Source: Spirosoma profusum | GTDB taxonomy: Bacteria; Bacteroidota; Bacteroidia; Cytophagales; Spirosomataceae | Assembly: GCF_014699005.1 (NCBI RefSeq) | Contig: NZ_JACWZY010000009.1 | Coordinates: 62,001-126,000, forward strand | Reading direction: 5' to 3' | DNA: 64,000 nucleotides | In this document: in pieces, positions 1-64,000 of the stretch | Layout: every line of letters starts with the position of its first letter | How positions within the stretch are numbered: the stretch's first letter is position 1 | Notes under the pieces: generated by a model | What the model was told of the DNA's origin: nothing | What the model saw: only the letters and a program-made list of their open reading frames with translations | Database searches by the model: none | Position numbers and translations under genes: made by a program

Positions 1-251
1 GGTGTTTCCGGTGAACAATCGTAAAAAATGTATTCGCCCGTCCTGGTATCCTGACCTACTACGTCTGGTTCACCACCCGTATTTTCCATTTCGTTAAGCG
101 ACCATAGTTTACCTGGATTTGCTTCCAGTTTTGCCTGAACTTCAGCCCAGTCAAGACCGGAATGACGGTTCATGTTTTTGTCAAAACGAGCTTTCAATAC
201 GTTGAGAAGTTCTTTCTGTTGTTCGCTCGATAATTGATTTTCAGTATTCAT
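1..251 (-). CDS. DUF4256 family protein, 3' part outside window
   Basis: Reading the minus strand from an ATG at 249-251 gives an 83-codon open frame running off the left edge. It starts MNTENQLSSEQQKELLNVLK and contains NMNRHSGLDW, KLWSLNEMENTGGEPDVVG and GEYIFYDCSPET, which I recognise as the N-terminal part of the DUF4256 family (usually about 185-190 residues). The function of that family is unknown. It is the last visible gene of the ArsR operon, 12 bp after the DoxX stop codon, so it is probably co-regulated with ArsR. The C-terminal half lies outside the window. Confidence 0.85.
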   Translation of the reverse strand, partial: MNTENQLSSEQQKELLNVLKARFDKNMNRHSGLDWAEVQAKLEANPGKLWSLNEMENTGGEPDVVGQDTRTGEYIFYDCSPET

Positions 252-263
252 TTTATTTGTTGT

Positions 264-653
264 TTAATTAAGGAAAACTAGTTTTCTAGTATCGGGGCGG
301 AAATACCAGGATACGATGGTAAGCGCCAGTAGAAGCAAGGCAGGCAGGATTTCAGGGATTGGGTCACCCGATGCGATATGTGAAAATATCGCTCCAGACA
401 TCATAAAGAAGAAACCGGCATACGCCCATTCTTTTAGTAAAGGAAATTTAGGAATGAGCACGGCTACCACGCCCAGAATTTTGCAGATGCCCAGCAAGTT
501 TAGCAAATACGCTGGATAACCCGCATGCGTGAGCATATCGAGGCCGCCCTGACCCTCCTTCATGGTCAATAACTGGACTACGCCGGTCGACAGCATCCCC
601 AAAGAAAGCCAAAGGGTAGCTACCCAATAGATGATTTTATTGCGCTTTGTCAT
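264..653 (-). CDS. DoxX-like small membrane protein
   Basis: The product is a 129-residue, very hydrophobic protein with four predicted membrane segments (roughly residues 9-28, 45-66, 72-92 and 100-118), the size and topology of the DoxX/DoxX-like family. Its role is unknown here; some relatives act with quinone or thiol oxidoreductases. Its start overlaps the stop of the upstream SRPBCC gene by 17 bp and DUF4256 follows after 12 bp, so it sits inside one ArsR-headed transcript. ArsR-AHSA1-DoxX clusters are frequent in Bacteroidota, which supports the call. Confidence 0.85.
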   Translation of the reverse strand: MTKRNKIIYWVATLWLSLGMLSTGVVQLLTMKEGQGGLDMLTHAGYPAYLLNLLGICKILGVVAVLIPKFPLLKEWAYAGFFFMMSGAIFSHIASGDPIPEILPALLLLALTIVSWYFRPDTRKLVFLN

Positions 654-1119
654 GATACGTTAGGATGTTTACTACGTCCTGCAATCGATTGTGGGCCATG
701 TTGATACCTTTCGCAAAGGGCAATTGCATTACCTGGTCTCTGAGCGCGGCTGATTTATAGACGATATGCATGGTAAGTTTGCTGGTATCGTCGGTGAGCG
801 ACTCAAACTCCAGAAACTCAAGCTGGACGCCAAAGGGCGTATTTTCCATTTCAAATGTCCGCGTGATTTTCTGATTCGGGACAAACTCATGGATTGTTCC
901 ATTGAACCCGTGTTTATTCCCCCTGGGATCGGTTGTTTCAAATTGATAACCGCCGTGCTTTTTATTTTCCAGCTTCAGCACTTTCGTTCCCATCCATTGC
1001 TCCACAATGTCAGGTTCAATGTACGCTTTAAAGAGCAGGCCTAAGGGCAAGTCGAACTCCCTGGTTATCAGCAATTCCTGCTTGCCATTTTCAGCATGGA
1101 CTTTTGTTTTTTGTTCCAT
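637..1119 (-). CDS. SRPBCC / AHSA1 domain protein
   Basis: The 160-residue product fits the activator of Hsp90 ATPase homolog 1 (AHSA1)-like branch of the SRPBCC fold: ITREFDLPLGLLFKAYIEPD opens the domain, followed by an EQWMG segment, GTIHEFVPNQKITRTFEME in the middle and the long C-terminal helix. Such proteins have a hydrophobic ligand pocket, and ligands are mostly unknown. The start lies 6 bp downstream of the arsR stop codon and the end overlaps the DoxX start, so translation is likely coupled. An ArsR regulator paired with an AHSA1 protein is a very common two-gene module; the ligand may be what the operon responds to, but that is inference. Confidence 0.88.
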   Translation of the reverse strand: MEQKTKVHAENGKQELLITREFDLPLGLLFKAYIEPDIVEQWMGTKVLKLENKKHGGYQFETTDPRGNKHGFNGTIHEFVPNQKITRTFEMENTPFGVQLEFLEFESLTDDTSKLTMHIVYKSAALRDQVMQLPFAKGINMAHNRLQDVVNILTYHDKAQ

Positions 1120-1125
1120 GATGTT

Positions 1126-1449
1126 TTATTGTTTGGATTGATAGTTTTTCATGATGGCTTCCAGTTTATTGAATCGGTCGTCCCACATCTGGCGAAATGG
1201 CTCAATGAAATCGGCGACTTCTTTCATTTTTAGGGCATTGATGTGATAGTACATTTCCCTACCGTTTTGCTCCTGTTTCAGCAACTCGCACTCGGTGAGT
1301 ATTTGTAAATGCTTTGAAACCGTTGGCCGGGCGGTGTCGAAGTTGGCCGCGATGGCACCGGCAGTCATCGCTTGCGTAGCAACCAGCAGCAGGATAGCTC
1401 GCCTTGTGGGGTCGGCTATGGCCTGGAATACGTCTCGTCGTAAGTTCAT
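1126..1449 (-). CDS. ArsR/SmtB-family transcriptional repressor
   Basis: This 107-residue winged-helix protein shows [18 protein letters not shown] at the N terminus, a recognition region around [18 protein letters not shown] and a wing around [12 protein letters not shown]. The cysteine pair typical of metal-sensing ArsR proteins is not present (one Cys, in TECELL), so it belongs to the metal-independent subgroup that is linked to AHSA1 genes. The ATG at 1447-1449 lies 4 bases beyond a perfect inverted repeat and 18 bases downstream of a TATGTTTG promoter element, so autoregulation is likely. It heads the operon ArsR-SRPBCC-DoxX-DUF4256. Confidence 0.93.
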
Positions 1450-1452
1450 TGT

Positions 1453-1499
1453 GTAGTCATTTGACTACAAACATACGTGTAGTTATTTGACTACGCAAA
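1453..1499 (-). promoter_or_regulatory. arsR promoter with two tandem operators
   Basis: Read on the minus strand, TTTG (1496-1499), a 20-base spacer and TATGTTTG (1468-1475) form a Bacteroidota promoter. Two inverted repeats lie over it: GTAGTCATTTGACTAC at 1453-1468 (perfect 6-4-6) and GTAGTTATTTGACTAC at 1479-1494 (one mismatch between arms). Their centres are 26 bp apart. The distal one fills the spacer and the proximal one covers the likely transcription start, ideal for repression by the ArsR dimer. Confidence 0.8.
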
Positions 1500-1510
1500 T
1501 TTTTAGTTGC

Positions 1511-1562
1511 AAAAAATGGCCTGTGAAGTACTTCGGTTAAAAAGTATTTCACAGGCCATTTA
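1511..1562 (-). terminator. Rho-independent terminator of the serine hydrolase gene
   Basis: The arms AATGGCCTGTGAA and TTCACAGGCCATT extend to a 19-bp stem with one mismatch, and six A residues at 1511-1516 give a U tract on the minus strand. It lies just after the stop codon of the gene that ends at 1584. Confidence 0.8.
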
Positions 1563-1583
1563 AACGACTTGGTAAGGCTTACG

Positions 1584-3170
1584 CTACGCCATTACTTTCC
1601 CAGTCAATACAGGTCGCTGGTCTTTGGCTGTGCTTATTTTGGTCAGGCTTTTCTGGAATTCTACCTGCACACTGTTGCCGTCGAATTTGCACGTAACAGT
1701 ATCATAATGAGCGGTTTCAATAAATCGCCACATCATCACGAACGTATTGGCGTCCTGCCACGTGCCGCTTCCCGCCACCGTAGTGTTGTTTTCGCCGGGG
1801 ATCAACGTATTGGTTATGCGGAGGGGGAGGGTGGGGAACGTAGTACTGCCCTCGGTCCAGCGGTTGATGCCGCAGGTCACCTGATGGTCGCCCCGATTGT
1901 CACGCAGTTTGAAAATACAGCCGTCTTTGCCAAAAGTTAACGTAACGGATTTGGCCTGTAAGCTGTTGTCAGCGAGGTTAAATGTTTTTCCACTAATCTG
2001 GGCGGCCATCGGCGAGGTCGATCCCATGGCAGGAGGAGCGAAGGCCAACGTAGTGAGTTTCTTCGTCAGTGCAGCTTGTGTGCCCTTATCACCCGTACCA
2101 CGTAGCGCGGGCAGAATATGTTTCCAGACGGCATCCAGAATCGCACCCATATCGGCGGTTTCAGAGGTCATCGCAATAACGGCGTCTTCTTTGGGAAGCA
2201 CGATACAGTATTGGCCGAAAGCCCCATCACCCCGGTAAGCATCGTTGCGGCACCGCCAGAACTGGTAGCCGTAGCCCTGTTGCCAGTCGTTATTTTCTTT
2301 GGGTCGATTTCCGCCACCACCCGACTGTACTTCAAAGCGGGTAGCGTCGTTGATCCAGGCTTCATCAATCAGCCGTTTTCCGTTCCAGACGCCTTTTTGC
2401 AGGTAAAGCTGCCCAAATTTGGCGATGTCTTCCGTGCGAACCCGCAGGCCCCAGCCACCCGTATTGATACCTTGTGGCGATACTTCCCAATCTTCGCCTT
2501 CGATGCCCAGCGGCCCGAACAGACGCGGTTTTAAGTACGAAAGAATCGGCTGCCCCGTCAGTTTCTGCACAATGGCCGACAACATATACGTAGCACCGCT
2601 GTTGTAAATGAAATGTGTACCCGGCTCATGGTCAACAGGTTGCGCCAGGAATGTTTTTACCCAACTGGTATCGGTCGCATCTCGGAGAGCTGGTGTCGTG
2701 TCCTTATCATGGCCGGTCGACATGGTTAATAAATCTTTCACGCGCATGGCCGCCAGATTTGCGCTGATGGTAGCCGGTACGTCGTTCGGGAAAAATTTCA
2801 CCACCTTATCTTCCACCGTCAATCGTTTTTCCGCAACTGCCATCCCGACCGCCGTTGACGTAAAACTTTTGCTGAGCGAGTACAATGTATGTTTGAACTG
2901 GGGCGCGTAGGGAGCCCACCAGCCTTCGGCCACCACCTGCCCATGCCGAACGACCATCAGACTGTGGACATTAAGTTTACTCGATTCGACGGTATTCACA
3001 AAATCGAGCAGTCCTCCTGGCATAACACCCTGTGTTTCAGGGAGGTTACGGGGCAGTTTTCCAGTTTTGTACGGGAGCATAATGCCCGTAGCTGGCAGTG
3101 ACGAGGCAACGATAAGACCAGCCGCGCCGAAGCCCAATTGCTGGAGGAAATTTCTACGATTTAGTTGCAT
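1584..3170 (-). CDS. Serine hydrolase, beta-lactamase/esterase family, Tat-exported
   Basis: The 528-residue product starts with a twin-arginine type leader (NRRNFLQQLGFGAAGLIVASS), so it is probably exported folded. The beta-lactamase class C/penicillin-binding fold is shown by the S98-L-S-K101 nucleophile motif in LYSLSKSFTS, by Y189-N190-S191 in the second-motif position, and by GGWGLRVRTEDIAKFGQLYLQ, typical of esterase-like members. The last 150 residues form an extra beta-rich domain. Actual substrate is unknown: such enzymes range from D-aminopeptidases to esterases, and a true beta-lactamase role is not implied. It stands alone with its own terminator. Confidence 0.88.
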   Translation of the reverse strand: MQLNRRNFLQQLGFGAAGLIVASSLPATGIMLPYKTGKLPRNLPETQGVMPGGLLDFVNTVESSKLNVHSLMVVRHGQVVAEGWWAPYAPQFKHTLYSLSKSFTSTAVGMAVAEKRLTVEDKVVKFFPNDVPATISANLAAMRVKDLLTMSTGHDKDTTPALRDATDTSWVKTFLAQPVDHEPGTHFIYNSGATYMLSAIVQKLTGQPILSYLKPRLFGPLGIEGEDWEVSPQGINTGGWGLRVRTEDIAKFGQLYLQKGVWNGKRLIDEAWINDATRFEVQSGGGGNRPKENNDWQQGYGYQFWRCRNDAYRGDGAFGQYCIVLPKEDAVIAMTSETADMGAILDAVWKHILPALRGTGDKGTQAALTKKLTTLAFAPPAMGSTSPMAAQISGKTFNLADNSLQAKSVTLTFGKDGCIFKLRDNRGDHQVTCGINRWTEGSTTFPTLPLRITNTLIPGENNTTVAGSGTWQDANTFVMMWRFIETAHYDTVTCKFDGNSVQVEFQKSLTKISTAKDQRPVLTGKVMA

Positions 3171-3271
3171 AGGGTTCGGGATGGAATCAATTGAGGTTTT
3201 GCTGAAAAGCCGGAAATCGAGATGCTCTACTATTCGATGCGGGTAGCCGATACTATTACTTAGGCTAGAAT

Positions 3272-4279
3272 TCAGTTTGCCAGGCTTGACTGAGAAAGGA
3301 CAGCAAGTGATTCATCAAAACGCTTCGACTGTACGTTACGTAGAAATTGCTGTAGATGCACCCAGGCATATTGACGTTTCGCTTCACTGCTCTCCAGACT
3401 GATTTCGCAATTCCACAGTTGATCATGAAAGTCTCTGAAATCAAGCTTTTCCATCTCCTCTACGGTCTTTTCTGAAATTGATTTACCTCCAGTGCTTAAG
3501 AGTACACATAGCGCAAAACAGAACACGTGGACGATCTGGCTCATGAACAAGAACCTGGCTCGTTGATAATCAGTGGCCTCTTGGCCAAAATAGCTTCTCA
3601 GAAAATCAGTTTCATCCTGTTCGCTACGGACGATAAAATTGCCCATAGCAGCCAGATCAACGTAGCGATCATTCAAAAAGGCCGCTTCCCAATCGACAAG
3701 CCAGGGGCGATCACCATCGAAAATAATGTTGTCGGGCTTCAGGTCATTGTGGCACGAGACGAAATTTTCCGAATCGTTACGTGGGTAAACTTTTATGATA
3801 CGTTCGTAGGAAGCCAGAAGCTCGTTTATCAAGCTTTCCGGAAGAATACCGGTTGCCTGTAATCGTTGCAGAAACGTATCGACGACGTCAACGTAGTTAA
3901 CCCGATGCGAGAATTTAGGTAATTCATGCACCTGCCGAATTATATCGGCCATCTTGGGAATGGCTTCGGTAAAAGAAAACGGTTTTTCTACGATAAAATC
4001 AGTAATGGAAACTCCATCATCACTACTCAAATAGTGGATAGCCGGCGCGATGCCTGCCTCAGCAGCCGCCTGCATTGAACCAAAATAGTGGATTGGCTTA
4101 TCCCGGGTATCGTCCCGAACGACAACCCGTAGCAGATAAGGATTACTACGTATTACGAGCTTAAAAACCAGTGCTTCGGAAAGCCCTTTCGTCATTTGCT
4201 GAATGCTATCCCATTCGGTTACCCCAAAAGCAGTTTGCAGTGCTTTACTTACGGCTGAATGTTTGTTTTCCGGAATCAT
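3272..4279 (-). CDS. APH/choline kinase-like phosphotransferase
   Basis: The 335-residue protein has the aminoglycoside phosphotransferase/choline kinase fold: an N-lobe with TKGLSEALVFKLVIRSNPYLLRVV, then the catalytic loop SCHNDLKPDNIIFDG (Brenner motif HxDxxxxN) and the metal-binding LVDWEAAFLNDRYVDLA. Both catalytic aspartates are present, so it should be active. Members phosphorylate choline, ethanolamine, homoserine, sugars or antibiotics; nothing in the context fixes the substrate. It is flanked by unrelated genes, so probably monocistronic. Confidence 0.85.
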   Translation of the reverse strand: MIPENKHSAVSKALQTAFGVTEWDSIQQMTKGLSEALVFKLVIRSNPYLLRVVVRDDTRDKPIHYFGSMQAAAEAGIAPAIHYLSSDDGVSITDFIVEKPFSFTEAIPKMADIIRQVHELPKFSHRVNYVDVVDTFLQRLQATGILPESLINELLASYERIIKVYPRNDSENFVSCHNDLKPDNIIFDGDRPWLVDWEAAFLNDRYVDLAAMGNFIVRSEQDETDFLRSYFGQEATDYQRARFLFMSQIVHVFCFALCVLLSTGGKSISEKTVEEMEKLDFRDFHDQLWNCEISLESSEAKRQYAWVHLQQFLRNVQSKRFDESLAVLSQSSLAN

Positions 4280-4463
4280 AAAAGGCGATCATTAGAACGT
4301 AACATCGCCAAATGTATCAATGGTTTTTGTACAAAAATCACGTAGGAAAATATATTTTCGCATTGACCTTTTTTGCATACTAACTGAATTTTCGCTACGT
4401 TAACCAATTAGATACCAGCTACTTGAGGGGCATTATTCTGAAAGGCTTCTTGCTGAAAAGAAA

Positions 4464-4503
4464 AAAGGGCTGAATACGGAAGTAGCCCCATATTCAGCCC
4501 TTT
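4464..4503 (-). terminator. Terminator after the sugar isomerase gene
   Basis: AAAGGGCTGAATA at 4464-4476 pairs perfectly with TATTCAGCCCTTT at 4491-4503, with an A-rich run at 4459-4466 that reads as a U tract on the minus strand. It follows the stop codon at 4525. Confidence 0.85.
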
Positions 4504-4524
4504 GCTACGTAGTAAAGTACTACG

Positions 4525-5493
4525 TTAAACCAGAATTTTGCTCAGGTTCTGGTAGCTCGTCTGCACGCTGTCGATGGATGGAGCCATGTCCTGTTCGACG
4601 AAGAAATACTTCATCCCGGCAATGTCGGCAGCTGCGAATGCCTTTTTAAAATCGACCACGCCGTTGCCCACTTCGGTAAGCGTTTTCAGGTCCTGCTTAA
4701 TGTCTTTCGTATGCCAGAGCGGGAACCGACCAGGGTGTTCCTTGAACAGTGCAACCGGATCTTTACCCGCTTTGGTAGCCCAGGCCAAGTCTAACTCCAT
4801 CTTCACCAGCTCTTTATCGGTTTGCGATAGTATCAATTCATACGGCGTTTTACCGCCTTCGACAGGATCGAATTCGGTAGCATGATTGTGATAAGCAAAC
4901 CCGACTTTTGCTTTTTTGCAGGCTTCGCCCGTTTTCTGAAATACCTCGATGGATTTGTTGATTTCGTCTACCGTGGCCACGGGCGTGCTGGCGCAGACCA
5001 GATACGTAAGCCCACCTTCGGCGGCATCATCCACCAATTGCTGGTAGTTATCGCGTAGGCTCATCATCGGCGGCATTTTCGAAAAATCCATACTCGGCCG
5101 CTGGGCACCGGCTGGTGCTTGCCCCGGATTGGCGCTGCCCGGTTGGGCGGCCGGAGGGGTAGGACGGGGGCGGAAAGGCGCTCCCATCGCATGGTGTGCA
5201 CGCCAATGCATGCCCAAATCCTCGACCAATTGTTTAAACTCTTTTGGCTTATAGCCATAATAGCCGCCCCGTGTGCTGAACGCCGATTCAATTTCCTTGT
5301 AGCCGATAGCAGCCACTTTTTCCAGCCTAGCTTTCGGGTCTTCGTTCATCTGCCGGAAAAGCGTAAATAACTGAAGGCCAATAGGGCGCGTAGCCGTTGG
5401 TACCCACAGATTTTCGGCGGAGGCATAGGAAGCAATAGTTAAGCCACCAATTGCTAGCCCTGATTTTTTGAGAAAGTCTCTTCGTGATGTCAT
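4525..5493 (-). CDS. Sugar phosphate isomerase/epimerase family (TIM barrel)
   Basis: The 322-residue product has a Tat-type leader (TSRRDFLKKSGLAIGGLTIASYASA) followed by a xylose isomerase-like TIM barrel: PIGLQLFTLFRQM, YKEIESAF, YHNHATEFD, MELDLAWATKAG, HTKDIK and FVEQDMA carry the usual Glu/Asp/His metal ligands. An alanine/proline/glycine-rich insert lies near residues 105-135. It follows the PQQ dehydrogenase gene by 93 bp on the same strand. That pairing of a secreted isomerase-like protein with a GSDH-cytochrome fusion recurs in Bacteroidota sugar loci and suggests carbohydrate processing outside the cytoplasm; the exact sugar is unknown. Confidence 0.87.
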   Translation of the reverse strand: MTSRRDFLKKSGLAIGGLTIASYASAENLWVPTATRPIGLQLFTLFRQMNEDPKARLEKVAAIGYKEIESAFSTRGGYYGYKPKEFKQLVEDLGMHWRAHHAMGAPFRPRPTPPAAQPGSANPGQAPAGAQRPSMDFSKMPPMMSLRDNYQQLVDDAAEGGLTYLVCASTPVATVDEINKSIEVFQKTGEACKKAKVGFAYHNHATEFDPVEGGKTPYELILSQTDKELVKMELDLAWATKAGKDPVALFKEHPGRFPLWHTKDIKQDLKTLTEVGNGVVDFKKAFAAADIAGMKYFFVEQDMAPSIDSVQTSYQNLSKILV

Positions 5494-5506
5494 GTTCTTG
5501 TTTATT

Positions 5507-5582
5507 GCAGAGGGCGTGGGGGTAAGGGCAAAGGACTATGCGTGAATGACCAGCCCCGTGCCCTTACCCCTTTACCCTCTGC
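5507..5582. repeat. Long interrupted inverted repeat between two co-oriented genes
   Basis: GCAGAGGG (5507-5514) and GGGGTAAGGGCA (5519-5530) pair perfectly with TGCCCTTACCCC (5559-5570) and CCCTCTGC (5575-5582), leaving a 4x4 internal loop and a 28-base terminal loop. It fills the gap between the PQQ dehydrogenase and the isomerase genes, so it may attenuate or process the transcript, or be a dispersed repeat. Confidence 0.75.
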
Positions 5583-5586
5583 TACT

Positions 5587-8541
5587 TTATTTCTTCACAT
5601 CATTGAACGTAATGGTCGACAGCGAGAGCAGGGGCTCGATGTCGCGGGCCTTATTATTTTTGAAGACAAAGTACACATCATGAACGCCATTCACTGCTTT
5701 CAGATCGGCCTTGAGCGGAGTTGGGCCACGGAATGTGAAACCACCGCCAGCCGGTGCTGCAGCCGTAGTTTGGCTGGCTGGCGCCGACGTAGTACTGGCC
5801 GCTGGTGTAGCTGGTGGCGTTGGGGTAGACGTATTACTTGCTACGGTCGACGTAGAGGTCGGAGACGTAGTTACGCCCCCCGCGTTCTGAATGGCAGTTG
5901 CTGTGGCCGGAGCACCACCCATGCGACGTTCAGTAACCGCTACGTTGGTTTCGCCGATCAAGTCACCCGTAGGCGAATCCAGCCGGATTTCGATGGTGCC
6001 GCCTACGCTGCCTTCCCGCTTCTGCGCCTGTGCCGCCAGCTCCAATTGCTTGATTCCGGTGAGGTCGATTTGCTTAAAGGCGATGTAATCGTTGGTACGT
6101 GGTATTACGTTGATCCCCCGACCCATGCCCTGACCTTTCAATTCGGCACCCTTCACGATGCTTGCCTCAGAAGCGTTCAGTTGAGGACTACGTAGCACAA
6201 TGGTCTTCTCGGTCGTTTGTGTTGGAATATTTTTCACCGCACTGCCCGAATTACCCCGATCGGTGTAGGCCGCCCGGATGATGACCGAACCGCGACCATT
6301 ATCGCCCTCCGGAATTTTCGGAGTGAAGGTTCCTTCAGTGGGCAACGTACTGAATGTTTTATCCGTTACGTGCAGGATGTAATTGATGATCGTGCCCGCG
6401 TCGGCAACCGACATGGCGGGGTGAGCAGGCATTGCTACGTCGCCCCAGACACCGACGCCACCGTTACGTACTTTTTTAATGAGTTTATCAGAAATCCCGC
6501 CATCGCCTTTGTATTTACCCGCAATGTCGACAAACGACGGCCCGACTGATTTGGTCGAAACCTGATGGCACACTTTACAGTCGCTTTGCGTGATCAACGC
6601 CTGCGCTACAGCATATTGGGTTGACGCATCGACGCTTCGTTGCCCCTGCGTTACTTCGGCCAGATCGAAACCTTCCGACGTATAATCGATACTCATCGCT
6701 ACGCGGGCGGGAGCAATTTTTCCCGACGAGAGGCTTCCATCTTCCTTATCAGCTACCTGAACAGCGTATTGAATCGGCTGGTTGGGGAAGAAGAACGTTT
6801 TATTACTTGCCAGGTTGATATCCACTTTAGGGGGCTCATTACCAGCTACGATACGTATCGATTTACTGTTGCTGGCACCCTGCGGGTCAGTTACGGTCAA
6901 CGTAGCGGTATAAACACCGGCCCTGGCAAACGGTACGTTCGGATTGGCGGTGTTGAACACGCGGGGAGCCACACCAGCCGACGAGATTTTCCATTGGTAT
7001 TTCAGCGCATCGCCGTCATAATCCTTCGTGCCATCGGCCGACAACGTAGCCTGGAACGGCACCGTACCACCCGTCGTGCTGGCTGACGCCTGAACGTTAG
7101 GTTTACGATTACCGCCGTTGTACTCGATACGTACCAGTCTGGAGTTGTCGCTTTTGCGGAACCAGTTACTGCCGTATTCCAATACGTACATATCGCCGTC
7201 GGGACCAAATTTCATGTCGATTGGCTCGACAGGGTGATAACTTGGCAAAACGCGCTCCATCGATACGTAATCGCCCTGCTCGTTCATAGTGATGGCCATG
7301 ATCCAACCGCGCGAAAAATCGGTGGCAATCCACTTGTTCTCGTAATACGCCGGCCAGGGACGCTTTGCGTTTTTAAAATCCGACTGGTGGTAAATTGGTC
7401 CACCCGTTGCGCTACGTGCCCCCGAACCCACCAACGGGAATTTTTCAGAAATACCGTAGGGATAATAAATGAACGAGGGAGCTACCGGCGGCAACTCGGT
7501 CAGACCCGTATTATTGGGCGACAAATTGATGGTTTTCTTCGGGTCCTTTTTCTCCAGTGGTTTGTTGTTCCCATAGTCAAAAACCGGGAAAGCCTGATCG
7601 TTGCCAACAAACCACGGCCAGCCGAAGTTACCCGGTTTGCGGGCCTGATTCATTTCGTCGTAGCCACGAGGGCCAATTTCAGAATCTTCGCTGGCGTCGG
7701 GGCCAACTTCGCCCCAATAGATGTAGCCCGTTTTGCTATCGATGGAAATGCGCCAGGGGTTACGGTGCCCCATGCTGTAAATTTCAGGACGAGTTTTTGC
7801 AGTGCCTTTCGGGAACAGGTTTCCATCGGGAACGGTATACGTACCATCGGCTTCGGGGTGGATACGTAGTATCTTACCACGTAGGTCGTTGGTGTTCCCG
7901 GCGTGTCCCTGATCGTCCCAACTGCTACGTCCGGGGCGTTCGTCGGTCTGGGCCGCCTGCTGATTACCGGTGTTGTTACCGACGGTCAGGTAAAGATTAC
8001 CCGCCCGATCCCAGGTCATACCTCCGCCTGTGTGGCAGCATACCTCACGCTGAGTGCCTACTTCCAGCATCACTTTTTCGGAACCCTGCACCAACTTATC
8101 ATTCTGCAATACCCAGCGGGTCAGCAGGTGTTTCTTTTCTGTGGGGTGCGCGTAATACAAGTAAACCCAGTGGTTCTTATCGAAGTTAGGGTCCAGCGAG
8201 AGTCCCATTAAACCTTCCTCAGCTTCCCGGGATACACCTTCCGCACTGACGTATTTGGTATTGACCGGAATGTTGGCGATCAGATCAGTCGTTTTGGTGA
8301 CAGGGTCATATTTTCGAAAAGCACCTTTCCGCTCGGCGATATAAACAGTACCATCTTTCAGTACCTCAAAAGCCATCGGCTCGTCCAAATCGTCGGCAAC
8401 GACTACCGGCGTAAAGCGGCTTTCGTCGGGTTTGGGTGGCTCGTCCTGGCCGATAAATGCCGTTAAGCCAACAGCCAGTCCGGCGCGGAATACGTAACGG
8501 AGGGGGCGCGAAAGCCACGCGTACGAATTTCGGGTAATCAT
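5587..8541 (-). CDS. PQQ-dependent sugar dehydrogenase-PKD-cytochrome c fusion
   Basis: The 984-residue secreted protein begins with a hydrophobic leader near residues 15-32. Residues about 40-470 are a glucose/sorbosone dehydrogenase beta-propeller (EPMAFEVLKDGTVYIAERKG, GGGMTWDRAGNLYLTVGNN, IYSMGHRNPWRISID, EVGPDAS, GRNFGWP-like NFGWPWFVGN). Residues about 485-570 form a PKD domain, and C655-K-V-C658-H659 marks a c-type cytochrome domain that could take electrons from the enzyme. A carbohydrate-binding-like region (about 790-984) is split by a Ser/Thr/Ala/Pro-rich linker near 900-935. The likely role is periplasmic or surface oxidation of a sugar coupled to a cytochrome. The start codon choice is supported by the leader. 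Confidence 0.9.
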   Translation of the reverse strand: MITRNSYAWLSRPLRYVFRAGLAVGLTAFIGQDEPPKPDESRFTPVVVADDLDEPMAFEVLKDGTVYIAERKGAFRKYDPVTKTTDLIANIPVNTKYVSAEGVSREAEEGLMGLSLDPNFDKNHWVYLYYAHPTEKKHLLTRWVLQNDKLVQGSEKVMLEVGTQREVCCHTGGGMTWDRAGNLYLTVGNNTGNQQAAQTDERPGRSSWDDQGHAGNTNDLRGKILRIHPEADGTYTVPDGNLFPKGTAKTRPEIYSMGHRNPWRISIDSKTGYIYWGEVGPDASEDSEIGPRGYDEMNQARKPGNFGWPWFVGNDQAFPVFDYGNNKPLEKKDPKKTINLSPNNTGLTELPPVAPSFIYYPYGISEKFPLVGSGARSATGGPIYHQSDFKNAKRPWPAYYENKWIATDFSRGWIMAITMNEQGDYVSMERVLPSYHPVEPIDMKFGPDGDMYVLEYGSNWFRKSDNSRLVRIEYNGGNRKPNVQASASTTGGTVPFQATLSADGTKDYDGDALKYQWKISSAGVAPRVFNTANPNVPFARAGVYTATLTVTDPQGASNSKSIRIVAGNEPPKVDINLASNKTFFFPNQPIQYAVQVADKEDGSLSSGKIAPARVAMSIDYTSEGFDLAEVTQGQRSVDASTQYAVAQALITQSDCKVCHQVSTKSVGPSFVDIAGKYKGDGGISDKLIKKVRNGGVGVWGDVAMPAHPAMSVADAGTIINYILHVTDKTFSTLPTEGTFTPKIPEGDNGRGSVIIRAAYTDRGNSGSAVKNIPTQTTEKTIVLRSPQLNASEASIVKGAELKGQGMGRGINVIPRTNDYIAFKQIDLTGIKQLELAAQAQKREGSVGGTIEIRLDSPTGDLIGETNVAVTERRMGGAPATATAIQNAGGVTTSPTSTSTVASNTSTPTPPATPAASTTSAPASQTTAAAPAGGGFTFRGPTPLKADLKAVNGVHDVYFVFKNNKARDIEPLLSLSTITFNDVKK

Positions 8542-8818
8542 AGGTGTAACAAGGGGTAAAAATCAGATAGATTGGTCAGACGTTGAAGCCAACAGAATAA
8601 ATATTTTACTGTAAAAGTCTAGTATTTACTATTGTAGCGAAGTGATACAATAGTAGATGTATTCTCTGAAAGCGCCAAATATTATCGACCAAATGGGGGA
8701 AAACGTCGACGTTTACAAATTCTATTCGCTAAACGGGGAAACAGTTTATCTGTCGATTAAACGAATGAAGAATGGATGGTAATCAACAAAGTGTAACGTA
8801 TGTTATTACTATTCAGTA
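8542..8818. other. Intergenic region with a short hairpin
   Basis: This AT-rich 277-bp gap holds TACTATTGTA (8627-8636) and its exact complement TACAATAGTA (8646-8655) separated by 9 bases. No U tract follows, so an operator for the downstream dehydrogenase gene or a weak terminator for the upstream hydrolase are both possible. I see no gene. Confidence 0.5.
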
Positions 8819-9985
8819 CTAGCCAATAAGTAATGGATTCAGAACAGTTGCAAATTCAGGGTGGAAAATGACTTTGCCGCCATTATCGCCATTGGTCAGC
8901 ACTACAAAACCCGATTGCCGGTTCACCGATCCCATTGTCAGGGAGCGAAAACCCGACTGGCCGCCGGAGTGTAGAATAACAGCGCCGGTTTTTCGCTGTT
9001 GGATGGCCCAGCCTAACGCCCAGGCATCGGCACCATCTATCTTCTCGTCTGCCTTCAGTTTAATTTGCGGACGTAGCATTTCGTCGTGATACGTCTTCGT
9101 GAGCCGGAACGTATCGCTCGGTTTGGGAGCAAGGACTTCGAGCAAAAAATGGGCGTAATCCGAACAGGTAGTGAGTAGCCCACCCATCGATCCATAGCGT
9201 GCTACGTCGGGTTTTATTGGCCTTGTTTTGGGTAGTAGTTTTCCTGTAATATCATGAGGATGAGCCAGATTCTTTGTTAACGTATCGTTCCAGAGATAAC
9301 TGCTGGATTTCATGCCAAACGGTTGCAGAACGCCCCGCTTCATAAACGTATCAAAATCTGTGGCGCAGACTTTAAGGCCAGCTTCATACTGAGAACAGTT
9401 CGTCCTGTCTTCCCTGCCCATCAAATGTGCTATTACCGATTGCAGGTAATAATAGCCTTCCCCCGAATAAAGAAATTGTGTTCCCGGTTTGAAATGGATT
9501 TTTAGCGGCTCATCCTCCGTCCGGATATTTTGCAAACCCGTCGTATGGGACAGCACATGCCGGGCAGAAATTAATTTCAGTTGTAGATCGCCTGTCACAA
9601 ACGGTTTCGGAGCGTACTGGGAGAGTGGCGTATCGAGCTTTATAACCCCCTTTTCGCAAAGTTTCAGAACCGCATACGCAAAAACTGTTTTGCTGACCGA
9701 AGCGGCCTCAAAGACTGTATCGGGCGTAACCGGCTCTTTCGAACGGGCATTTCTAACCCCAAAACCCTGCTGCCAGCGCAATTCTCCGTCCTCGACGAGC
9801 GCAATCGACAGACCAGGAACGATGGTTTCCCGCATGAGTCGGGGAATGAGCTTTTTTAAATCGGCAATCATCGAATCCGTGCTGGTTCTGGATTTGTAGT
9901 CAAACGGACTCGCCTTCAGCCAACCAGCCAGTGGAATCAGGCCAGCCGCCCGACTACTTTCGATCAGAAATTTTCGCCGACGCAT
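8819..9985 (-). CDS. Serine hydrolase, beta-lactamase-like (class C fold)
   Basis: The 388-residue product has a basic N terminus and hydrophobic stretch (MRRRKFLIESSRAAGLIPLAGWL), possibly an export signal. The nucleophile motif S96-V-S-K99 sits in FEAASVSKTVFAYAVLKL, a Y-S-G motif is in FLYSGEGYYYLQSVI, and the third motif region is H-S-G-G in VILHSGGQSGF. The length fits the esterase/D-aminopeptidase branch of class C-like hydrolases. It is not obviously related in sequence to the hydrolase at 1584-3170 beyond the fold. Substrate unknown. Confidence 0.88.
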   Translation of the reverse strand: MRRRKFLIESSRAAGLIPLAGWLKASPFDYKSRTSTDSMIADLKKLIPRLMRETIVPGLSIALVEDGELRWQQGFGVRNARSKEPVTPDTVFEAASVSKTVFAYAVLKLCEKGVIKLDTPLSQYAPKPFVTGDLQLKLISARHVLSHTTGLQNIRTEDEPLKIHFKPGTQFLYSGEGYYYLQSVIAHLMGREDRTNCSQYEAGLKVCATDFDTFMKRGVLQPFGMKSSSYLWNDTLTKNLAHPHDITGKLLPKTRPIKPDVARYGSMGGLLTTCSDYAHFLLEVLAPKPSDTFRLTKTYHDEMLRPQIKLKADEKIDGADAWALGWAIQQRKTGAVILHSGGQSGFRSLTMGSVNRQSGFVVLTNGDNGGKVIFHPEFATVLNPLLIG

Positions 9986-9996
9986 GGAAACAGATG

Positions 9997-10115
9997 GTTA
10001 TAGGGTTGTAAAGTTGCAGGGTTGTAGAATTGTAAAGTTATAAAGTTAGCTGACGCCAGGACACTGTCTGTGAGGTAATTAACTCTATAATCTTACAACT
10101 TTACAACCCTATAAC
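9997..10115. repeat. 20-bp perfect inverted repeat of a dispersed family
   Basis: GTTATAGGGTTGTAAAGTTG at 9997-10016 is the exact reverse complement of 10096-10115. The unit GTTGTAAAGTT recurs imperfectly at 10020-10046. The right arm with its left flank (10092-10115) is a 24-base word that reappears circularly permuted at 43103-43126, which suggests a dispersed, tandem-derived intergenic repeat. Confidence 0.75.
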
Positions 10116-10127
10116 GCTTCAACTGAA

Positions 10128-10166
10128 AATAAGAAAGCACAACCGGTCTGATTGTGCTTTCTTATT
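10128..10166 (-). terminator. Terminator after the DUF6580 gene
   Basis: AATAAGAAAGCACAA (10128-10142) pairs perfectly with TTGTGCTTTCTTATT (10152-10166), with four A residues at 10126-10129 giving a short U tract on the minus strand. It is placed just downstream of the stop at 10184. Confidence 0.75.
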
Positions 10167-10183
10167 GTGAGAAACTATTGGTT

Positions 10184-10747
10184 TCAGGCGTGTACGGGAC
10201 GTAGCACCGTGAAGCGTTGCTGAAGCAGGTAATAGCAGCCAAATAATAAACCGCTGAAAAACAGGTCGCCCAGAATTCCATTCAGGAAAAAGGACGTACC
10301 ATTGTAAAACGCCATTCCGGCAACGTAGCAGCCCATCAGACCAGCAAGCGTTTGCGGATAGTAAGCGCTACCGTACCAGACGGCGAAATTAGTAATCAGA
10401 AAGAATAGGAGGGAAGACGTCAGCGAAGCGGCTGCTACTTTCCATACCGTAGGCCGACGTAGCGCCCAAAGCCCAAGTAGCCACGTAACAACAAAACTGA
10501 TGTATACGGCCTCCATATTGCCGTGGAAGCCAATCACTACGTCGCTCAGGAACATGGCTACCAGCGGAGCCACCAGCCCCAGCCACTTCCGTTCGAACGT
10601 AGCAGCACCAAACAGGGCTAAAGCGGCCACAGGTGTAAAATTGTACCAGTGCGGCAAAATGCGAAACAAAGCCGTTGTCAACACCAAAAGTGTCAGCGTG
10701 GTCAGGCGAATATGAAGTGGTTTCATGAATGCAATAATAGGTATCAA
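10184..10747 (-). CDS. DUF6580 family integral membrane protein
   Basis: The protein has about five membrane segments and a conserved start LFRILPHWYNFTPVAALALFGAA followed by MFLSDVVIGFHGN, features I associate with the DUF6580 family, which has been likened to substrate-binding subunits of ECF transporters. Its ligand is unknown. The frame is open to an ATG at 10747 (187 residues), but a second ATG at 10726 giving MKPLHIRLTT is an equally good start (180 residues). A clear promoter lies upstream at 10807-10837 and a terminator at 10128-10166, so it is a single-gene transcript. Confidence 0.78.
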   Translation of the reverse strand: MIPIIAFMKPLHIRLTTLTLLVLTTALFRILPHWYNFTPVAALALFGAATFERKWLGLVAPLVAMFLSDVVIGFHGNMEAVYISFVVTWLLGLWALRRPTVWKVAAASLTSSLLFFLITNFAVWYGSAYYPQTLAGLMGCYVAGMAFYNGTSFFLNGILGDLFFSGLLFGCYYLLQQRFTVLRPVHA

Positions 10748-10806
10748 CCAGTCAATGGAAACAGATCGACCACAAGAAAATGGTGATTTGTCGTTGTTTC
10801 CTGCTG

Positions 10807-10837
10807 CAAAGATAGTCCCGGAAATAGAGACCGCAAA
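10807..10837 (-). promoter_or_regulatory. Bacteroidota-type promoter for the DUF6580 gene
   Basis: On the minus strand TTTG (10834-10837), a 19-base spacer and TATCTTTG (10807-10814) match the Bacteroidota primary sigma consensus exactly. The transcript would have a leader of about 60-80 bases before the start codon. Confidence 0.75.
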
Positions 10838-10917
10838 GCCAATATTAACTATGAAGTAGGATGTATGGAATATGATACAGGATGTGCTGCCCTACATCAT
10901 CCTTCATATAGACAAGC

Positions 10918-11559
10918 TCAATTTGCGGAGTAGTGATAAAGGTAAGCGATGAGCCGCTCGAAATACACCTGTTCGTAGGGGTTTTGCGTCTGGCGGATCA
11001 GGAGATGACGATAACTATCGACCAGCCCGTCGAAATGGGCGTTGTGATTCAGGCGGGCGGTAATCAGACCTTTGTAGCAACGATGGGTTTGATTGTATAC
11101 GTACTGGCATGGCTGGCCCGGCTGCTCATTCAGTAATCGGTCGAGGATAGGTAAAGAACAGGATTCGGTTAAAAAATTGAAACCAGAAGCCTGAAAAAAC
11201 TCCTCGATATGCCGACAATTCGCGCGTAGTTCTTCGTCTGAATGAATGCAGTAACGGACGTACTGAAATCCGTTGAATTTACCAATAGAGACAAGCAACG
11301 TGTTGGCATCGGCGCGCAGGTCGATCAGGTTATTGAGAAATTGCTGGGCAATCTGCTCAACCTGTTCATTCCGGCAGCCTACGTGCACATCCAGAACGGT
11401 TTCGTTTCCGTGAAAGACCGGAGATAACAGTACGTTCTGGAAACCGATATCGGTCTGGCGTCGATACTGTTTTTTTTCGGGCAGCCAGGTAAACTGATGC
11501 GCTTCAAAGAACGGCGTCAGATGCTGGTATAGGTTTATTTCAAAAGGTGTAAAGGTCAT
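10918..11559 (-). CDS. Conserved hypothetical cytoplasmic protein
   Basis: I do not recognise this 213-residue protein. It has no signal peptide or membrane segment, and a mixed alpha/beta composition. Visible features are a HVGCRNEQVEQIAQQFLNNL segment, several cysteines (HVGCRN, YCIHSD, NCRH, SCS, PCQ, RCY) that are not arranged as an obvious metal site, and a Tyr-rich C terminus. The length and codon usage match neighbouring genes, so it is real. It may be a stand-alone gene: neighbours are DUF6580 downstream and tmRNA upstream on the other strand. Confidence 0.75.
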   Translation of the reverse strand: MTFTPFEINLYQHLTPFFEAHQFTWLPEKKQYRRQTDIGFQNVLLSPVFHGNETVLDVHVGCRNEQVEQIAQQFLNNLIDLRADANTLLVSIGKFNGFQYVRYCIHSDEELRANCRHIEEFFQASGFNFLTESCSLPILDRLLNEQPGQPCQYVYNQTHRCYKGLITARLNHNAHFDGLVDSYRHLLIRQTQNPYEQVYFERLIAYLYHYSAN

Positions 11560-11723
11560 GGCCAGACATAAAGAGGATTTATGCTCGGATAACTAATTCT
11601 GCTCCAATAAGTTTACGGAATTGGCTTCCACTAAAAAATCGTATACTACGTTCTCATTGAACCAAAACGTATCAATTGGAGTTAACAGGGGACACGCCCA
11701 CTCATACGGATACGTGTCAACCT

Positions 11724-12094
11724 GGGGACGACCGGAATTGACAGCTTGTTGAGGTCGCGTGTAAGCATGTCGGGAGTTGACGGAATTTCCCGCCCTAACA
11801 AATCGTCAAAACAATAACTGGCGAATATAATTACGCCATGGCTGCCTAATCCGGAGGATTAAGCAATAGCCATTGTCTCCCCGGCCTACGTGCTGCTGGC
11901 TGGATCAGGAGGCATCGACTCGCAGCGCTGGCTCGGTTTATGGTGTTAACGGCCGAGTGAGAAACAAGCACCTACGGATGAAGCTTGGTCTGGTACACAC
12001 CGGGCCGATTCCCGACAACCCTAAGCGTACCTAAGCATGTAGAAAGCACGACGGTTTCCTGGACTGGACGAGGGTTCAAATCCCTCCGTCTCCA
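11724..12094 (+). ncRNA. ssrA: Transfer-messenger RNA (tmRNA)
   Basis: The 5' end GGGGACGACCGGAATTGACA and the 3' end GGGTTCAAATCCCTCCGTCT are diagnostic for tmRNA. Bases 11724-11730 pair with 12087-12093 as the acceptor stem (one G-U), with A12094 as discriminator; CCA is not encoded. The tag frame at 11820-11849 reads GGC GAA TAT AAT TAC GCC ATG GCT GCC TAA, i.e. GEYNYAMAA, like other Bacteroidota tags that end in YAxAA. It rescues stalled ribosomes and tags the nascent chain for proteolysis. A strong terminator follows 17 bases later. Confidence 0.97.
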
Positions 12095-12110
12095 CAAAAA
12101 AAAGCAAAAA

Positions 12111-12141
12111 CCCCGAAAACAGGTCGTTTTCGGGGTTTTTT
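12111..12141 (+). terminator. Rho-independent terminator of ssrA
   Basis: CCCCGAAAAC and GTTTTCGGGG form a 10-bp stem with a 5-base loop, followed by six T residues. Confidence 0.95.
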
Positions 12142-12244
12142 GTAAGGTACAGTTGTACCCTCATTGTAATTGAAAGGGTAAATGAAAGCAGCACGATTCA
12201 CAGATTGGGCGCGAGTAACTTGAGATGACTAATGCTTAGTTTCG

Positions 12245-12257
12245 CCGTCTCCACAAA
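12245..12257. repeat. att-like copy of the ssrA 3' end
   Basis: CCGTCTCCACAAA here is identical to 12086-12098, the last bases of the tmRNA gene plus four flanking bases, in direct orientation and 159 bp downstream. The ssrA 3' end is a classical target of tyrosine recombinases, so this may be the far boundary of an element that was later lost. The 100 bp between the terminator and this copy contain a palindrome, GGTACAGTTGTACC (12146-12159), and no gene. Confidence 0.5.
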
Positions 12258-12297
12258 TGAGTATAAATTAAGTGTAGGATTTACACTCAGTATTACA

Positions 12298-12338
12298 CAC
12301 AAAAGCGGAGGACACGTAACGTATTTTCCGCTTTTGTG
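12298..12338 (-). terminator. Hairpin downstream of the carboxylesterase gene
   Basis: CACAAAAGCGGA (12298-12309) pairs with TCCGCTTTTGTG (12327-12338) across a 17-base loop, 35 bases after the stop codon at 12373. There is no extended U tract, so it is a weaker terminator call. Confidence 0.55.
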
Positions 12339-12372
12339 CTTTAGATAGGCCCTGTTAACATGCCGACAGTTA

Positions 12373-14034
12373 TTACAGCTTGCCGAGTGACCGCCACATG
12401 GCTAACTCGTCATTGAACCGATTGTTAATTACCTCACAGGTGGTGTCGATCCGCATCGTTGGTCGGGTTTTCAGGTTGTAGGCAGGCCATGCTGGTACGT
12501 CTTTGGCGGCTGGCTTGCCAGTGCGTGCGAAAGTGGTCCATAGTTCAGCAAAATGATGTGAAGCCGCAAATCGTTCAGGTCGATTGCCGCCAAAGAAACT
12601 CTCTTTAGGAGCAGAGCCGTCGCGGGGTGGAATTTCGTTGTTGAACTTGAACGAAATATCCATTGCGTGGGGCGTTCCCATCGCATAATCCGTACCGGGA
12701 ATCTTCTTTTCGGATTTATAGCCGAAGTTGTAAAGGTATACCGATGCACCTCCCTGTTTTGCTTTTTTCTCGGCAATGTCCACTGAACCCAGGCCCATCA
12801 TGGTAATGGACGAAACCGCAATAAATATATCCGGAGCCGAGGATTTAGGATTGGCTTTCCGGTAGGTGTCGACAATCTTGGCAGCATCTGTTCCGTACGG
12901 CGGCTCAAGTTTTTTCTGAAGCCCCTCGAAGTCCAATTTAGTGAATTCCGTGTCTTTTCGTTCCCAGGCAAAAAAAGTGTATTCGTCTTCATTCCAGCCA
13001 ACCAGAAGGGGTTTGTTGAGTGAAATAGCTGGTGCGCCTGGATCGAAAGGATGATGAGGAAGCACTACGTCATCAACCACCGGCCCAAACCCACCGTAAT
13101 TACGACGCATTGTACCCTGATTCCGATTTTTTTCCTGAAAGGGTGGTACAAATGGTAATTTTCCCTGAATGGTTAACAGATCAACTGCCGGTACGTCCAG
13201 CAATTTTCGCCAGTCTTTGGGGGCAATGTTTAACTCTTTCAGGAGCATAGCCGTCGTTTCGGCTGCTACGTCCCTGGGCGTCATCCGAACACCTGGTCCG
13301 CTCTCGATTGATGCCTTATTGAAGTATGGAGCCGCTTCGGGCATGGCATACAGGCAGGAGGTTTTAGCCCCGCCCCCCGATTCACCCCAAATCATTACGT
13401 TAGTCGGGTCGCCCCCAAATTGAGCAATGTTGTCGTGAACCCATTTCAGGCCAGCCGTAATATCCAGCATGCCCATATTGCCTGATCCGGCGTAGTCGCT
13501 ACCGGCAATCTCATCCAGATAAAGAAAGCCCAGTAACCCGAGTCGGTGGTTGGTCTCCACAACCACCACATCGAAATTTCGGGCCAGGCTTGATCCATCC
13601 TGACTCGCTGAAGCACCAGAACCGATCACGAACCCACCGCCGTGGCTATAGAACATTACGGGGCGTTTGCGATTGTCGGTGGCTGGGGTCCAGACGTTCA
13701 GAAACAGACAGTCTTCGGCAGGGGCTGGTTCGTTACGTCGGGGAGCCTGAATGGCCGGTGGGCCAACCTGTAACGCATCCCGAACGCCGGTCCAGGACTC
13801 GAGCGGGGCCGGTCGGCGAAAACGCCGATCACCGGATACCCGACCACTGTAAGGTATTCCTTTGAATATGCTCACTCCATCATTTCGCATGCCTTTGAGC
13901 CGCCCATAAGCGGTATCAACCTCAACAAAATCAGCGGCTTGACCATCCGATGAAAACCCATATCGGGGTACGTAAATGGCAGCCGTTGCCAGTGATAATT
14001 GCCCTAAAAATGTTCTCCGGTCGATTGGGTTCAT
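12373..14034 (-). CDS. Type B carboxylesterase/lipase, Tat-exported
   Basis: The 553-residue protein starts with a twin-arginine leader (IDRRTFLGQLSLATAAIYV) and continues with the alpha/beta hydrolase type B carboxylesterase pattern: [19 protein letters not shown], the oxyanion HGGGF and the nucleophile elbow G217-E218-S219-G220. The C-terminal catalytic His lies in MGTPHAMDISFKF. It should hydrolyse carboxylic esters in the periplasm or outside. A second carboxylesterase (18297-19892), about as diverged as different subfamilies, lies 4 kb away. It is transcribed divergently from xdhC. Confidence 0.92.
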   Translation of the reverse strand: MNPIDRRTFLGQLSLATAAIYVPRYGFSSDGQAADFVEVDTAYGRLKGMRNDGVSIFKGIPYSGRVSGDRRFRRPAPLESWTGVRDALQVGPPAIQAPRRNEPAPAEDCLFLNVWTPATDNRKRPVMFYSHGGGFVIGSGASASQDGSSLARNFDVVVVETNHRLGLLGFLYLDEIAGSDYAGSGNMGMLDITAGLKWVHDNIAQFGGDPTNVMIWGESGGGAKTSCLYAMPEAAPYFNKASIESGPGVRMTPRDVAAETTAMLLKELNIAPKDWRKLLDVPAVDLLTIQGKLPFVPPFQEKNRNQGTMRRNYGGFGPVVDDVVLPHHPFDPGAPAISLNKPLLVGWNEDEYTFFAWERKDTEFTKLDFEGLQKKLEPPYGTDAAKIVDTYRKANPKSSAPDIFIAVSSITMMGLGSVDIAEKKAKQGGASVYLYNFGYKSEKKIPGTDYAMGTPHAMDISFKFNNEIPPRDGSAPKESFFGGNRPERFAASHHFAELWTTFARTGKPAAKDVPAWPAYNLKTRPTMRIDTTCEVINNRFNDELAMWRSLGKL

Positions 14035-14222
14035 ACGCCTGATTGGTTAAGGAAAAGATTTTCGATGCGAAGCAATCAAGTAGGGTAGTGATTGAGGTAA
14101 AATAAGCCGTAGGGGCCACAACAAAACTACATCCTGCTTTTAAAAATTTGGCTATTTCCACTGCTCTCAAAAATAGCCTCTCCGAACATGGAATTACTGG
14201 ACGATCCGGCTAAATCAGTAAA

Positions 14223-14281
14223 AATGGTAGTAACATCTGTAATCTGTATACCAGCTACCACTAATATAGACAAGATCTTTG
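14223..14281 (+). promoter_or_regulatory. Activator-type promoter of the xdhC operon
   Basis: AATGGTAGTAA, five variable bases, then GTAATCTGTATACCA (14223-14253) is followed after exactly 20 bases by GATCTTTG (14274-14281), a degenerate TAnnTTTG element. The same arrangement with the same spacings precedes the aldo/keto reductase gene (22295-22353). The upstream box is probably the site of an activator, for example the AraC-type protein encoded at 21317-22219. Confidence 0.6.
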
Positions 14282-14288
14282 TGAGGTT

Positions 14289-15422
14289 ATGAAAGAACTC
14301 AATCGTATACTGGCCGTTTATGATCAGATTGACTTTAGCCAGCGCCGGGTGGCGTTGGCTACGGTTGTGTACGTGGAAGGGTCGGCATATCGACGTCCAG
14401 GAGCCCGAATGCTGGTCACCGACGATGGACGCTGGGAAGGTGCCATCAGTGGCGGTTGTCTGGAAGGTGACGCCCTTCGAAAAGCTCGTCAGGTAATGCT
14501 GGATGGTAGACCGATGGTGGTACGTTATGATACGATGGACGATGATGCCAACAGCCTGGGCGTAGGACTCGGCTGCAACGGCATTATCGATGTGTTTATC
14601 GAGCCGATTGATCCAGCTAATCCATTTAATCCCATTGCCTTGTTGCGTGAGTTTAGTCAGCACCGGGATCGCCGGGTAATCGCAACCGTTTGCCGTAAAA
14701 CGCACACTGTCGATTTACTAGAAGGCCGTCGTTTTGTCCTGACTGGCCATGCAACAGACGTCATTCCAAACTGGCTTCGGCACGATATGGAGCTAGTCAT
14801 GCAAGTCGGAAAGCCTTTGACAACAATGATACCCTTGGCTTTTGGTGGCGTTGAGGTTTTTATCGAGCGTATGGACCCAGGTATCGAACTGGTGATTTTT
14901 GGCGCTGGCTATGATACGATTCCACTCACCCAGCTAGCCACAGAAATCGGCTGGTCTGTAACGGTGACCGAAGATTGTATCGCTCACCTGGCCCCTAAAC
15001 GATTTCCGGCGGCTACCTGTTTGCTCTACGCCGATGCCGAAGCTGTAACGGAGAAATTGTCATTCACCGATCGAACAGCAGCCGTTTTGATGTCTCATAA
15101 TTACAACTATGACTTAGCTGTATTAACAAGCCTTCTGCAAACGGAGGTACCCTACATCGGTGTGCTTGGCCCGCGAAAGCGCTACGAAAAGATGAAAATC
15201 CACTGGGATCGAACAGGCGAGTCATTTACCCCGGCATCGCTCAAACGGGTGCATTCCCCAATTGGCCTGGACCTGGGCGCAGAAACACCGGATGAGATAG
15301 CGCTTTCTATTCTAAGCGAAATCAAAGCCTTTTTTAGTCGACGGCCAGCCGGTTTTCTGACTGACAGACCTGGCCCCATTCATGAGCGCTTAACTATCGC
15401 CGATGAGGTTGTTTTGTATTGA
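14289..15422 (+). CDS. XdhC/CoxI family molybdenum cofactor insertion protein
   Basis: The 377-residue protein has the XdhC_CoxI N-terminal domain (LATVVYVEGSAYRRPGARML, AISGGCLEGDALRKA, LGVGLGCNGIIDVFIEPI) and the Rossmann-like XdhC C-terminal domain (ELVIFGAGYDTIPLTQLATEIGW, AAVLMSHNYNYD, YIGVLGPRKRYEKM). Family members bind molybdenum cofactor, promote its sulfuration and deliver it to xanthine dehydrogenase-type enzymes, fitting the two Mo hydroxylase subunit genes directly downstream. The ATG lies only 7 bases after the promoter element, so the mRNA may be leaderless. It begins an operon with the genes to 18224 and perhaps further. Confidence 0.93.
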   Translation: MKELNRILAVYDQIDFSQRRVALATVVYVEGSAYRRPGARMLVTDDGRWEGAISGGCLEGDALRKARQVMLDGRPMVVRYDTMDDDANSLGVGLGCNGIIDVFIEPIDPANPFNPIALLREFSQHRDRRVIATVCRKTHTVDLLEGRRFVLTGHATDVIPNWLRHDMELVMQVGKPLTTMIPLAFGGVEVFIERMDPGIELVIFGAGYDTIPLTQLATEIGWSVTVTEDCIAHLAPKRFPAATCLLYADAEAVTEKLSFTDRTAAVLMSHNYNYDLAVLTSLLQTEVPYIGVLGPRKRYEKMKIHWDRTGESFTPASLKRVHSPIGLDLGAETPDEIALSILSEIKAFFSRRPAGFLTDRPGPIHERLTIADEVVLY

Positions 15423-15482
15423 TCATGAGTCTATATTGACTTGTAATTAAGTATTTTACGTAACGAAATAAACCCTATAACT

Positions 15483-15962
15483 GTGGCTATTTATAATCTA
15501 AAAATCAACGGAAAAATCAAGCAGGTAAACGTCGATCCGTCGACGCCTATGCTTTGGGTATTACGCGATCATCTGGACCTGCCCGGCACCAAGTATGGCT
15601 GTGGTATTGCCCAGTGCGGGGCCTGCAAGGTGCATTTAAACGGCGTAGCAGTACCTTCCTGCCAGCTACCTGTTTCAGCCGTTGGCAAGCAGGCTGTAAC
15701 GACGATTGAAGGACTGTCGGCCAAGGGCGATCACCCCGTACAGAAGGCCTGGCTGGAGCACGACGTAGCACAGTGCGGCTACTGCCAGGCCGGGCAAATC
15801 ATGACAGCGGCCTCACTACTAAAGGAAAATCCCAAGCCCACTGACGCCGACATCGATGCGTATATGAGTGGCAACATCTGTCGCTGTGGTACGTACCTAC
15901 GTATTAAAGAAGCCATCAAATCGGCGGCTAAAGAAGCTAATACGTCGTCCACTCGTAAATAA
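15483..15962 (+). CDS. Mo hydroxylase small subunit, [2Fe-2S] protein (IorA/CoxS type)
   Basis: The 159-residue protein carries the two [2Fe-2S] clusters of the xanthine oxidase family: C40, C45, C48 and C60 form the plant-ferredoxin type cluster (KYGCGIAQCGACK), and C98, C101, C133 and C135 the second cluster (QCGYC, NICRC). It transfers electrons from the molybdenum site of the large subunit encoded 9 bp downstream. A GTG start is needed to give the canonical MAIYNLKINGK N terminus. There is no leader of its own; it would be exported with the Tat-bearing large subunit. Its near twin of the same length is at 25321-25800. Confidence 0.94.
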   Translation: MAIYNLKINGKIKQVNVDPSTPMLWVLRDHLDLPGTKYGCGIAQCGACKVHLNGVAVPSCQLPVSAVGKQAVTTIEGLSAKGDHPVQKAWLEHDVAQCGYCQAGQIMTAASLLKENPKPTDADIDAYMSGNICRCGTYLRIKEAIKSAAKEANTSSTRK

Positions 15963-15971
15963 ACCCTGACC

Positions 15972-18224
15972 ATGGATACTAACAAAACGACTTATAATCG
16001 GCGTTCTTTCTTAAAGGCTTCGCTACTTTCAGGTGGCGGTATGATGCTTAGCGTGAGCTGGTTATCAAGCTTTAAAGCGGCTGACAAATTAGAAGCACTG
16101 AACTTGCCTCCGCAATGGTCACAACTCAATGCTTACATTCAAATCACCGCAGACAACGTAGTAAAACTGCTGTGCCCAAATCCCGAATTTGGTCAGAACG
16201 TAATGACGTCGCTGCCGATGATTCTGGCCGAGGAATTAGACGTCGACTGGAAAAACGTGGTTGTTGAAATGGGCCATCACGACAATACGAAGTTAGGGCC
16301 TCAGTTTACGGGTGGAAGCAATTCAGTTCGAATGTATTGGAAGCCATTACGAGAAGCTGGAGCGGCCGCCCGCCAAATGCTTCGGGAAGCAGCCGCTCAA
16401 ACGTGGAGTGTGCCCGTTGATGACGTAACGACCAAAGCTGGCATGTTACAGCACTCGAGCGGAAAATCGGCGAAATATGGCGAAATGGCAACTAAAGCTG
16501 CTACTCTCGCTGTGCCGAAAGGCATGAAATTAAAGGCTCCAAAGGATTTTTCGATTGTCCGGAAATCGAAGAAAAATGTGGAAGGACAAAAAATAGTCAC
16601 CGGCAAACCACTGTTCGGGTTGGATTATCGCCAGGAAGGTATGCTTATCGCTATGATTCAGCACCCGCCTGCCTTCGGCATGAAACTGAAATCGTTTGAT
16701 GCTTCACAAACCCTCAAAATGCCGGGTATTAAGGATGTCTTCAGCCTCAAATTGTACGAAGATAGTTTCGAGCAGGGCGGTTTTGATACCCGTACATTCA
16801 ACGATTTGTTGGTCGTCGTGGGCAAAACGACCTGGGAAGTGATGAATGCCCGCAAAAAGTTAAAAGTGGAATGGGAACCTGCCGGCGATACCAAAGACAC
16901 CATGATGGGCAGAGGAGGAAAACGGGAAGTTACTGTTCCGGGCGGACTCGAAAGTACTAGTGCCCAGCTTGACAAAATGGCCGAATACGCCAAAAAATCG
17001 GCTCAGCAATTGAGGAAAGACGGCGATCCTGAAACCGCTTTCAAAAATGCGGCTCAGATTATCGAACGTACCTATAACGCACCGTTTCTGGCTCATAACT
17101 GCATGGAGCCGATGAATTTCTTCGCCCATGTTACGGAAGAAAAAGCGCTGTTGGTAGGCCCGTTGCAGGCACCGGGTTGGACAGAACCGACACTATCAAA
17201 AATTTTAAAGCTTCCGGCCGACAAGATTGAGATTCAGATGACCCGGATGGGTGGGGGTTTCGGCCGTCGAGCTTATGGCCATTATCTGACCGAAGCGGCT
17301 CTGATCTCGAAAAAAGCCAAAGCGCCGATCAAACTGATTTATACCCGGGAGGATGACATGACTTACGGCATCTATCGTCCGATGTATACCGCTACGTATC
17401 GGGCGGCTTTAGATGCGAACAAAAACCTGATTGCGTTTCATGTAAAAGGGGGTGGCATACCTGAGCATGCGATCCACGCCAACCGGTTTCCGGCTGGAGC
17501 CGTCGATAATTACCTGGCCGAAGGCTGGGAGATTCCGTCCAACATCACGATTGGAGCCTTCCGCGCCCCACGCTCCAATTTCAACGCAGCCGCTGAGCAA
17601 TCATTTCTGGATGAAGTGGCCGAAGCAATGGGCAAAGACCCCATCGAATTTAGACTGGAACTCTTAAAACGAGCTAAGGAGTCCCCGGTCGGTAAAAATA
17701 ATGAGTATGATCCCGACCGATATGCAGGTGTCCTGAAACTGGTAAAAGACAAGTCAGGCTGGAACAAACCAGGTAATGAAAAGTACCATCGTGGGGTTGC
17801 CGCTTACTTCTGTCATAACTCGTACGCAGCTCACGTAGTGGATATGGTAACTCGTGATGGTCAACCCTATGTGGAGCGGGTATTGAGTGCGATGGATTGT
17901 GGTATTGTGATAAATCCCGATGCGGCAACCAATATGGTGCAGGGAGCGGTGGTCGACGGGATCGGTAATGCATTTTATGGTGCTCTGACGCATAAGGCTG
18001 GGGCTGCTGAACAATCGAACTTCCACAACTACCGCATGATACGTCATAACGAAGCACCTAAGCAGATTGAGGTTCACTTTGTCGAAAATGACCTTGATCC
18101 AACCGGGTTAGGAGAGCCTCCTTTCCCTCCGGTATTTGGTGCTGTGGCCAATGCGTTGTATAAAACTACGGGCAAACGGCACTATAATCAACCGTTTAAA
18201 CCTGTTTTGGATAAGCGCATATAA
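15972..18224 (+). CDS. Mo hydroxylase large subunit (IorB type), Tat-exported
   Basis: The 750-residue protein starts with a Tat-like leader (NRRSFLKASLLSGGGMMLSV) and continues with the xanthine dehydrogenase molybdenum-binding domains in the arrangement of isoquinoline 1-oxidoreductase beta and periplasmic aldehyde oxidoreductases: FTGGSNSVRMYW, RMGGGFGRRAYGHYLTEAA, IGAFRAPRSNFN, MDCGIVINPD and the active-site Glu in GLGEPPFPPVFGAVANAL. It probably oxidises an aldehyde or N-heterocycle in the periplasm and passes electrons through the small subunit. XdhC upstream would supply the cofactor. Confidence 0.93.
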   Translation: MDTNKTTYNRRSFLKASLLSGGGMMLSVSWLSSFKAADKLEALNLPPQWSQLNAYIQITADNVVKLLCPNPEFGQNVMTSLPMILAEELDVDWKNVVVEMGHHDNTKLGPQFTGGSNSVRMYWKPLREAGAAARQMLREAAAQTWSVPVDDVTTKAGMLQHSSGKSAKYGEMATKAATLAVPKGMKLKAPKDFSIVRKSKKNVEGQKIVTGKPLFGLDYRQEGMLIAMIQHPPAFGMKLKSFDASQTLKMPGIKDVFSLKLYEDSFEQGGFDTRTFNDLLVVVGKTTWEVMNARKKLKVEWEPAGDTKDTMMGRGGKREVTVPGGLESTSAQLDKMAEYAKKSAQQLRKDGDPETAFKNAAQIIERTYNAPFLAHNCMEPMNFFAHVTEEKALLVGPLQAPGWTEPTLSKILKLPADKIEIQMTRMGGGFGRRAYGHYLTEAALISKKAKAPIKLIYTREDDMTYGIYRPMYTATYRAALDANKNLIAFHVKGGGIPEHAIHANRFPAGAVDNYLAEGWEIPSNITIGAFRAPRSNFNAAAEQSFLDEVAEAMGKDPIEFRLELLKRAKESPVGKNNEYDPDRYAGVLKLVKDKSGWNKPGNEKYHRGVAAYFCHNSYAAHVVDMVTRDGQPYVERVLSAMDCGIVINPDAATNMVQGAVVDGIGNAFYGALTHKAGAAEQSNFHNYRMIRHNEAPKQIEVHFVENDLDPTGLGEPPFPPVFGAVANALYKTTGKRHYNQPFKPVLDKRI

Positions 18225-18296
18225 CCCTGGTCAGAATGGGGTGTCACACCTGATACGCAGACAAAACACAACGGTCATATTCTAAACTAAAGCATC

Positions 18297-19892
18297 GTGA
18301 AAAAAATAATCCTGGGATTTGCCTTTCTGATGACCCACCACGTACAGGCGCAGCTACCATTGCTTACGGTACGTACTGCCTCTGGAGTCGTGCGCGGTGC
18401 AATCGAAGGAGACGTTTCCAGCTTCAAGGGTATTCCTTATGCAGCACCACCCGTCGGTGCCAATCGCTGGCGACCACCTCAACCAGTAATTGCCTGGCAG
18501 GGAGATCGCGATGCCACTAAGTTTTGTGCGGATTGCCCACAGGCTGGCTGGCCGCGTGGCTCGGGTATGTCGAAAAATTCATCCGAGGATTGTCTGTTTC
18601 TGAATGTGTGGCGACCGGCCAATACCACTGAGAAATCAAAACTGCCAGTAATGGTATGGATTCATGGTGGAGCGTTTGTTTTCGGAAGTGGTGGTGGCCA
18701 TGATTTTTCGGGCGATGCCTTTGCCAAACAGGGCATTATGCTGGTATCCATCAACTATCGGTTGGGGAGGCTCGGTTTTTTTGCTTTCCCTGCCCTGAGT
18801 CAGGAAAATTCGGCTGAACCCAAAGGCAACTATGCTTATCTGGATCAGATCGCTGCCCTGCAATGGGTACAGAAGAACATCGCTGCATTTGGTGGTGATC
18901 CTGCCAATGTGACTATCTTCGGGGAGTCGGCGGGTGGCGTCTCTGTACAGTCTCTCTTAACCATACCGGCTGCAAAAGGCCTTTTCCACAAAGCGCTCAT
19001 CGAGTCGGGTGGCGGTCGGGATGGCGTGCTCACCGGGCGGCCAATCAGCAAGGAAAATGCAGATTTGAACTATCCTGTATCAGCTCAAACTATCGGTGTA
19101 AACTTCGCCAAACGATACAATATCGAGGGTGCCGATGCGGCTGCACTGGCCAAACTTCGTGCGCTCAGTGCCGCCGAAATTGTAGATGACGGACAGGAAA
19201 CGGCCGGTCAGGGTGGTCCGCCAACTTATTCAGGGCCGATTCTGGATGGGAATCTGGTGGTAGAAACAGCCGAGAGTGCCTACAAAGCCGGTAAGGCACC
19301 ACGCGTTCCGTTAATTATTGGAACAAACAGTGCTGAAGTACCGGCTGGTTTTATCAATGCCCGGTCAAAGGAAGAACTGCTCACCTTATTCCCCGACGTC
19401 AAGGAAGAGTTGACCACAGCCTATGCTTCAGCCAGCAATGATGATTTCGCCAAAATGCTCACCCTGGTTAACACGGACAAGGTGTGGGCGGAGCCAGCGC
19501 GTTTCACGGCACGAGCCTTTGTCGCCAAGGGTGCGCCCGCTTACGTTTATCTTTTTTCCTATGTTTCGCCCTCTATGCAACAGCGGATGAAATATGGCGC
19601 GGCACACGCATCTGAAATTCCGTATGTGTTCGATAATCTGAGAGAACGTAACGGCGTCACCGTTGCTCCGAAAGACAAAGAAGTTGCTCAGTTGATGAAT
19701 ACCTATTGGGCCAATTTTGCCAGGACGGGTGATCCCAATGGCAAAGGAATGCCCCCATGGCCCGTTTACGATCCGAAAAAGAGTGAGGTCTTCGAGTTCC
19801 GAGCCGATGGATCAGCCGCCAATACACCCGATGACCGAAAAGCCAGACTGGACGTAATGGAGAAGGCTGCTACGTCAGCAAAGTCGAATTAA
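18297..19892 (+). CDS. Type B carboxylesterase, secreted
   Basis: The 531-residue product has a Sec-type leader ([18 protein letters not shown]), then [23 protein letters not shown], the oxyanion HGGAF and the nucleophile G209-E210-S211-A212-G213. The catalytic His lies in [18 protein letters not shown] codon is the start that gives this leader. It follows the Mo hydroxylase large subunit by 72 bp on the same strand, so co-transcription from the xdhC promoter is plausible, and its terminator at 19905-19947 may end that operon. An ester hydrolase next to an aldehyde oxidase hints that esters are split and the products oxidised outside the cytoplasm. Confidence 0.92.
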
Positions 19893-19904
19893 TAGGATTC
19901 CTGC

Positions 19905-19947
19905 ACGTCAAAAAAGTCGGATTCGCGAATCCGACTTTTTTTGACGT
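19905..19947 (+). terminator. Strong terminator after the carboxylesterase gene
   Basis: ACGTCAAAAAAGTCGGATTC and its complement fold into a stem of about 20 bp that contains TTTTTTT in the descending arm. It lies 13 bases after the stop codon and upstream of the next start at 19971. Confidence 0.85.
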
Positions 19948-19970
19948 TATACCAAAACAATCAACGTACT

Positions 19971-21239
19971 ATGAAAAATCGAATGCTGCTCATTACGGCT
20001 ACTGCCAGTTCCTTTTTTGCATTTGCTTCGTGTAAATCGGACGTAGCAGACAACCCAAACCCACCCTCAACGGGAACCACACCTCCCAGTACTGGAACAA
20101 CGACAACCAGTACGTCGCCGGTTGAAACGAATCCGCCCAATTCAACCTACAGGCCAGCCTTTACGGGACAGACCCGAGTAGCCGGGGTGCGCACCACCAT
20201 CAGCTACGCAAGTACAGTACTAACGACAGCACTTACCAGTCCATGGGGCATTGCCAGCCTGCCGGATGGTAGACTACTTATCACCCAAAAAACAGGTGCC
20301 ATGCGCATTGCTACGTCCACAGGTCAACTTGGTGCACCAATTACCGGTATTCCAACTGTCAATCCGGCGGGCCAGGGGGGACTTTTGGGTGTGCGGATCG
20401 ATCCCGCTTTTGTCACAAATCGGACTGTCTACTGGGTATTTTCTGAATCAACGGCAGATGGTAACCTGACGGCGGTTGCCAAAGGTCTGTTGTCACAGGA
20501 TGAGACCCGATTTGAAGGCGTAACGGTCATTTACCGCGCTTTGCCGGCCTATAGAGGAACGGCGCATTATGGAGGTCGAATCGTCATCGATCCGGCTGGC
20601 AACCTGCTCGTCAGCACGGGGGAGCGGGCTGACAACGTTACCCGGCTTCAAGCCCAATCGCTGAATTCTGGACTGGGGAAAATTATTCGTATAACTAAAG
20701 ACGGTACCCCCACTGCTGGCAATCCATTGGCCACACAAGCAGGTGCCCGCCCCGAATTATATACGTATGGGCATCGGAATCCTCAGGGGCTTGCTATCCA
20801 TCCGACAACGGGTGATTTGTGGCAAAGTGAACATGGGCCACGGGGAGGAGACGAGCTAAATCGTATTCAGGCGGGTGCAAATTATGGCTGGCCAACCATT
20901 ACGTATGGCCTCGAATACAGCGGTAGCCGGGTAGGAGATGGTATTCAACAACGGGAAGGGCTGGAACAGCCCGTTTATTATTGGGATCCAGTAGTTTCGC
21001 CCAGTGGCATGACGTTCTACGCCAGTAATCGCATCCCAGAGTGGCAAAACAACCTGTTTATTGGGTCGTTGAGTGGTATGCACATTGTGCGACTGGTGAT
21101 CGAAAATAACCGGGTTGTCGGTGAAGAACGGTTGCTGGCTAGTGAGGGGCAGCGTTTCCGGGATATAACCCAGGGTACAGACGGAGCCTTATATGCCATT
21201 ACTGACGGGGGAAGACTGTATCGCATTGATAAACAATAA
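19971..21239 (+). CDS. PQQ-dependent sugar dehydrogenase (soluble aldose type), lipoprotein
   Basis: From the ATG at 19971 the product is 422 residues and starts with a lipoprotein signal (LLITATASSFFAFASC, lipobox FAS-C) followed by a Pro/Thr/Ser-rich linker. The frame is open from 19941, but that start lies in the terminator hairpin. The rest is a six-bladed GSDH propeller: SPWGIASLPDGRLLITQKTG, HYGGRIVIDPAGNLLVSTGER, LYTYGHRNPQGLAIHP, WQSEHGPRGGDELNRI, GANYGWPTITYG. It resembles aldose sugar dehydrogenases that use PQQ and oxidise sugars in the periplasm. Unlike the protein at 5587-8541 it lacks a cytochrome domain. It could hand electrons to a diffusible carrier. Confidence 0.9.
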   Translation: MKNRMLLITATASSFFAFASCKSDVADNPNPPSTGTTPPSTGTTTTSTSPVETNPPNSTYRPAFTGQTRVAGVRTTISYASTVLTTALTSPWGIASLPDGRLLITQKTGAMRIATSTGQLGAPITGIPTVNPAGQGGLLGVRIDPAFVTNRTVYWVFSESTADGNLTAVAKGLLSQDETRFEGVTVIYRALPAYRGTAHYGGRIVIDPAGNLLVSTGERADNVTRLQAQSLNSGLGKIIRITKDGTPTAGNPLATQAGARPELYTYGHRNPQGLAIHPTTGDLWQSEHGPRGGDELNRIQAGANYGWPTITYGLEYSGSRVGDGIQQREGLEQPVYYWDPVVSPSGMTFYASNRIPEWQNNLFIGSLSGMHIVRLVIENNRVVGEERLLASEGQRFRDITQGTDGALYAITDGGRLYRIDKQ

Positions 21240-21262
21240 GGGTAACGGAATACGCTGGCATT

Positions 21263-21320
21263 TTAACGTAAATCGGTCCAGTAAGCAAAACGACAGCTCC
21301 ACTGGACCGATTTACGTTAA
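21263..21320. terminator. Bidirectional terminator, 20-bp perfect stem
   Basis: TTAACGTAAATCGGTCCAGT (21263-21282) is exactly complementary to 21301-21320 with an 18-base loop. It separates the convergent PQQ dehydrogenase and AraC genes and can serve both. Confidence 0.8.
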
Positions 21321-22219
21321 TTGTTATGAACGATTCGGTACTCATTGGGCGATTGACCAACCCGTTGTTTAAACAAACGTATAAAATGCTGGGGATACTT
21401 AAAGCCTAAATCATAGGCTATTTGACTAATCGATTTGTTATGATCAAATATTCGTTCCTTAGCTACATCAATGACTTTAGCCTGGATATATTCCTGTGCA
21501 GTTTTACCGGTCTCTTTTTTGATAAGGTCGCCAAAATAGTTAGCTGACAAATTCAATTCCCCCGCACAATAAGTTACAGACGGCAGGCCAATAATCTGAG
21601 GTTTGTCGGTCTGAAAAAACTCATTCAACAAATGTTCAAACCGCTCTATAATACTAACATGCACATGATTACGGGTTATGAACTGGCGATCATAGAAGCG
21701 GACACAGTAATTCAAAAACAACTCAATATTGCTCACAATCAGTCGCTTACTATGCTTGTCAATGGCGTGCTCCAATTCGTAGTCAATTTTAGAAAAGCAG
21801 TCCAGCACAATGTCCCGTTCTCGCTTTGACAAATGCAGGGCTTCGTAGAATTGGTAGCCGAAGAACGTGTAGTCCTGTATGTGCCGGCCCAGTGAAGTAC
21901 CGTGAATGAGATCTGGATGAAAGACCAGCGCATACCCTTTTGGTTGATACGTTTCTCCATTGCTATTTATACCGGCCACCTGACCTGGTGCCAAGAAAAC
22001 CAATGTGCCTTCCTGGTAATCATAGGTATGCCGCCCATAGACCAGATCACCACATTTGACATCCTTTAAAAAAACGGTGTAAAAGCCAAAATACATGCGG
22101 GAGCCTTGCCGTGGATCAGCTTTGGATAGATCGACGACACTGACCAGTGGGTGTAGCGTTTCGTTATTGTTAAAGTCGTTGTACTCATTTATTGTCTCAA
22201 ATCGGCGCAAGGTATCCAT
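21317..22219 (-). CDS. AraC-family transcriptional regulator
   Basis: The 300-residue protein has an N-terminal cupin-like sensor domain (YDYQEGTLVFLAPGQV, GYALVFHPDLIHGT) and a C-terminal two-helix HTH domain (AGELNLSANYFGDLIKKETGKTAQEYI and KSISQIAYDLGFKYPQHFIRLFKQRVGQSPNEYR). It is divergent from the aldo/keto reductase gene, the usual arrangement for a local activator. The shared box upstream of the reductase and xdhC is a good candidate for its binding site. The effector is unknown; aldehydes or electrophiles are plausible given the neighbours. Confidence 0.93.
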   Translation of the reverse strand: MDTLRRFETINEYNDFNNNETLHPLVSVVDLSKADPRQGSRMYFGFYTVFLKDVKCGDLVYGRHTYDYQEGTLVFLAPGQVAGINSNGETYQPKGYALVFHPDLIHGTSLGRHIQDYTFFGYQFYEALHLSKRERDIVLDCFSKIDYELEHAIDKHSKRLIVSNIELFLNYCVRFYDRQFITRNHVHVSIIERFEHLLNEFFQTDKPQIIGLPSVTYCAGELNLSANYFGDLIKKETGKTAQEYIQAKVIDVAKERIFDHNKSISQIAYDLGFKYPQHFIRLFKQRVGQSPNEYRIVHNN

Positions 22220-22294
22220 AGCACGGTTATTTATCTAGTCCAAAATTACCGCTTTCCTGCTACCCTTCCTGATGCGTAAATAATAATCAGGAAT

Positions 22295-23220
<926 letters not shown>

Positions 23221-23278
23221 CCAGTAAATCACGGGAATAATGAACACAACAAACCAGTATAAACGGATAAAAACCAGC

Positions 23279-23746
23279 ATGAAAGCATCAATTCTTAGTC
23301 TGTGTTTCTTCAGCATGGGCCTGCTATCGGCCTTTGCCCAAACGAATCCTCCGGCAACCAATTCCACAAGTGCTGAGCAGGAAATTATTACGCTCTCGAA
23401 GGATAAATGGCAGTGGATGGCCGACAAGAATGTGGACAAGCTAACCGCCTTATTTGATGAAAAATCGATGTTCGTTCACATGGGCGGCAGTTGGGGCAAG
23501 AGCCGGGAACTAGAGGTTATTAAAAGCGGAAACATCTGGTACAAGAAAGCGAGCGTCTATGCAACAACCTTCAACATGATTGGCAATACGGCCATCCTGT
23601 TGAGTGACATTGATCTGGTGGCCGTCGTGGGCGGCAACGAAGTCACCAATCCATTTATGGTGACGGAGGTATACGTAAAAGAAAACGGCAAATGGACGAT
23701 GGGCCAACTCTCATTTTCCAGGCTAATGAGGCCCGTTAAAAACTAG
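23279..23746 (+). CDS. DUF4440 / SnoaL-like secreted protein, copy 1
   Basis: From the ATG at 23279 the 155-residue product has a Sec leader (MKASILSLCFFSMGLLSAFAQ) and an NTF2-like domain: LSKDKWQWMADKNVDKLTAL, SMFVHMGGSW, NMIGNTAILLSDIDLVA, TEVYVKENGKWTM. The 13 residues encoded upstream of this ATG would spoil the leader. The enzymatic role is unknown; NTF2-like pockets bind small hydrophobic molecules. It is 58 bp downstream of the aldo/keto reductase and 70 bp upstream of a paralogue, a tandem duplication. Confidence 0.88.
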   Translation: MKASILSLCFFSMGLLSAFAQTNPPATNSTSAEQEIITLSKDKWQWMADKNVDKLTALFDEKSMFVHMGGSWGKSRELEVIKSGNIWYKKASVYATTFNMIGNTAILLSDIDLVAVVGGNEVTNPFMVTEVYVKENGKWTMGQLSFSRLMRPVKN

Positions 23747-23815
23747 TTGCATTACTAAACCAGGAATCGTCGTAAACACGACAAAGTAGCGTTAACCCTT
23801 TAAATCATTCGCTAA

Positions 23816-24298
23816 ATGAAAGCATCAATTCTCGGCCTGTGTTTACTGCTGATGGGTACGCAGGCATCCTTCGCCCAAACGGCCTCAACCAACTCTTCGG
23901 CAACCGCCCCCACCAGGGCCCAACAGGAAATCATAGATCTCTCCAGGCAAAAGTGGCAGTGGATGGCCGACAAGAATGTTGACAAACTGGCTGTACTCTT
24001 CGATGACAAGTCAAAATTTGTCCATATGAGTGGAACCTGGAAAAAGGACGAAGAACTCGACATTATTAAAACCGGAAGCATTTGGTACAAGAACGCGGAT
24101 GTACACGATGTAGCGGTCGAGCTATTTGACAACACGGCCATCATCTGGAGCCGCATTACGCTGGTGGCCATGGTTCGGGGCAGTGAGGCAAAAACGGAGT
24201 TTACCGTTACGGAAGTCTATAAAAAACAGGCGAGTGACTGGAAAATGTTAGCCTTAACATTTTCCAGTGTTCGGGACACCCATGTTATTAAGCATTAA
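23816..24298 (+). CDS. DUF4440 / SnoaL-like secreted protein, copy 2
   Basis: The 160-residue product is a clear paralogue of the gene before it: MKASILGLCLLLMGTQASFAQ leader, then LSRQKWQWMADKNVDKLAVLF, FVHMSGTWKKDEELDIIKTG and TEVYKKQASDWKMLALTFSS. The two copies share the leader start MKASIL and the WQWMADKNVDKL block, so the duplication is fairly recent or under strong constraint. Same operon as the aldo/keto reductase. Function unknown, likely periplasmic ligand binding or isomerisation. Confidence 0.88.
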   Translation: MKASILGLCLLLMGTQASFAQTASTNSSATAPTRAQQEIIDLSRQKWQWMADKNVDKLAVLFDDKSKFVHMSGTWKKDEELDIIKTGSIWYKNADVHDVAVELFDNTAIIWSRITLVAMVRGSEAKTEFTVTEVYKKQASDWKMLALTFSSVRDTHVIKH

Positions 24299-24520
24299 TC
24301 AGGGATTTCGTTTTTTGTCTCACCGACGATAAAAAAAACGGAACGTTAGTATAGTTTACGGCCGCTGAACGCAAGTAATTCAATACGGAATTGACAAAGA
24401 TCGAGCTGAAGGACGAGTGTCTGCCGGAGGTGATGCTTGTTTTTCCCAGAGTTGAAGCACCGATAAAGAAGTAAACCTGTACCTCGTTTATTAACCAGGA
24501 CGAGTTGAAATCGGAACGAA

Positions 24521-25144
24521 ATGAAAATGATAATGCATAGCCTGCTGGCATTTCTTCTGTTGATCGGGGCTTGTTCTTCTCAAACGGAGAGTGTTACGTC
24601 TACCGTTGATGCTACGTTAGTTCCCCGCAACGTATTGATCGTGTATTTGTCGCGAACAAGCAATACCAGGGCGATAGCGGACATCATTCACCAGCATGTA
24701 GGCGGAAAATTAGTGGCCCTCGAGCTGGAAAATCCCTATCCCGAAAACTATCGGGCTACGGTAGAACAGGTAGCCAGGGAAAATGAAACCGGTTTCCTGC
24801 CTCCGTTAAAAACAAAAATTGACAACATCCAGCAATACGACGTAGTGTTCGTCGGCTTCCCCACCTGGGGTATGCAGTTGCCTCCGCCGATGAAAAGCTT
24901 TTTGCGTCAATATGAGTTAAAAGGCAAAACGGTCATTCCGTTCAATACCAATGGCGGCTATGGCATTGGCACTACGTTCCAGACCGTAAAGGAACTGTGT
25001 CCCAATAGCAACGTAGTAGACGGTTTTACGATGCGGGGCGGCTCGGAACGGGATGGTCAATTGCTGGTTATTCAAGGAGAAAAGGCAAAAGAAGCCGAAA
25101 CGGACGTAGTGAAATGGTTACGGGAAATTAACGTACTGAAATAA
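24521..25144 (+). CDS. Flavodoxin domain lipoprotein
   Basis: The 207-residue product has a lipoprotein signal (MHSLLAFLLLIGACSSQ, lipobox IGA-C) ahead of a flavodoxin fold: VLIVYLSRTSNTRAIADIIHQHVGG with the FMN phosphate loop (SRTSNTR), YDVVFVGFPTWGMQLPPPMKSFL and TVIPFNTNGGYGIGTTF. Exported flavodoxins of this class often lie beside AraC regulators, aldo/keto reductases and cupins, as here. The start could also be the second ATG two codons downstream. A 220-bp gap separates it from the DUF4440 pair, holding no gene. Confidence 0.9.
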   Translation: MKMIMHSLLAFLLLIGACSSQTESVTSTVDATLVPRNVLIVYLSRTSNTRAIADIIHQHVGGKLVALELENPYPENYRATVEQVARENETGFLPPLKTKIDNIQQYDVVFVGFPTWGMQLPPPMKSFLRQYELKGKTVIPFNTNGGYGIGTTFQTVKELCPNSNVVDGFTMRGGSERDGQLLVIQGEKAKEAETDVVKWLREINVLK

Positions 25145-25267
25145 AGTCTTTTGCTATTTCAAATAGAAAACACGATCACGTTGAATCCGAACGAGGACAC
25201 ATCTGGCCCAAAGTCGATCCTGTAGGAACATTGACAATCAATAGGATAAACATGCCGTAAGTATAAA

Positions 25268-25288
25268 CTGTTGTTAAGCTAACAACAG
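25268..25288. promoter_or_regulatory. Perfect 9-3-9 hairpin before the second Mo hydroxylase
   Basis: CTGTTGTTA, AGC, TAACAACAG lies 32 bases before the ATG at 25321 and 123 bases after the flavodoxin stop. It could be an operator, a leader hairpin or a terminator without a U tract. Confidence 0.5.
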
Positions 25289-25320
25289 CCAACTGGATGG
25301 CTTTACAACGCATTAACGCT

Positions 25321-25800
25321 ATGGCAATTATTAAGCTGACGATCAACGGCAACGAGCAATCGATTGATGTCGATCCGCAGATGCCCCTGCTGTGGGCTAT
25401 CCGGGACGTAGTGGGACTAAAAGGGACCAAGTACGGCTGTGGCGTTGCCCAGTGTGGTGCCTGTACCCTCCATCTGAACGGGGAGGCCGTACGTTCGTGT
25501 GTCACTAAAGTGAGCCGGGCCGCTGGCCAGAAGGTGGTCACCATTGAAGGACTCTCCCAGAATAATGACCACCCCCTGCAACAAGCCTGGCAGCAAATCG
25601 ACGTACCACAGTGTGGCTATTGTCACTCCGGGCAGATTATGTCGGCCGCTGTACTGCTGCGGGAGAATCCCAATCCGACCGACGCGGATATCGACGTGGC
25701 TATGGCAGGTAATATTTGCCGATGTGGTACGTATCCCCGCATTCGCAAAGCGATTCACTTAGCCGCCGGCGCCGAACAGAAGGTTGGCAAAAACGAATAA
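25321..25800 (+). CDS. Mo hydroxylase small subunit, [2Fe-2S] protein, second copy
   Basis: From the ATG at 25321 the product is 159 residues, the same length as the paralogue at 15483-15962, with identical cysteine numbering: C40, C45, C48, C60 and C98, C101, C133, C135. The ATG at 25297 would add eight residues without homology. It passes electrons from the large subunit (26503-28659), here most likely to the di-heme cytochrome encoded between them. The two small subunits differ in many surface positions, so the duplication is old. Confidence 0.94.
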   Translation: MAIIKLTINGNEQSIDVDPQMPLLWAIRDVVGLKGTKYGCGVAQCGACTLHLNGEAVRSCVTKVSRAAGQKVVTIEGLSQNNDHPLQQAWQQIDVPQCGYCHSGQIMSAAVLLRENPNPTDADIDVAMAGNICRCGTYPRIRKAIHLAAGAEQKVGKNE

Positions 25801-25853
25801 CCAACCGATACGTAAGGAAATTGAACGTATTGAAAAACGAACGCTATCCATCT

Positions 25854-26498
25854 ATGTCGGTAAAAACAGTCTATCTCCTGGCCATTCTGCTGTCGATGAC
25901 GGCTATTATGGCTGCTACGTTCATCCCTGATACAGAACGATCTGACACGACGCTGACACGTATTGAAACAGCCGCTGCTCCTATCAGGAAAGATAGTGTG
26001 GCATCGGTCAAAGCCTTTGCCAGCGTTTATAAAGTACTGATGAGTCCGCGCTGTATGAACTGTCATCCCTCGGGCGACATACCCTTACAAGGCGATGATA
26101 ACCATCTGCACACGATGGCTCCACGTCGGGGGAGCGATGGCAAGGGGCTGTATGCCATGAAATGTGCCAATTGCCATCAGCCGACCAATTCGCCGGGTCT
26201 GCATACGCCACCCGGAAATCCAGACTGGCATTTGCCCCCTGCGACGATGCGTATGGTTTTTCAGGGTCGTACTCCCCACCAACTGGCCAAACAACTGGTT
26301 GATCCCAAACAGAATGGGAACAAGACTATGGAAAAGCTACTGGAACACGCCGACGATGGCCTGGTGCTGGCAGGCTGGAATCCCGGAGAAGGACGTTCGC
26401 TTCCTCCATTGAGCCACGATGAATTTAAAAAAGCCTGGACGACCTGGATCAAAACAGGCGCCTATGCCCCCCTAAACGGTAAACTACTTCAGCATTAA
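25854..26498 (+). CDS. Di-heme c-type cytochrome, secreted
   Basis: From the ATG at 25854 the 214-residue product starts with a membrane anchor or leader (VYLLAILLSMTAIMAATF) and has two heme sites, C67-M-N-C70-H71 and C104-A-N-C107-H108. Later segments (PNPDWHLPP-like GNPDWHLPPATMRMVFQG, LVDPKQNGNKTMEKLLEH) are typical of cytochromes that pair with aldehyde oxidoreductases. It sits between the small- and large-subunit genes, which makes it the likely electron acceptor, feeding the respiratory chain from the periplasm. The frame is open upstream into the previous gene, but the leader fixes this start. Confidence 0.9.
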   Translation: MSVKTVYLLAILLSMTAIMAATFIPDTERSDTTLTRIETAAAPIRKDSVASVKAFASVYKVLMSPRCMNCHPSGDIPLQGDDNHLHTMAPRRGSDGKGLYAMKCANCHQPTNSPGLHTPPGNPDWHLPPATMRMVFQGRTPHQLAKQLVDPKQNGNKTMEKLLEHADDGLVLAGWNPGEGRSLPPLSHDEFKKAWTTWIKTGAYAPLNGKLLQH

Positions 26499-26502
26499 AA
26501 CT

Positions 26503-28659
26503 ATGAACACGCCAACCGTATCCAGACGAAATTTCCTGAAAGCCTCAAGCCTGACCGGGCTGGCGCTGTCGCTGGGGATTTATATTCCTACAAATGCAGA
26601 AGAAGCCGAAATCATAAACGCGGCTGAAGCCGATAGTTTTGGTGTTGAAATGAATGCCTGGATCCATATCGAACCATCGGGCAAGGTAACTATCTTCTCG
26701 CATCGGGCCGAAATGGGACAGGGTGTTTATCAGGCCATTCCCCAGATGGTTGCCGAAGAACTTGAGGTCGATCTGGACAAGGTGAACATCGTCTTTGCCA
26801 AAGGGGACAATAAAAAATACGGCAATCAGGTCACCGGGGGAAGTTCAACGGTACGTGGTTCGTATAAGAATTTATTGACACTTGGCGCTACCGCCCGCCA
26901 ACTGTTGATCCAGGCTGCCGCGACTAAATGGAACGTACCATCCTCAGACTGTTATGCCGAAGCAGGGCAGGTTATTCACCGGCCAACGGCTAAACGACTC
27001 CATTACGGGGAATTGGTAGCGGATGCCATGAAGCTGGAGACGCCTAAAAACGTTACGTTGAAAAAACGATCTGACTACAAGCTCGTTGGCAAGCCACTAC
27101 TACGTCAGGATACTAAACTAAAAACCAATGGCACTGCTACGTTTGGACTGGACAAAGAGATTCCGGGTATGCTCTACGCTACTGTGGAACGCAACCCCCG
27201 CCTGCGTGGTAAAGTTAAGAATTTCGACGACAGCGCCACCCGGAAAATACCCGGCGTCAAACACGTGTTTAAGACCAAAATGTTGGTTTTCAATACGTAT
27301 CGTGAAGGTGTTGCGGTAGTGGCCACTTCGACCTGGGCCGCCTTGCAGGGCAAGAAAGCGCTGAAAGTGGAATGGGACGATAGTGGATTTGAGCACCTAA
27401 GCACTGACGAGATTTTTAAAAGGCAACAACAAGCACTTCAAACACAGGAGGGACTATCGTTCAAACAGCAGGGCGATGCATCAGCCGTTATTTCCCAGGC
27501 GACTAAAAAGCTTGACGTTGTCTACGAGACGCCTTACCAATACCACGCCTGCATGGAACCGTTGAATTGCATAGCGCACTATCAGGATGATAAACTCGAA
27601 ATCTGGGGACCTATACAGGCGCCCGAGTGGGTGCAGGATGCCATCAGCAAAGAAATGGGACTAGACCGTGAAAAAGTAATTGTCCACATGACCTTTCTGG
27701 GCGGGGGATTTGGCCGTAAAGCATTTATGGATTATCCGCATGAAGCTGCGGTAATCTCAAAAGAAATAAAGGCACCGGTTCAGGTGGTCTGGACTCGGGA
27801 GGATGACGCGACTCAAGGCCCGTATCGACCCGGTATCTCGTACCGCTGCGAAGGTGTCGTCGAAAACGGTAAAATAAATGCCTTCAAGCTGCGCATGGCC
27901 GGGCAAAACAATGACCATTGGCGCGGAGGTCCGAAAGACAAAGCTAACCGTAGTACTTCGGAAGGCTTCCTGAAACCCTATGCGGATGGCATCAAAAACC
28001 TGAGTATTGCCGACGTACCGTTTGAAACTCCTATCCCGACAATGTGGTGGCGGTCGGTGTATGCGTCTACTAACGGCTTTGCTTACGAAAGTTTCATGGA
28101 TGAACTGGCTCATGAAGCGGGGAAGGACCCAATGACCTTTCGTCGGGAGCACCTACCGGACGAGCGGTTGCACCGTCAACTCGATAAACTGGCCGACGTA
28201 TCAGGCTGGAAGACTCGCAAACCGGGTGAAGGCTACGGCATGGCGATTACCGAATGTTTTGCCAGTACCGTCGGGCACGTAGTAAAAGTATCAAAAGGCC
28301 AGGATGGGAAACTAAAAATCGATCATGTCTGGGCTGTTATGGATTGCGGCTGGTACGTCAATCCGGATACCATCAAAGCGCAGGTGGAAGGATCAATCGT
28401 TATGGCGTTAGGGGCGGCTACACAGCATCAGGTGACGTTCAAGGATGGCGTGCCCGTCGATAAAAATTTCTACTCGTATCAACTTCCCCGCATCAACGAT
28501 ATTCCGCCCATTGATGTGTATGTCATGGACAATGACGAACCGGCCGGTGGTGTTGGCGAACCGGGTCTGCCAGCGTTTGCTCCAGCTCTGGCTAATGCCA
28601 TATTCGATCTGACAGGCAAACGCATTCGTAAGCTGCCGTTCAATCTGGCTACGGTATAG
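26503..28659 (+). CDS. Mo hydroxylase large subunit, second copy, Tat-exported
   Basis: The 718-residue protein has a Tat-like leader (SRRNFLKASSLTGLALSLG), then the molybdenum-binding domains: SHRAEMGQGVYQAIPQMVAEEL, QVTGGSSTVRGSYK, FLGGGFGRKAFMDYPHEAAV, WWRSVYASTNGFAYESFMDELA, AVMDCGWYVNPD and the catalytic Glu in GGVGEPGLPAFAPALANAIF. The start is 4 bp after the cytochrome stop codon. It keeps the MGQG motif that contacts the cofactor, whereas the copy at 15972-18224 has NPEFGQNV at that position. Together with 25321-25800 and the cytochrome it would form a three-subunit periplasmic aldehyde dehydrogenase-like complex. Confidence 0.94.
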   Translation: MNTPTVSRRNFLKASSLTGLALSLGIYIPTNAEEAEIINAAEADSFGVEMNAWIHIEPSGKVTIFSHRAEMGQGVYQAIPQMVAEELEVDLDKVNIVFAKGDNKKYGNQVTGGSSTVRGSYKNLLTLGATARQLLIQAAATKWNVPSSDCYAEAGQVIHRPTAKRLHYGELVADAMKLETPKNVTLKKRSDYKLVGKPLLRQDTKLKTNGTATFGLDKEIPGMLYATVERNPRLRGKVKNFDDSATRKIPGVKHVFKTKMLVFNTYREGVAVVATSTWAALQGKKALKVEWDDSGFEHLSTDEIFKRQQQALQTQEGLSFKQQGDASAVISQATKKLDVVYETPYQYHACMEPLNCIAHYQDDKLEIWGPIQAPEWVQDAISKEMGLDREKVIVHMTFLGGGFGRKAFMDYPHEAAVISKEIKAPVQVVWTREDDATQGPYRPGISYRCEGVVENGKINAFKLRMAGQNNDHWRGGPKDKANRSTSEGFLKPYADGIKNLSIADVPFETPIPTMWWRSVYASTNGFAYESFMDELAHEAGKDPMTFRREHLPDERLHRQLDKLADVSGWKTRKPGEGYGMAITECFASTVGHVVKVSKGQDGKLKIDHVWAVMDCGWYVNPDTIKAQVEGSIVMALGAATQHQVTFKDGVPVDKNFYSYQLPRINDIPPIDVYVMDNDEPAGGVGEPGLPAFAPALANAIFDLTGKRIRKLPFNLATV

Positions 28660-28704
28660 GTGGGATTACAGGTAGTGTGATGATTTATTGATTCAACTGA
28701 CTGC

Positions 28705-29793
28705 ATGAAACTGAAAAAATATGCCGTTCTGCTGGTAGTCGTACTAACGCTATTCATGTCGGCTTGTGCCAGGAACACCGCAAACCAGAGAACGAGTTTA
28801 TTGACCATTCAACAGCAGGGCAGTTTCATGGTTGGTGGGACGACTATTTCTGAGCCCGGAAAATTTAATCTGACGAATGCGTTAAAACCCCAGGGGCAAA
28901 CCCTTCATGGCGATCATGCCTATGTATTTTATCAGATTCCACCCAAAGCCCGTAAATATCCACTGGTTTTCCTGCACGGAGCCGCCGAGTCCAAAAAAAC
29001 ATGGGAATCAACTCCAGATGGGCGGGAAGGCTTTCAGACGATCTTTCTCCGCCGTGGGTTTGGGGTTTATTTGCTTGATCAGCCCAGGCGTGGCGAAGCG
29101 GGCAAAAGTACGGTCGCTTCATCGCTTGCGCCCACGCCCGATGAACAGTTCTGGTTTACTCAGTTCAGGATTGGTAATTATCCGGATTATTTTGACGGTA
29201 GTCAGTTTCCCAGGGACACCGCTGCACTAGAGCAGTTTTTCAGGCAGATGACACCCAACACGGGGAATTTTGACGTGAATCTTATCGCAACGGCCTGCTC
29301 CCAATTATTTGATCGAATTGGAGATGGTATCTTGATAACTCATTCTCAGGGCGGAGGTCCGGGCTGGTTTACGGCGATAAAAAACGAAAAGGTAAAAGCA
29401 GTCGTCGCCTACGAACCATTCAGTAGTTTCGTTTTCCCTGTGGGTGAATTACCTAAACCCATCCAATCAGCAAGCCTTTTTGGCGAATTGAAAGGCGTTG
29501 AGGTACCCTTGTCAGATTTCGAAAAGCTCACCCGTATTCCGATCATGATTTACTATGGTGATAACATTGCCAAAGAGCCAACCATTGTGTGGAATAAAGA
29601 TCACTGGCGTGCCGGACTGGAGATGGCAAAAATATGGGCTGCGACGATCAACAAACACGGTGGTAAGGCTACAGTAGTTCACCTACCTGAAACAGGCATA
29701 AAAGGCAATACTCACTTTCCTTTTTCCGACCTCAATAATCTTCAGATTGCAGCCTTGTTGAGTGATTTTTTAAAGGAGAAAAAGCTGGACTGA
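28705..29793 (+). CDS. Alpha/beta hydrolase lipoprotein
   Basis: The 362-residue product has a lipoprotein leader (LLVVVLTLFMSAC) and an alpha/beta hydrolase domain: YPLVFLHGAAESKKTWE for the oxyanion strand, LDQPRRGEAGKS, the nucleophile elbow THSQGG (Ser in G-x-S-x-G-like H-S-Q-G-G) and the C-terminal His in GIKGNTHFPFSDLNN. Similar secreted esterases occur beside carboxymuconolactone decarboxylase and cupin genes. It follows the Mo hydroxylase by 45 bp, so the operon probably continues to 31081. Substrate unknown. Confidence 0.88.
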   Translation: MKLKKYAVLLVVVLTLFMSACARNTANQRTSLLTIQQQGSFMVGGTTISEPGKFNLTNALKPQGQTLHGDHAYVFYQIPPKARKYPLVFLHGAAESKKTWESTPDGREGFQTIFLRRGFGVYLLDQPRRGEAGKSTVASSLAPTPDEQFWFTQFRIGNYPDYFDGSQFPRDTAALEQFFRQMTPNTGNFDVNLIATACSQLFDRIGDGILITHSQGGGPGWFTAIKNEKVKAVVAYEPFSSFVFPVGELPKPIQSASLFGELKGVEVPLSDFEKLTRIPIMIYYGDNIAKEPTIVWNKDHWRAGLEMAKIWAATINKHGGKATVVHLPETGIKGNTHFPFSDLNNLQIAALLSDFLKEKKLD

Positions 29794-29797
29794 ACTA

Positions 29798-30541
29798 ATG
29801 TGTTTAACCAAATGTATGCGAGCTATTTTCAGTGTTATGATAGTCGGTTGTTTTATTACGTTCAACCAACTCAATGCGCAAAACCGGATGAGTCAACCAG
29901 GCCCTTTATCGCCAAAGCAGCAAAATATCGTTGTCATTTCCTCCCTCGCTGCTACAGGAAATCTTCAAAAACTGATGCCAGCATTGAACGCGGGTCTTGA
30001 TGCGGGATTAACCGTTAACGAAATCAAGGAAGTGTTAGTCCATTTATATGCCTATTGTGGATTTCCAAGAAGTATTCGTGGGTTACAGACGTTTATGACG
30101 GTACTGGACGAGCGAAAGAAAAAAGGCATTACTGATAAAATGGGTAAGGATGCCTCGTCGATTACTACTAGCGAACCTAAATATGAGCGCGGCAAAAAAG
30201 TACTCGAACAACTCACCGGACAGCCAGAAACCGGGCCGAAGCGCGGGTATTCGGCCTTCAGCCCTGAGATTGACGTTTTTCTGAAAGAGCATCTTTTTGC
30301 CGATTTATTTGAGCGTGACGTGTTCAGCTATACTGATCGGGAACTGACCACCATTTCTGTGCTAACTAGTATAGGGGGTGTCGAACCCATGCTGCAAAGT
30401 CACCTGAGCATCTGTCTACACCTTGGCCTGACTGAAGAGCAACTGAAGCAAGCACTCTCCCTAATCGAAACTGCTGTCGGTAAAGCGGAGGCCGAAGCTG
30501 GACGAACGGTCTTGGTGCAGGCTATATCGTCAAGGCGGTGA
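29798..30541 (+). CDS. Carboxymuconolactone decarboxylase-like protein, secreted
   Basis: The 247-residue product has a leader (AIFSVMIVGCFITFNQLNAQ) and two CMD/AhpD-like repeats: IVVISSLAATGNLQKLMPALNAGLDAGLTVNEIKEVLVHLYAYCGFP and ELTTISVLTSIGGVEPMLQSHLSICLHLGLTEEQLKQAL. The CxxC pair of true AhpD peroxidase partners is absent, so a redox role is unlikely. The start is 4 bp after the previous stop codon; a second ATG at 29816 (MRAIFSVM) may be the real one. CMD plus cupin plus hydrolase is a common cluster, with unknown chemistry. Confidence 0.9.
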   Translation: MCLTKCMRAIFSVMIVGCFITFNQLNAQNRMSQPGPLSPKQQNIVVISSLAATGNLQKLMPALNAGLDAGLTVNEIKEVLVHLYAYCGFPRSIRGLQTFMTVLDERKKKGITDKMGKDASSITTSEPKYERGKKVLEQLTGQPETGPKRGYSAFSPEIDVFLKEHLFADLFERDVFSYTDRELTTISVLTSIGGVEPMLQSHLSICLHLGLTEEQLKQALSLIETAVGKAEAEAGRTVLVQAISSRR

Positions 30542-30583
30542 GAAAATTGAGGGGAAAAGACCGAAACCTACTAAGTCAACCCA

Positions 30584-31081
30584 ATGAAAAACGAAGCAAT
30601 AGTAGCAAGCCTTTTTGCCATCCTGCTGATTAGTTTAGCCTCTTTTAAGACAAAAGCCCAAACCCTTGGGAAAAGCGTAAGGGATACAAGTGCTATTTTC
30701 CCTAAAGGACAGCGAGCTCCAGCTAGTAATTTTACAGGAATTGTCTGGGTACAGCAGTTAATTGAGCCTGACAGTGACTTCAATATCCCAGTTGGCTACG
30801 TGACCTTCGAGCCGGGGGCACGCTCCCACTGGCATAGCCACGCGGGTGGTCAGGTGCTGCTAGCGATGGGTGGCATTGGTTACTATCAGGAGCGGGGGAA
30901 GCCTATCCAAATCTTGAGAAAGGGCGATGCGGTGAAATGCCCCTCGAACGTACCGCATTGGCATGGTGCATCACCAACAGTCGGGTTTATGCAGGTTGCC
31001 ATTACGCCTAACACTGCAACAGGGCGAGTGACTTGGTTGCAGCCAGTGAGTAACAAAGAATATAATGCCCTGAAACCATAG
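30584..31081 (+). CDS. Cupin domain protein, secreted
   Basis: The 165-residue product carries a leader (ASLFAILLISLASFKTKAQ) and a single cupin domain, with motif 1 in GARSHWHSHAGGQVLLAMGG (two His and a distal Gln as metal ligands) and motif 2 in VPHWHGASP. It belongs to the small cupins that accompany CMD-like proteins and oxidoreductases. It ends the co-directional run from the AraC/AKR locus. No terminator is obvious after it. Confidence 0.9.
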   Translation: MKNEAIVASLFAILLISLASFKTKAQTLGKSVRDTSAIFPKGQRAPASNFTGIVWVQQLIEPDSDFNIPVGYVTFEPGARSHWHSHAGGQVLLAMGGIGYYQERGKPIQILRKGDAVKCPSNVPHWHGASPTVGFMQVAITPNTATGRVTWLQPVSNKEYNALKP

Positions 31082-31400
31082 CCCTAATAAGTCAAGTCCA
31101 TATTATATTAATCGATAATCCGCCCCCCTGAATCAAGTATTGTCAAATTCATCCTACTGCTAAATAGTTGGTGTATGGAACACCTTTAAAGCAGATTGTT
31201 ATCCAGCACGTGTTGATTCATAAATCGGAACGACCTAAACCATTGGTACAGACCCTAAGCAGATTAGTAAAGTCAATCCCAATGACAACTTAAGGGCACA
31301 CCCGGTACGTATAGGGCGTTTAGGGCGTTCAAACAGCTCCTTTGACTAATCCCTATTGATTAGTAATTAAACCAGGCACGCAACTTATTCAGTAGCTCAG
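31082..31400. other. Intergenic region after the cupin gene
   Basis: I see no gene in these 319 bases. A short direct repeat TAGGGCGTT occurs twice near 31311-31328. The region ends at the promoter of the cold-shock gene. Confidence 0.5.
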
Positions 31401-31415
31401 GGGTTATACTTGCAA

Positions 31416-31478
31416 ATGTGGGCTGAATCAATCGAAACAGGTATCCAGGTTTCGACTGTTTCAGCCCACATCGTTTTT
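31416..31478 (+). promoter_or_regulatory. Leader hairpin plus T tract upstream of the cold-shock gene
   Basis: Bases 31416-31438 pair with 31449-31471 in a 23-bp stem with two mismatches (ATGTGGGCTGAA and TTCAGCCCACAT at its base) and a 10-base loop, followed by TTTTT at 31474-31478. TATACTTG at 31405-31412 resembles a promoter element just before the stem. The structure looks like a terminator placed inside the leader, 55 bases before the ATG at 31533. Confidence 0.7.
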
Positions 31479-31532
31479 GCCCTAGCCTTTAGTGGGAAAA
31501 ATTACGCTAATCGTTTACTAAACCTTATATCA

Positions 31533-31985
31533 ATGGGTAGATCGCAAGAAACATTTTCTAAAAAAGAGAAGGAAAAAGCCAGAGATAAAAAAAGAAAAGA
31601 TAAAGAGAAGAAGAAAGAAGAGCGTAAAGCCAATCCAACCAAAGGGCAGAGCCTGGCTACCATGCTGGCCTATGTTGATGAGAATGGCAACCTGACCCAT
31701 ACGCCCCCTGACCTGCAGCGCAAGAAAGAAGTATCCATTGATGAGATCGCGATCAGTGTGAGCAGACAAGAGAAGGTTGCTGAACGGACTACCCGAGAAG
31801 GTGTTATCAACTCGTATACCGAATCAAAAGGATACGGCTTTATCAAAGATGCTCATTCCCAGCAGGCTATATTTTTCCATAAAAGTGGACTTATCGATAA
31901 GGTTCACCTGGATGATAAAGTTAGTTTCCAAGTTGAAAACACCCCAAAGGGACTAAGCGCTTTTGACATTCGAAAGCTTAGTTAA
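31533..31985 (+). CDS. Cold-shock domain protein with basic N-terminal tail
   Basis: From the ATG at 31533 the product is 150 residues. Residues 1-35 are a very lysine/glutamate-rich tail (KKEKEKARDKKRKDKEKKKE), probably nucleic-acid binding or disordered. The C-terminal 65 residues form a cold-shock domain: REGVINSYTESKGYGFIKDA with the RNP1-like motif, IFFHKSGLIDKVHLDDKVSF with RNP2 (IFFH), and VENTPKGLSAFDIRKL. It likely binds RNA or single-stranded DNA. The frame is open upstream to 31410, but those codons fall in the leader hairpin, so I reject that start. Confidence 0.88.
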   Translation: MGRSQETFSKKEKEKARDKKRKDKEKKKEERKANPTKGQSLATMLAYVDENGNLTHTPPDLQRKKEVSIDEIAISVSRQEKVAERTTREGVINSYTESKGYGFIKDAHSQQAIFFHKSGLIDKVHLDDKVSFQVENTPKGLSAFDIRKLS

Positions 31986-32408
31986 TTGTTTATCAGCAGG
32001 TAAGTTTATCAACTATCAATAGCCAAGCAATAGTTGACCTCTACCTACGTTAACTTACTAGATCACCAGGGTTTTACTTTCACCCGGATACGCTCTCCAT
32101 TTAGACAAACTGGCGGTTGTATTCACTGAACCGTCATCCATGTCGCTCTATTCATCAGCTCAACAAGTAAGTAATGTCTGTAGGTAGCTCATTCTCATGC
32201 AGTGGGCTTGCTTATAAAACCGACTGGTATTACTTACTCAATCCAATAGTGTGTACTAACACATCAAGTAGTATTTTTACACGACATTGATTAACTGTGG
32301 CGGTAAAAAATCGACACAATTCACAGTACGAGCGATTGTAGGCATGTATCATCCTTATTCGCTAGTCAAAATGCTACTGGTAACACGTTCTCCCATTCTA
32401 TTCATTCG
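31986..32408. other. Intergenic region, no gene seen
   Basis: These 423 bases hold no frame with recognisable product and no strong hairpin. Confidence 0.5.
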
Positions 32409-32579
32409 ATGCAAAAACTAACAGCAAAAGATCGTCAACGAATTGCCCACCAAGTTATAGAAGCAGGTAAAAAACCATATTTGGTTCGCAATATGCCTAA
32501 AACCGTGCTGTACCTGACCTACGAGCAAGCAGCAAAACGAACAGATTTGATTCCTCAGTTTACGGCTACCGATTGTTGA
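32409..32579 (+). CDS. Small hypothetical protein, 56 residues
   Basis: ATG at 32409 to TGA at 32577-32579 encodes MQKLTAKDRQRIAHQVIEAG followed by KKPYLVRNMPKTVLYLTYEQ and a short tail. It is basic, without signal peptide or membrane segment. The codon choice is ordinary for this genome and the frame is intact, but I know no family. A perfect hairpin, AGCTTAACG-AAGG-CGTTAAGCT (32676-32697), lies 97 bases downstream. Confidence 0.45.
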   Translation: MQKLTAKDRQRIAHQVIEAGKKPYLVRNMPKTVLYLTYEQAAKRTDLIPQFTATDC

Positions 32580-32729
32580 CCAGGCTAATCGGTAAGCATC
32601 CATTACGTCCTCACACTCCAAACCTGTCAATCATTTTGACTAGCTGGTTCTGAGGGCGATTACGAGCGGAGAACAAGCTTAACGAAGGCGTTAAGCTCCA
32701 ATGATAGACTAATTTATTTTGTCGGTTCT

Positions 32730-33104
32730 ATGAGCAAACAGGCCTATATTCAGAACGTAATTGACTGGGTTAGACTAAGGGGTTATTCAGCTATTAAAGC
32801 CAATGCCGCTGACTATACAATGCCGGCTAGCTATGGACGACAATTGGATGGGCAGTCATTTGTCCCCGATGTAACCGGGCAACAGGGTGACCAAAAATCC
32901 TATTTTGAAATCGTTCTTAAAACAAAGGACACGGATTATCTAACCGTTAAACTGAAACTACTTCATCAATTAGCTCAATTGAGTGGTGGGCAATTATTTT
33001 TGATGACCCCTAAAGGACACTCCCTATTTGCTAAAGCCATCGCTGATGCCAACCGGATAACAGCCGAAATCATCATATTACCTGACATCAAGAAGATGGG
33101 CTGA
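32730..33104 (+). CDS. Hypothetical protein, possible PD-(D/E)xK-like fold
   Basis: The 124-residue product is not recognised with certainty. It begins with an amphipathic helix (QAYIQNVIDWVRLRGY), then FVPDVTGQQGDQKSYFEIVLKTKDTDYLTVKLKLLHQLAQL. A PD at the end of a strand, a following E in YFEIVLK and a Lys nearby resemble the core of PD-(D/E)xK nuclease-like folds, but spacing is not classical, so this is a weak inference. No leader. It could be a small stand-alone DNA-associated protein. Confidence 0.65.
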   Translation: MSKQAYIQNVIDWVRLRGYSAIKANAADYTMPASYGRQLDGQSFVPDVTGQQGDQKSYFEIVLKTKDTDYLTVKLKLLHQLAQLSGGQLFLMTPKGHSLFAKAIADANRITAEIIILPDIKKMG

Positions 33105-33203
33105 ACCGTGCCTTAACCTGGCCTGGCCAGGGGTTACAATCACTGCGTATTGCACCTGCTTAAACCTAATTTTCTACTTAGTTTCCTACTTACAGCTTCT
33201 ATA

Positions 33204-34241
33204 ATGGCATTTATTGACAAAGTTCTTCAACAACCTTCTTATGGATGGAGTAATCAACAGGGCGAGTTAATTGTCCCAACGACTAAAGAACTCTATAAAG
33301 AGGCATTTTCCCGGATCAATGTCTTTAAATCCAAAAAGAACTGGGTTTCCGCCCTGAGTTGGCTGATGGCGGTTTGCCTGCTTCCTTTCGCCCTGCTGGC
33401 TTTCTTCAAGTACTTTACAATTCAATTATTTACGATTGGCTTTCTCTATGGTATCCTGATTATGAGTACCCATGCCACTATTTGGTTTCATCGGTACAGC
33501 ACTCATAAAGCCTATACGTTCAGTCATCCGATCTGGCGATTCATCACCCAAAATCTGGTGCTGCGAACCTTTCCTGAAGAGATTTACGTAGTATCACACC
33601 ACGTACACCATTCAAAATCAGATCAACCCGGCGATCCTTACAATGCGAGAGGTGGCCTGATGTACTGTATGTTATCGGATGTCAATCATCAGAGTATTGC
33701 CAAAGATCTGAATGAAGAGGAATTTGCCAAGGCTTCTGGTTTCCTAAAGCATACGGGCATTCGGATAAATAATTATGCGAAGTATCTGAACTGGGGTTCA
33801 GTTGCCTGTCCGTATTACACGGTTGGCCTATGGGTACTGAATTGGTCGTTCTGGTACGCAATGTTTTTTCTGATAGGTGGTCATGGTTTAGCCTGCTCTA
33901 TGTTTACGGGAGCCATGTTCTGGTTCGTTCTGGTTCGCGCATTTAATTATACAGGGCATGGAAAAGGCGAAGTCAAACACGTAGAAGGTGTCGATTTCGA
34001 CCGCCGGAATCTATCTATAAACCAGAGTCGACCAGGCTTTTTTTCGGGTGAATGGCACAATAATCACCACCTGTATCCAAGTAGTGCCCGGGCAGGTTTT
34101 CTTCCGCTTCAGATAGACTTTGCCTGGATGTACATCTACAGTTTGTACAAGCTTGGGGCTGTTTCCTCTTATCGGGACAATAAAGCAGACTTCTTGAAAA
34201 AGTATGTAAATCAACGGCAATATGAAAATGCTCAGCCTTAG
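33204..34241 (+). CDS. Membrane fatty acid (acyl-CoA/acyl-lipid) desaturase
   Basis: From the ATG at 33204 the product is 345 residues. It has paired membrane segments near residues 55-95 and 205-240 (frame numbering) and the three histidine boxes of delta-9 type desaturases: HRYSTH, HHVHH and HNNHH. These bind a di-iron centre that introduces a double bond in fatty acyl chains. The frame is open to a TTG at 33150, but the ATG gives a better N terminus (MAFIDKVLQQPSYGW). Desaturases adjust membrane fluidity, consistent with the cold-shock protein 1.2 kb upstream, though that link is inference. Confidence 0.9.
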   Translation: MAFIDKVLQQPSYGWSNQQGELIVPTTKELYKEAFSRINVFKSKKNWVSALSWLMAVCLLPFALLAFFKYFTIQLFTIGFLYGILIMSTHATIWFHRYSTHKAYTFSHPIWRFITQNLVLRTFPEEIYVVSHHVHHSKSDQPGDPYNARGGLMYCMLSDVNHQSIAKDLNEEEFAKASGFLKHTGIRINNYAKYLNWGSVACPYYTVGLWVLNWSFWYAMFFLIGGHGLACSMFTGAMFWFVLVRAFNYTGHGKGEVKHVEGVDFDRRNLSINQSRPGFFSGEWHNNHHLYPSSARAGFLPLQIDFAWMYIYSLYKLGAVSSYRDNKADFLKKYVNQRQYENAQP

Positions 34242-34677
34242 TTTCCCAACATGAATAAGCTAGCCCAGTGGCAGTCTTTGAGGTGCGGCAACCATACGTA
34301 GTCATTACTTCACAAAATGCCCCTGTACTTACGCGCTACTGATTCTCAACAAATGATCAGGATGACAAAAATCCCCAATATGACACTTAAAAACGATACA
34401 GCTCTACACTAAAATCCTCCCCACTAAATGTAGGGAGACAAGTAAGCCAGCTTTTTTAGTCGTGATACTTTTGGTTTTGTTTTTAGAAAAAAGGTAAACT
34501 CATGTAACTGCGATATGGAATCTGGATCTTTGAAACATACCGTAAAAGAGTAAAACTTAAAAATCAATATAGCGTCTACCGTATGTGTCTGATTGGTTCC
34601 TATATTGTGTAGCATAGCTGCTACGTTCTTCAGCCTCTTTTATAGCTTAATAGCTATCAGGTGAAATTTTCACCCAT
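34242..34677. other. Intergenic region upstream of the hybrid sensor gene
   Basis: No gene is supported in these 436 bases. At the right end, GGTGAAA-T-TTTCACC (34660-34674) is a perfect palindrome 3 bases before the ATG of the hybrid two-component regulator and may be an operator. Confidence 0.55.
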
Positions 34678-37600
34678 ATGATGACCCGCGCGATTGGCCG
34701 TTTTGTGCTCTTGTTGACTTTGATGGCTCAGTCGATACACGCTCAGGTCTCTCCGTTTTCTCAATCCGAACTCATTACTGACCGTCAGGGACTACCCCAG
34801 GCTTTTGTATCGGGCATCGTACAGGATCGGCAGGGGTTTATCTGGGTGGCTACCCGCGATGGACTATGTCGCTACGATGGTCAGCAATTTAAAGTGTTCC
34901 AGCCTGACCCGAATGGCCGCCCATCGCTCTCTTTTGCGGGCGTCAATGACCTGACGCTGGATCATTGGGGACGTATCTGGATCACCTGCGATGACAACAG
35001 TATCGATATCGTCGACCCAAAAACCGAACGATTTACGCACTTTTCGCGTCAGCCTGCTTACAAAAAATGGCTGGGCAATCAGAAACCCACTCATTTCCAC
35101 ATCGACCGCCGGAACCGCCTGTGGATGGTATTGCCGCAACCAGCCGGCCTTATCTGCATCAACCTGACGACTAAACAGGCACAGCGTTATGAACATTCGC
35201 CTGGTTCTTCCGGCGTCATAAGTGGTACGTTGGTGACCAGCATTGCCGAATCCACCGACGGGGCCATCTGGGTCGGTACAGACCGTGGACTGGATCGCTT
35301 TGATGAAACAACCCGTCGATTTCAGCCCTATCGAAATGGGGCAAACCTGTCGAGTGCATTACCGGAAGGCAGAGTTTACGACATTGGGGCCATGCCTACG
35401 GGCGAACTGCTGGTGGCTACCCATCAGGCCCTGACCTGCATTCAAAAAACGGGGCAGCGTCATGTTTATCCCATGCCAGCCGTTCAGGAATACAAGTGGC
35501 ATGGTCTTCATTTTGTTGCCGACAGTCGGGGAACGATCTATTTCGAACTGGCAACCAAGCTTTGTCGCTTCACCAAAACGGAAGGCGTACAAATTCTGAC
35601 GAAGCAGGAACCGGATGTGAACCTACGGCAAAAAGAGGGATTAAGTCTGTGGGTCGACCGCTCCGACGTACTGTGGGAAGGTACCAACGGTTCTGGAATC
35701 CGCAAATATGATTTACGCCCCAATCCGTTTCTGGCGGCCCCTTACCATCATTCCTTTCATGTCGATTTACTGACACCGCACTGGCTAGGTGGGCTCTATG
35801 GACAGTTTCCACCCCAAAGCGTTTTGCAGAATCTGAGCAGTTACCTGTTTCGGTACACGCTGGATAAACAGCAGAACCTATGGTGGAATGCGGGTAGTTC
35901 GGACGTCTATCGACTCAATCGGCAAACCCGAACAACCGACCGGCTCCGGCTTCCCGTTACGTTCTCGACTAAAGACACCGAGGGGATTCCCTGTCCGTTA
36001 GCCACCGATCCGCAGGGGCAGGTGTGGGCCGTGTATGATTCCTTAGTCTGGCAATACAGTGATTCACAGGCAAACTGGCAGTTGTCGCCGTTCCGCATTC
36101 CGGTCCGGCAGACAGGCCAGGTCATGTTGGTCGTCGTCGACGACGCAGCTTTCTGGCTGGCTACGTATCGAACGGGTCTCTGGCGGCTCGACCGGCGAAC
36201 CGGGCAACTTCGGCATTATGCCAACCAGCCTGGCAATGTCCGTTCGATGAGCAGCAACGTACTGTATTCAATGGCTCCTGACCCACAGCACCCGAACCGG
36301 CTCTGGATTGGTACGTTTGGTAGCGGTCTGTGCGCATTTGATAAACGAACGGGCGAAAGCCGTCGGTTTACGGTTACGGAGGGTTTGCCCAACAATGTCA
36401 TTTATTCGGTCCTTCCGGTTGGGAAAGATGCGTTGTGGCTGGGTACGAACAAAGGCATCTGTCGATTTAACACACGCACGTTTACAACCCGGAATTTCAC
36501 ACGTGATGACGGGATACTGGCCGATGAATTTAATCGGTATCACTACATTCAACTTCCGGATAATCGCATCGTGATGGGCGGGCTGGAAGGGATTACGGCC
36601 TTCAATCCGAACCGAATCGATCAGGATACGTTTGCGCCACCTGTTGAACTGACCGATCTGCAAATTAACAACGAACCCGCTTCTGCTACGTTGCTGGATT
36701 CGCTGCCTATACAGGCTGTTACGCAGATTACCCTGCCTTACAATCAGAACTTTATTACGGCCCGATTCGCTGCCTTACAGTTCAACCGACGTAACAAAAA
36801 TCGCTACCGTTACCGGCTGGAAGGTCTGGAAGAAACCTGGAAAATCACCGACCAGCCGCTGGCGACCTACACCAATCTTCCGTCCGATCACTACGTATTA
36901 CTGCTGAATGCCTCGAACACATCGGGGCGCTGGAGTCACTACGTTCGTCGGCTGGACATCACGATACGTCCCCCGCTTTGGGCAACCTGGTGGGCTTACG
37001 TACTGTATTCAATCGCCATTTTCGGCCTGATTTATGGCTTACTGAGGTTGTGGGTGAACCGGATCAAACTTCAGCAATCGGTTCGGCTGAATCAGCAGGA
37101 AGCCGAACAACTGCGGGAAACAAATGCCATGAAAACCCGTTTCTTTGCGAACATCACCCACGAATTTCGAACACCACTGACGCTGATTCTGGCGCCTACC
37201 GAACAGCTCGTGAGCGAAAATTCTGAACCTCGTACGCGTCGTCGGTTACTGACAATTGAACAGAATGCGCATCAGTTACTACGTTTGATCAATCAACTGC
37301 TGGATTTATCGCGGCTGGAAGCGAACGTAATGCCCCTGCACGAGTCAGCTGGGGAATTGACCGAATGCATTGCCAACTGGCTATTTCCGCTCACGGAAGC
37401 CGCTACGACACAGGGAATTACGCTCACGTTTGACTCGAACGTAGCGGGGAGTCATTGGTTCGATGCTGCCAAGCTCGAACGTATCGTGTATAATTTAACG
37501 GCGAATGCGCTCAAGTTTACCCATACGGGCAGTATTAGCGTTACGTTAACCGAACTGGATAAGGGTGTAGAACTGCGCGTTGCCGACACCGGAATCGGTA

Positions 37601-38667
37601 TTCCCGCCAATCAGCTTCCGCACATCTTCGACCGCTTTTATCAGGGGCGGTCTGGGTCAGCCCAAGCCGGAATGGCCGCCCAATCGAAGGAGAGCGAAAA
37701 TCCAGGGACGGGTATCGGACTGGCGCTGGTAAAGGAACTTGTTCTTCTTCAGCAGGGTACAATTCGTGTTGAAAGCCGGGAGCAGGAAGGAACTACATTT
37801 TTTGTAACCCTGCCTTATCGGAAAGCCGAAATGCAAACTCCGCCATCTGAACCAGATTTCGTTCATCAAACTGAAGTCAGTGACGTAGCCATTAACGTAT
37901 TGGTGGTGGAAGACAATGACGAACTGGCGCGGGTCATTACCCAGAGTCTACCCGCCACTTACTACGTCCGACGGGCCGTTGACGGGCAGGATGGTCTGGA
38001 ACAGGCGCTGGAACATGGCCCCGATCTGATCATTTCGGACGTAATGATGCCTGTCCAGTCCGGTCCACAGATGGATGGTTTTGAACTCTGTCGCCAGCTG
38101 AAAACCGACGTTCGCACCAGTCACATTCCCGTGATGCTGCTGACAGCCAAAGTAAGCCTCGAAAATCGGCTGGAAGGGCTGGCGCAGGGGGCCGACGATT
38201 ACCTCACGAAACCGTTCTACGTAGCGGAATTACAGTTGCGGGTGCATAACCTTCTGGAGCAGCGTCGGCGGCAGCGCGATTGGCTCCGGCAGCAGTTAAC
38301 GCAGGCCGAGCCGTCTGAAGCAACGCAACCCGCTCCACTGCCCGACCCTTTTCTGACGCAGCTCTATGCTACGTTGCAGGCCAACCTGGGCAATCCATTA
38401 TTTACCATCGAACAACTGGCCGATCAGGTGGCCATCAGCCGGGGCCATCTCCACCGAAAAGTGAAAGCCCTTACCGGCCTGTCGCCTATCGAACTGGTCC
38501 GTAATTACCGGCTCAAAACAGCTACGAACCTGTTACGTCAGGGCCTGACCAGTTTAGAAACCGCCGATCGGGTAGGCTTCGAAAGCGGCTCTTATTTCGC
38601 CAGGTGCTTCCGGGATCTTTACGGAATTACCCCCACCGAATTTGCCCGCACGCAGCGTTCAGCCTGA
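34678..38667 (+). CDS. Hybrid two-component system regulator (HTCS type)
   Basis: The 1329-residue protein joins in one chain: leader (residues 1-22), a periplasmic two-component propeller with repeats such as GFIWVATRDGLCRYDG and LWIGTFGSGLCAFDK, a Y_Y_Y domain (about 690-770), a membrane segment (about 776-797), a HisKA domain with H828 in FFANITHEFRTPL, a HATPase domain (NALKFTH, DTGIGI, GTGIGLALVKEL), a receiver domain with D1121 in IISDVMMP, and an AraC-type HTH (about 1235-1329). Such proteins sense a periplasmic ligand, usually an oligosaccharide, and activate transcription directly. No SusC/SusD or glycoside hydrolase genes are nearby, so its target is unclear. ATG 34681 is an alternative start. 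Confidence 0.96.
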   Translation: MMTRAIGRFVLLLTLMAQSIHAQVSPFSQSELITDRQGLPQAFVSGIVQDRQGFIWVATRDGLCRYDGQQFKVFQPDPNGRPSLSFAGVNDLTLDHWGRIWITCDDNSIDIVDPKTERFTHFSRQPAYKKWLGNQKPTHFHIDRRNRLWMVLPQPAGLICINLTTKQAQRYEHSPGSSGVISGTLVTSIAESTDGAIWVGTDRGLDRFDETTRRFQPYRNGANLSSALPEGRVYDIGAMPTGELLVATHQALTCIQKTGQRHVYPMPAVQEYKWHGLHFVADSRGTIYFELATKLCRFTKTEGVQILTKQEPDVNLRQKEGLSLWVDRSDVLWEGTNGSGIRKYDLRPNPFLAAPYHHSFHVDLLTPHWLGGLYGQFPPQSVLQNLSSYLFRYTLDKQQNLWWNAGSSDVYRLNRQTRTTDRLRLPVTFSTKDTEGIPCPLATDPQGQVWAVYDSLVWQYSDSQANWQLSPFRIPVRQTGQVMLVVVDDAAFWLATYRTGLWRLDRRTGQLRHYANQPGNVRSMSSNVLYSMAPDPQHPNRLWIGTFGSGLCAFDKRTGESRRFTVTEGLPNNVIYSVLPVGKDALWLGTNKGICRFNTRTFTTRNFTRDDGILADEFNRYHYIQLPDNRIVMGGLEGITAFNPNRIDQDTFAPPVELTDLQINNEPASATLLDSLPIQAVTQITLPYNQNFITARFAALQFNRRNKNRYRYRLEGLEETWKITDQPLATYTNLPSDHYVLLLNASNTSGRWSHYVRRLDITIRPPLWATWWAYVLYSIAIFGLIYGLLRLWVNRIKLQQSVRLNQQEAEQLRETNAMKTRFFANITHEFRTPLTLILAPTEQLVSENSEPRTRRRLLTIEQNAHQLLRLINQLLDLSRLEANVMPLHESAGELTECIANWLFPLTEAATTQGITLTFDSNVAGSHWFDAAKLERIVYNLTANALKFTHTGSISVTLTELDKGVELRVADTGIGIPANQLPHIFDRFYQGRSGSAQAGMAAQSKESENPGTGIGLALVKELVLLQQGTIRVESREQEGTTFFVTLPYRKAEMQTPPSEPDFVHQTEVSDVAINVLVVEDNDELARVITQSLPATYYVRRAVDGQDGLEQALEHGPDLIISDVMMPVQSGPQMDGFELCRQLKTDVRTSHIPVMLLTAKVSLENRLEGLAQGADDYLTKPFYVAELQLRVHNLLEQRRRQRDWLRQQLTQAEPSEATQPAPLPDPFLTQLYATLQANLGNPLFTIEQLADQVAISRGHLHRKVKALTGLSPIELVRNYRLKTATNLLRQGLTSLETADRVGFESGSYFARCFRDLYGITPTEFARTQRSA

Positions 38668-38794
38668 GCAAACCGCCATTTTTTTGTCATTTTTTCGGTC
38701 GATGCGACATGTGTAGCCACATTGGCGACATTTGAGCTCACACGCTACGTCCTTTCTCCGCCACTTTTGCTTCCAGACTTTTCGCTTCTAATCC

Positions 38795-39100
38795 ATGTAC
38801 GTGCGAACGCTGGAAGGACAGCTTGGCAAGGCTGATCGGCAGGAAGCCATCAACTACGTCCGCGAATCAATTGCCCCGGCCCTGCGCCGACAACCAGGCT
38901 TTGTGAGTGCCCGACTCTGGAGTAATCCGGCCAGTGGACATTCTCAACTGGCGCTGGTCTGGGAGTCGGAGCAGGACCGTCAGCGGGCCGATGCCGATGG
39001 CTTTCTGCAAACGCTGTTGTCGCATCTGGCTCAGTACTACGTAGCACCGCCCGTCTGTCAGCACTACGAAATCAATGTACAAATCGTATCACTACGTTAA
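38795..39100 (+). CDS. Antibiotic biosynthesis monooxygenase-like (ABM) domain protein
   Basis: The 101-residue protein fits the dimeric alpha/beta-barrel ABM fold: an initial strand MYVRTLEGQ, a helix with EAINYVRESIAPALRRQPGF, the central strands VSARLWSNPASGHSQLALVWESEQD and the last helix ADGFLQTLLSHLAQYY. ABM-like proteins include heme and quinol monooxygenases, but many have unknown function. It lies 12 bp before the beta-helix gene and 128 bp after the hybrid regulator, so the three may be related. Confidence 0.75.
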   Translation: MYVRTLEGQLGKADRQEAINYVRESIAPALRRQPGFVSARLWSNPASGHSQLALVWESEQDRQRADADGFLQTLLSHLAQYYVAPPVCQHYEINVQIVSLR

Positions 39101-39112
39101 ACCAGCTAACCC

Positions 39113-39766
39113 ATGTACTCAGCTTTACGCTTTCTGACTTTTGGTCTGCTCTTCCTGATGAGCCAACTTAGTCAGGCACAGATTATCTACGTAACACCTG
39201 CGGGAGCGGGTAACCAGAGCGGCTCGTCGTGGGCCAATGCGCTGCCCGGTACGTCGCTGCAAAGCCGTTTAGCTACGGCCACGAGTGGTACGTTTCTGGT
39301 CGGTGCCGGTGAATATACGCCTGCCGCTGTCAGCGACCCGACGAAAAGTTTTTTCATTCCCAGTGGCGTGCAGGTGTATGGCGGCTACGTAGCGGGCACT
39401 ACCAACCGCATCACTACGCCTTCCGGTACTACGTTCTCGGGCGACATTGGATCGCCAGGGCTTGTCTCCGACAATAGCTACCACGTTGTGATGTTCCGCA
39501 ACGCCAGTGCCAATACCCGGCTCGAAGGGGTGGTTATCACGGGAGGATTTGCCGAGGCCGCGGCTCCGAACGGTCAGGGGGGCGGCATCTATAACGACGG
39601 CAGTGGCAGTGGTAATCAAAGTAATCCCAATCTTGCCAACGTACTCCTTCATGCGAACACATCAACCAACGGAGTCGTTTTTGGCAACAATGGCGCCAAT
39701 ACGTTCTATACGCCCTCGGGTAGTACGTTGACGGTACGCGTTACTCCCTGCTGGAAACGGGTGTAA
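39113..39766 (+). CDS. N-terminal fragment of the beta-helix protein
   Basis: This intact piece of 217 residues carries the leader and the first beta-helix module up to GSTLTVR; the last eight residues (VTPCWKRV) come from the shifted frame. Its module has lost most of the central LTNV-type repeats found in module 2. Confidence 0.6.
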   Translation: MYSALRFLTFGLLFLMSQLSQAQIIYVTPAGAGNQSGSSWANALPGTSLQSRLATATSGTFLVGAGEYTPAAVSDPTKSFFIPSGVQVYGGYVAGTTNRITTPSGTTFSGDIGSPGLVSDNSYHVVMFRNASANTRLEGVVITGGFAEAAAPNGQGGGIYNDGSGSGNQSNPNLANVLLHANTSTNGVVFGNNGANTFYTPSGSTLTVRVTPCWKRV

Positions 39767-39933
39767 CAGGCTACACCGATGGCGGCAACACGCTGACTAC
39801 AACTACCACGCCCTTTGTCAGCACGACCAATCTGCAGCTCCGTCTTCCAAGCCCAGCTATTAACGGTGGGGGTAATGCCGCTTATACAGGAATTGGCGGG
39901 CCATCTACGGATCTGGCTGGCGGGCCACGTATT

Positions 39934-41181
39934 ATGTACGAACGTATCGATATGGGGGCGTTTGAATACCAGATGGCAGGCTTCTGCAACAAAGTGGTTT
40001 ACGTAACCCCTGGAGGAGCCGGTATGCAGGATGGCAGCAGTTGGGCCAATGCGTTATCGAGCTCATTCCTGCAAGAGATGATTAGTACGGCCTGTAGCAG
40101 TGTTACGTTCCTGCTGGGAGCGGGTCTCTACAAACCAACCATTGGTGCTGACCGCAGTCGAAGTTTTTTCATTCCGAGTGGGGTACAGATCTATGGTGGC
40201 TACGTGGCCGGAACGACTACATGTACTACGTTTCCTTCCAGTACTACGTTATCAGGTGAAATCGCGGATTTGAGTACCAATTGGGACAACAGCAATTACG
40301 TAGTCAAATTTAAGAATGCCAGTTCGCAGACACGCCTGGATGGCGTAGTTATTACGGGAGGAAGTGACAAGTTATTAGATACGTCTGGTGGTATTCAGAA
40401 CGATGGCAGTGGTAGCGGGAACAGCAGCAGTCCCTCACTGACCAATATCATCCTGATCCGAAATGATGGATTTTACGGAGGAGGCCTGTATAATATGGGG
40501 CGGAATGGCGGCAACGCTAGCCCTATGCTGACCAATGTTCTTTTTATCAATAACGCGGGCGGTGGTATCTACAATGATGGCTACGCCGGTACGAGTAGCC
40601 CTGTGCTGACCAACGTTCGAATTGAGGCTAATTATGGTACTGGTATGCACAATGATGGCACGGAGGGAGGTACGAGTAATCCTGTGCTGACCAATGTTTG
40701 TTTTCAGGGAAATGAACACCGCGCAATACGTAATATTGGCACAAATGGTACCTGTAGTCCGCTCCTGACTAATGTTACGATCTTGAATAATACCTATCAT
40801 TCTCCGGGTGTAGCCGTCTACAGCACTGCATCAACTCCCCGTTTAATTAACTGTGTGGTCTTTAGAAATAAAGGCTCCCAAACATTTTATTCTAGCAATA
40901 GTACCTTAACCGTGGAATACTCGCTGCTGGAGCCTGGCCTGACTGACTATACCGATGGAGGAAATAACATAACAACTACTATTTCTCCTTTTGTGAGCGA
41001 TAATGATCCACAACTCAATGCCTGTTCACCAGCCATCGACGCGGGAAATAATAGCCTGAATACGACCCTAACGGATCTGGCCGGTAACCCCCGTCGGCAA
41101 CGTACCATTGACATGGGCGCTTTCGAGTTTCAGGGAACGACTATGGGCATGGTAACCATCCCAGACGGGTTCCTGGGATGA
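39934..41181 (+). CDS. Central fragment of the beta-helix protein
   Basis: This frame of 415 residues starts inside the end of module 1 (MYERIDMGAFEYQ) and covers module 2. Repeats of about 20-25 residues such as SPSLTNIILIRND, SPMLTNVLFINNAGGGIYN, SPVLTNVRIEAN and NPVLTNVCFQGN show the coils of a beta-helix. It has no export signal of its own, so it is not a free-standing gene. Confidence 0.6.
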   Translation: MYERIDMGAFEYQMAGFCNKVVYVTPGGAGMQDGSSWANALSSSFLQEMISTACSSVTFLLGAGLYKPTIGADRSRSFFIPSGVQIYGGYVAGTTTCTTFPSSTTLSGEIADLSTNWDNSNYVVKFKNASSQTRLDGVVITGGSDKLLDTSGGIQNDGSGSGNSSSPSLTNIILIRNDGFYGGGLYNMGRNGGNASPMLTNVLFINNAGGGIYNDGYAGTSSPVLTNVRIEANYGTGMHNDGTEGGTSNPVLTNVCFQGNEHRAIRNIGTNGTCSPLLTNVTILNNTYHSPGVAVYSTASTPRLINCVVFRNKGSQTFYSSNSTLTVEYSLLEPGLTDYTDGGNNITTTISPFVSDNDPQLNACSPAIDAGNNSLNTTLTDLAGNPRRQRTIDMGAFEFQGTTMGMVTIPDGFLG

Positions 41182-41397
41182 CCCCAGTGTGTGGTCCTGC
41201 GGTCGCGTACCGGTAAGCAGTGATGCCGTTCGACTTAGTCATACCGTTACGTTACCCGCGAATTATTCAGCCCAGGCCAAACGGTTGATTTTCATCGCCG
41301 GTCAGTTGCTTCGGTATCAGGCAGGTAGTCGGCTCCGGCTTGGTTTATAGCAACGTAGTGAATCATGGCGAGCAGCGCTGCTACGTAGCTGTCCTAA

Positions 41398-41440
41398 ACG
41401 TATCAACCCGCGTTCAGACAACTGGCGCGGGTTGATACGT
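41398..41440. terminator. Bidirectional terminator
   Basis: ACGTATCAACCCGCG (41398-41412) pairs perfectly with CGCGGGTTGATACGT (41426-41440). It separates the convergent beta-helix and DUF4142 genes. Confidence 0.75.
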
Positions 41441-41480
41441 TCTGAAATAATTGGTATTACGTTCCTGTAATCGCTGCGGA

Positions 41481-42059
41481 TTACTGCATGGCTTTATCAA
41501 TGGCGTTGATGCGGTCCATATGAGCTTGCAGCGTGGGTAAGGTTTTGCGGGCAAACTCTTTAACGGCCGGATTCGTATCGTCATCGTCAGCCGCTTTTTT
41601 GAATAAGTCAATGTCTTTTTTGTGGTCGTTGACCATCATGCTGACGTATTTCTTATCAAACTCAGCGCCCGATAATTTAGCCATTTCATTGACGTGTTCC
41701 TGTTCTTCGGTACCCAGCGTAGAAGGTAGCGTGATGTTGTGTGTGGCGGCAATGGATTTGAATTCCTCATTGGCTTTCGAGTGGTCTTTCACCATCATCG
41801 CACCGAAATCTTTTACATCCTGACTAGCCGCTTTTTCCTGAGCAAGCCGACCCAGTTCTACTTCCAGCATCCCGCCGTTGGCGGCTTTTACGGCAAATTC
41901 ATTCGTGTCGTCACCCTGACCGGTACCGGCTTCTTCTTTCGCTTCATTCGTCGAATCCGCGTTTTCTACGCTGTCGGCACTTTCCTGTTTTTTGTCGTTG
42001 CAGGCCTGGAAACTCAAGGTGCTGACGGCCAGCAGCAGCATTATACTTACCTTTTTCAT
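41481..42059 (-). CDS. DUF4142 family lipoprotein
   Basis: The 192-residue product has a lipoprotein signal (KKVSIMLLLAVSTLSFQAC), an acidic linker, and a DUF4142 ferritin-like four-helix domain: AANGGMLEVELGRLAQEKAASQDVKDFGAMMVKDHSKANEEFKSIA and FDKKYVSMMVNDHKKDIDLFKKAA with paired His/Asp/Glu. The domain is often periplasmic or outer-membrane; metal binding is suggested but not proven. A related but shorter copy is at 52751-53260. Confidence 0.92.
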   Translation of the reverse strand: MKKVSIMLLLAVSTLSFQACNDKKQESADSVENADSTNEAKEEAGTGQGDDTNEFAVKAANGGMLEVELGRLAQEKAASQDVKDFGAMMVKDHSKANEEFKSIAATHNITLPSTLGTEEQEHVNEMAKLSGAEFDKKYVSMMVNDHKKDIDLFKKAADDDDTNPAVKEFARKTLPTLQAHMDRINAIDKAMQ

Positions 42060-42142
42060 AACGTATTGAAATTAGTTGATCTATACCTACAACCAATAAT
42101 ACCTATTTAGGTTTGAGGAAGATAGGAAACGGTGAACCGTTG

Positions 42143-42184
42143 GACAAAATTCTGTGTTTGTCAGACAAAATTCCTATGTTTGTC
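42143..42184 (+). promoter_or_regulatory. Operator-promoter of the Xre/RES toxin-antitoxin operon
   Basis: Two tandem copies of GACAAAATTC-NNN-TTTGTC type inverted repeats lie at 42143-42162 and 42164-42184. TATGTTTG (42175-42182) inside the second copy is the promoter element, so the transcript would start at or next to the ATG at 42187 (leaderless). Repression by the antitoxin would block the polymerase directly. Confidence 0.7.
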
Positions 42185-42186
42185 GT

Positions 42187-42570
42187 ATGATACCATCGAA
42201 CCGCACAGCCCTTGTCTTTCTGGCCCTGAAAGGAATTCCGGCGACCCGTTTTTTCGAGATTGCCGAGTTAACAGGTTACAAGCGCGAGCAACTCGCTGAG
42301 GTATTCGATACGTCCCTCAAAACATTCCAGCGGTACGAACGCGAGAAAAAGAAACTCAATCCACAGGACAGCGAAAAAGTGCTTAAAATCATGGCGCTGT
42401 TTCAACTAGGCGAGTCGGTTTTCGGATCGGCATCCGCCTTTCGTCGCTGGATGGACAAACCCGCCTACGGATTAGGTAATCAAATTCCATTTGACCTGCT
42501 CCACACATCCGGCGGCATCGACCTCATTTTCGACGAACTGATACGTATCGAATACGGCGACCTGGCCTAA
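42187..42570 (+). CDS. Xre/MbcA/ParS-type antitoxin (DUF2384)
   Basis: From the ATG at 42187 the product has 127 residues. It shows an Xre-like HTH (FFEIAELTGYKREQLAEVFDTSLKTFQRYEREKKKL) and the DUF2384/toxin-binding C terminus (VFGSASAFRRWMDKPAYGLGNQIPFDLLHTSGGIDLIFDELIRIEYG). Such antitoxins neutralise RES toxins and repress their own promoter. The frame is open to 42154, but those codons overlap the operator and promoter. The RES gene starts 60 bp downstream. Confidence 0.9.
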   Translation: MIPSNRTALVFLALKGIPATRFFEIAELTGYKREQLAEVFDTSLKTFQRYEREKKKLNPQDSEKVLKIMALFQLGESVFGSASAFRRWMDKPAYGLGNQIPFDLLHTSGGIDLIFDELIRIEYGDLA

Positions 42571-42630
42571 GGTGTTCCCCCAATATAACGTAGCACGCCC
42601 TTATTCCCTGTGCCCCGAGTCCCTTGCCCC

Positions 42631-43077
42631 ATGCTCGTCTACCGGATTACCAAAACCCAGTATGCCAACCGTCTGGTTGCTTCAGGAGGAGCCGCCCGCT
42701 GGAATGAGCGTGGGCAAATGGTTATTTATACGGCTGCGACGCGGGCATTGGCTTGTCTGGAGAACGTAGTACACCGAAGCGGGGAGGGGCTTCTGGCCGA
42801 TTTTCGAGTGATGGTCATCGACGTAACGGATGAACTGGATATAGAAACCATCACAACCGACAGTCTGCCTGCCGACTGGTTTGAGTTCCGGCAGTACGAT
42901 ACCTGCCAGCGGATAGGAGGGGAGTGGCTCCAAAACGGCCGAACTGCCGTGCTGAAAGTGCCGTCGGCCATTATCCCAAACGAATGGAATTACCTGCTCA
43001 ATCCCGCTCATCCCGATTTTTCGCAAATCCAGTTGCTACGTACCGAACCGTTCGTGTTTGATCCGAGATTAAAGTAG
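42631..43077 (+). CDS. RES domain toxin, NAD+-degrading type
   Basis: From the ATG at 42631 the product has 148 residues and starts MLVYRITKTQYANRLVASGG. The three conserved polar residues that name the RES domain are visible as R in YRITKTQ, E in CLENVVHRSGEG and S in VPSAIIPNEWNYLLNP. RES toxins consume NAD+ and stop growth until the antitoxin is restored. The gene pairs with the Xre-type antitoxin just before it. Its stop codon overlaps a 28-bp palindromic repeat. Confidence 0.9.
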   Translation: MLVYRITKTQYANRLVASGGAARWNERGQMVIYTAATRALACLENVVHRSGEGLLADFRVMVIDVTDELDIETITTDSLPADWFEFRQYDTCQRIGGEWLQNGRTAVLKVPSAIIPNEWNYLLNPAHPDFSQIQLLRTEPFVFDPRLK

Positions 43078-43101
43078 AGACAAGGCATGCCTTGTCTCTA
43101 C
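43074..43101. repeat. 28-bp perfect palindrome (REP-like element)
   Basis: GTAGAGACAAGGCA is followed directly by its exact complement TGCCTTGTCTCTAC. Palindromes with GTAGAGAC ends are dispersed in many bacterial genomes. It overlaps the RES stop codon and may act as terminator. The neighbouring bases 43103-43126 hold the permuted 24-base repeat also found at 10092-10115. Confidence 0.75.
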
Positions 43102-43260
43102 AACAACCCTATAACCTTACAACTTTCCTACATTTTCGTTGAAATAGAATTGTATTTCACTTAGATGATAGGTAGATGGATGTAACCACATTCTTCGGGG
43201 GTAGAAATGATAATTTAATGCCTGTTTTTACCTATTTTCTTGCCTGTTTGCGGGATTATT

Positions 43261-43291
43261 TCTGTTTTGTCCCGAAAAATTTGTATATTTG
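43261..43291 (+). promoter_or_regulatory. gyrA promoter
   Basis: TCTG (43261-43264), a 19-base spacer and TATATTTG (43284-43291) match the Bacteroidota promoter consensus with one mismatch in the upstream box. The leader to the ATG at 43360 is about 60 bases and holds two direct GCCAGGC words. Confidence 0.65.
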
Positions 43292-43359
43292 TCTATAAGG
43301 TGTGCCAGGCAAATGCCAGGCGTTTGAATAGTAATTTTTTGCGAAACTCCTTCTAACAA

Positions 43360-45879
43360 ATGGCGGAAGAAACTCCCGACCTCGAATCTCCCAGTAACAT
43401 TATTCCCATAAACATTGAGGACGAAATGCGCGGTGCCTACATCGATTATTCGATGTCAGTTATCATCTCGCGGGCGTTACCCGATGTACGCGACGGTCTG
43501 AAGCCGGTCCATCGCCGGGTGCTGTTCGGTATGGCCGAACTGGGCGTTAGTTATAATAAACCTCACAAGAAATCGGCTCGTATTGTGGGGGAAGTGCTGG
43601 GTAAATATCACCCGCATGGCGATGCCTCGGTATACGATACGATGGTACGTATGGCGCAGGATTGGTCGCTGCGGTACCCACTGGTTGATGGCCAGGGTAA
43701 CTTTGGTTCGATCGACGGTGATTCACCAGCTGCGATGCGGTATACGGAAGCGCGTCTGAAACGTATCGCTGAAGAACTGCTGAACGATATCTATAAAGAA
43801 ACCGTCGATTTTCAGCCCAACTTCGATGATTCGCTGGAAGAACCGACGGTTATGCCGGCCAAACTTCCCAACCTGCTCCTAAACGGGTCGTCGGGAATTG
43901 CCGTGGGGATGGCCACCAATATGGCTCCTCATAACCTGACCGAAGTAGTCGATGGTATCATTGCCTATCTGGATAACAACGACATCACCGTAGAAGAGTT
44001 GATGCAGTACGTGAAAGCGCCGGATTTTCCGACCGGAGCAACCATCTACGGCATGGAAGGGGTGAAGTCGGCCTTTATGACGGGGCGCGGGCGCGTCGTG
44101 ATGCGGGCCAATGCCACCATCGAAGAAAATAAGGGCAAAACCCAGATCATCGTAACGGATGTGCCGTACATGGTGAACAAAGCGGTGATGCTCGAAAAGA
44201 CGGCCGATCTCATCAACGAAAAACGAATCGAAGGTATTACCGCCTTTCGCGATGAATCGGACCGCGACGGACTGCGTGTGGTATATGACCTGCGTAAGGA
44301 TGCGATTCCGAACGTAGTACTCAACAACCTGTATAAGCATACGGCCCTGCAATCGTCCTTTAGCATCAACAACGTAGCGCTCGTGAAAGGACGCCCGATG
44401 GTGCTGAATCTGAAGGATATGATGAAGTACTACGTCGAACACCGCTTCGACGTAGTGACCCGCCGGACGCAGTACGAACTGCGGGAGGCCGAAAAACGGG
44501 CGCATATCCTGGAAGGTCTGTTGATTGCGCTCGATAACATCGACGCGGTGATCAACCTAATACGTTCCTCGCGTGATGCGGAGATTGCCCGGACGGGTCT
44601 GATGAGCCAATTCTCGTTGAGTGACCTGCAAGCCAAAGCCATTCTGGAAATGCGTCTGCAACGGCTCACCGGTCTGGAACGCGATAAGCTACAGGCCGAG
44701 TACGACGAGCTGATGCGTGAAATCAACGAACTTCGCGCCATTCTGGCGAGTGAGGAGCGCAAACGACAGGTCATCAAAGAAGAACTGATCGACATCCGCG
44801 CGCGCTATGGCGACGAACGTCGGACGGCCATCAACGCCCTGGGCGACGGTAACATCAGCGATCTTTCTCTGATTGCCGATGAGGATATGGTTATCACCAT
44901 CTCGCACGAAGGCTACGTCAAACGCACGCCAACAACCGAATACCGGTCGCAGAGCAGGGGAGGAGTAGGGGCTAAAGCAGCGGCTTCCAAAGAAGAAGAT
45001 TTTACGGAGCATCTGTTCACGGCCACCATGCACAATACGTTGCTGGTGTTTACCCAGCGTGGTCGGCTGTACTGGTTACCCGTACACCAATTGCCCGAAG
45101 GATCACGTACTGCCAAAGGTCGTCCGCTGGCGAATTTCATCAATATCGAATCGGGCGATAAGGTACGGGCGGTCATTAACGTAACGGATCTTAAAAACGA
45201 GGACTACATCAACAATAATTACATTGTGATGTGTACGCGGCAGGGAACTATCAAAAAGACCATGCTGGAAGCCTTCTCACGCCCCCGTCAGAACGGGATC
45301 ATCGCCATCACCATCGATGAAGACGACCAACTCATTGGTGTCTGCATGACCAACGGCAACAACGAAATCGTGATTGCCTCCAGTGCTGGTAAGGCCGTTC
45401 GCTTCCACGAAAGCCGGGTGCGCCCGATGGGACGTACCGCAGCGGGTGTTCGCGGGATTTCGCTCGATGATGAGGATAAGACCGACCACGTAGTAGGGAT
45501 GGTGTGTATCGACTCGTCCGAAGCTCAGTTGCTGGTCGTGTCGGAGAAAGGCTACGGCAAACGCTCCGAAATTGAAGGATATAGAATTACCAACCGGGGC
45601 GCAAAAGGCGTTGGTACGTTGAAGGTGACCGAAAAAGTGGGCAGACTGGTGGCTGTACTGGACGTAGCAGACAATGATGACCTGATGATTATCAATAAAT
45701 CAGGAATTGCCATTCGGACGCCAGTGAACAAAATCAGCGTGATTGGACGTAACACACAGGGTGTTCGACTCATCACCCTACGTGAGGATGACGAGATCTC
45801 TTCGGTAACGAAAATTCGTCAGGAAGAAGAAGGGGAGGAGGGCAAACCTGCTGAACCTGAAGTAGCACAAGAAGAATAG
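43360..45879 (+). CDS. gyrA: DNA gyrase subunit A
   Basis: The 839-residue protein is a full-length type IIA topoisomerase A subunit: [40 protein letters not shown] at the N terminus, the catalytic tyrosine Y128 in [14 protein letters not shown], the coiled-coil region ([20 protein letters not shown]) and a six-bladed C-terminal domain that wraps DNA. It introduces negative supercoils together with GyrB. Two details stand out: the loop HGDASVYDT has Ala89 where the E. coli Ser83 equivalent lies, and the GyrA box reads QSRGGVG, lacking the usual basic residue. A terminator follows at 45908-45950. Confidence 0.97.
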
Positions 45880-45907
45880 TAGGTATAAACACTTATAAAT
45901 AAGCCAG

Positions 45908-45957
45908 TTGAGCCATTCGGCCTGATGTAAAAATCAAGCGAATGGCTCAAACATTTT
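45908..45957 (+). terminator. gyrA terminator
   Basis: TTGAGCCATTCG (45908-45919) pairs with CGAATGGCTCAA (45939-45950), followed by ACATTTTT. Confidence 0.8.
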
Positions 45958-46032
45958 TAGGCTTAGCATGCTTATACAGACAGATTCCGTAATTTCGTTT
46001 CTAATTAAGGAAAACACAACCCCATTTTACAC

Positions 46033-47475
46033 ATGAAACCAGTTTTTTTGATTCTCGTCGCGTGTTGTCTGTCGGCAGGTGTGCAGGCGCAGCAAAGTGG
46101 TGCGCCTGCAGTTGATCAGGCTGCTCAGGACGCTATTAAGAAGGAAAAAGAAAAGAGTGATAAGGATATTACGGACGCCAAATCCAGTGCTAAGGCCGCT
46201 ACCTGGATGGCCCGTGCCAAAACGTATGAAGGTATTGCCGCCGGTGGCAATATTAAGCTGGATTCGGCAGCTGCTACAACTGCTTACGATGCTTACAAGA
46301 AAGTAGTCGAGTTAGATAAAGATAAGAAAGGTGCTCCCGGCAAGCTAGCCAAAGAAGCGGAAGATGCCTTGAAAAGCCCGACGCTTTATAATGCTTTTAT
46401 GCAGCAGGGGGTAGCTAAATTTCAGAGCAAGAATTATGGTGATGCGCTGAAATCTTTGTCGATGGCAGGAGAGATTAACCCTAAAGATACGCTGGCACCG
46501 TTGTATAGCGCCATTGCTGCTCAGCAGGTGAAAGACAATGCTACGGCGAAGGCACAATTAGAAAAGTACGTAGCCAGCGGTGGGAAAGACGCAACCATCT
46601 ATGGCTCGCTGGCGACACTCTATCGCTCGGATAATGAAATCGACAAAGCTCTGGCTACGCTGGATAAAGGTATTGCCCTGGCGCCAACGAATAAGGATTT
46701 GTCGAACGAAAAGATTAACATCTGGCTATCGGCTAACCGGATGGATGACGCCATTGCGGGGATGAAGCAGATGGTGGAGAAGGATCCGAACAACGTACAG
46801 AATCTGGTAAACCTGTCGATTATTTATAATAACATGGCGAGCAAATCGTCGGAAGAGCTTCGCAAACTGGAAGGCGATTCCAAGAAAGGAAGTTCGGTAA
46901 ACAAACAACTTACCGACGCCAAAGCATTAGCCGAAACCTATAACAGTGAAGTAACCCGGTTGTCGGCGGCAATTAAGAAACAGCCTAAAAATGCGGAGCT
47001 CAAACGTCAGTTAGCCGATGTACAGAAGAAGAGCACGGAGCAAAAAGCAGCTATAGCGCAACTTGAAACGGATGCTAAGGCGGCAGCTTCCAATTCAACG
47101 GCTTCAGCGGATGCCTCGCAAAAAATTGGGCCGCTTAAACAAAAGATAGCCGAAGACAAGAAGCAGGAGAAAGTCTATCTGGATAAAGCGATTGCTGTTG
47201 ATCCGAACAATTACGATGCTAATTATCAATTAGGTGTTTTCTACTATAATGAAGGTGCTGAACTGAATAAGGAACTGGCGGCTATGGATATGAAAGATTA
47301 CCAGGCTAAAGGAAAAGAGGTTGAAGGTAGGATATGTGGCAAATTCAAACAGGCACTACCTTATTTCACGAAAGCTAAATCCATTAAAGAAGAAGCTGAG
47401 GTAACCGAGAATTTGACCAACCTGCAGAATATCCTCAAGCAGTATGAGGAGAAGAAAGTAGTTTGTGCAGAATAG
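46033..47475 (+). CDS. Secreted tetratricopeptide repeat protein
   Basis: The 480-residue product has a leader (KPVFLILVACCLSAGVQAQ) and TPR-like helical repeats: LYNAFMQQGVAKFQSKNYGDALKSLSMAGEINPKDTLAP, YGSLATLYRSDNEIDKALATLDKGIALAPTNKDL, and a final NYDANYQLGVFYYNEGAELNKEL. Between them lies a Lys/Ala-rich coiled-coil-like insert (about 280-370). It is probably a periplasmic or outer-membrane scaffold; partner unknown. It is the only gene between the gyrA terminator and its own terminator. Confidence 0.9.
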   Translation: MKPVFLILVACCLSAGVQAQQSGAPAVDQAAQDAIKKEKEKSDKDITDAKSSAKAATWMARAKTYEGIAAGGNIKLDSAAATTAYDAYKKVVELDKDKKGAPGKLAKEAEDALKSPTLYNAFMQQGVAKFQSKNYGDALKSLSMAGEINPKDTLAPLYSAIAAQQVKDNATAKAQLEKYVASGGKDATIYGSLATLYRSDNEIDKALATLDKGIALAPTNKDLSNEKINIWLSANRMDDAIAGMKQMVEKDPNNVQNLVNLSIIYNNMASKSSEELRKLEGDSKKGSSVNKQLTDAKALAETYNSEVTRLSAAIKKQPKNAELKRQLADVQKKSTEQKAAIAQLETDAKAAASNSTASADASQKIGPLKQKIAEDKKQEKVYLDKAIAVDPNNYDANYQLGVFYYNEGAELNKELAAMDMKDYQAKGKEVEGRICGKFKQALPYFTKAKSIKEEAEVTENLTNLQNILKQYEEKKVVCAE

Positions 47476-47482
47476 AGAAAGG

Positions 47483-47512
47483 TAGGGCTGGCCGATGCTG
47501 GCCCTATTCTTT
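47483..47512 (+). terminator. Terminator of the TPR gene
   Basis: TAGGGC (47483-47488) pairs with GCCCTA (47501-47506) with further partial pairing of GGCC inside, followed by TTCTTT. Confidence 0.65.
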
Positions 47513-47521
47513 AAAAACTTT

Positions 47522-47549
47522 ACTTAACATAATATAAATTATACAACAA
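47522..47549 (-). other. dif-like site for XerC/XerD
   Basis: On the minus strand the arms read TTGTTGTATAA (C side), centre TTTATA, and TTATGTTAAGT (D side), the 11-6-11 layout of dif. The D arm matches E. coli dif in 10 of 11 bases and the centre in 5 of 6, the C arm in only 5 of 11. Genes to the left point toward it and the two genes to the right point back to it. Confidence 0.4.
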
Positions 47550-47607
47550 TTTAAGTAAGTCTGAAATCCACTTAACGTACTAGTTTAAGCGGGACATATA
47601 AACAGTA

Positions 47608-47634
47608 TTATCCACACTTTATCCACGTGGAACA
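47608..47634 (+). other. Two DnaA-box-like words overlapping a parS-like palindrome
   Basis: TTATCCACA (47608-47616) equals the DnaA box consensus and TTATCCACG (47619-47627) differs by one base. The second overlaps TTATCCACGTGGAACA (47619-47634), 14 of 16 identical to the palindrome TGTTCCACGTGGAACA, a parS variant. These could be chance matches in this AT-rich gap. Confidence 0.35.
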
Positions 47635-47675
47635 GTAAAGTATTGCTTTACAGAGAGTTAGGTAATTTGACGTCA

Positions 47676-47710
47676 AAAAATGCCTTAATTATAGTAAGAG
47701 AGGCATTTTT
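47676..47710. terminator. Bidirectional terminator-like hairpin
   Basis: AAAAATGCCT (47676-47685) pairs perfectly with AGGCATTTTT (47701-47710). It stands far (240 bp) after the Xre-type gene and 200 bp after the TPR gene. Between 47711 and 47951 I see no gene. Confidence 0.6.
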
Positions 47711-47951
47711 ACGTGTTATCGAAAGTCTTTATTGAATAAATAAACAAACATTATAGACGGTTTAGTCGACGCGCAGAAATGTACTAACTCATTATAAATT
47801 AGCCGTAACGAATCCTGCTAATTAGCGGATAAATGAATTTGAATCAATTGTTCACTAAAGCGATACATTCTAATCGAAACCAGATCCTCGTTAAGCTAAA
47901 TCAAGTCCCTTAGAAAAATTTTCAGGAAATTTTTTACGTAGAAAACAGAGT

Positions 47952-48479
47952 TCAGGTTGTGGGCATATATTCCCGAAATGAACCGTCTGTATAGAAGATT
48001 AAGATACGTTCGACTTTCTTCTCCTGAGCATTTGAATTTATAACTGGTTCTGACGTGTTGGTCGATTCGCTGGCTGGTTCAATATATTGTACAGGTGGAC
48101 TAACGGGCGTTGTTGCGGGAGGAATTTCGTTACGTTGCGTACGAACGCCTGACGGTTGATTTACATACGAAAACGGTAACTGACTAGTTGCTGCGTACGG
48201 ATCTCTCCGATCTGTTGCTGGTCGATTGTTATTGGGACGGTTTCCATAACCTGATGAAGGTATCTGATTAGATTGTATGTTGTCCTCTTCCATAATCCAA
48301 TCATATCCCAACTCGGGGAAACGCCGGATTATTTTTTGAATAATATCAAAGCTAGGTCTGTTACGTCCTGATAAAATGTGTGAGATACTGGAACGCTGTA
48401 CACCAATCTCATCAGCAAAATAAGATGGTGTGAGGTTTTTATCGATCAGGATTTGTTTAATCTTGTCATTAATAGTCAT
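47952..48479 (-). CDS. Xre-type HTH protein with disordered tail
   Basis: From the ATG at 48479 the product has 175 residues. Residues 1-62 are a Cro/C1-type HTH (MTINDKIKQILIDKNLTPSY, FADEIGVQRSSISHILSGRNRPSFDIIQKIIRRFPELGYDWIM). A Asn/Pro/Ser/Thr-rich tail of about 85 residues follows, ending in KVERILIFYTDGSFREYMP, a strand that recurs at the end of similar Cytophagales regulators. The frame is open to 48629, but a TATATTTG promoter element (48506-48513) starts the transcript near 48500, which excludes the longer forms. Target unknown. Confidence 0.85.
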   Translation of the reverse strand: MTINDKIKQILIDKNLTPSYFADEIGVQRSSISHILSGRNRPSFDIIQKIIRRFPELGYDWIMEEDNIQSNQIPSSGYGNRPNNNRPATDRRDPYAATSQLPFSYVNQPSGVRTQRNEIPPATTPVSPPVQYIEPASESTNTSEPVINSNAQEKKVERILIFYTDGSFREYMPTT

Positions 48480-48505
48480 CGCGTCAGAAGTTAAATCGAT
48501 CATCA

Positions 48506-48513
48506 CAAATATA
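48506..48513 (-). promoter_or_regulatory. -7 element of the Xre-type gene
   Basis: On the minus strand the word is TATATTTG, matching TAnnTTTG, 27 bases before the ATG. A good upstream TTTG box is not evident at 19-20 bases. Confidence 0.5.
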
Positions 48514-48587
48514 AATACAAATCGATTCTGTAAATTATAAAAATTGTGAATGCACGTTTGTATAAAGCTATTGGATGAACAAAGCAT

Positions 48588-48654
48588 ACTGTATACAAAA
48601 GAAAAGTGGTCAATGTTATAGTTCAACATTGACCACTTTTCTTTTGTATACAGT
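48588..48654. repeat. 30-bp perfect inverted repeat with 7-base loop
   Basis: Bases 48588-48617 (starting ACTGTATACAAAAG) are exactly complementary to 48625-48654 (ending CTTTTGTATACAGT), with loop ATAGTTC. It lies between the dapD stop codon (48747) and the Xre-type promoter. It lacks a U tract, so it may be a processing site or terminator of dapD, an operator or a mobile palindrome. Confidence 0.85.
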
Positions 48655-48746
48655 ACGTTCTTGCATTATTGACATTTCACAAAGTGCTACGATTGAATAT
48701 ACTGTCAATAGTATGACTAATGTATCGGTAATTTGTCAATTTACAA

Positions 48747-49562
48747 CTACACTGATACGTTGTTTTCACGTAGCGCATCATTAAGCGACGTTTTCAAATC
48801 GGTTGACGTTTTACGTTGCCCAATGATAATAGCGCATGGCACGTGAAATTCTCCGGCAGGGAATTGTTTAGCATAGCTTCCTGGTATGACTACGGAATTA
48901 GCAGGAACGTGTCCTTTATATTCGACTGCATTAGCACTCGTCACGTCAATTATTTTAGTAGAGCCGGTAATAGTAACCCCTGCTCCTAACACAGCTCGTT
49001 TGCCAATGTGAGCACCCTCCACTACAATGCAGCGAGAACCAATAAAGGCGCCGTCTTCAATAATGACGGGCGCGGCCTGGGGTGGCTCTAGTACTCCCCC
49101 TATACCTACCCCACCGCTGAGGTGAACATCCTTGCCAATTTGGGCGCAGCTTCCTACCGTGGCCCATGTATCTACCATAGTCCGCTCGTCAACGTAAGCC
49201 CCAATGTTTACATACGATGGCATGAGAATAACACCGGGTGCCTGATAAGATCCATAGCGCGCAACAGCCGGTGGAACAGCCCGAACCTTGGCTTCGGCAA
49301 AATTGGTCTTCAGCGGAATTTTATCATTGAATGTAAAAATACCTACCTCCTCTGTCCGCATCTGCTGACTGACGAAATAAAGGAGGATAGCTTTTTTTAT
49401 CCACTCATTAACAGTCCAGGAACCACCTTCTTCACCAGGTGGTGTAGCTACTCGAAGCTCCCCCCTATCTAATTTTTTTATTATGCCCTGAATAAGCTGA
49501 GTCGATTCCGGGTTGGCTAACAATTCACGGTTAGCCCATAAATGTTCAATTTCTTGGGTCAT
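48747..49562 (-). CDS. dapD: 2,3,4,5-tetrahydropyridine-2,6-dicarboxylate N-succinyltransferase
   Basis: The 271-residue protein has the N-terminal helical domain and the left-handed beta-helix of hexapeptide repeats that define DapD: GVILMPSYVNIGAYVDERTMVDTWATVGSCAQIGKDVHLSGGVGIGGVLEPPQAAPVIIEDGAFIGSRCIVVEGAHIGKRAVLGAGVTITGS covers the repeats, and VPANSVVIPGSYAKQFPAGEFHVPCAIIIG the end. It transfers succinyl from succinyl-CoA in the succinylase branch of lysine and diaminopimelate synthesis. It stands alone, read toward the 30-bp hairpin. Confidence 0.96.
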   Translation of the reverse strand: MTQEIEHLWANRELLANPESTQLIQGIIKKLDRGELRVATPPGEEGGSWTVNEWIKKAILLYFVSQQMRTEEVGIFTFNDKIPLKTNFAEAKVRAVPPAVARYGSYQAPGVILMPSYVNIGAYVDERTMVDTWATVGSCAQIGKDVHLSGGVGIGGVLEPPQAAPVIIEDGAFIGSRCIVVEGAHIGKRAVLGAGVTITGSTKIIDVTSANAVEYKGHVPANSVVIPGSYAKQFPAGEFHVPCAIIIGQRKTSTDLKTSLNDALRENNVSV

Positions 49563-50827
49563 TTAATTAAAGTAAAGGTTTATATAAAATGCTGTAAACT
49601 CCTGATAAGACCATAGTTATAAAATTGACCAAATTTTATATTGCTGTACATCAATATTATATAGCCTTATTATCCTTCGTTTTCAAAGGTAAGCAGAAGA
49701 CATGTATAGTTAAAACATAACCATCTTAAAATATTAATTAGAAGAGGAATGAGCGGTCTCTGTCAAGTCATGAATTCAAATGCAAGCTAGATGTGTGACC
49801 TCCTATTTCAAAGTATCTTTCGTAGAATATAAAGCAAAAAATATGCCGTTGTGCATTTTTGGGCATACACAGAATAAACCAAGTTCTGGTCCGCTTGGAT
49901 GATATCGCCTGCCCAGCTAAAGCCAATCAGGTAGGCAGAATTCCAGTGTACTAGAAATTGTTAGAATAATTAGGGATCAAAGTCGGTACATGGATTCGGG
50001 AAATAGGTAGATGAAAACGATAAGGAGTCGTTATTGAAACCCTACTGATATGACCTCGTACCCGCTGTACAATGCTTTTATTGAAATCGGAAATTCATTT
50101 AAGAAAATTGTTAGGTATAGACACACCTATAAGAAGTAATAGCAATATATGATTTATGGCTTAAATCTTACCGTTTCAATAAGCTAAAAAAGTAAGCTAT
50201 AAAGGATGTTTAGCCCAGTGTAATAAAGAATTTATACTAATCACTATTGCAGGCTTATCCAGAGAAACTGGGGAAAATTTTCAACTTAACGTGTGGAATT
50301 TCTTTACTAATCTATTTCAAGACGTATGAATACCGATTACGCTAAAAGAATGATAATTAATAGAATCGAAAGGAAGAGCGCTAAAAATAGCTTTTATAGC
50401 TATCTAAACAGGGGGGACACTCATTTATGTTAAAAACGAATAGTGAATGCCTATTTGGATGTTATATCGAGCTGCTAATGTACCAATAAAGGAATAAACC
50501 TAAAAATATTATACTGGGAAAGATAGAGAATCCTAATAGTATTTAATAGCTAATAAGGACAGTTCGAAACGGTTAATTAACTTTAAGAATATACCTCCTA
50601 CCCTAGTGATTGCTAATAAAAATGAATACCATAAAATTAGTATTATAATACATTTCAGGATGGAATTAGTATAATACTTAGTATTTACTAAACATAATTA
50701 GTATTATTTACTAATTTAGCTAATATAATTTAGTATTTATCTTGTATTATGCTAAAAAACTGCCTTATATATCCATTTGCTAAACATCCATTCCTTTAAA
50801 TACTAAAGGAATGATTACTAATACGAA
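49563..50827. other. AT-rich non-coding region with TTAGTATT-like words
   Basis: No frame of recognisable product exists in these 1.26 kb, clearly richer in A and T than the flanks. Between about 50630 and 50825 the word (A)TTAGTAT(T) and its complement recur at least seven times. It could hold degenerate DNA, an unrecognised RNA or a binding array upstream of gapA. Confidence 0.5.
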
Positions 50828-51880
<1,053 letters not shown>

Positions 51881-51944
51881 AAGACTCCATCTGCCTTTCT
51901 TTAAAATGTCAGATGTAAATTAATTACATAAGTAAATAACCATT

Positions 51945-51978
51945 AAATGGGCGCGATAAAGTTAAATCGCGCCCATTT
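51945..51978. terminator. Bidirectional terminator between gapA and trmB
   Basis: AAATGGGCGCGAT (51945-51957) pairs perfectly with ATCGCGCCCATTT (51966-51978). Its right arm contains the last codons of trmB. Confidence 0.85.
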
Positions 51979-52624
51979 TGCATTGTAAATAGTTAATTGT
52001 AAATCCTTTATCAAAAAACAATTGTTCGTATTTAGTTTTTATACCGATGTGAATTGTATTTAAATGTGAATTATACAAGTCGGTTGTAAATTGTAAATGA
52101 TGTATTTTTTCTGCTTTTAATTGTTGTAAACTATAATTAAATAATTCAGGATTGTCAGTTTTCAAATGTAACGTACCACTGGCCTTCAAAACCTGTTTGT
52201 ACAAAGTTAAAAAGCGGGGATGTGTTAAACGATGCTTTTCCTGTTTAGGCCGAGGCATAGGATCAGGGAACGTAATCCAGATTTCGTCTACCTCCTGCTC
52301 AGCAAAAAACTCGAGTAGAAAATTAATGTCGGTACGTAGAAACGCTACGTTCGTTAAACCAAACTGTTGGGCCGCTTTCGATCCCCTCGCTATCCGGTCG
52401 CCTTTGATATCGACACCAATAAAATTCGTATTCGGAAAGGCCTGCCCCAACCCTACTGTATATTCACCTTTGCCACAGGCTAACTCAAGCACAATTGGAT
52501 TCTCGTTTTTAAAATAATCGGTGCGCCAGCGACCACGAATTGCTTTATACAGTGGTTTACCAACTTCAATAACATTCGGGCTTTCCGCATTTTGCAGAAA
52601 ACGATGGGTTTTTCGTCTTGTCAC
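51962..52624 (-). CDS. trmB: tRNA (guanine-N7-)-methyltransferase
   Basis: The 220-residue protein shows the TrmB pattern: VLELACGKGEYTVGLGQAFPNTNFIGVDIKGDRIARG as the AdoMet-binding site, NVAFLRTDINFLLEFF, IWITFPDPMPRPKQEKHRLTHPRFL with the catalytic FPDP-P-K, and LHLKTDNPELF. It methylates G46 of tRNAs. The stop codon lies inside a terminator stem. Confidence 0.95.
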   Translation of the reverse strand: MTRRKTHRFLQNAESPNVIEVGKPLYKAIRGRWRTDYFKNENPIVLELACGKGEYTVGLGQAFPNTNFIGVDIKGDRIARGSKAAQQFGLTNVAFLRTDINFLLEFFAEQEVDEIWITFPDPMPRPKQEKHRLTHPRFLTLYKQVLKASGTLHLKTDNPELFNYSLQQLKAEKIHHLQFTTDLYNSHLNTIHIGIKTKYEQLFFDKGFTINYLQCKMGAI

Positions 52625-52637
52625 GGTTGTAAATTAA

Positions 52638-52662
52638 TACGTCAACCGGAGTGGTTGACGTA
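52638..52662. repeat. Perfect 10-5-10 hairpin
   Basis: TACGTCAACC-GGAGT-GGTTGACGTA lies 14 bases upstream of the trmB start codon and may be a leader hairpin or operator. Confidence 0.6.
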
Positions 52663-52705
52663 GTGCAGGGGTTGATTTAATAAAGCGATATTAACTTACT
52701 GATAA

Positions 52706-52745
52706 TCAGCTTATTTGTCTGGATTAATGCAAGTAAATAAGCTGA
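52706..52745 (-). terminator. Hairpin after the second DUF4142 gene
   Basis: TCAGCTTATTT (52706-52716) pairs with AAATAAGCTGA (52735-52745), directly after the stop codon of the gene ending at 52751. Confidence 0.6.
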
Positions 52746-52750
52746 AGTAA

Positions 52751-53260
52751 CTAATTCGGCTGGGAAGTTTTCAGGTTTTCCGCCATTTTTAAGTGATGCG
52801 CTACTACTGGAATCATTTTGGCCAGCCATTTCTTATACGCCTTGTTTTTGGCATCATCATGAGCTTTCTGGAACAACTTGACGGCAAGCCCATGATCAGC
52901 AATCATCGTGTCGATGTACTTCGCATCAAATGGATTTCCTTGTAAAGCGGCCAGATCACGTACCATTCGCTGGTTATCTTCATTCATTTCGTCGGGCACT
53001 TCCACTTGCAGGCGCTGGGCTAATTCCAGAAATTCAGTATTTATCTCGGTATGCTCTTTAACCATTTGATCGCCATAGTGTCGTACATCTGGGCGAACAC
53101 CCCGTTGCTGGGCTAATTTACCCATTTCAACTTCCATGATTCCCGCACTACCGGCAAGACTCATAAACTTCTTATCGTCCTCGGAAAGCTCCCCATCCCG
53201 GCAAGAACCTAAAAGCACACTAACGACAAAAAGGATTACATAAACAGATAGCGTTTTCAT
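52751..53260 (-). CDS. DUF4142 family lipoprotein, second copy
   Basis: The 169-residue product has a lipoprotein signal (LSVYVILFVVSVLLGSC) and the same DUF4142 helical domain as 41481-42059: GSAGIMEVEMGKLAQQRGVRPDVRHYGDQMVKEHTEINTEFLELA and FDAKYIDTMIADHGLAVKLFQKAHDDAKN. It lacks the acidic linker of that copy. Likely envelope-located; function unknown. It is separated from the folC operon by 52 bp on the same strand. Confidence 0.92.
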   Translation of the reverse strand: MKTLSVYVILFVVSVLLGSCRDGELSEDDKKFMSLAGSAGIMEVEMGKLAQQRGVRPDVRHYGDQMVKEHTEINTEFLELAQRLQVEVPDEMNEDNQRMVRDLAALQGNPFDAKYIDTMIADHGLAVKLFQKAHDDAKNKAYKKWLAKMIPVVAHHLKMAENLKTSQPN

Positions 53261-53312
53261 GAGCAGAAATAGTTAAGTATCAACGTTTAAGAATTGTACC
53301 TCATCTAGTCAA

Positions 53313-53732
53313 CTAAGGCAGTTTTGCTTCAGGGTACATTTTACGATGCTGGGACACAAGCAAAGTATACTGTTCAGGGGTCAGAAGCGGTTTATAACCC
53401 CGAAGCTTTTCGGTTTCAATCTCAATCGCCAGCGTTCGTAATTTATTCTGGTTCATACCGCTTTTCTTTAACGCTTTAACCCCATCGTTATAACTGACAA
53501 CTGCTTTCCTGATAACGTCTCTTGCTTTGGGTACTTGTGGGTCGGTCAGCTTGAGCCGTTTGGTATCTGCTTTCAATACCGATTTAATAATCATCCCAAC
53601 AGTAGCACCATTGTTGAGAAAAACGAATTTCTCCTGCTCAACTTTATCCGTAGTGGTTGTCGCGGGTACCTGTGCCTGCGCTGAAAAGAATAAGGATGTC
53701 AGGAGAACGAAAGCTAATTGTCGAATGCTCAT
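53313..53732 (-). CDS. Small periplasmic protein, unknown
   Basis: The 139-residue product has a leader (QLAFVLLTSLFFSAQAQ) and a helical body (KVEQEKFVFLNNGATVGMII, VPKARDVIRKAVVSYNDGVKALKKSG, LRTLAIEIETEKLRGYKPLLTPEQYTLLVSQHR). The end LLTPEQY resembles the LTPEQ segments of Spy/CpxP-like chaperones, but the rest is not clear. Its ATG overlaps the folC stop by 4 bp, so it is translated from the same transcript. Confidence 0.75.
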   Translation of the reverse strand: MSIRQLAFVLLTSLFFSAQAQVPATTTTDKVEQEKFVFLNNGATVGMIIKSVLKADTKRLKLTDPQVPKARDVIRKAVVSYNDGVKALKKSGMNQNKLRTLAIEIETEKLRGYKPLLTPEQYTLLVSQHRKMYPEAKLP

Positions 53733-55048
53733 ACGGTAGAAGGTTTCGAGTTCAAATTAGTTAATTCGGCAATGGTGTAATTACTTCCCGTAATCAGAAT
53801 TAAATCATGGGTCGATGCCTCTGCCAGGGCAGCATCCAGGGCTACGTTCACATCTGGATAAGATTCTCCGAATCGGCCCATCTCGGCCGCTTCGGTCTGA
53901 AGGGTTTCAGAAGCTAAGGCCCGCGGTGTTTGTGCCTGACAAAAATAATAGACAGCCGTTGGTGGCAATACCGACAGCACCTTGCCCCGATCCTTATCAG
54001 CTACCAGCCCCAGGATAATCCGCAATGTAGCATATGGCAACGTAGCAATCGTTTCAAACAGGGCTAACAGTCCCGGTTGGTTATGGGCGGTATCGGCAAT
54101 GACTTTCGGTTGGTCACCCAGAATCTGAAACCGTCCTTTCAATCCGGTCAGCAACGTAACGGCCGACAACGCCCTGGCTTCGTCCTCTTCACGTACCGGC
54201 AACTGTGAACGTAAGTTGTCCACCGTTGCTAATACTGTAGCGAGATTAGGAAGTTGATACGTTCCCAGCAAATCCAGCGACAAGTTTTGGACTCGGACGT
54301 GATTATCCTCTCCCCCATACGTAACACTCAGTTGCCGAACGCCCTCTACGATTCCCCGATCCTCTATCTGATACGTCTGGTCGGCAAACGTAATGGGTGA
54401 TTTTAGCAAATGGGCAGTTTTACTAAAAATGGGTTCAGTTTCGGGATGGGTTTCTCCTATAATACCAGGTATACCGGGTTTGATGATACCCGCTTTTTCG
54501 CCCGCGATCTGTGGCAACGTATCACCCAGAATATCGGTGTGATCATAACCGATGTTGGTGATAACCGAAATCAATGGAGTTAGTACGTTCGTCGAATCCA
54601 GTCGTCCACCTAATCCTACTTCGATAATGGCTACATCGACTTGCTGGCTAGCGAAATAGTCGAATGCCATCGCCACCGTCACTTCAAAAAACGACGGTTC
54701 AATACGTTCAATGAGTGATTGGTGTTCGACAACGAACCGTGCTACGTCCTGCTCATCAATGGCCGTTCCATTAATACGGATACGTTCGGTGAAAGATTGC
54801 AGGTGGGGTGAGGTGTAAAGACCAGTCCGGTAACCAGCTGTCTGGTAAATGGCCGACAGCATATGGGAGGTACTTCCCTTTCCGTTGGTCCCTCCTACAT
54901 GGATGCTGCGAAATTTCTCCTGCGGATTGCCGAGGGCTTCGCACAAGGCCAGGGTATTGCCTAAACCGGGCTTGAGCGCTTTGGATCCAATCCGGTGAAA
55001 AACTGGGAGCCGACTGTATAAATAGTCGAGGGCTTCCGAATACTGCAT
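53729..55048 (-). CDS. folC: Dihydrofolate synthase / folylpolyglutamate synthase
   Basis: The 439-residue enzyme has the Mur-ligase-like ATP loop HVGGTNGKGSTSHMLSAIYQTAGYRTGLYTSPHL, the conserved GGRLDSTNVLTPLISVITNIGYDHTDILGDTLPQIAGEKAGIIK, and the C-terminal domain with VIADTAHNQPGL. It adds glutamate to dihydropteroate and folates. It overlaps the upstream TonB-like gene by 1 bp and the downstream small protein by 4 bp, so all three form one operon. Confidence 0.95.
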   Translation of the reverse strand: MQYSEALDYLYSRLPVFHRIGSKALKPGLGNTLALCEALGNPQEKFRSIHVGGTNGKGSTSHMLSAIYQTAGYRTGLYTSPHLQSFTERIRINGTAIDEQDVARFVVEHQSLIERIEPSFFEVTVAMAFDYFASQQVDVAIIEVGLGGRLDSTNVLTPLISVITNIGYDHTDILGDTLPQIAGEKAGIIKPGIPGIIGETHPETEPIFSKTAHLLKSPITFADQTYQIEDRGIVEGVRQLSVTYGGEDNHVRVQNLSLDLLGTYQLPNLATVLATVDNLRSQLPVREEDEARALSAVTLLTGLKGRFQILGDQPKVIADTAHNQPGLLALFETIATLPYATLRIILGLVADKDRGKVLSVLPPTAVYYFCQAQTPRALASETLQTEAAEMGRFGESYPDVNVALDAALAEASTHDLILITGSNYTIAELTNLNSKPSTV

Positions 55049-55992
55049 TAATCTTTTGCCTTAATGATAAACGTAATGGTTCCGGTAGCCGTCGGCGGAG
55101 TAGCTCCTCCCTTGGGTCTCAACCGGAGTCGTTGAACGGCCTTCCGATAGACTTCGCTCACCGATGGACTCACCGTACTCTGCAACTGACGTACCGTCAT
55201 GATTTCGCCACTGCCATCCACTTTAATCTGGAAGACGATCTTACCGGTTTCGTCTGATTCATCACTGACATTCGGCTTACTCGCCAGCGACCAGCCCGAT
55301 ACGTCGAAGGCGACACCGGATGCCGCTCCTCCCGGCGTTCCGTAAAATTCTTTGGCGTCAATTTTCCCTTTGGGATTTCCTTTATCCCCTACACCATCGG
55401 CATCGTCGCCATTGTTGTTACCGCCCGTACCCGAAGCCTTCCCAACTGTTCCATTGGAGCCACCCCCACCCGACGATTTTTTAAAGAGCGCATCCGTATT
55501 TACCGTCTCCACTTTTTTGGGGGGAGCGGGTGGAGCCTTCTGTTCGACGGGCGCGGTATTTTTGGGCGCTTCCACCCGTTTCGGTTCAGGGCGTTCGGGC
55601 GTGGTTACCGGACTTTCGGCTTTACTGGCAATGATGGGTTTTTCGGTGGCAACCTTAGCTGGTTTTGCTTCCTCTACTTTAGGACTGGGCGTAGGACGTA
55701 CCTTCTCCAGACGCGGGGTCGTATTAATCTTCGGATTCGGTTTCTTATCGGCGGCTTTTACGTCTTCCCGATTCGGCGAATCCGATGCTTTATTATAGGT
55801 CTGAATCCGTCCGCTGCCGCGATTATCCAAACCAAAATTCACTTCAACAAACTGAATCGGTGGCGGATTTGGGATCGTCTGCGACCAGTGAACCAGAAAC
55901 AACAGGGCAATCATGAGCCCATAGATGACCAGGGCGCCAGTTAAGGATTTAACCCGAATTTCCTCTTCGTTTTCAAATGTAATCCGGTTCAT
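55048..55992 (-). CDS. TonB-like energy transducer
   Basis: The 314-residue protein has an N-terminal cytoplasmic stretch, a membrane anchor (LTGALVIYGLMIALLFLVHW), a long Pro/Lys/Glu-rich periplasmic spacer (about 75-165), a Gly/Asn-rich segment and a C-terminal domain IVFQIKVDGSGEIMTVRQLQSTVSPSVSEVYRKAVQRLRLRP. This architecture matches TonB-related proteins, which pass proton-motive energy from ExbB/ExbD to outer-membrane receptors. No exbB/exbD lie next to it in the window. The promoter is in the gap shared with the divergent DUF418 gene. Confidence 0.85.
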   Translation of the reverse strand: MNRITFENEEEIRVKSLTGALVIYGLMIALLFLVHWSQTIPNPPPIQFVEVNFGLDNRGSGRIQTYNKASDSPNREDVKAADKKPNPKINTTPRLEKVRPTPSPKVEEAKPAKVATEKPIIASKAESPVTTPERPEPKRVEAPKNTAPVEQKAPPAPPKKVETVNTDALFKKSSGGGGSNGTVGKASGTGGNNNGDDADGVGDKGNPKGKIDAKEFYGTPGGAASGVAFDVSGWSLASKPNVSDESDETGKIVFQIKVDGSGEIMTVRQLQSTVSPSVSEVYRKAVQRLRLRPKGGATPPTATGTITFIIKAKD

Positions 55993-56228
55993 ACAGACTA
56001 TGGTTTTCAGACACTATAACGTATCAATCGTCAACTTCGTTTATGCCCAGGCGTTTACAAAGCGTTGTCGCGAAAACAAAGTAACGCAAAAATCTAAAAT
56101 AGACCTGAATTGACGGGTCATACACTGGATATTTACGTGTCGATTGCCGTTTGGAAAGAAAGTTAGCAAAATCATTCATAATCAGGGTTTTAAGGATATA
56201 TTTCGGCCACATTCCGCCAACATTTACT

Positions 56229-57587
56229 ATGACTACCTCACCAGTTATTTCGCCAGAAACGGGTACTACCTCTGTGGGCCAACCGTGGTCCCATCCCGTT
56301 TCCCAAATTGAGCGCATCAAGACCATCGATATCGTGCGGGGCGTAGCCCTACTGGGCATTCTGTTGATGAATATTCCGTTGTTCGGTCTTGCCCTTCAAC
56401 TCGAACACGAGCCTTTATTACGCCCGGGCAGCACCGATTATAGCGTTTTTGCGGTGATGACCATCCTTTTTGAAGGCAAAATGCGGGCGTTGTTTTCCAT
56501 GCTTTTCGGAGCCGGTATGCTGATTTTCACCAGTCGTAAAGAAGAAGTGAATGGGGGAAGTGCTGCCGATTTCCTCTATCGTCGATTGCTGTGGATGGTT
56601 TTGTTTGGTGTCATTCACGAATACGTTTTTTTATGGGTAGGTGACATTCTGTTCGATTACGCAATCTGTGGGCTGTTCCTATTTCCCTTCCGCAACCTGA
56701 AACCCCGGCAGTTGCTACTTTGTGCGCTGATCTGTTTGTCAATAAATGTAATCAAGCGGGAACGGCAGCAACTCGATTTCCGAAGTAAATATGAGAATTA
56801 TCAGCAGGCTGTGACGTTGGAAAAAGCGCACAAAAAGCTGACCGACGAGCAGAAAAAAGATAAGGAAGCCTGGGATAAAATTGTCAAGGCCTCAAAGCCC
56901 AATAGGAAAGAAGTGGCGGAGTTCAATCAGAAAATGCGCGCTGGCTATGGTACTATTTACAAAACACTTGAGTCAGAAAACATTCGATTTCATTCCACCT
57001 ACTTATATCTCGGCCTCTGGGACATGCTGTCGATGATGTTTCTGGGCATGGCATTATTCAAATGGGGCTTCTTTTCCAATAAACTCCCCAGCCGAACGTA
57101 TTGGCTGACGTTGCTGGGGGGCTACGGAATTGGCCTTCCGTTAAGTGCGCTGGGTATGTATCTGATGCAGCAGCGGATGATTGACCCAGTCCAGTATACC
57201 GGCCAGTGGGTTACCCCTACGTTGGGGTATGATTTACAACGGGCACTTGTCGGGATTGGTCATACCAGTCTGCTGATTCTGATTTACCGCTCAGGTGTGG
57301 TGCCGCGGCTGATGAAAGCGTTGGAAAATGTGGGACAGATGGCATTCAGTAATTACGTCCTCCAAACGATTTGCTGCACGCTGTTTTTCAACGGGTACGG
57401 GCTGGGGTATTTCGGCAAACTGGAATTTTATCAACTCTACTACGTAGTGGCTGTAGTCTGGACTATTAACCTGGTTTTCAGTACTATATGGCTACAGATT
57501 TACCGTTTTGGTCCGCTTGAGTGGGTGTGGCGGAGTCTGACATACTGGCAACGCCAGCCCATACGCCGAACCGCAACGACGGCTTAA
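56229..57587 (+). CDS. DUF418 family membrane protein
   Basis: From the ATG at 56229 the product is 452 residues. It begins with RIKTIDIVRGVALLGILLMNIPLFG, the conserved DUF418 N terminus, has about eight membrane segments, and ends with the DUF418 domain (PRLMKALENVGQMAFSNYVLQTICCTLFFNGYGLGYFG). A charged cytoplasmic or periplasmic stretch lies at about 205-270. These are probably transporters or acyl-transfer related proteins, with no proven role. Earlier codons back to 56151 are not needed. Confidence 0.9.
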   Translation: MTTSPVISPETGTTSVGQPWSHPVSQIERIKTIDIVRGVALLGILLMNIPLFGLALQLEHEPLLRPGSTDYSVFAVMTILFEGKMRALFSMLFGAGMLIFTSRKEEVNGGSAADFLYRRLLWMVLFGVIHEYVFLWVGDILFDYAICGLFLFPFRNLKPRQLLLCALICLSINVIKRERQQLDFRSKYENYQQAVTLEKAHKKLTDEQKKDKEAWDKIVKASKPNRKEVAEFNQKMRAGYGTIYKTLESENIRFHSTYLYLGLWDMLSMMFLGMALFKWGFFSNKLPSRTYWLTLLGGYGIGLPLSALGMYLMQQRMIDPVQYTGQWVTPTLGYDLQRALVGIGHTSLLILIYRSGVVPRLMKALENVGQMAFSNYVLQTICCTLFFNGYGLGYFGKLEFYQLYYVVAVVWTINLVFSTIWLQIYRFGPLEWVWRSLTYWQRQPIRRTATTA

Positions 57588-57685
57588 TTGTGACACAGCG
57601 ATGCTCGGAGCGAAACGGAGATGCACAGCGTTTTTTATTTTTCGCTGCGGATCTCCTTTAATCTCCGTACATCGCTGTGTCACAA
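57588..57685. repeat. Nested inverted repeat (16-bp outer arms)
   Basis: TTGTGACACAGCGATG (57588-57603) is the exact complement of 57670-57685. Inside, GGAGAT and CACAGCG face CGCTG and ATCTCC around a T-rich loop, so the whole 98 bp can form a branched hairpin. It starts within the last codon of the DUF418 gene and ends 37 bases before menD. Confidence 0.75.
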
Positions 57686-57721
57686 CGTCTGGGTGTATCG
57701 GTTATTCATTAATTTTGCCCG

Positions 57722-59467
57722 ATGCCTGTTCTACAGCCTATTATCGATATCGCCGAATTGCTTCACCAGAAAGGTGTTTCCGAGGTCATTGTTTCTCCGG
57801 GTTCCCGCTCGGCTCCGCTGACGTTGGCTGTCGCCCGACACCCACACCTGCGTGTTCACGTAGTGGCCGACGAACGCTCCGCTGGTTTTATTGGATTGGG
57901 AATTGCCCAGCAAAGCCAGACACCGGTTGCACTTATCTGTACGTCCGGTAGTGCGGTCTATAATTTGGCTCCGGCTGTCGCCGAAGCTTTTTTTCAACAG
58001 GTTCCGCTTCTGGTATTTACCGCCGACCGGCCCCACGAATGGCTGCACCAGCAGGATGGCCAAACCATCGACCAGCCTTATATATATAGGACACACGTTA
58101 AACGGAGTTACGACCTGCCCGCCGACTATAGCCACGCCGATACCCGCTGGTTCATCGAACGGTCAATCAACGAAGCGGTTTCATTCAGTCAGCTTTCTCC
58201 GGCGGGCCCCGTTCATATTAACGTACCGCTAAGAGAGCCTTTTTACCCGGCGGATACCGATACGTTTCAGTATGGGCCAGTACGTACCATTGACGTCTGC
58301 CCCACCCAGCCGACGTTGCCTAATGATGTCTGGCATAAACTATTAACTGAGTGGGAACGTAGCGAACGAATTCTGATCGCCGTTGGTCAGGTTCCGTATA
58401 CGCCGGCACTACGTACTATATTGGGTAAACTGAGCGAGGAATTTGGCATACCGGTTCTGGGCGAGATTACCAGCAACCTCCCCGGCACCAACCAATTTAT
58501 CACGCACACCGATACGTTCCTGGCGGGGATTGACCCGGACGTAGCGAACACGTTACGTCCTGAACTGGTAATTACCCTTGGCAATTCATTTCTGACGCGT
58601 AATCTAAAAACGTTTTTCCGGCAGTACCCGGCTCATCGACACTGGCACATTCAGCCATCCGCCGAACGTATCGTCGATTCGTTCCAGAGCCTTACCACCC
58701 TGATTCCTGCACAGCCCGTTGCTTTTCTGGAAAAATTGTTTGCGGATTTAGACTACCAGCGCTTTCTCCAGGGCGATGATGAAGACAACGAGTCTGAAGC
58801 GGGCGAATTTCTGAACCGCTGGCAAACCGCCGATCACCAGGCCGCCCGGCACGTAGCACAAACCCTCACCGAACCAGACCAACCCCTGACCGACTTTTCG
58901 GCGACTCAGTGTGTACTCGATCAGTTACCCCAACGTAGCATTCTCCATCTGGCCAACAGTATGCCGGTACGTTACGCGAATCTGGTGGGGCTGCGGGGCG
59001 ACCTTGACGTAGCGGTGTTCGCCAATCGGGGTGTTAGTGGCATTGATGGCTGTCTGAGTACGGCGGTAGGCGCTGCCCTCGCCACTGATCAGCCCGTTAC
59101 GTTGCTGATTGGCGATGTGGCTTTCTTTTATGACCGGAATGCACTTTGGTCGAATCCTGTTCCGGCGAATCTACGGATTGTACTGCTTAACAACGACGGC
59201 GGGCATATTTTCCGGATGATCGACGGTCCCAGCCGACAACCGGAACTGGAAACCTATTTTGAAACCCCCCACGGATACACCGCCCAACGTACCGCCCAGG
59301 ACGCCCAAATAGCCTATGCTGTTTGTGCTACGTTAGAACAACTGGCACCCCTCCTCCCCGATTTTTTTCAACCCGGACCTTCTGCCAAACTGATTGAGAT
59401 CACGACCGATAAACATGCTAACCAGAAACAGTTCCAAAAGTACAAATCTAAAATGGCAGGCAACTAA
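57722..59467 (+). CDS. menD: SEPHCHC synthase (menaquinone biosynthesis)
   Basis: The 581-residue ThDP-dependent enzyme has the MenD N terminus ELLHQKGVSEVIVSPGSRSAPLTLAVARHPHLRVHVVADERSAGFIGLGIAQ, the acceptor-site ICTSGSAVYNLAPAVAEAFFQQVPLLVFTADRPHEW, the QDGQTIDQ segment, and the ThDP/Mg motif IGDVAFFYDRNALW...NNDGGHIFRMIDGP. It joins 2-oxoglutarate to isochorismate. Menaquinone as the only quinone fits Bacteroidota. TAATTTTG just before the ATG looks like a promoter element, which would make the transcript almost leaderless. Confidence 0.95.
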   Translation: MPVLQPIIDIAELLHQKGVSEVIVSPGSRSAPLTLAVARHPHLRVHVVADERSAGFIGLGIAQQSQTPVALICTSGSAVYNLAPAVAEAFFQQVPLLVFTADRPHEWLHQQDGQTIDQPYIYRTHVKRSYDLPADYSHADTRWFIERSINEAVSFSQLSPAGPVHINVPLREPFYPADTDTFQYGPVRTIDVCPTQPTLPNDVWHKLLTEWERSERILIAVGQVPYTPALRTILGKLSEEFGIPVLGEITSNLPGTNQFITHTDTFLAGIDPDVANTLRPELVITLGNSFLTRNLKTFFRQYPAHRHWHIQPSAERIVDSFQSLTTLIPAQPVAFLEKLFADLDYQRFLQGDDEDNESEAGEFLNRWQTADHQAARHVAQTLTEPDQPLTDFSATQCVLDQLPQRSILHLANSMPVRYANLVGLRGDLDVAVFANRGVSGIDGCLSTAVGAALATDQPVTLLIGDVAFFYDRNALWSNPVPANLRIVLLNNDGGHIFRMIDGPSRQPELETYFETPHGYTAQRTAQDAQIAYAVCATLEQLAPLLPDFFQPGPSAKLIEITTDKHANQKQFQKYKSKMAGN

Positions 59468-59704
59468 AACGATAGTTATAGTTGCCTGCCTGACTATATC
59501 TTACGACTGGCAATACTATGAATACATTGGCTATTGACAACCTGAAAGAAACGTACACCAACGGGGTAAAAACCATTACATTTCGCTGGAAATGGCAATA
59601 ACCCGATTCCGGAGGTATCCGGCTATTGCCTGATTGCCTGTCGACATGCAGGAATATATTGACCAATAACTGCCACCATTTGAAAAAAATGCATCATTAC
59701 CAAC
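59468..59704. other. Intergenic region between menD and the sigma-like gene
   Basis: No gene is supported in these 237 bases. Confidence 0.5.
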
Positions 59705-61141
59705 ATGAATGGTGTAACGGAGAATTTTTGGGAGATAACGTATAAGCAGAATATAGCTAAACTGATTGGTGTTTGCTATCGATATACGTACAATAGGCAA
59801 ATCGCCGAAGATTTGGCCCATGATGCTTTTCTGGTAGCTATCGATAAAGCATCAAGTTTTGAAAACATAGGCCCTTTTGAAGCCTGGCTTCGGCGAATCG
59901 TCGTAAATGTAGCCTTACAGTACCTCCGTGATCAAAAAAAACAGAAGCAGCATGAAGATGCGCTTACTTACTGCATGCTTTCGAATGACTATCAGGAGGA
60001 TTTTAGTAATCACGAAGAAAATACGTTCTCAGAAGTTGAGCTTTTAGAAGCCATTAACGGTTTGCCTGAACACCATAAACTTGTTTTTAATCTCTATGTA
60101 TTTGATAATTACACGCACCTACAAATTGGAAACGAATTAGGTATCAGTGAAGGAACATCAAAATCACATTTGGCAAGAGCCCGAAAAAAAATAAAGGAAA
60201 TTCTCAATAGTAAATTAAAAGATAAATACAAAAAAAATCGTCTATTTTTTCTGTATTTATTGCCTGATAAACTTTGGAACGTAGATACTATTTTCACAAA
60301 ACGACTGGCGTTTTTCGAAATACAACCGCAAAAAATAGCGCCAATTCATACTCGTCATTTCAGTAACGCATCAGCCCTTACATATAACCAATCTTCATTT
60401 TTATCTTTGAATACTATTTTACCATTCGGTATACTAACGTGTACGTCTATTTTGCTTTTACAAGTTAATTCTCATCAAGAAATCAAAGCGCTTTCACCAG
60501 TAAAAAGACCTGATTTAAAAACGATTAACGGTCCAATTGTTCAGGCTAACAATAGCACTATAAAAAATAATTCAACGACTACGCCAACAACTGCCACCTT
60601 TTCAACTAATGCCATCATATCTATAGAAAAAACTAAACATATCGAAGAAATGAAACCTTTAAACACGTTAGGAGCGCTGCTCGTGGCCGGTTCGGCTTTC
60701 GCTTTGGATTCTGTACATCTACCGAAGTTCCCTCAACTAGCTACTACAGTTAATAATCAGAAACTAATTGAGCAGGATGAAAAGATAACATCGGAATTGA
60801 CAGAAAGAAACAAACCAACGGTTAACAAAGCGTCTGCTGAAGTTTATGGCACTTTTTATGCATCAAGGTTATACTGGTCTGCAGCGGATAATAATATATA
60901 TTTTAAGGGAGAACAAGTTAAGGTCAGTCTTAATTCGCAAAAATTTACGGGGAGCGGCACCTTCTCTTTTTTAAATAAAGTAAATTATTTGTTGGTCAAT
61001 GGCCTCCCGGTGAAATTAGATGATACAGTAGAATTATCCGAAAAGAAATATAAGCTGGTTAAATTAAGCGAAAGCGATGCCATTAAAAAATATGGAGAAA
61101 AAGGCCGGCTCGGAGTTGTAGAAATAACCTTAGCCGAGTAA
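59705..61141 (+). CDS. ECF-type sigma factor fused to membrane and plug-like tail
   Basis: The 478-residue protein starts with sigma-70 region 2 (about 8-78: IAKLIGVCYRYTYNRQIAEDLAHDAFLVAIDKASSFENIGPFEAWLRRIVVNVALQYLRDQ) and region 4 (about 108-168: EAINGLPEHHKLVFNLYVFDNYTHLQIGNELGISEGTSKSHLARARKKIK). A basic linker leads to a membrane segment (about 232-254) and a second hydrophobic stretch (about 318-336). The last 100 residues end LVKLSESDAIKKYGEKGRLG followed by VVEITLAE, like the plug or carboxy tail in BlaR1/TonB-dependent proteins. So the sigma domain seems tethered to the inner membrane with an outside domain in the same chain. The gene is more AT-rich than menD next door. It has no anti-sigma gene beside it. 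Confidence 0.8.
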   Translation: MNGVTENFWEITYKQNIAKLIGVCYRYTYNRQIAEDLAHDAFLVAIDKASSFENIGPFEAWLRRIVVNVALQYLRDQKKQKQHEDALTYCMLSNDYQEDFSNHEENTFSEVELLEAINGLPEHHKLVFNLYVFDNYTHLQIGNELGISEGTSKSHLARARKKIKEILNSKLKDKYKKNRLFFLYLLPDKLWNVDTIFTKRLAFFEIQPQKIAPIHTRHFSNASALTYNQSSFLSLNTILPFGILTCTSILLLQVNSHQEIKALSPVKRPDLKTINGPIVQANNSTIKNNSTTTPTTATFSTNAIISIEKTKHIEEMKPLNTLGALLVAGSAFALDSVHLPKFPQLATTVNNQKLIEQDEKITSELTERNKPTVNKASAEVYGTFYASRLYWSAADNNIYFKGEQVKVSLNSQKFTGSGTFSFLNKVNYLLVNGLPVKLDDTVELSEKKYKLVKLSESDAIKKYGEKGRLGVVEITLAE

Positions 61142-61168
61142 GTGAAAAGTATTATGACGTACCAAAAA

Positions 61169-61198
61169 ACATCGGCCGGCCACATAGCCAGCCGATGT
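61169..61198. terminator. Hairpin between the sigma-like and efflux genes
   Basis: ACATCGGC (61169-61176) pairs with GCCGATGT (61191-61198), with a further GGC/GCC pair inside, between the convergent genes. No U tract. Confidence 0.55.
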
Positions 61199-61249
61199 AA
61201 TACAGAACACAAGAACAAAACAAAAACACTACATTTTATTACGTTTACT

Positions 61250-62806
61250 TTACTCCATTACCATTTCGGTATGGGCTGGCGTTGCAATTTTCTTCCCGAT
61301 AAACAGGAGTAATAGCGGCACACACACCAGGAAGAAGGCGCCAATAATCAGGAATGTATCAGCATAGGTCATGACCAGGGCCTGTCTCATTACCGCTCCC
61401 TGCATCATCCCGTACGCTTTACCGGTAGCCGTCATCAGCGCATCCCCTTTTGACAGGAACAAGCCAGTAAACTGTTTGATACGTTCGACAGACTGTGGAT
61501 TATAAATCGATACGTTATCGGACAGCCGGGAGGCATGAAATACGGTACGTGTTGAAATGTAGGTCGTCATGATCGCCGTTCCGAACGTACCGCCCAATTG
61601 ACGGATCATACCCGTTAACGCCGAGCCCTGCGGAATCTCAATGTTTTTCAAGTCGGCCAACGTAATGGTCGTTAACGGAATGAATATCATCCCCATACCA
61701 ATACCCCTGATAATCAGCGGCCAGAAGAAATAATCTGGTCCAGCGGCAAGGCTGATGGTCGACAGATCGAAACAGAAGCCGAAAAACAGCAGGAAACCAA
61801 TCGCTGCGTACCAGATGGGCGAGATGTAATTTTTGCTCAATAGCCCTCCCACCACCGGCATCATCAGACCCGTCATGATGGAACCAGGCATCAGCAGTAA
61901 ACCCGTCTGGCTCGCGGTGAAGCCCAGAATCGTCTGACAGAAAACCGGGATAATAAACACCGACGCAAACAGCCCGAATCCCAGAATAAAATTGAACAAC
62001 GTACCGACCGCAAATCGTCGTTCACGTAACAGACTCAGATCCAGAATCGGCTGTTTTACAACCAATTGCCTCCAGATAAACCCGACAATTCCTACCCCTG
62101 CCAGTACGGACATCACCACAATGAACTCAGAGGTAAACCAGTCCTCTTCGTGGCCTTTTTCGAGCACAATCTGTAAGCCACCGATGCCCATCGTCAGGAG
62201 TATCAGCGCGAGCCAGTCCATCCTTCCGGCAACAACTTTTTCGGCAGGCTCTTTAATATATAGGTACGTTAGTATGGTGGCGGCAATTCCAAACGGGATG
62301 TTGATGTAAAACACCCAGTTCCACGACAGATTATCGGTAATGTAACCACCAAGGGTTGGTCCGATAGACGGGCCAATGATAACGCCCATCCCAAAAATGG
62401 CGTTGGCAATACCCAACTGCTCTTTGGGAAAGGTCTGAATCAGAATAGATTGTGCCGTCGTCAGGAGCCCTCCCCCACCAATTCCCTGCACAACCCGAAA
62501 GAAAACCAGTTCCCAGACGTTGGTCGACGTACCACAAAAAACAGACGCGATGGTAAACAGGACGATGGACGCAGCAAAGTAGTTTCGCCGGCCCAGTTTA
62601 GACGTCAGCCAGCCGGACATCGTGATCATGATAGCGCTGGCAGCCGCGTAACCCGTTACTACCCAGCTGATATCACCCAATGATGCGCCCAGATTACCCA
62701 TCATCTGGTTGAGTGTTACGTTCACAATCGACGAGTCGATGGTTTGCAGCAGGGCGGCCGTTGTTACAGTCAACACAACCACCCATTTATCAAAACCTAA
62801 ATTCAT
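61250..62806 (-). CDS. DHA2-family multidrug efflux transporter (EmrB/QacA type)
   Basis: The 518-residue protein has 14 predicted membrane segments and the DHA2 motifs: LQTIDSSIVNVTLNQM in segment 1 (motif D1), GWLTSKLGRRNYF (motif A), RVVQGIGGGGLL (motif B) and GPSIGPTLGGYI (motif C). It would expel drugs or other amphiphiles with protons, working with the HlyD-like partner encoded upstream. It is in an operon with the membrane fusion gene (105 bp gap). Specificity cannot be read from the sequence. Confidence 0.93.
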   Translation of the reverse strand: MNLGFDKWVVVLTVTTAALLQTIDSSIVNVTLNQMMGNLGASLGDISWVVTGYAAASAIMITMSGWLTSKLGRRNYFAASIVLFTIASVFCGTSTNVWELVFFRVVQGIGGGGLLTTAQSILIQTFPKEQLGIANAIFGMGVIIGPSIGPTLGGYITDNLSWNWVFYINIPFGIAATILTYLYIKEPAEKVVAGRMDWLALILLTMGIGGLQIVLEKGHEEDWFTSEFIVVMSVLAGVGIVGFIWRQLVVKQPILDLSLLRERRFAVGTLFNFILGFGLFASVFIIPVFCQTILGFTASQTGLLLMPGSIMTGLMMPVVGGLLSKNYISPIWYAAIGFLLFFGFCFDLSTISLAAGPDYFFWPLIIRGIGMGMIFIPLTTITLADLKNIEIPQGSALTGMIRQLGGTFGTAIMTTYISTRTVFHASRLSDNVSIYNPQSVERIKQFTGLFLSKGDALMTATGKAYGMMQGAVMRQALVMTYADTFLIIGAFFLVCVPLLLLFIGKKIATPAHTEMVME

Positions 62807-62911
62807 AACTCGAAATGGTTAGAATGAATACTGTAAAATGAATAATGATAAATAGCGATTAGGAAATTGGTAGTATTTACCTAGATCCCATTACTCATTC
62901 TACATTGTTAA

Positions 62912-64000
62912 TTACTTTCCCTGTAAATCAACCGCTACGGTGGCACTCATGCCGGGACGCAGTTTTGCGTAAAGGGGGCTGTTCTTGTCCAGTTCGATAC
63001 GTACTGGGATCCGTTGAACCACTTTTACATAGTTACCCGTCGCATTATCAGGAGGCAAGAGCGAGAACTTGGCACCAGTAGCGCCGGCAAACGAACCTAC
63101 GTGTCCGACCAGTTTTTCGTTACCAAAGGCATCGACATCAATATCGACCGTCTGGCCCTGTTGCATCTGCTTCAACTGAGTTTCTTTGAAATTAGCTGTA
63201 ACCCAGAGGTTTGAATTACCAACGACCGAACATACTGCCTGTCCAGCCTGCACCAACTGCCCAATCTGTACCGAGCGTTTCGACACGACACCCGAAATTG
63301 GGGCACGTACTATTGTATACGACAGTTGCAACTGCGCCATGTCCAGTTCAGCCTGACGCTGTTTTATAGACGCTTGTGCCACCGAAATCTGGCCTTCCGT
63401 AGCCCGGCGCTGTGAACTCGTCACACCGGTCTGTGTACCAGCTGCACTTACCTGAGATTGAGCCGTTTGCAACTGAGCCTGTGCCGCCTGTAATTGTGCC
63501 TGTGCCGCATCACGCTCGGCCTCAACGGCGTCAAATTGCTGTTGGGGAATGGTTTTTTCGGCCAATAAGCGACCGTACCGTTCAAAATCCTGATTCGTCT
63601 TACGAGCGCGCGCTTGAGCAGCCGCTACGTTGGCCTGCGCCGTAATCACCTGATTACGCGCTGTTTGCACACTCGCCTGTGAACTTTGTATGGTAGCCGA
63701 TGCTACGTTCACCTGCGAACGTGATACGCCTGCTGCTGCCTGAGCACTTTGTAAAGCGGCTTCAGCCTGCATGAGCCGGATGCGGTAATCGGCATCGTCC
63801 AATACCAATAACGTATCGCCTTCTTTTACCAGCTGATTGTCTTTGAAACGAATTTCTTTTACGTATCCACCCGCTTTCGGAATTACCGGGTTCACATCGC
63901 CGTCAATCTGGGCGTCGTCGGTGGTTTCGTGTCGTTGCAGGTAGTTGAACTCGCTGTACCCAAAAAACAGGGCAACAACCAGCACGATGACGCCCGCTAT
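62912..64000 (-). CDS. HlyD/EmrA-type membrane fusion protein, 5' end outside window
   Basis: The frame is open through the right edge (IAGVI precedes the GTG at 63985), so the N terminus, including the rest of the membrane anchor, lies outside. Visible parts: the anchor end (VLVVALFFGYSEFNYL), the lipoyl half-motif DAQIDGDVNPVIPKAGGYVKEIRFKDNQLVKEGDTLLVLDD, a long Ala/Gln-rich coiled coil (about 70-200), the second lipoyl part IVRAPISGVVSKRSVQIGQLVQAGQ and the beta-barrel end VRIELDKNSPLYAKLRPGMSATV. It links the EmrB-type pump to an outer-membrane channel. It is upstream of that gene in the same operon. Confidence 0.93.
   Translation of the reverse strand: MAGVIVLVVALFFGYSEFNYLQRHETTDDAQIDGDVNPVIPKAGGYVKEIRFKDNQLVKEGDTLLVLDDADYRIRLMQAEAALQSAQAAAGVSRSQVNVASATIQSSQASVQTARNQVITAQANVAAAQARARKTNQDFERYGRLLAEKTIPQQQFDAVEAERDAAQAQLQAAQAQLQTAQSQVSAAGTQTGVTSSQRRATEGQISVAQASIKQRQAELDMAQLQLSYTIVRAPISGVVSKRSVQIGQLVQAGQAVCSVVGNSNLWVTANFKETQLKQMQQGQTVDIDVDAFGNEKLVGHVGSFAGATGAKFSLLPPDNATGNYVKVVQRIPVRIELDKNSPLYAKLRPGMSATVAVDLQGK

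Follow-up and report, generated by a model that had tools for sequence, protein, structure and literature searches.

A σ factor, a membrane tether and a tail in one reading frame

The window (the whole stretch of 64,000 nucleotides analysed here) contains, at 59705..61141 on the + strand, an ORF that runs from ATG to stop without a break and encodes a protein of 478 aa with the C-terminus GEKGRLGVVEITLAE. Its parts follow one another in the order ECF σ regions 2 and 4, an anti-σ-like stretch with a membrane helix, a variable linker, a weakly hydrophobic stretch and a β-rich tail. Sigma-70 region 2 occupies residues 13-79 (59741..59941, +; Pfam PF04542, Sigma70_r2, 1.1e-14) and Sigma-70 region 4 residues 112-163 (60038..60193, +; PF08281, Sigma70_r4_2, 6.8e-13), so that both lie within the first 170 residues, as the initial annotation had proposed. 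The two Pfam domains are 32 residues apart, in keeping with ECF group IV, in which the linker is shorter than 50 residues. The 478-aa protein scores 86.6 bits against TIGR02937 (above the NCBIfam cut-off of 42.9) and 85.7 against TIGR02985, the Bacteroidetes subfamily (below the cut-off of 126.4). The initial annotation had suggested searching the N- and C-terminal parts separately; residues 171-478 and 316-478, each queried alone, gave no Pfam or NCBIfam match at E<=1.

Two hydrophobic segments follow the σ domains, at about residues 232-256 and 318-334. The first (TM1; 60398..60472, +) reaches a best 19-residue Kyte-Doolittle mean of 1.7-2.2 in the 13 orthologues, and the second is weak (0.9-1.5 in the same 13). 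The full-length structure model places predicted helices at 238-255 and 319-331, both in its low-confidence part; with a mean pLDDT of 54.6 and values below 50 for residues 172-376, the model is uninformative on topology or on σ/anti-σ packing. The flanking genes, named by eye, resemble menD (57722-59467, +) and an MFS-type transporter (61250-62806, −); as noted earlier, no separate anti-σ gene adjoins the ORF.

Full-length orthologues, 42-59% identical to the window protein, are present in 12 other genomes of Spirosoma, Larkinella, Dyadobacter, Xanthocytophaga and further relatives: four of the same genus (G034, G001, G018 and G013); G095, G110, G081 and G083; Larkinella terrae; L. rosea; and two Dyadobacter strains. 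Three of these assemblies (G001, G013 and G018) are single contigs. An assembly join or a frameshift is ruled out, as the frame is common to all 13 genomes and has no internal stop. No unfused two-gene version turned up when the tail was searched for in overlapping draws of 119, 295 and 395 genomes. The initial proposal that σ and membrane tether form one molecule thus withstands the artefact test, and the fusion is real and old.

The tether includes an anti-σ-like segment

The ORFs that directly follow ECF genes in Cytophagales offer a reference for the middle of the protein. At 23 of 24 such loci (L007-L030) the ORF right after the ECF gene begins with a motif of the type IDDLFARKL...P, after which comes a membrane helix, and the ECF gene and the next gene often overlap. 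A comparable motif, D..F...L..FEIQP, lies at residues ~192-208 of the window protein (60278..60328, +), and TM1 aligns with the helix of the ECF-adjacent proteins. An hhalign comparison of the fused middle (13 rows) with these 23 proteins, which are anti-σ factors by position only and in many cases orthologues of one Spirosoma pair, gave a probability of 91 and a score of 39.1, against a maximum of 21.6 in 200 column shuffles. The part before the membrane helix alone scored 28.2, while none of 200 column shuffles exceeded 16.5, and the linker, tail and σ segments scored 6.5-11.0 against the same profile.

By this homology, residues about 192-256 are a fused anti-σ segment with its membrane helix, provided that the references, presumed anti-σ factors from their gene position, are what they seem; with both parts in the same chain as the σ domains, the protein belongs with the fused σ/anti-σ ECF factors. 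The initial annotation had regarded the anti-σ factor as absent, whereas the homology suggests that it is fused, not missing. The translation has no cysteine in residues 171-235.

A bipartite DNA element before and inside the gene

The initial annotation missed a DNA element that is repeated before and within the gene. The element, ACTGC(C/A)ACC-N14/15-CATCAT, shortly precedes the start codon in every one of the 13 orthologues, and all 13 carry it again within the coding sequence. In the window the outer copy (P1, a presumed autoregulated ECF promoter), ACTGCCACC-N14-CATCAT, is an exact match at 59669..59697 (+) and ends 7 nt before the start codon; the inner copy (P2, a presumed internal promoter) is an exact match at 60590..60618 (+), across codons 296-305. 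The two are identical at 22 of 29 positions. Among the orthologues, outer copies have no mismatch in 10 and one in 3, with a spacer of 14 in 11 and of 15 in 2; they end 7 nt before the ATG in 8 orthologues, 19-20 nt before it in 4 and 31 nt before it in one. Inner copies have no mismatch in 8, one in 4 and two in 1, a spacer of 14 in 13/13, and a gap to the internal codon Met316 of 31 nt in 12 and 28 nt in 1. The first block is followed by nTTT in 11/13 outer and 12/13 inner copies.

Synonymous sites around the inner copy are frozen. For codons 289-312, taken as two blocks of 12, the identity of codons encoding the same residue is 0.79 and 0.85, and the next best block reaches 0.61; in 15-codon windows, codon identity is 0.79-0.86 at the element against a median of 0.48, and the best 12 windows listed all overlap it. 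In five disjoint orthologue pairs the same codon is used at 30 of 35 sites within codons 296-306 and at 550 of 1121 elsewhere, a test that takes columns and pairs as independent on a poorly resolved tree. Where Thr296 is replaced by Ser, in two orthologues, the codon is AGT, so that the TGC of the element is retained.

The element is also nearly confined to this gene. In the 8.7-Mb genome of the strain, the 15 fixed bases match exactly twice, both times here (0.016 expected at equal base use); there is one match with one mismatch, and with up to two mismatches there are 35 (the reversed pattern has 27), so looser targets of the σ factor may exist elsewhere in the genome. Among 119 relatives, the strict pattern, which misses the carriers G081 and G083 because of their divergence, gave 31 matches in 19 genomes and the reversed control 6. 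Of the 31, seven carriers account for 14 at the gene itself, and the rest are one at a pseudogene (G015), one at a remnant copy (G018) and 15 elsewhere. The nTTT follows the first block in 16/16 of the gene-linked matches and in 0/15 of the others.

We also scanned the seven carrier genomes with a profile of 20 element sites, scoring 150 of several thousand first-look candidates in each. Fifteen matches fell below E 0.001, the next being 0.024, and these were two per gene in the seven carriers plus one beside the G018 remnant; the profile was built from the known sites and so must match them, and the result lies in the absence of others. No wider regulon was found in the own genome, in the 119 relatives with the pattern or in the seven carriers with the profile at 150 candidates scored each. 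Since the neighbours of the gene differ between clades, the only gene product that always accompanies the element is this σ factor.

An invariant internal methionine and a signal-peptide-like stretch

The inner copy of the element lies upstream of Met316, which is present in 13/13 orthologues and opens a stretch of residues 316-334 (60650..60706, +) that looks like a signal peptide: the methionine is followed by K or R and then by a hydrophobic run of 11-15 residues in all 13; and small residues occupy positions −3 and −1 before [FLA]D[ST], again in 13/13. A home-made signal-peptide rule, set after inspection of the sequences, is passed by 13/13 at Met316 and by 24 of 1100 other internal methionines, and by only 27 of 155 ORF starts. 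The initial annotation was right that two hydrophobic segments exist; a second membrane helix at 318-336 is disfavoured by the hydropathy of the stretch and by its signal-peptide look. In the full-length protein, however, the second stretch could insert, which would place the tail in the cytoplasm.

A tail domain common to M56/BlaR1-type proteins

Residues ~376-478 (60830..61138, +) are modelled with high confidence (pLDDT mostly 81-94) as a β-rich domain with one helix. In a search of 295 genomes of the class, a profile of six fused tails, built without the protein it retrieved, matched the C-terminus of a 412-residue protein of G201 (locus L055) at 3.6e-27. This protein has an M56 domain (3.8e-13) and is encoded directly after a BlaI-like gene (8.7e-25), a result that bears out the earlier suggestion of kinship with the end of BlaR1-type proteins. 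The window protein itself has no Pfam match to the M56 metalloprotease domain, and shares with the M56 protein only the tail. The BlaI-like gene and the M56 gene with the tail lie at L055:6034-7636, which suggests that a protease sensor and a σ factor have exchanged tails; the pattern used for the element found no copy before this operon.

A wider profile (A10) matched 18 of 395 genomes at E<=0.01, and the matches other than those of the own genome and G201 are weak (5.5e-5 to 0.009) and mostly cover the last ~50 residues. Ten ORFs picked from the 20 A10 matches listed, a choice that leaned to those with plug-like ends, included nine with M56 and six with Plug at E<=0.001, four of the six above the Pfam cut-off. 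The last ~50 residues of the tail thus resemble, weakly and by profile, the plug-like ends of M56 proteins. Pfam does not find Plug in the window protein; Foldseek returned no match for the tail at E<=0.001 (Cir 1.7, SusC 2.6); VIA-align gave Z 2.4 for CirA and at best Z 3.2 (CusF); and the tail profile reached only E 0.12 and 0.87 as its best matches among sequences of solved structures.

The element as a putative promoter pair

The first half of the element resembles the −35 box of an ECF σ factor: ACTGCCACCTTT agrees at 9 of 12 positions with the SigW −35 box ATTGAAACCTTT, as the latter is given in a passage of PMC8103513, P2 agreeing at 9/12 and P1 at 8/12. Taken alone this resemblance is weak, since agreement with the SigW box at 9 positions or better is reached by 81 of the window's 127,978 12-mers. 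The passage names AAC at −35, CGT at −10 and positive autoregulation as hallmarks of studied ECF σ factors (PMC8103513), whereas most orthologues carry CCAC instead of AAC in the −35-like half, and CATCAT takes the place of CGT in the −10-like half. As P1 ends only 7 nt before the ATG in 8/13 orthologues, a leaderless transcript is needed if it is a promoter. Housekeeping promoters of Bacteroidota have the form TTTG-N17..23-TAnnTTTG, and no exact match to it was found upstream of the gene, which leaves basal expression unexplained.

We nevertheless consider that the element is best accounted for by a putative pair of ECF promoters specific to this gene, given the ECF-like −35 half, the fixed short spacing, the same orientation before two starts and the co-occurrence with this gene alone. 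It would be odd for a σ factor to have itself as its sole target.

A proposed switch with two products

We propose, as the likelier account though with some reserve, that the gene encodes an autoregulated, tethered σ/anti-σ fusion with two private promoters, the only ones recognisable for it, both in its own gene, the inner of which yields an exported free tail. The ECF σ domain (residues 1-170) would be held at the inner membrane by the fused anti-σ segment and helix (about 192-256), and a signal would act on the outer part, where the BlaR1-type β-rich tail (376-478) follows the tether. Proteolysis would then free the σ domain, by analogy with IutY and ECF52. The freed σ domain, with RNA polymerase, would read P1 to give more of the full-length protein, and P2 (codons 296-305) to give a transcript translated from Met316; the latter would yield a protein of ~163 residues headed by a signal peptide, and in this way only the tail would be exported to the periplasm. 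There the tail would most likely serve as a feedback partner, or as a decoy for the contact made by the tethered tail; this role is a guess, which we hold tentatively and regard as the weakest step. A stricter version, which we rate somewhat short of probable, is a self-contained one-gene circuit: the only promoters of the fusion in the genome would be the two in its own gene; these would drive the protein itself and the secretion of its tail; and the regulon would be the gene itself, portable as a single gene.

Fusions of σ and anti-σ factors are known, and few have been studied. The closest likeness is to IutY of Pseudomonas putida (ECF243), described in the relevant passages of PMC5411451, PMC9249621 and PMC8999054 as σ and anti-σ in one polypeptide, with a cytoplasmic σ domain, one membrane helix and the anti-σ function in the same chain. 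The outer part of IutY resembles FecR and responds to the receptor IutA, and activation is by proteolysis via Prc/RseP; the passages make no mention of an inner promoter-like element. The window protein differs in having no FecR match (no Pfam match for 171-478 at E<=1), a BlaR1-type tail, an anti-σ segment of the Cytophagales ECF-adjacent type and the inner element. ECF48, ECF52 and ECF53 of Actinobacteria (e.g. SCO4117) likewise have a C-terminal membrane extension as a fused anti-σ factor, as excerpted from PMC8999054, but carry a zinc-finger anti-σ domain and other outer domains, neither of which Pfam found in the window protein.

Two further systems share single parts with the locus. Ordinary Cytophagales ECF genes are followed by a membrane protein gene with the motif D..F...L..FE..P and then a membrane helix; that system consists of two genes, whereas the window has one frame. 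The BlaR1/M56 sensor with BlaI (L055) has the same tail domain; here, by contrast, there is neither an M56 protease domain nor a BlaI-like repressor, and the output would be a σ factor. Streptomyces SigR makes a longer isoform from an autoregulated promoter. It resembles the proposed system in being an ECF σ factor whose gene, through its own promoter, gives rise to a further form of the product; the SigR isoform is an N-terminally extended σ factor, whereas the second product here would be an exported tail without σ. Full-text literature searches, judged largely at title level and with the large ECF reclassification paper outside their scope, led us to recognise no published description of this architecture or of such an inner promoter, and we know of no precedent, within the literature searched, for an inner promoter in ECF genes.

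Three other explanations have to be weighed. One, which we consider unlikely, is a plain tethered fusion: a single polypeptide with one or two membrane passes, released by signal-dependent proteolysis, in which the inner element is bound by the σ domain or another factor for feedback, the gene has a single product and Met316 is a mere residue of the chain. IutY and ECF52 are precedents for it, and the frame stays open, without a stop in 13/13, through a linker before Met316 that varies in sequence and in length (57-71 residues), from which it follows that the fusion itself is under selection. However, a plain fusion leaves unexplained why Met316, the MK/MR and the −3/−1 residues are kept in 13/13 beside so variable a linker, and why 28-31 nt are fixed between element and Met316; its second membrane pass would also have to be made by a hydrophobic run of only 11-15 residues.

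A second explanation, decidedly improbable in our view, is evolutionary read-through, in which an ECF/anti-σ pair and a neighbouring target gene for a secreted tail were joined by loss of a stop, the products remaining separate and the joined protein being of little weight. It accounts in one step for a promoter, a start and a signal peptide at the join, and the tail does occur on an unrelated protein; yet the tail searches gave no unfused version, and the frame is open without a stop in 13 divergent genomes. Read-through overlaps with the two-product switch that we prefer, the main difference being whether the joined protein is functional. Finally, we think it very improbable that the element serves another regulator as an operator, acts at the RNA level or is the footprint of a mobile element: the promoter reading draws on sequence evidence, and the gene is sporadic, with differing neighbourhoods and frequent decay, but the element consists of two non-palindromic blocks at 14-15 nt, in the same orientation towards two start codons and with an ECF-like −35, and no other gene product was seen always to accompany it.

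If the two-product switch is true, a promoter hidden in a coding sequence is read by the protein encoded there, which makes one gene a switch with two products and a compact example of a signalling operon collapsing into a single gene. It would also mean that BlaR1-type sensor tails are linked to σ factors, that a DNA site can be what keeps a peptide (here T-A-T-x-S...I-I) conserved, and that a private promoter/σ pair is at hand for Bacteroidota genetics.

Distribution, decayed copies and gene surroundings

An intact gene is present in 5 of 36 Spirosoma genomes, that of the window included. In FastTree/IQ-TREE phylogenies 6 of 10 inner branches are open, so that vertical and horizontal spread cannot be told apart. 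A plasmid collection gave no match at 1e-20; viral contigs gave one weak match, confined to residues 19-94; and an initial contig scan with the single protein as query gave none. Gene neighbourhoods differ between clades, and no conserved partner gene was seen by eye at the orthologue loci. By eye, a TPR-histidine kinase gene lies directly upstream on the same strand, at about 50 bp, in G013 (L005:3000-4445), and similarly in Spirosoma telluris (G015; L063:3691-5766); a SusC-like gene lies downstream at both of these loci, and SusC/SusD-like genes lie near the gene in a few loci.

Four broken copies were found: in S. telluris (L063:5817-6312) codons ~1-29 and the tail are kept and the middle is deleted; in Larkinella sp. 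C7 (L070:5877-6195) an inner deletion has left a piece of σ and a piece of tail; G032 has a tail scrap only (L041:1480-1584); and G018, which also has an intact copy, carries a remnant second copy (L153:4054-4140) made up of the element and about 14 codons, then a stop. Pieces from the front of the gene remain in three of the four (G015, L070 and G018), which suggests that the gene is easily gained or lost. Directly after the G018 remnant, an ORF at 4171-5376 (+) resembles, by eye, a serine β-lactamase-type hydrolase, and the orphan promoter of the remnant may now drive it.
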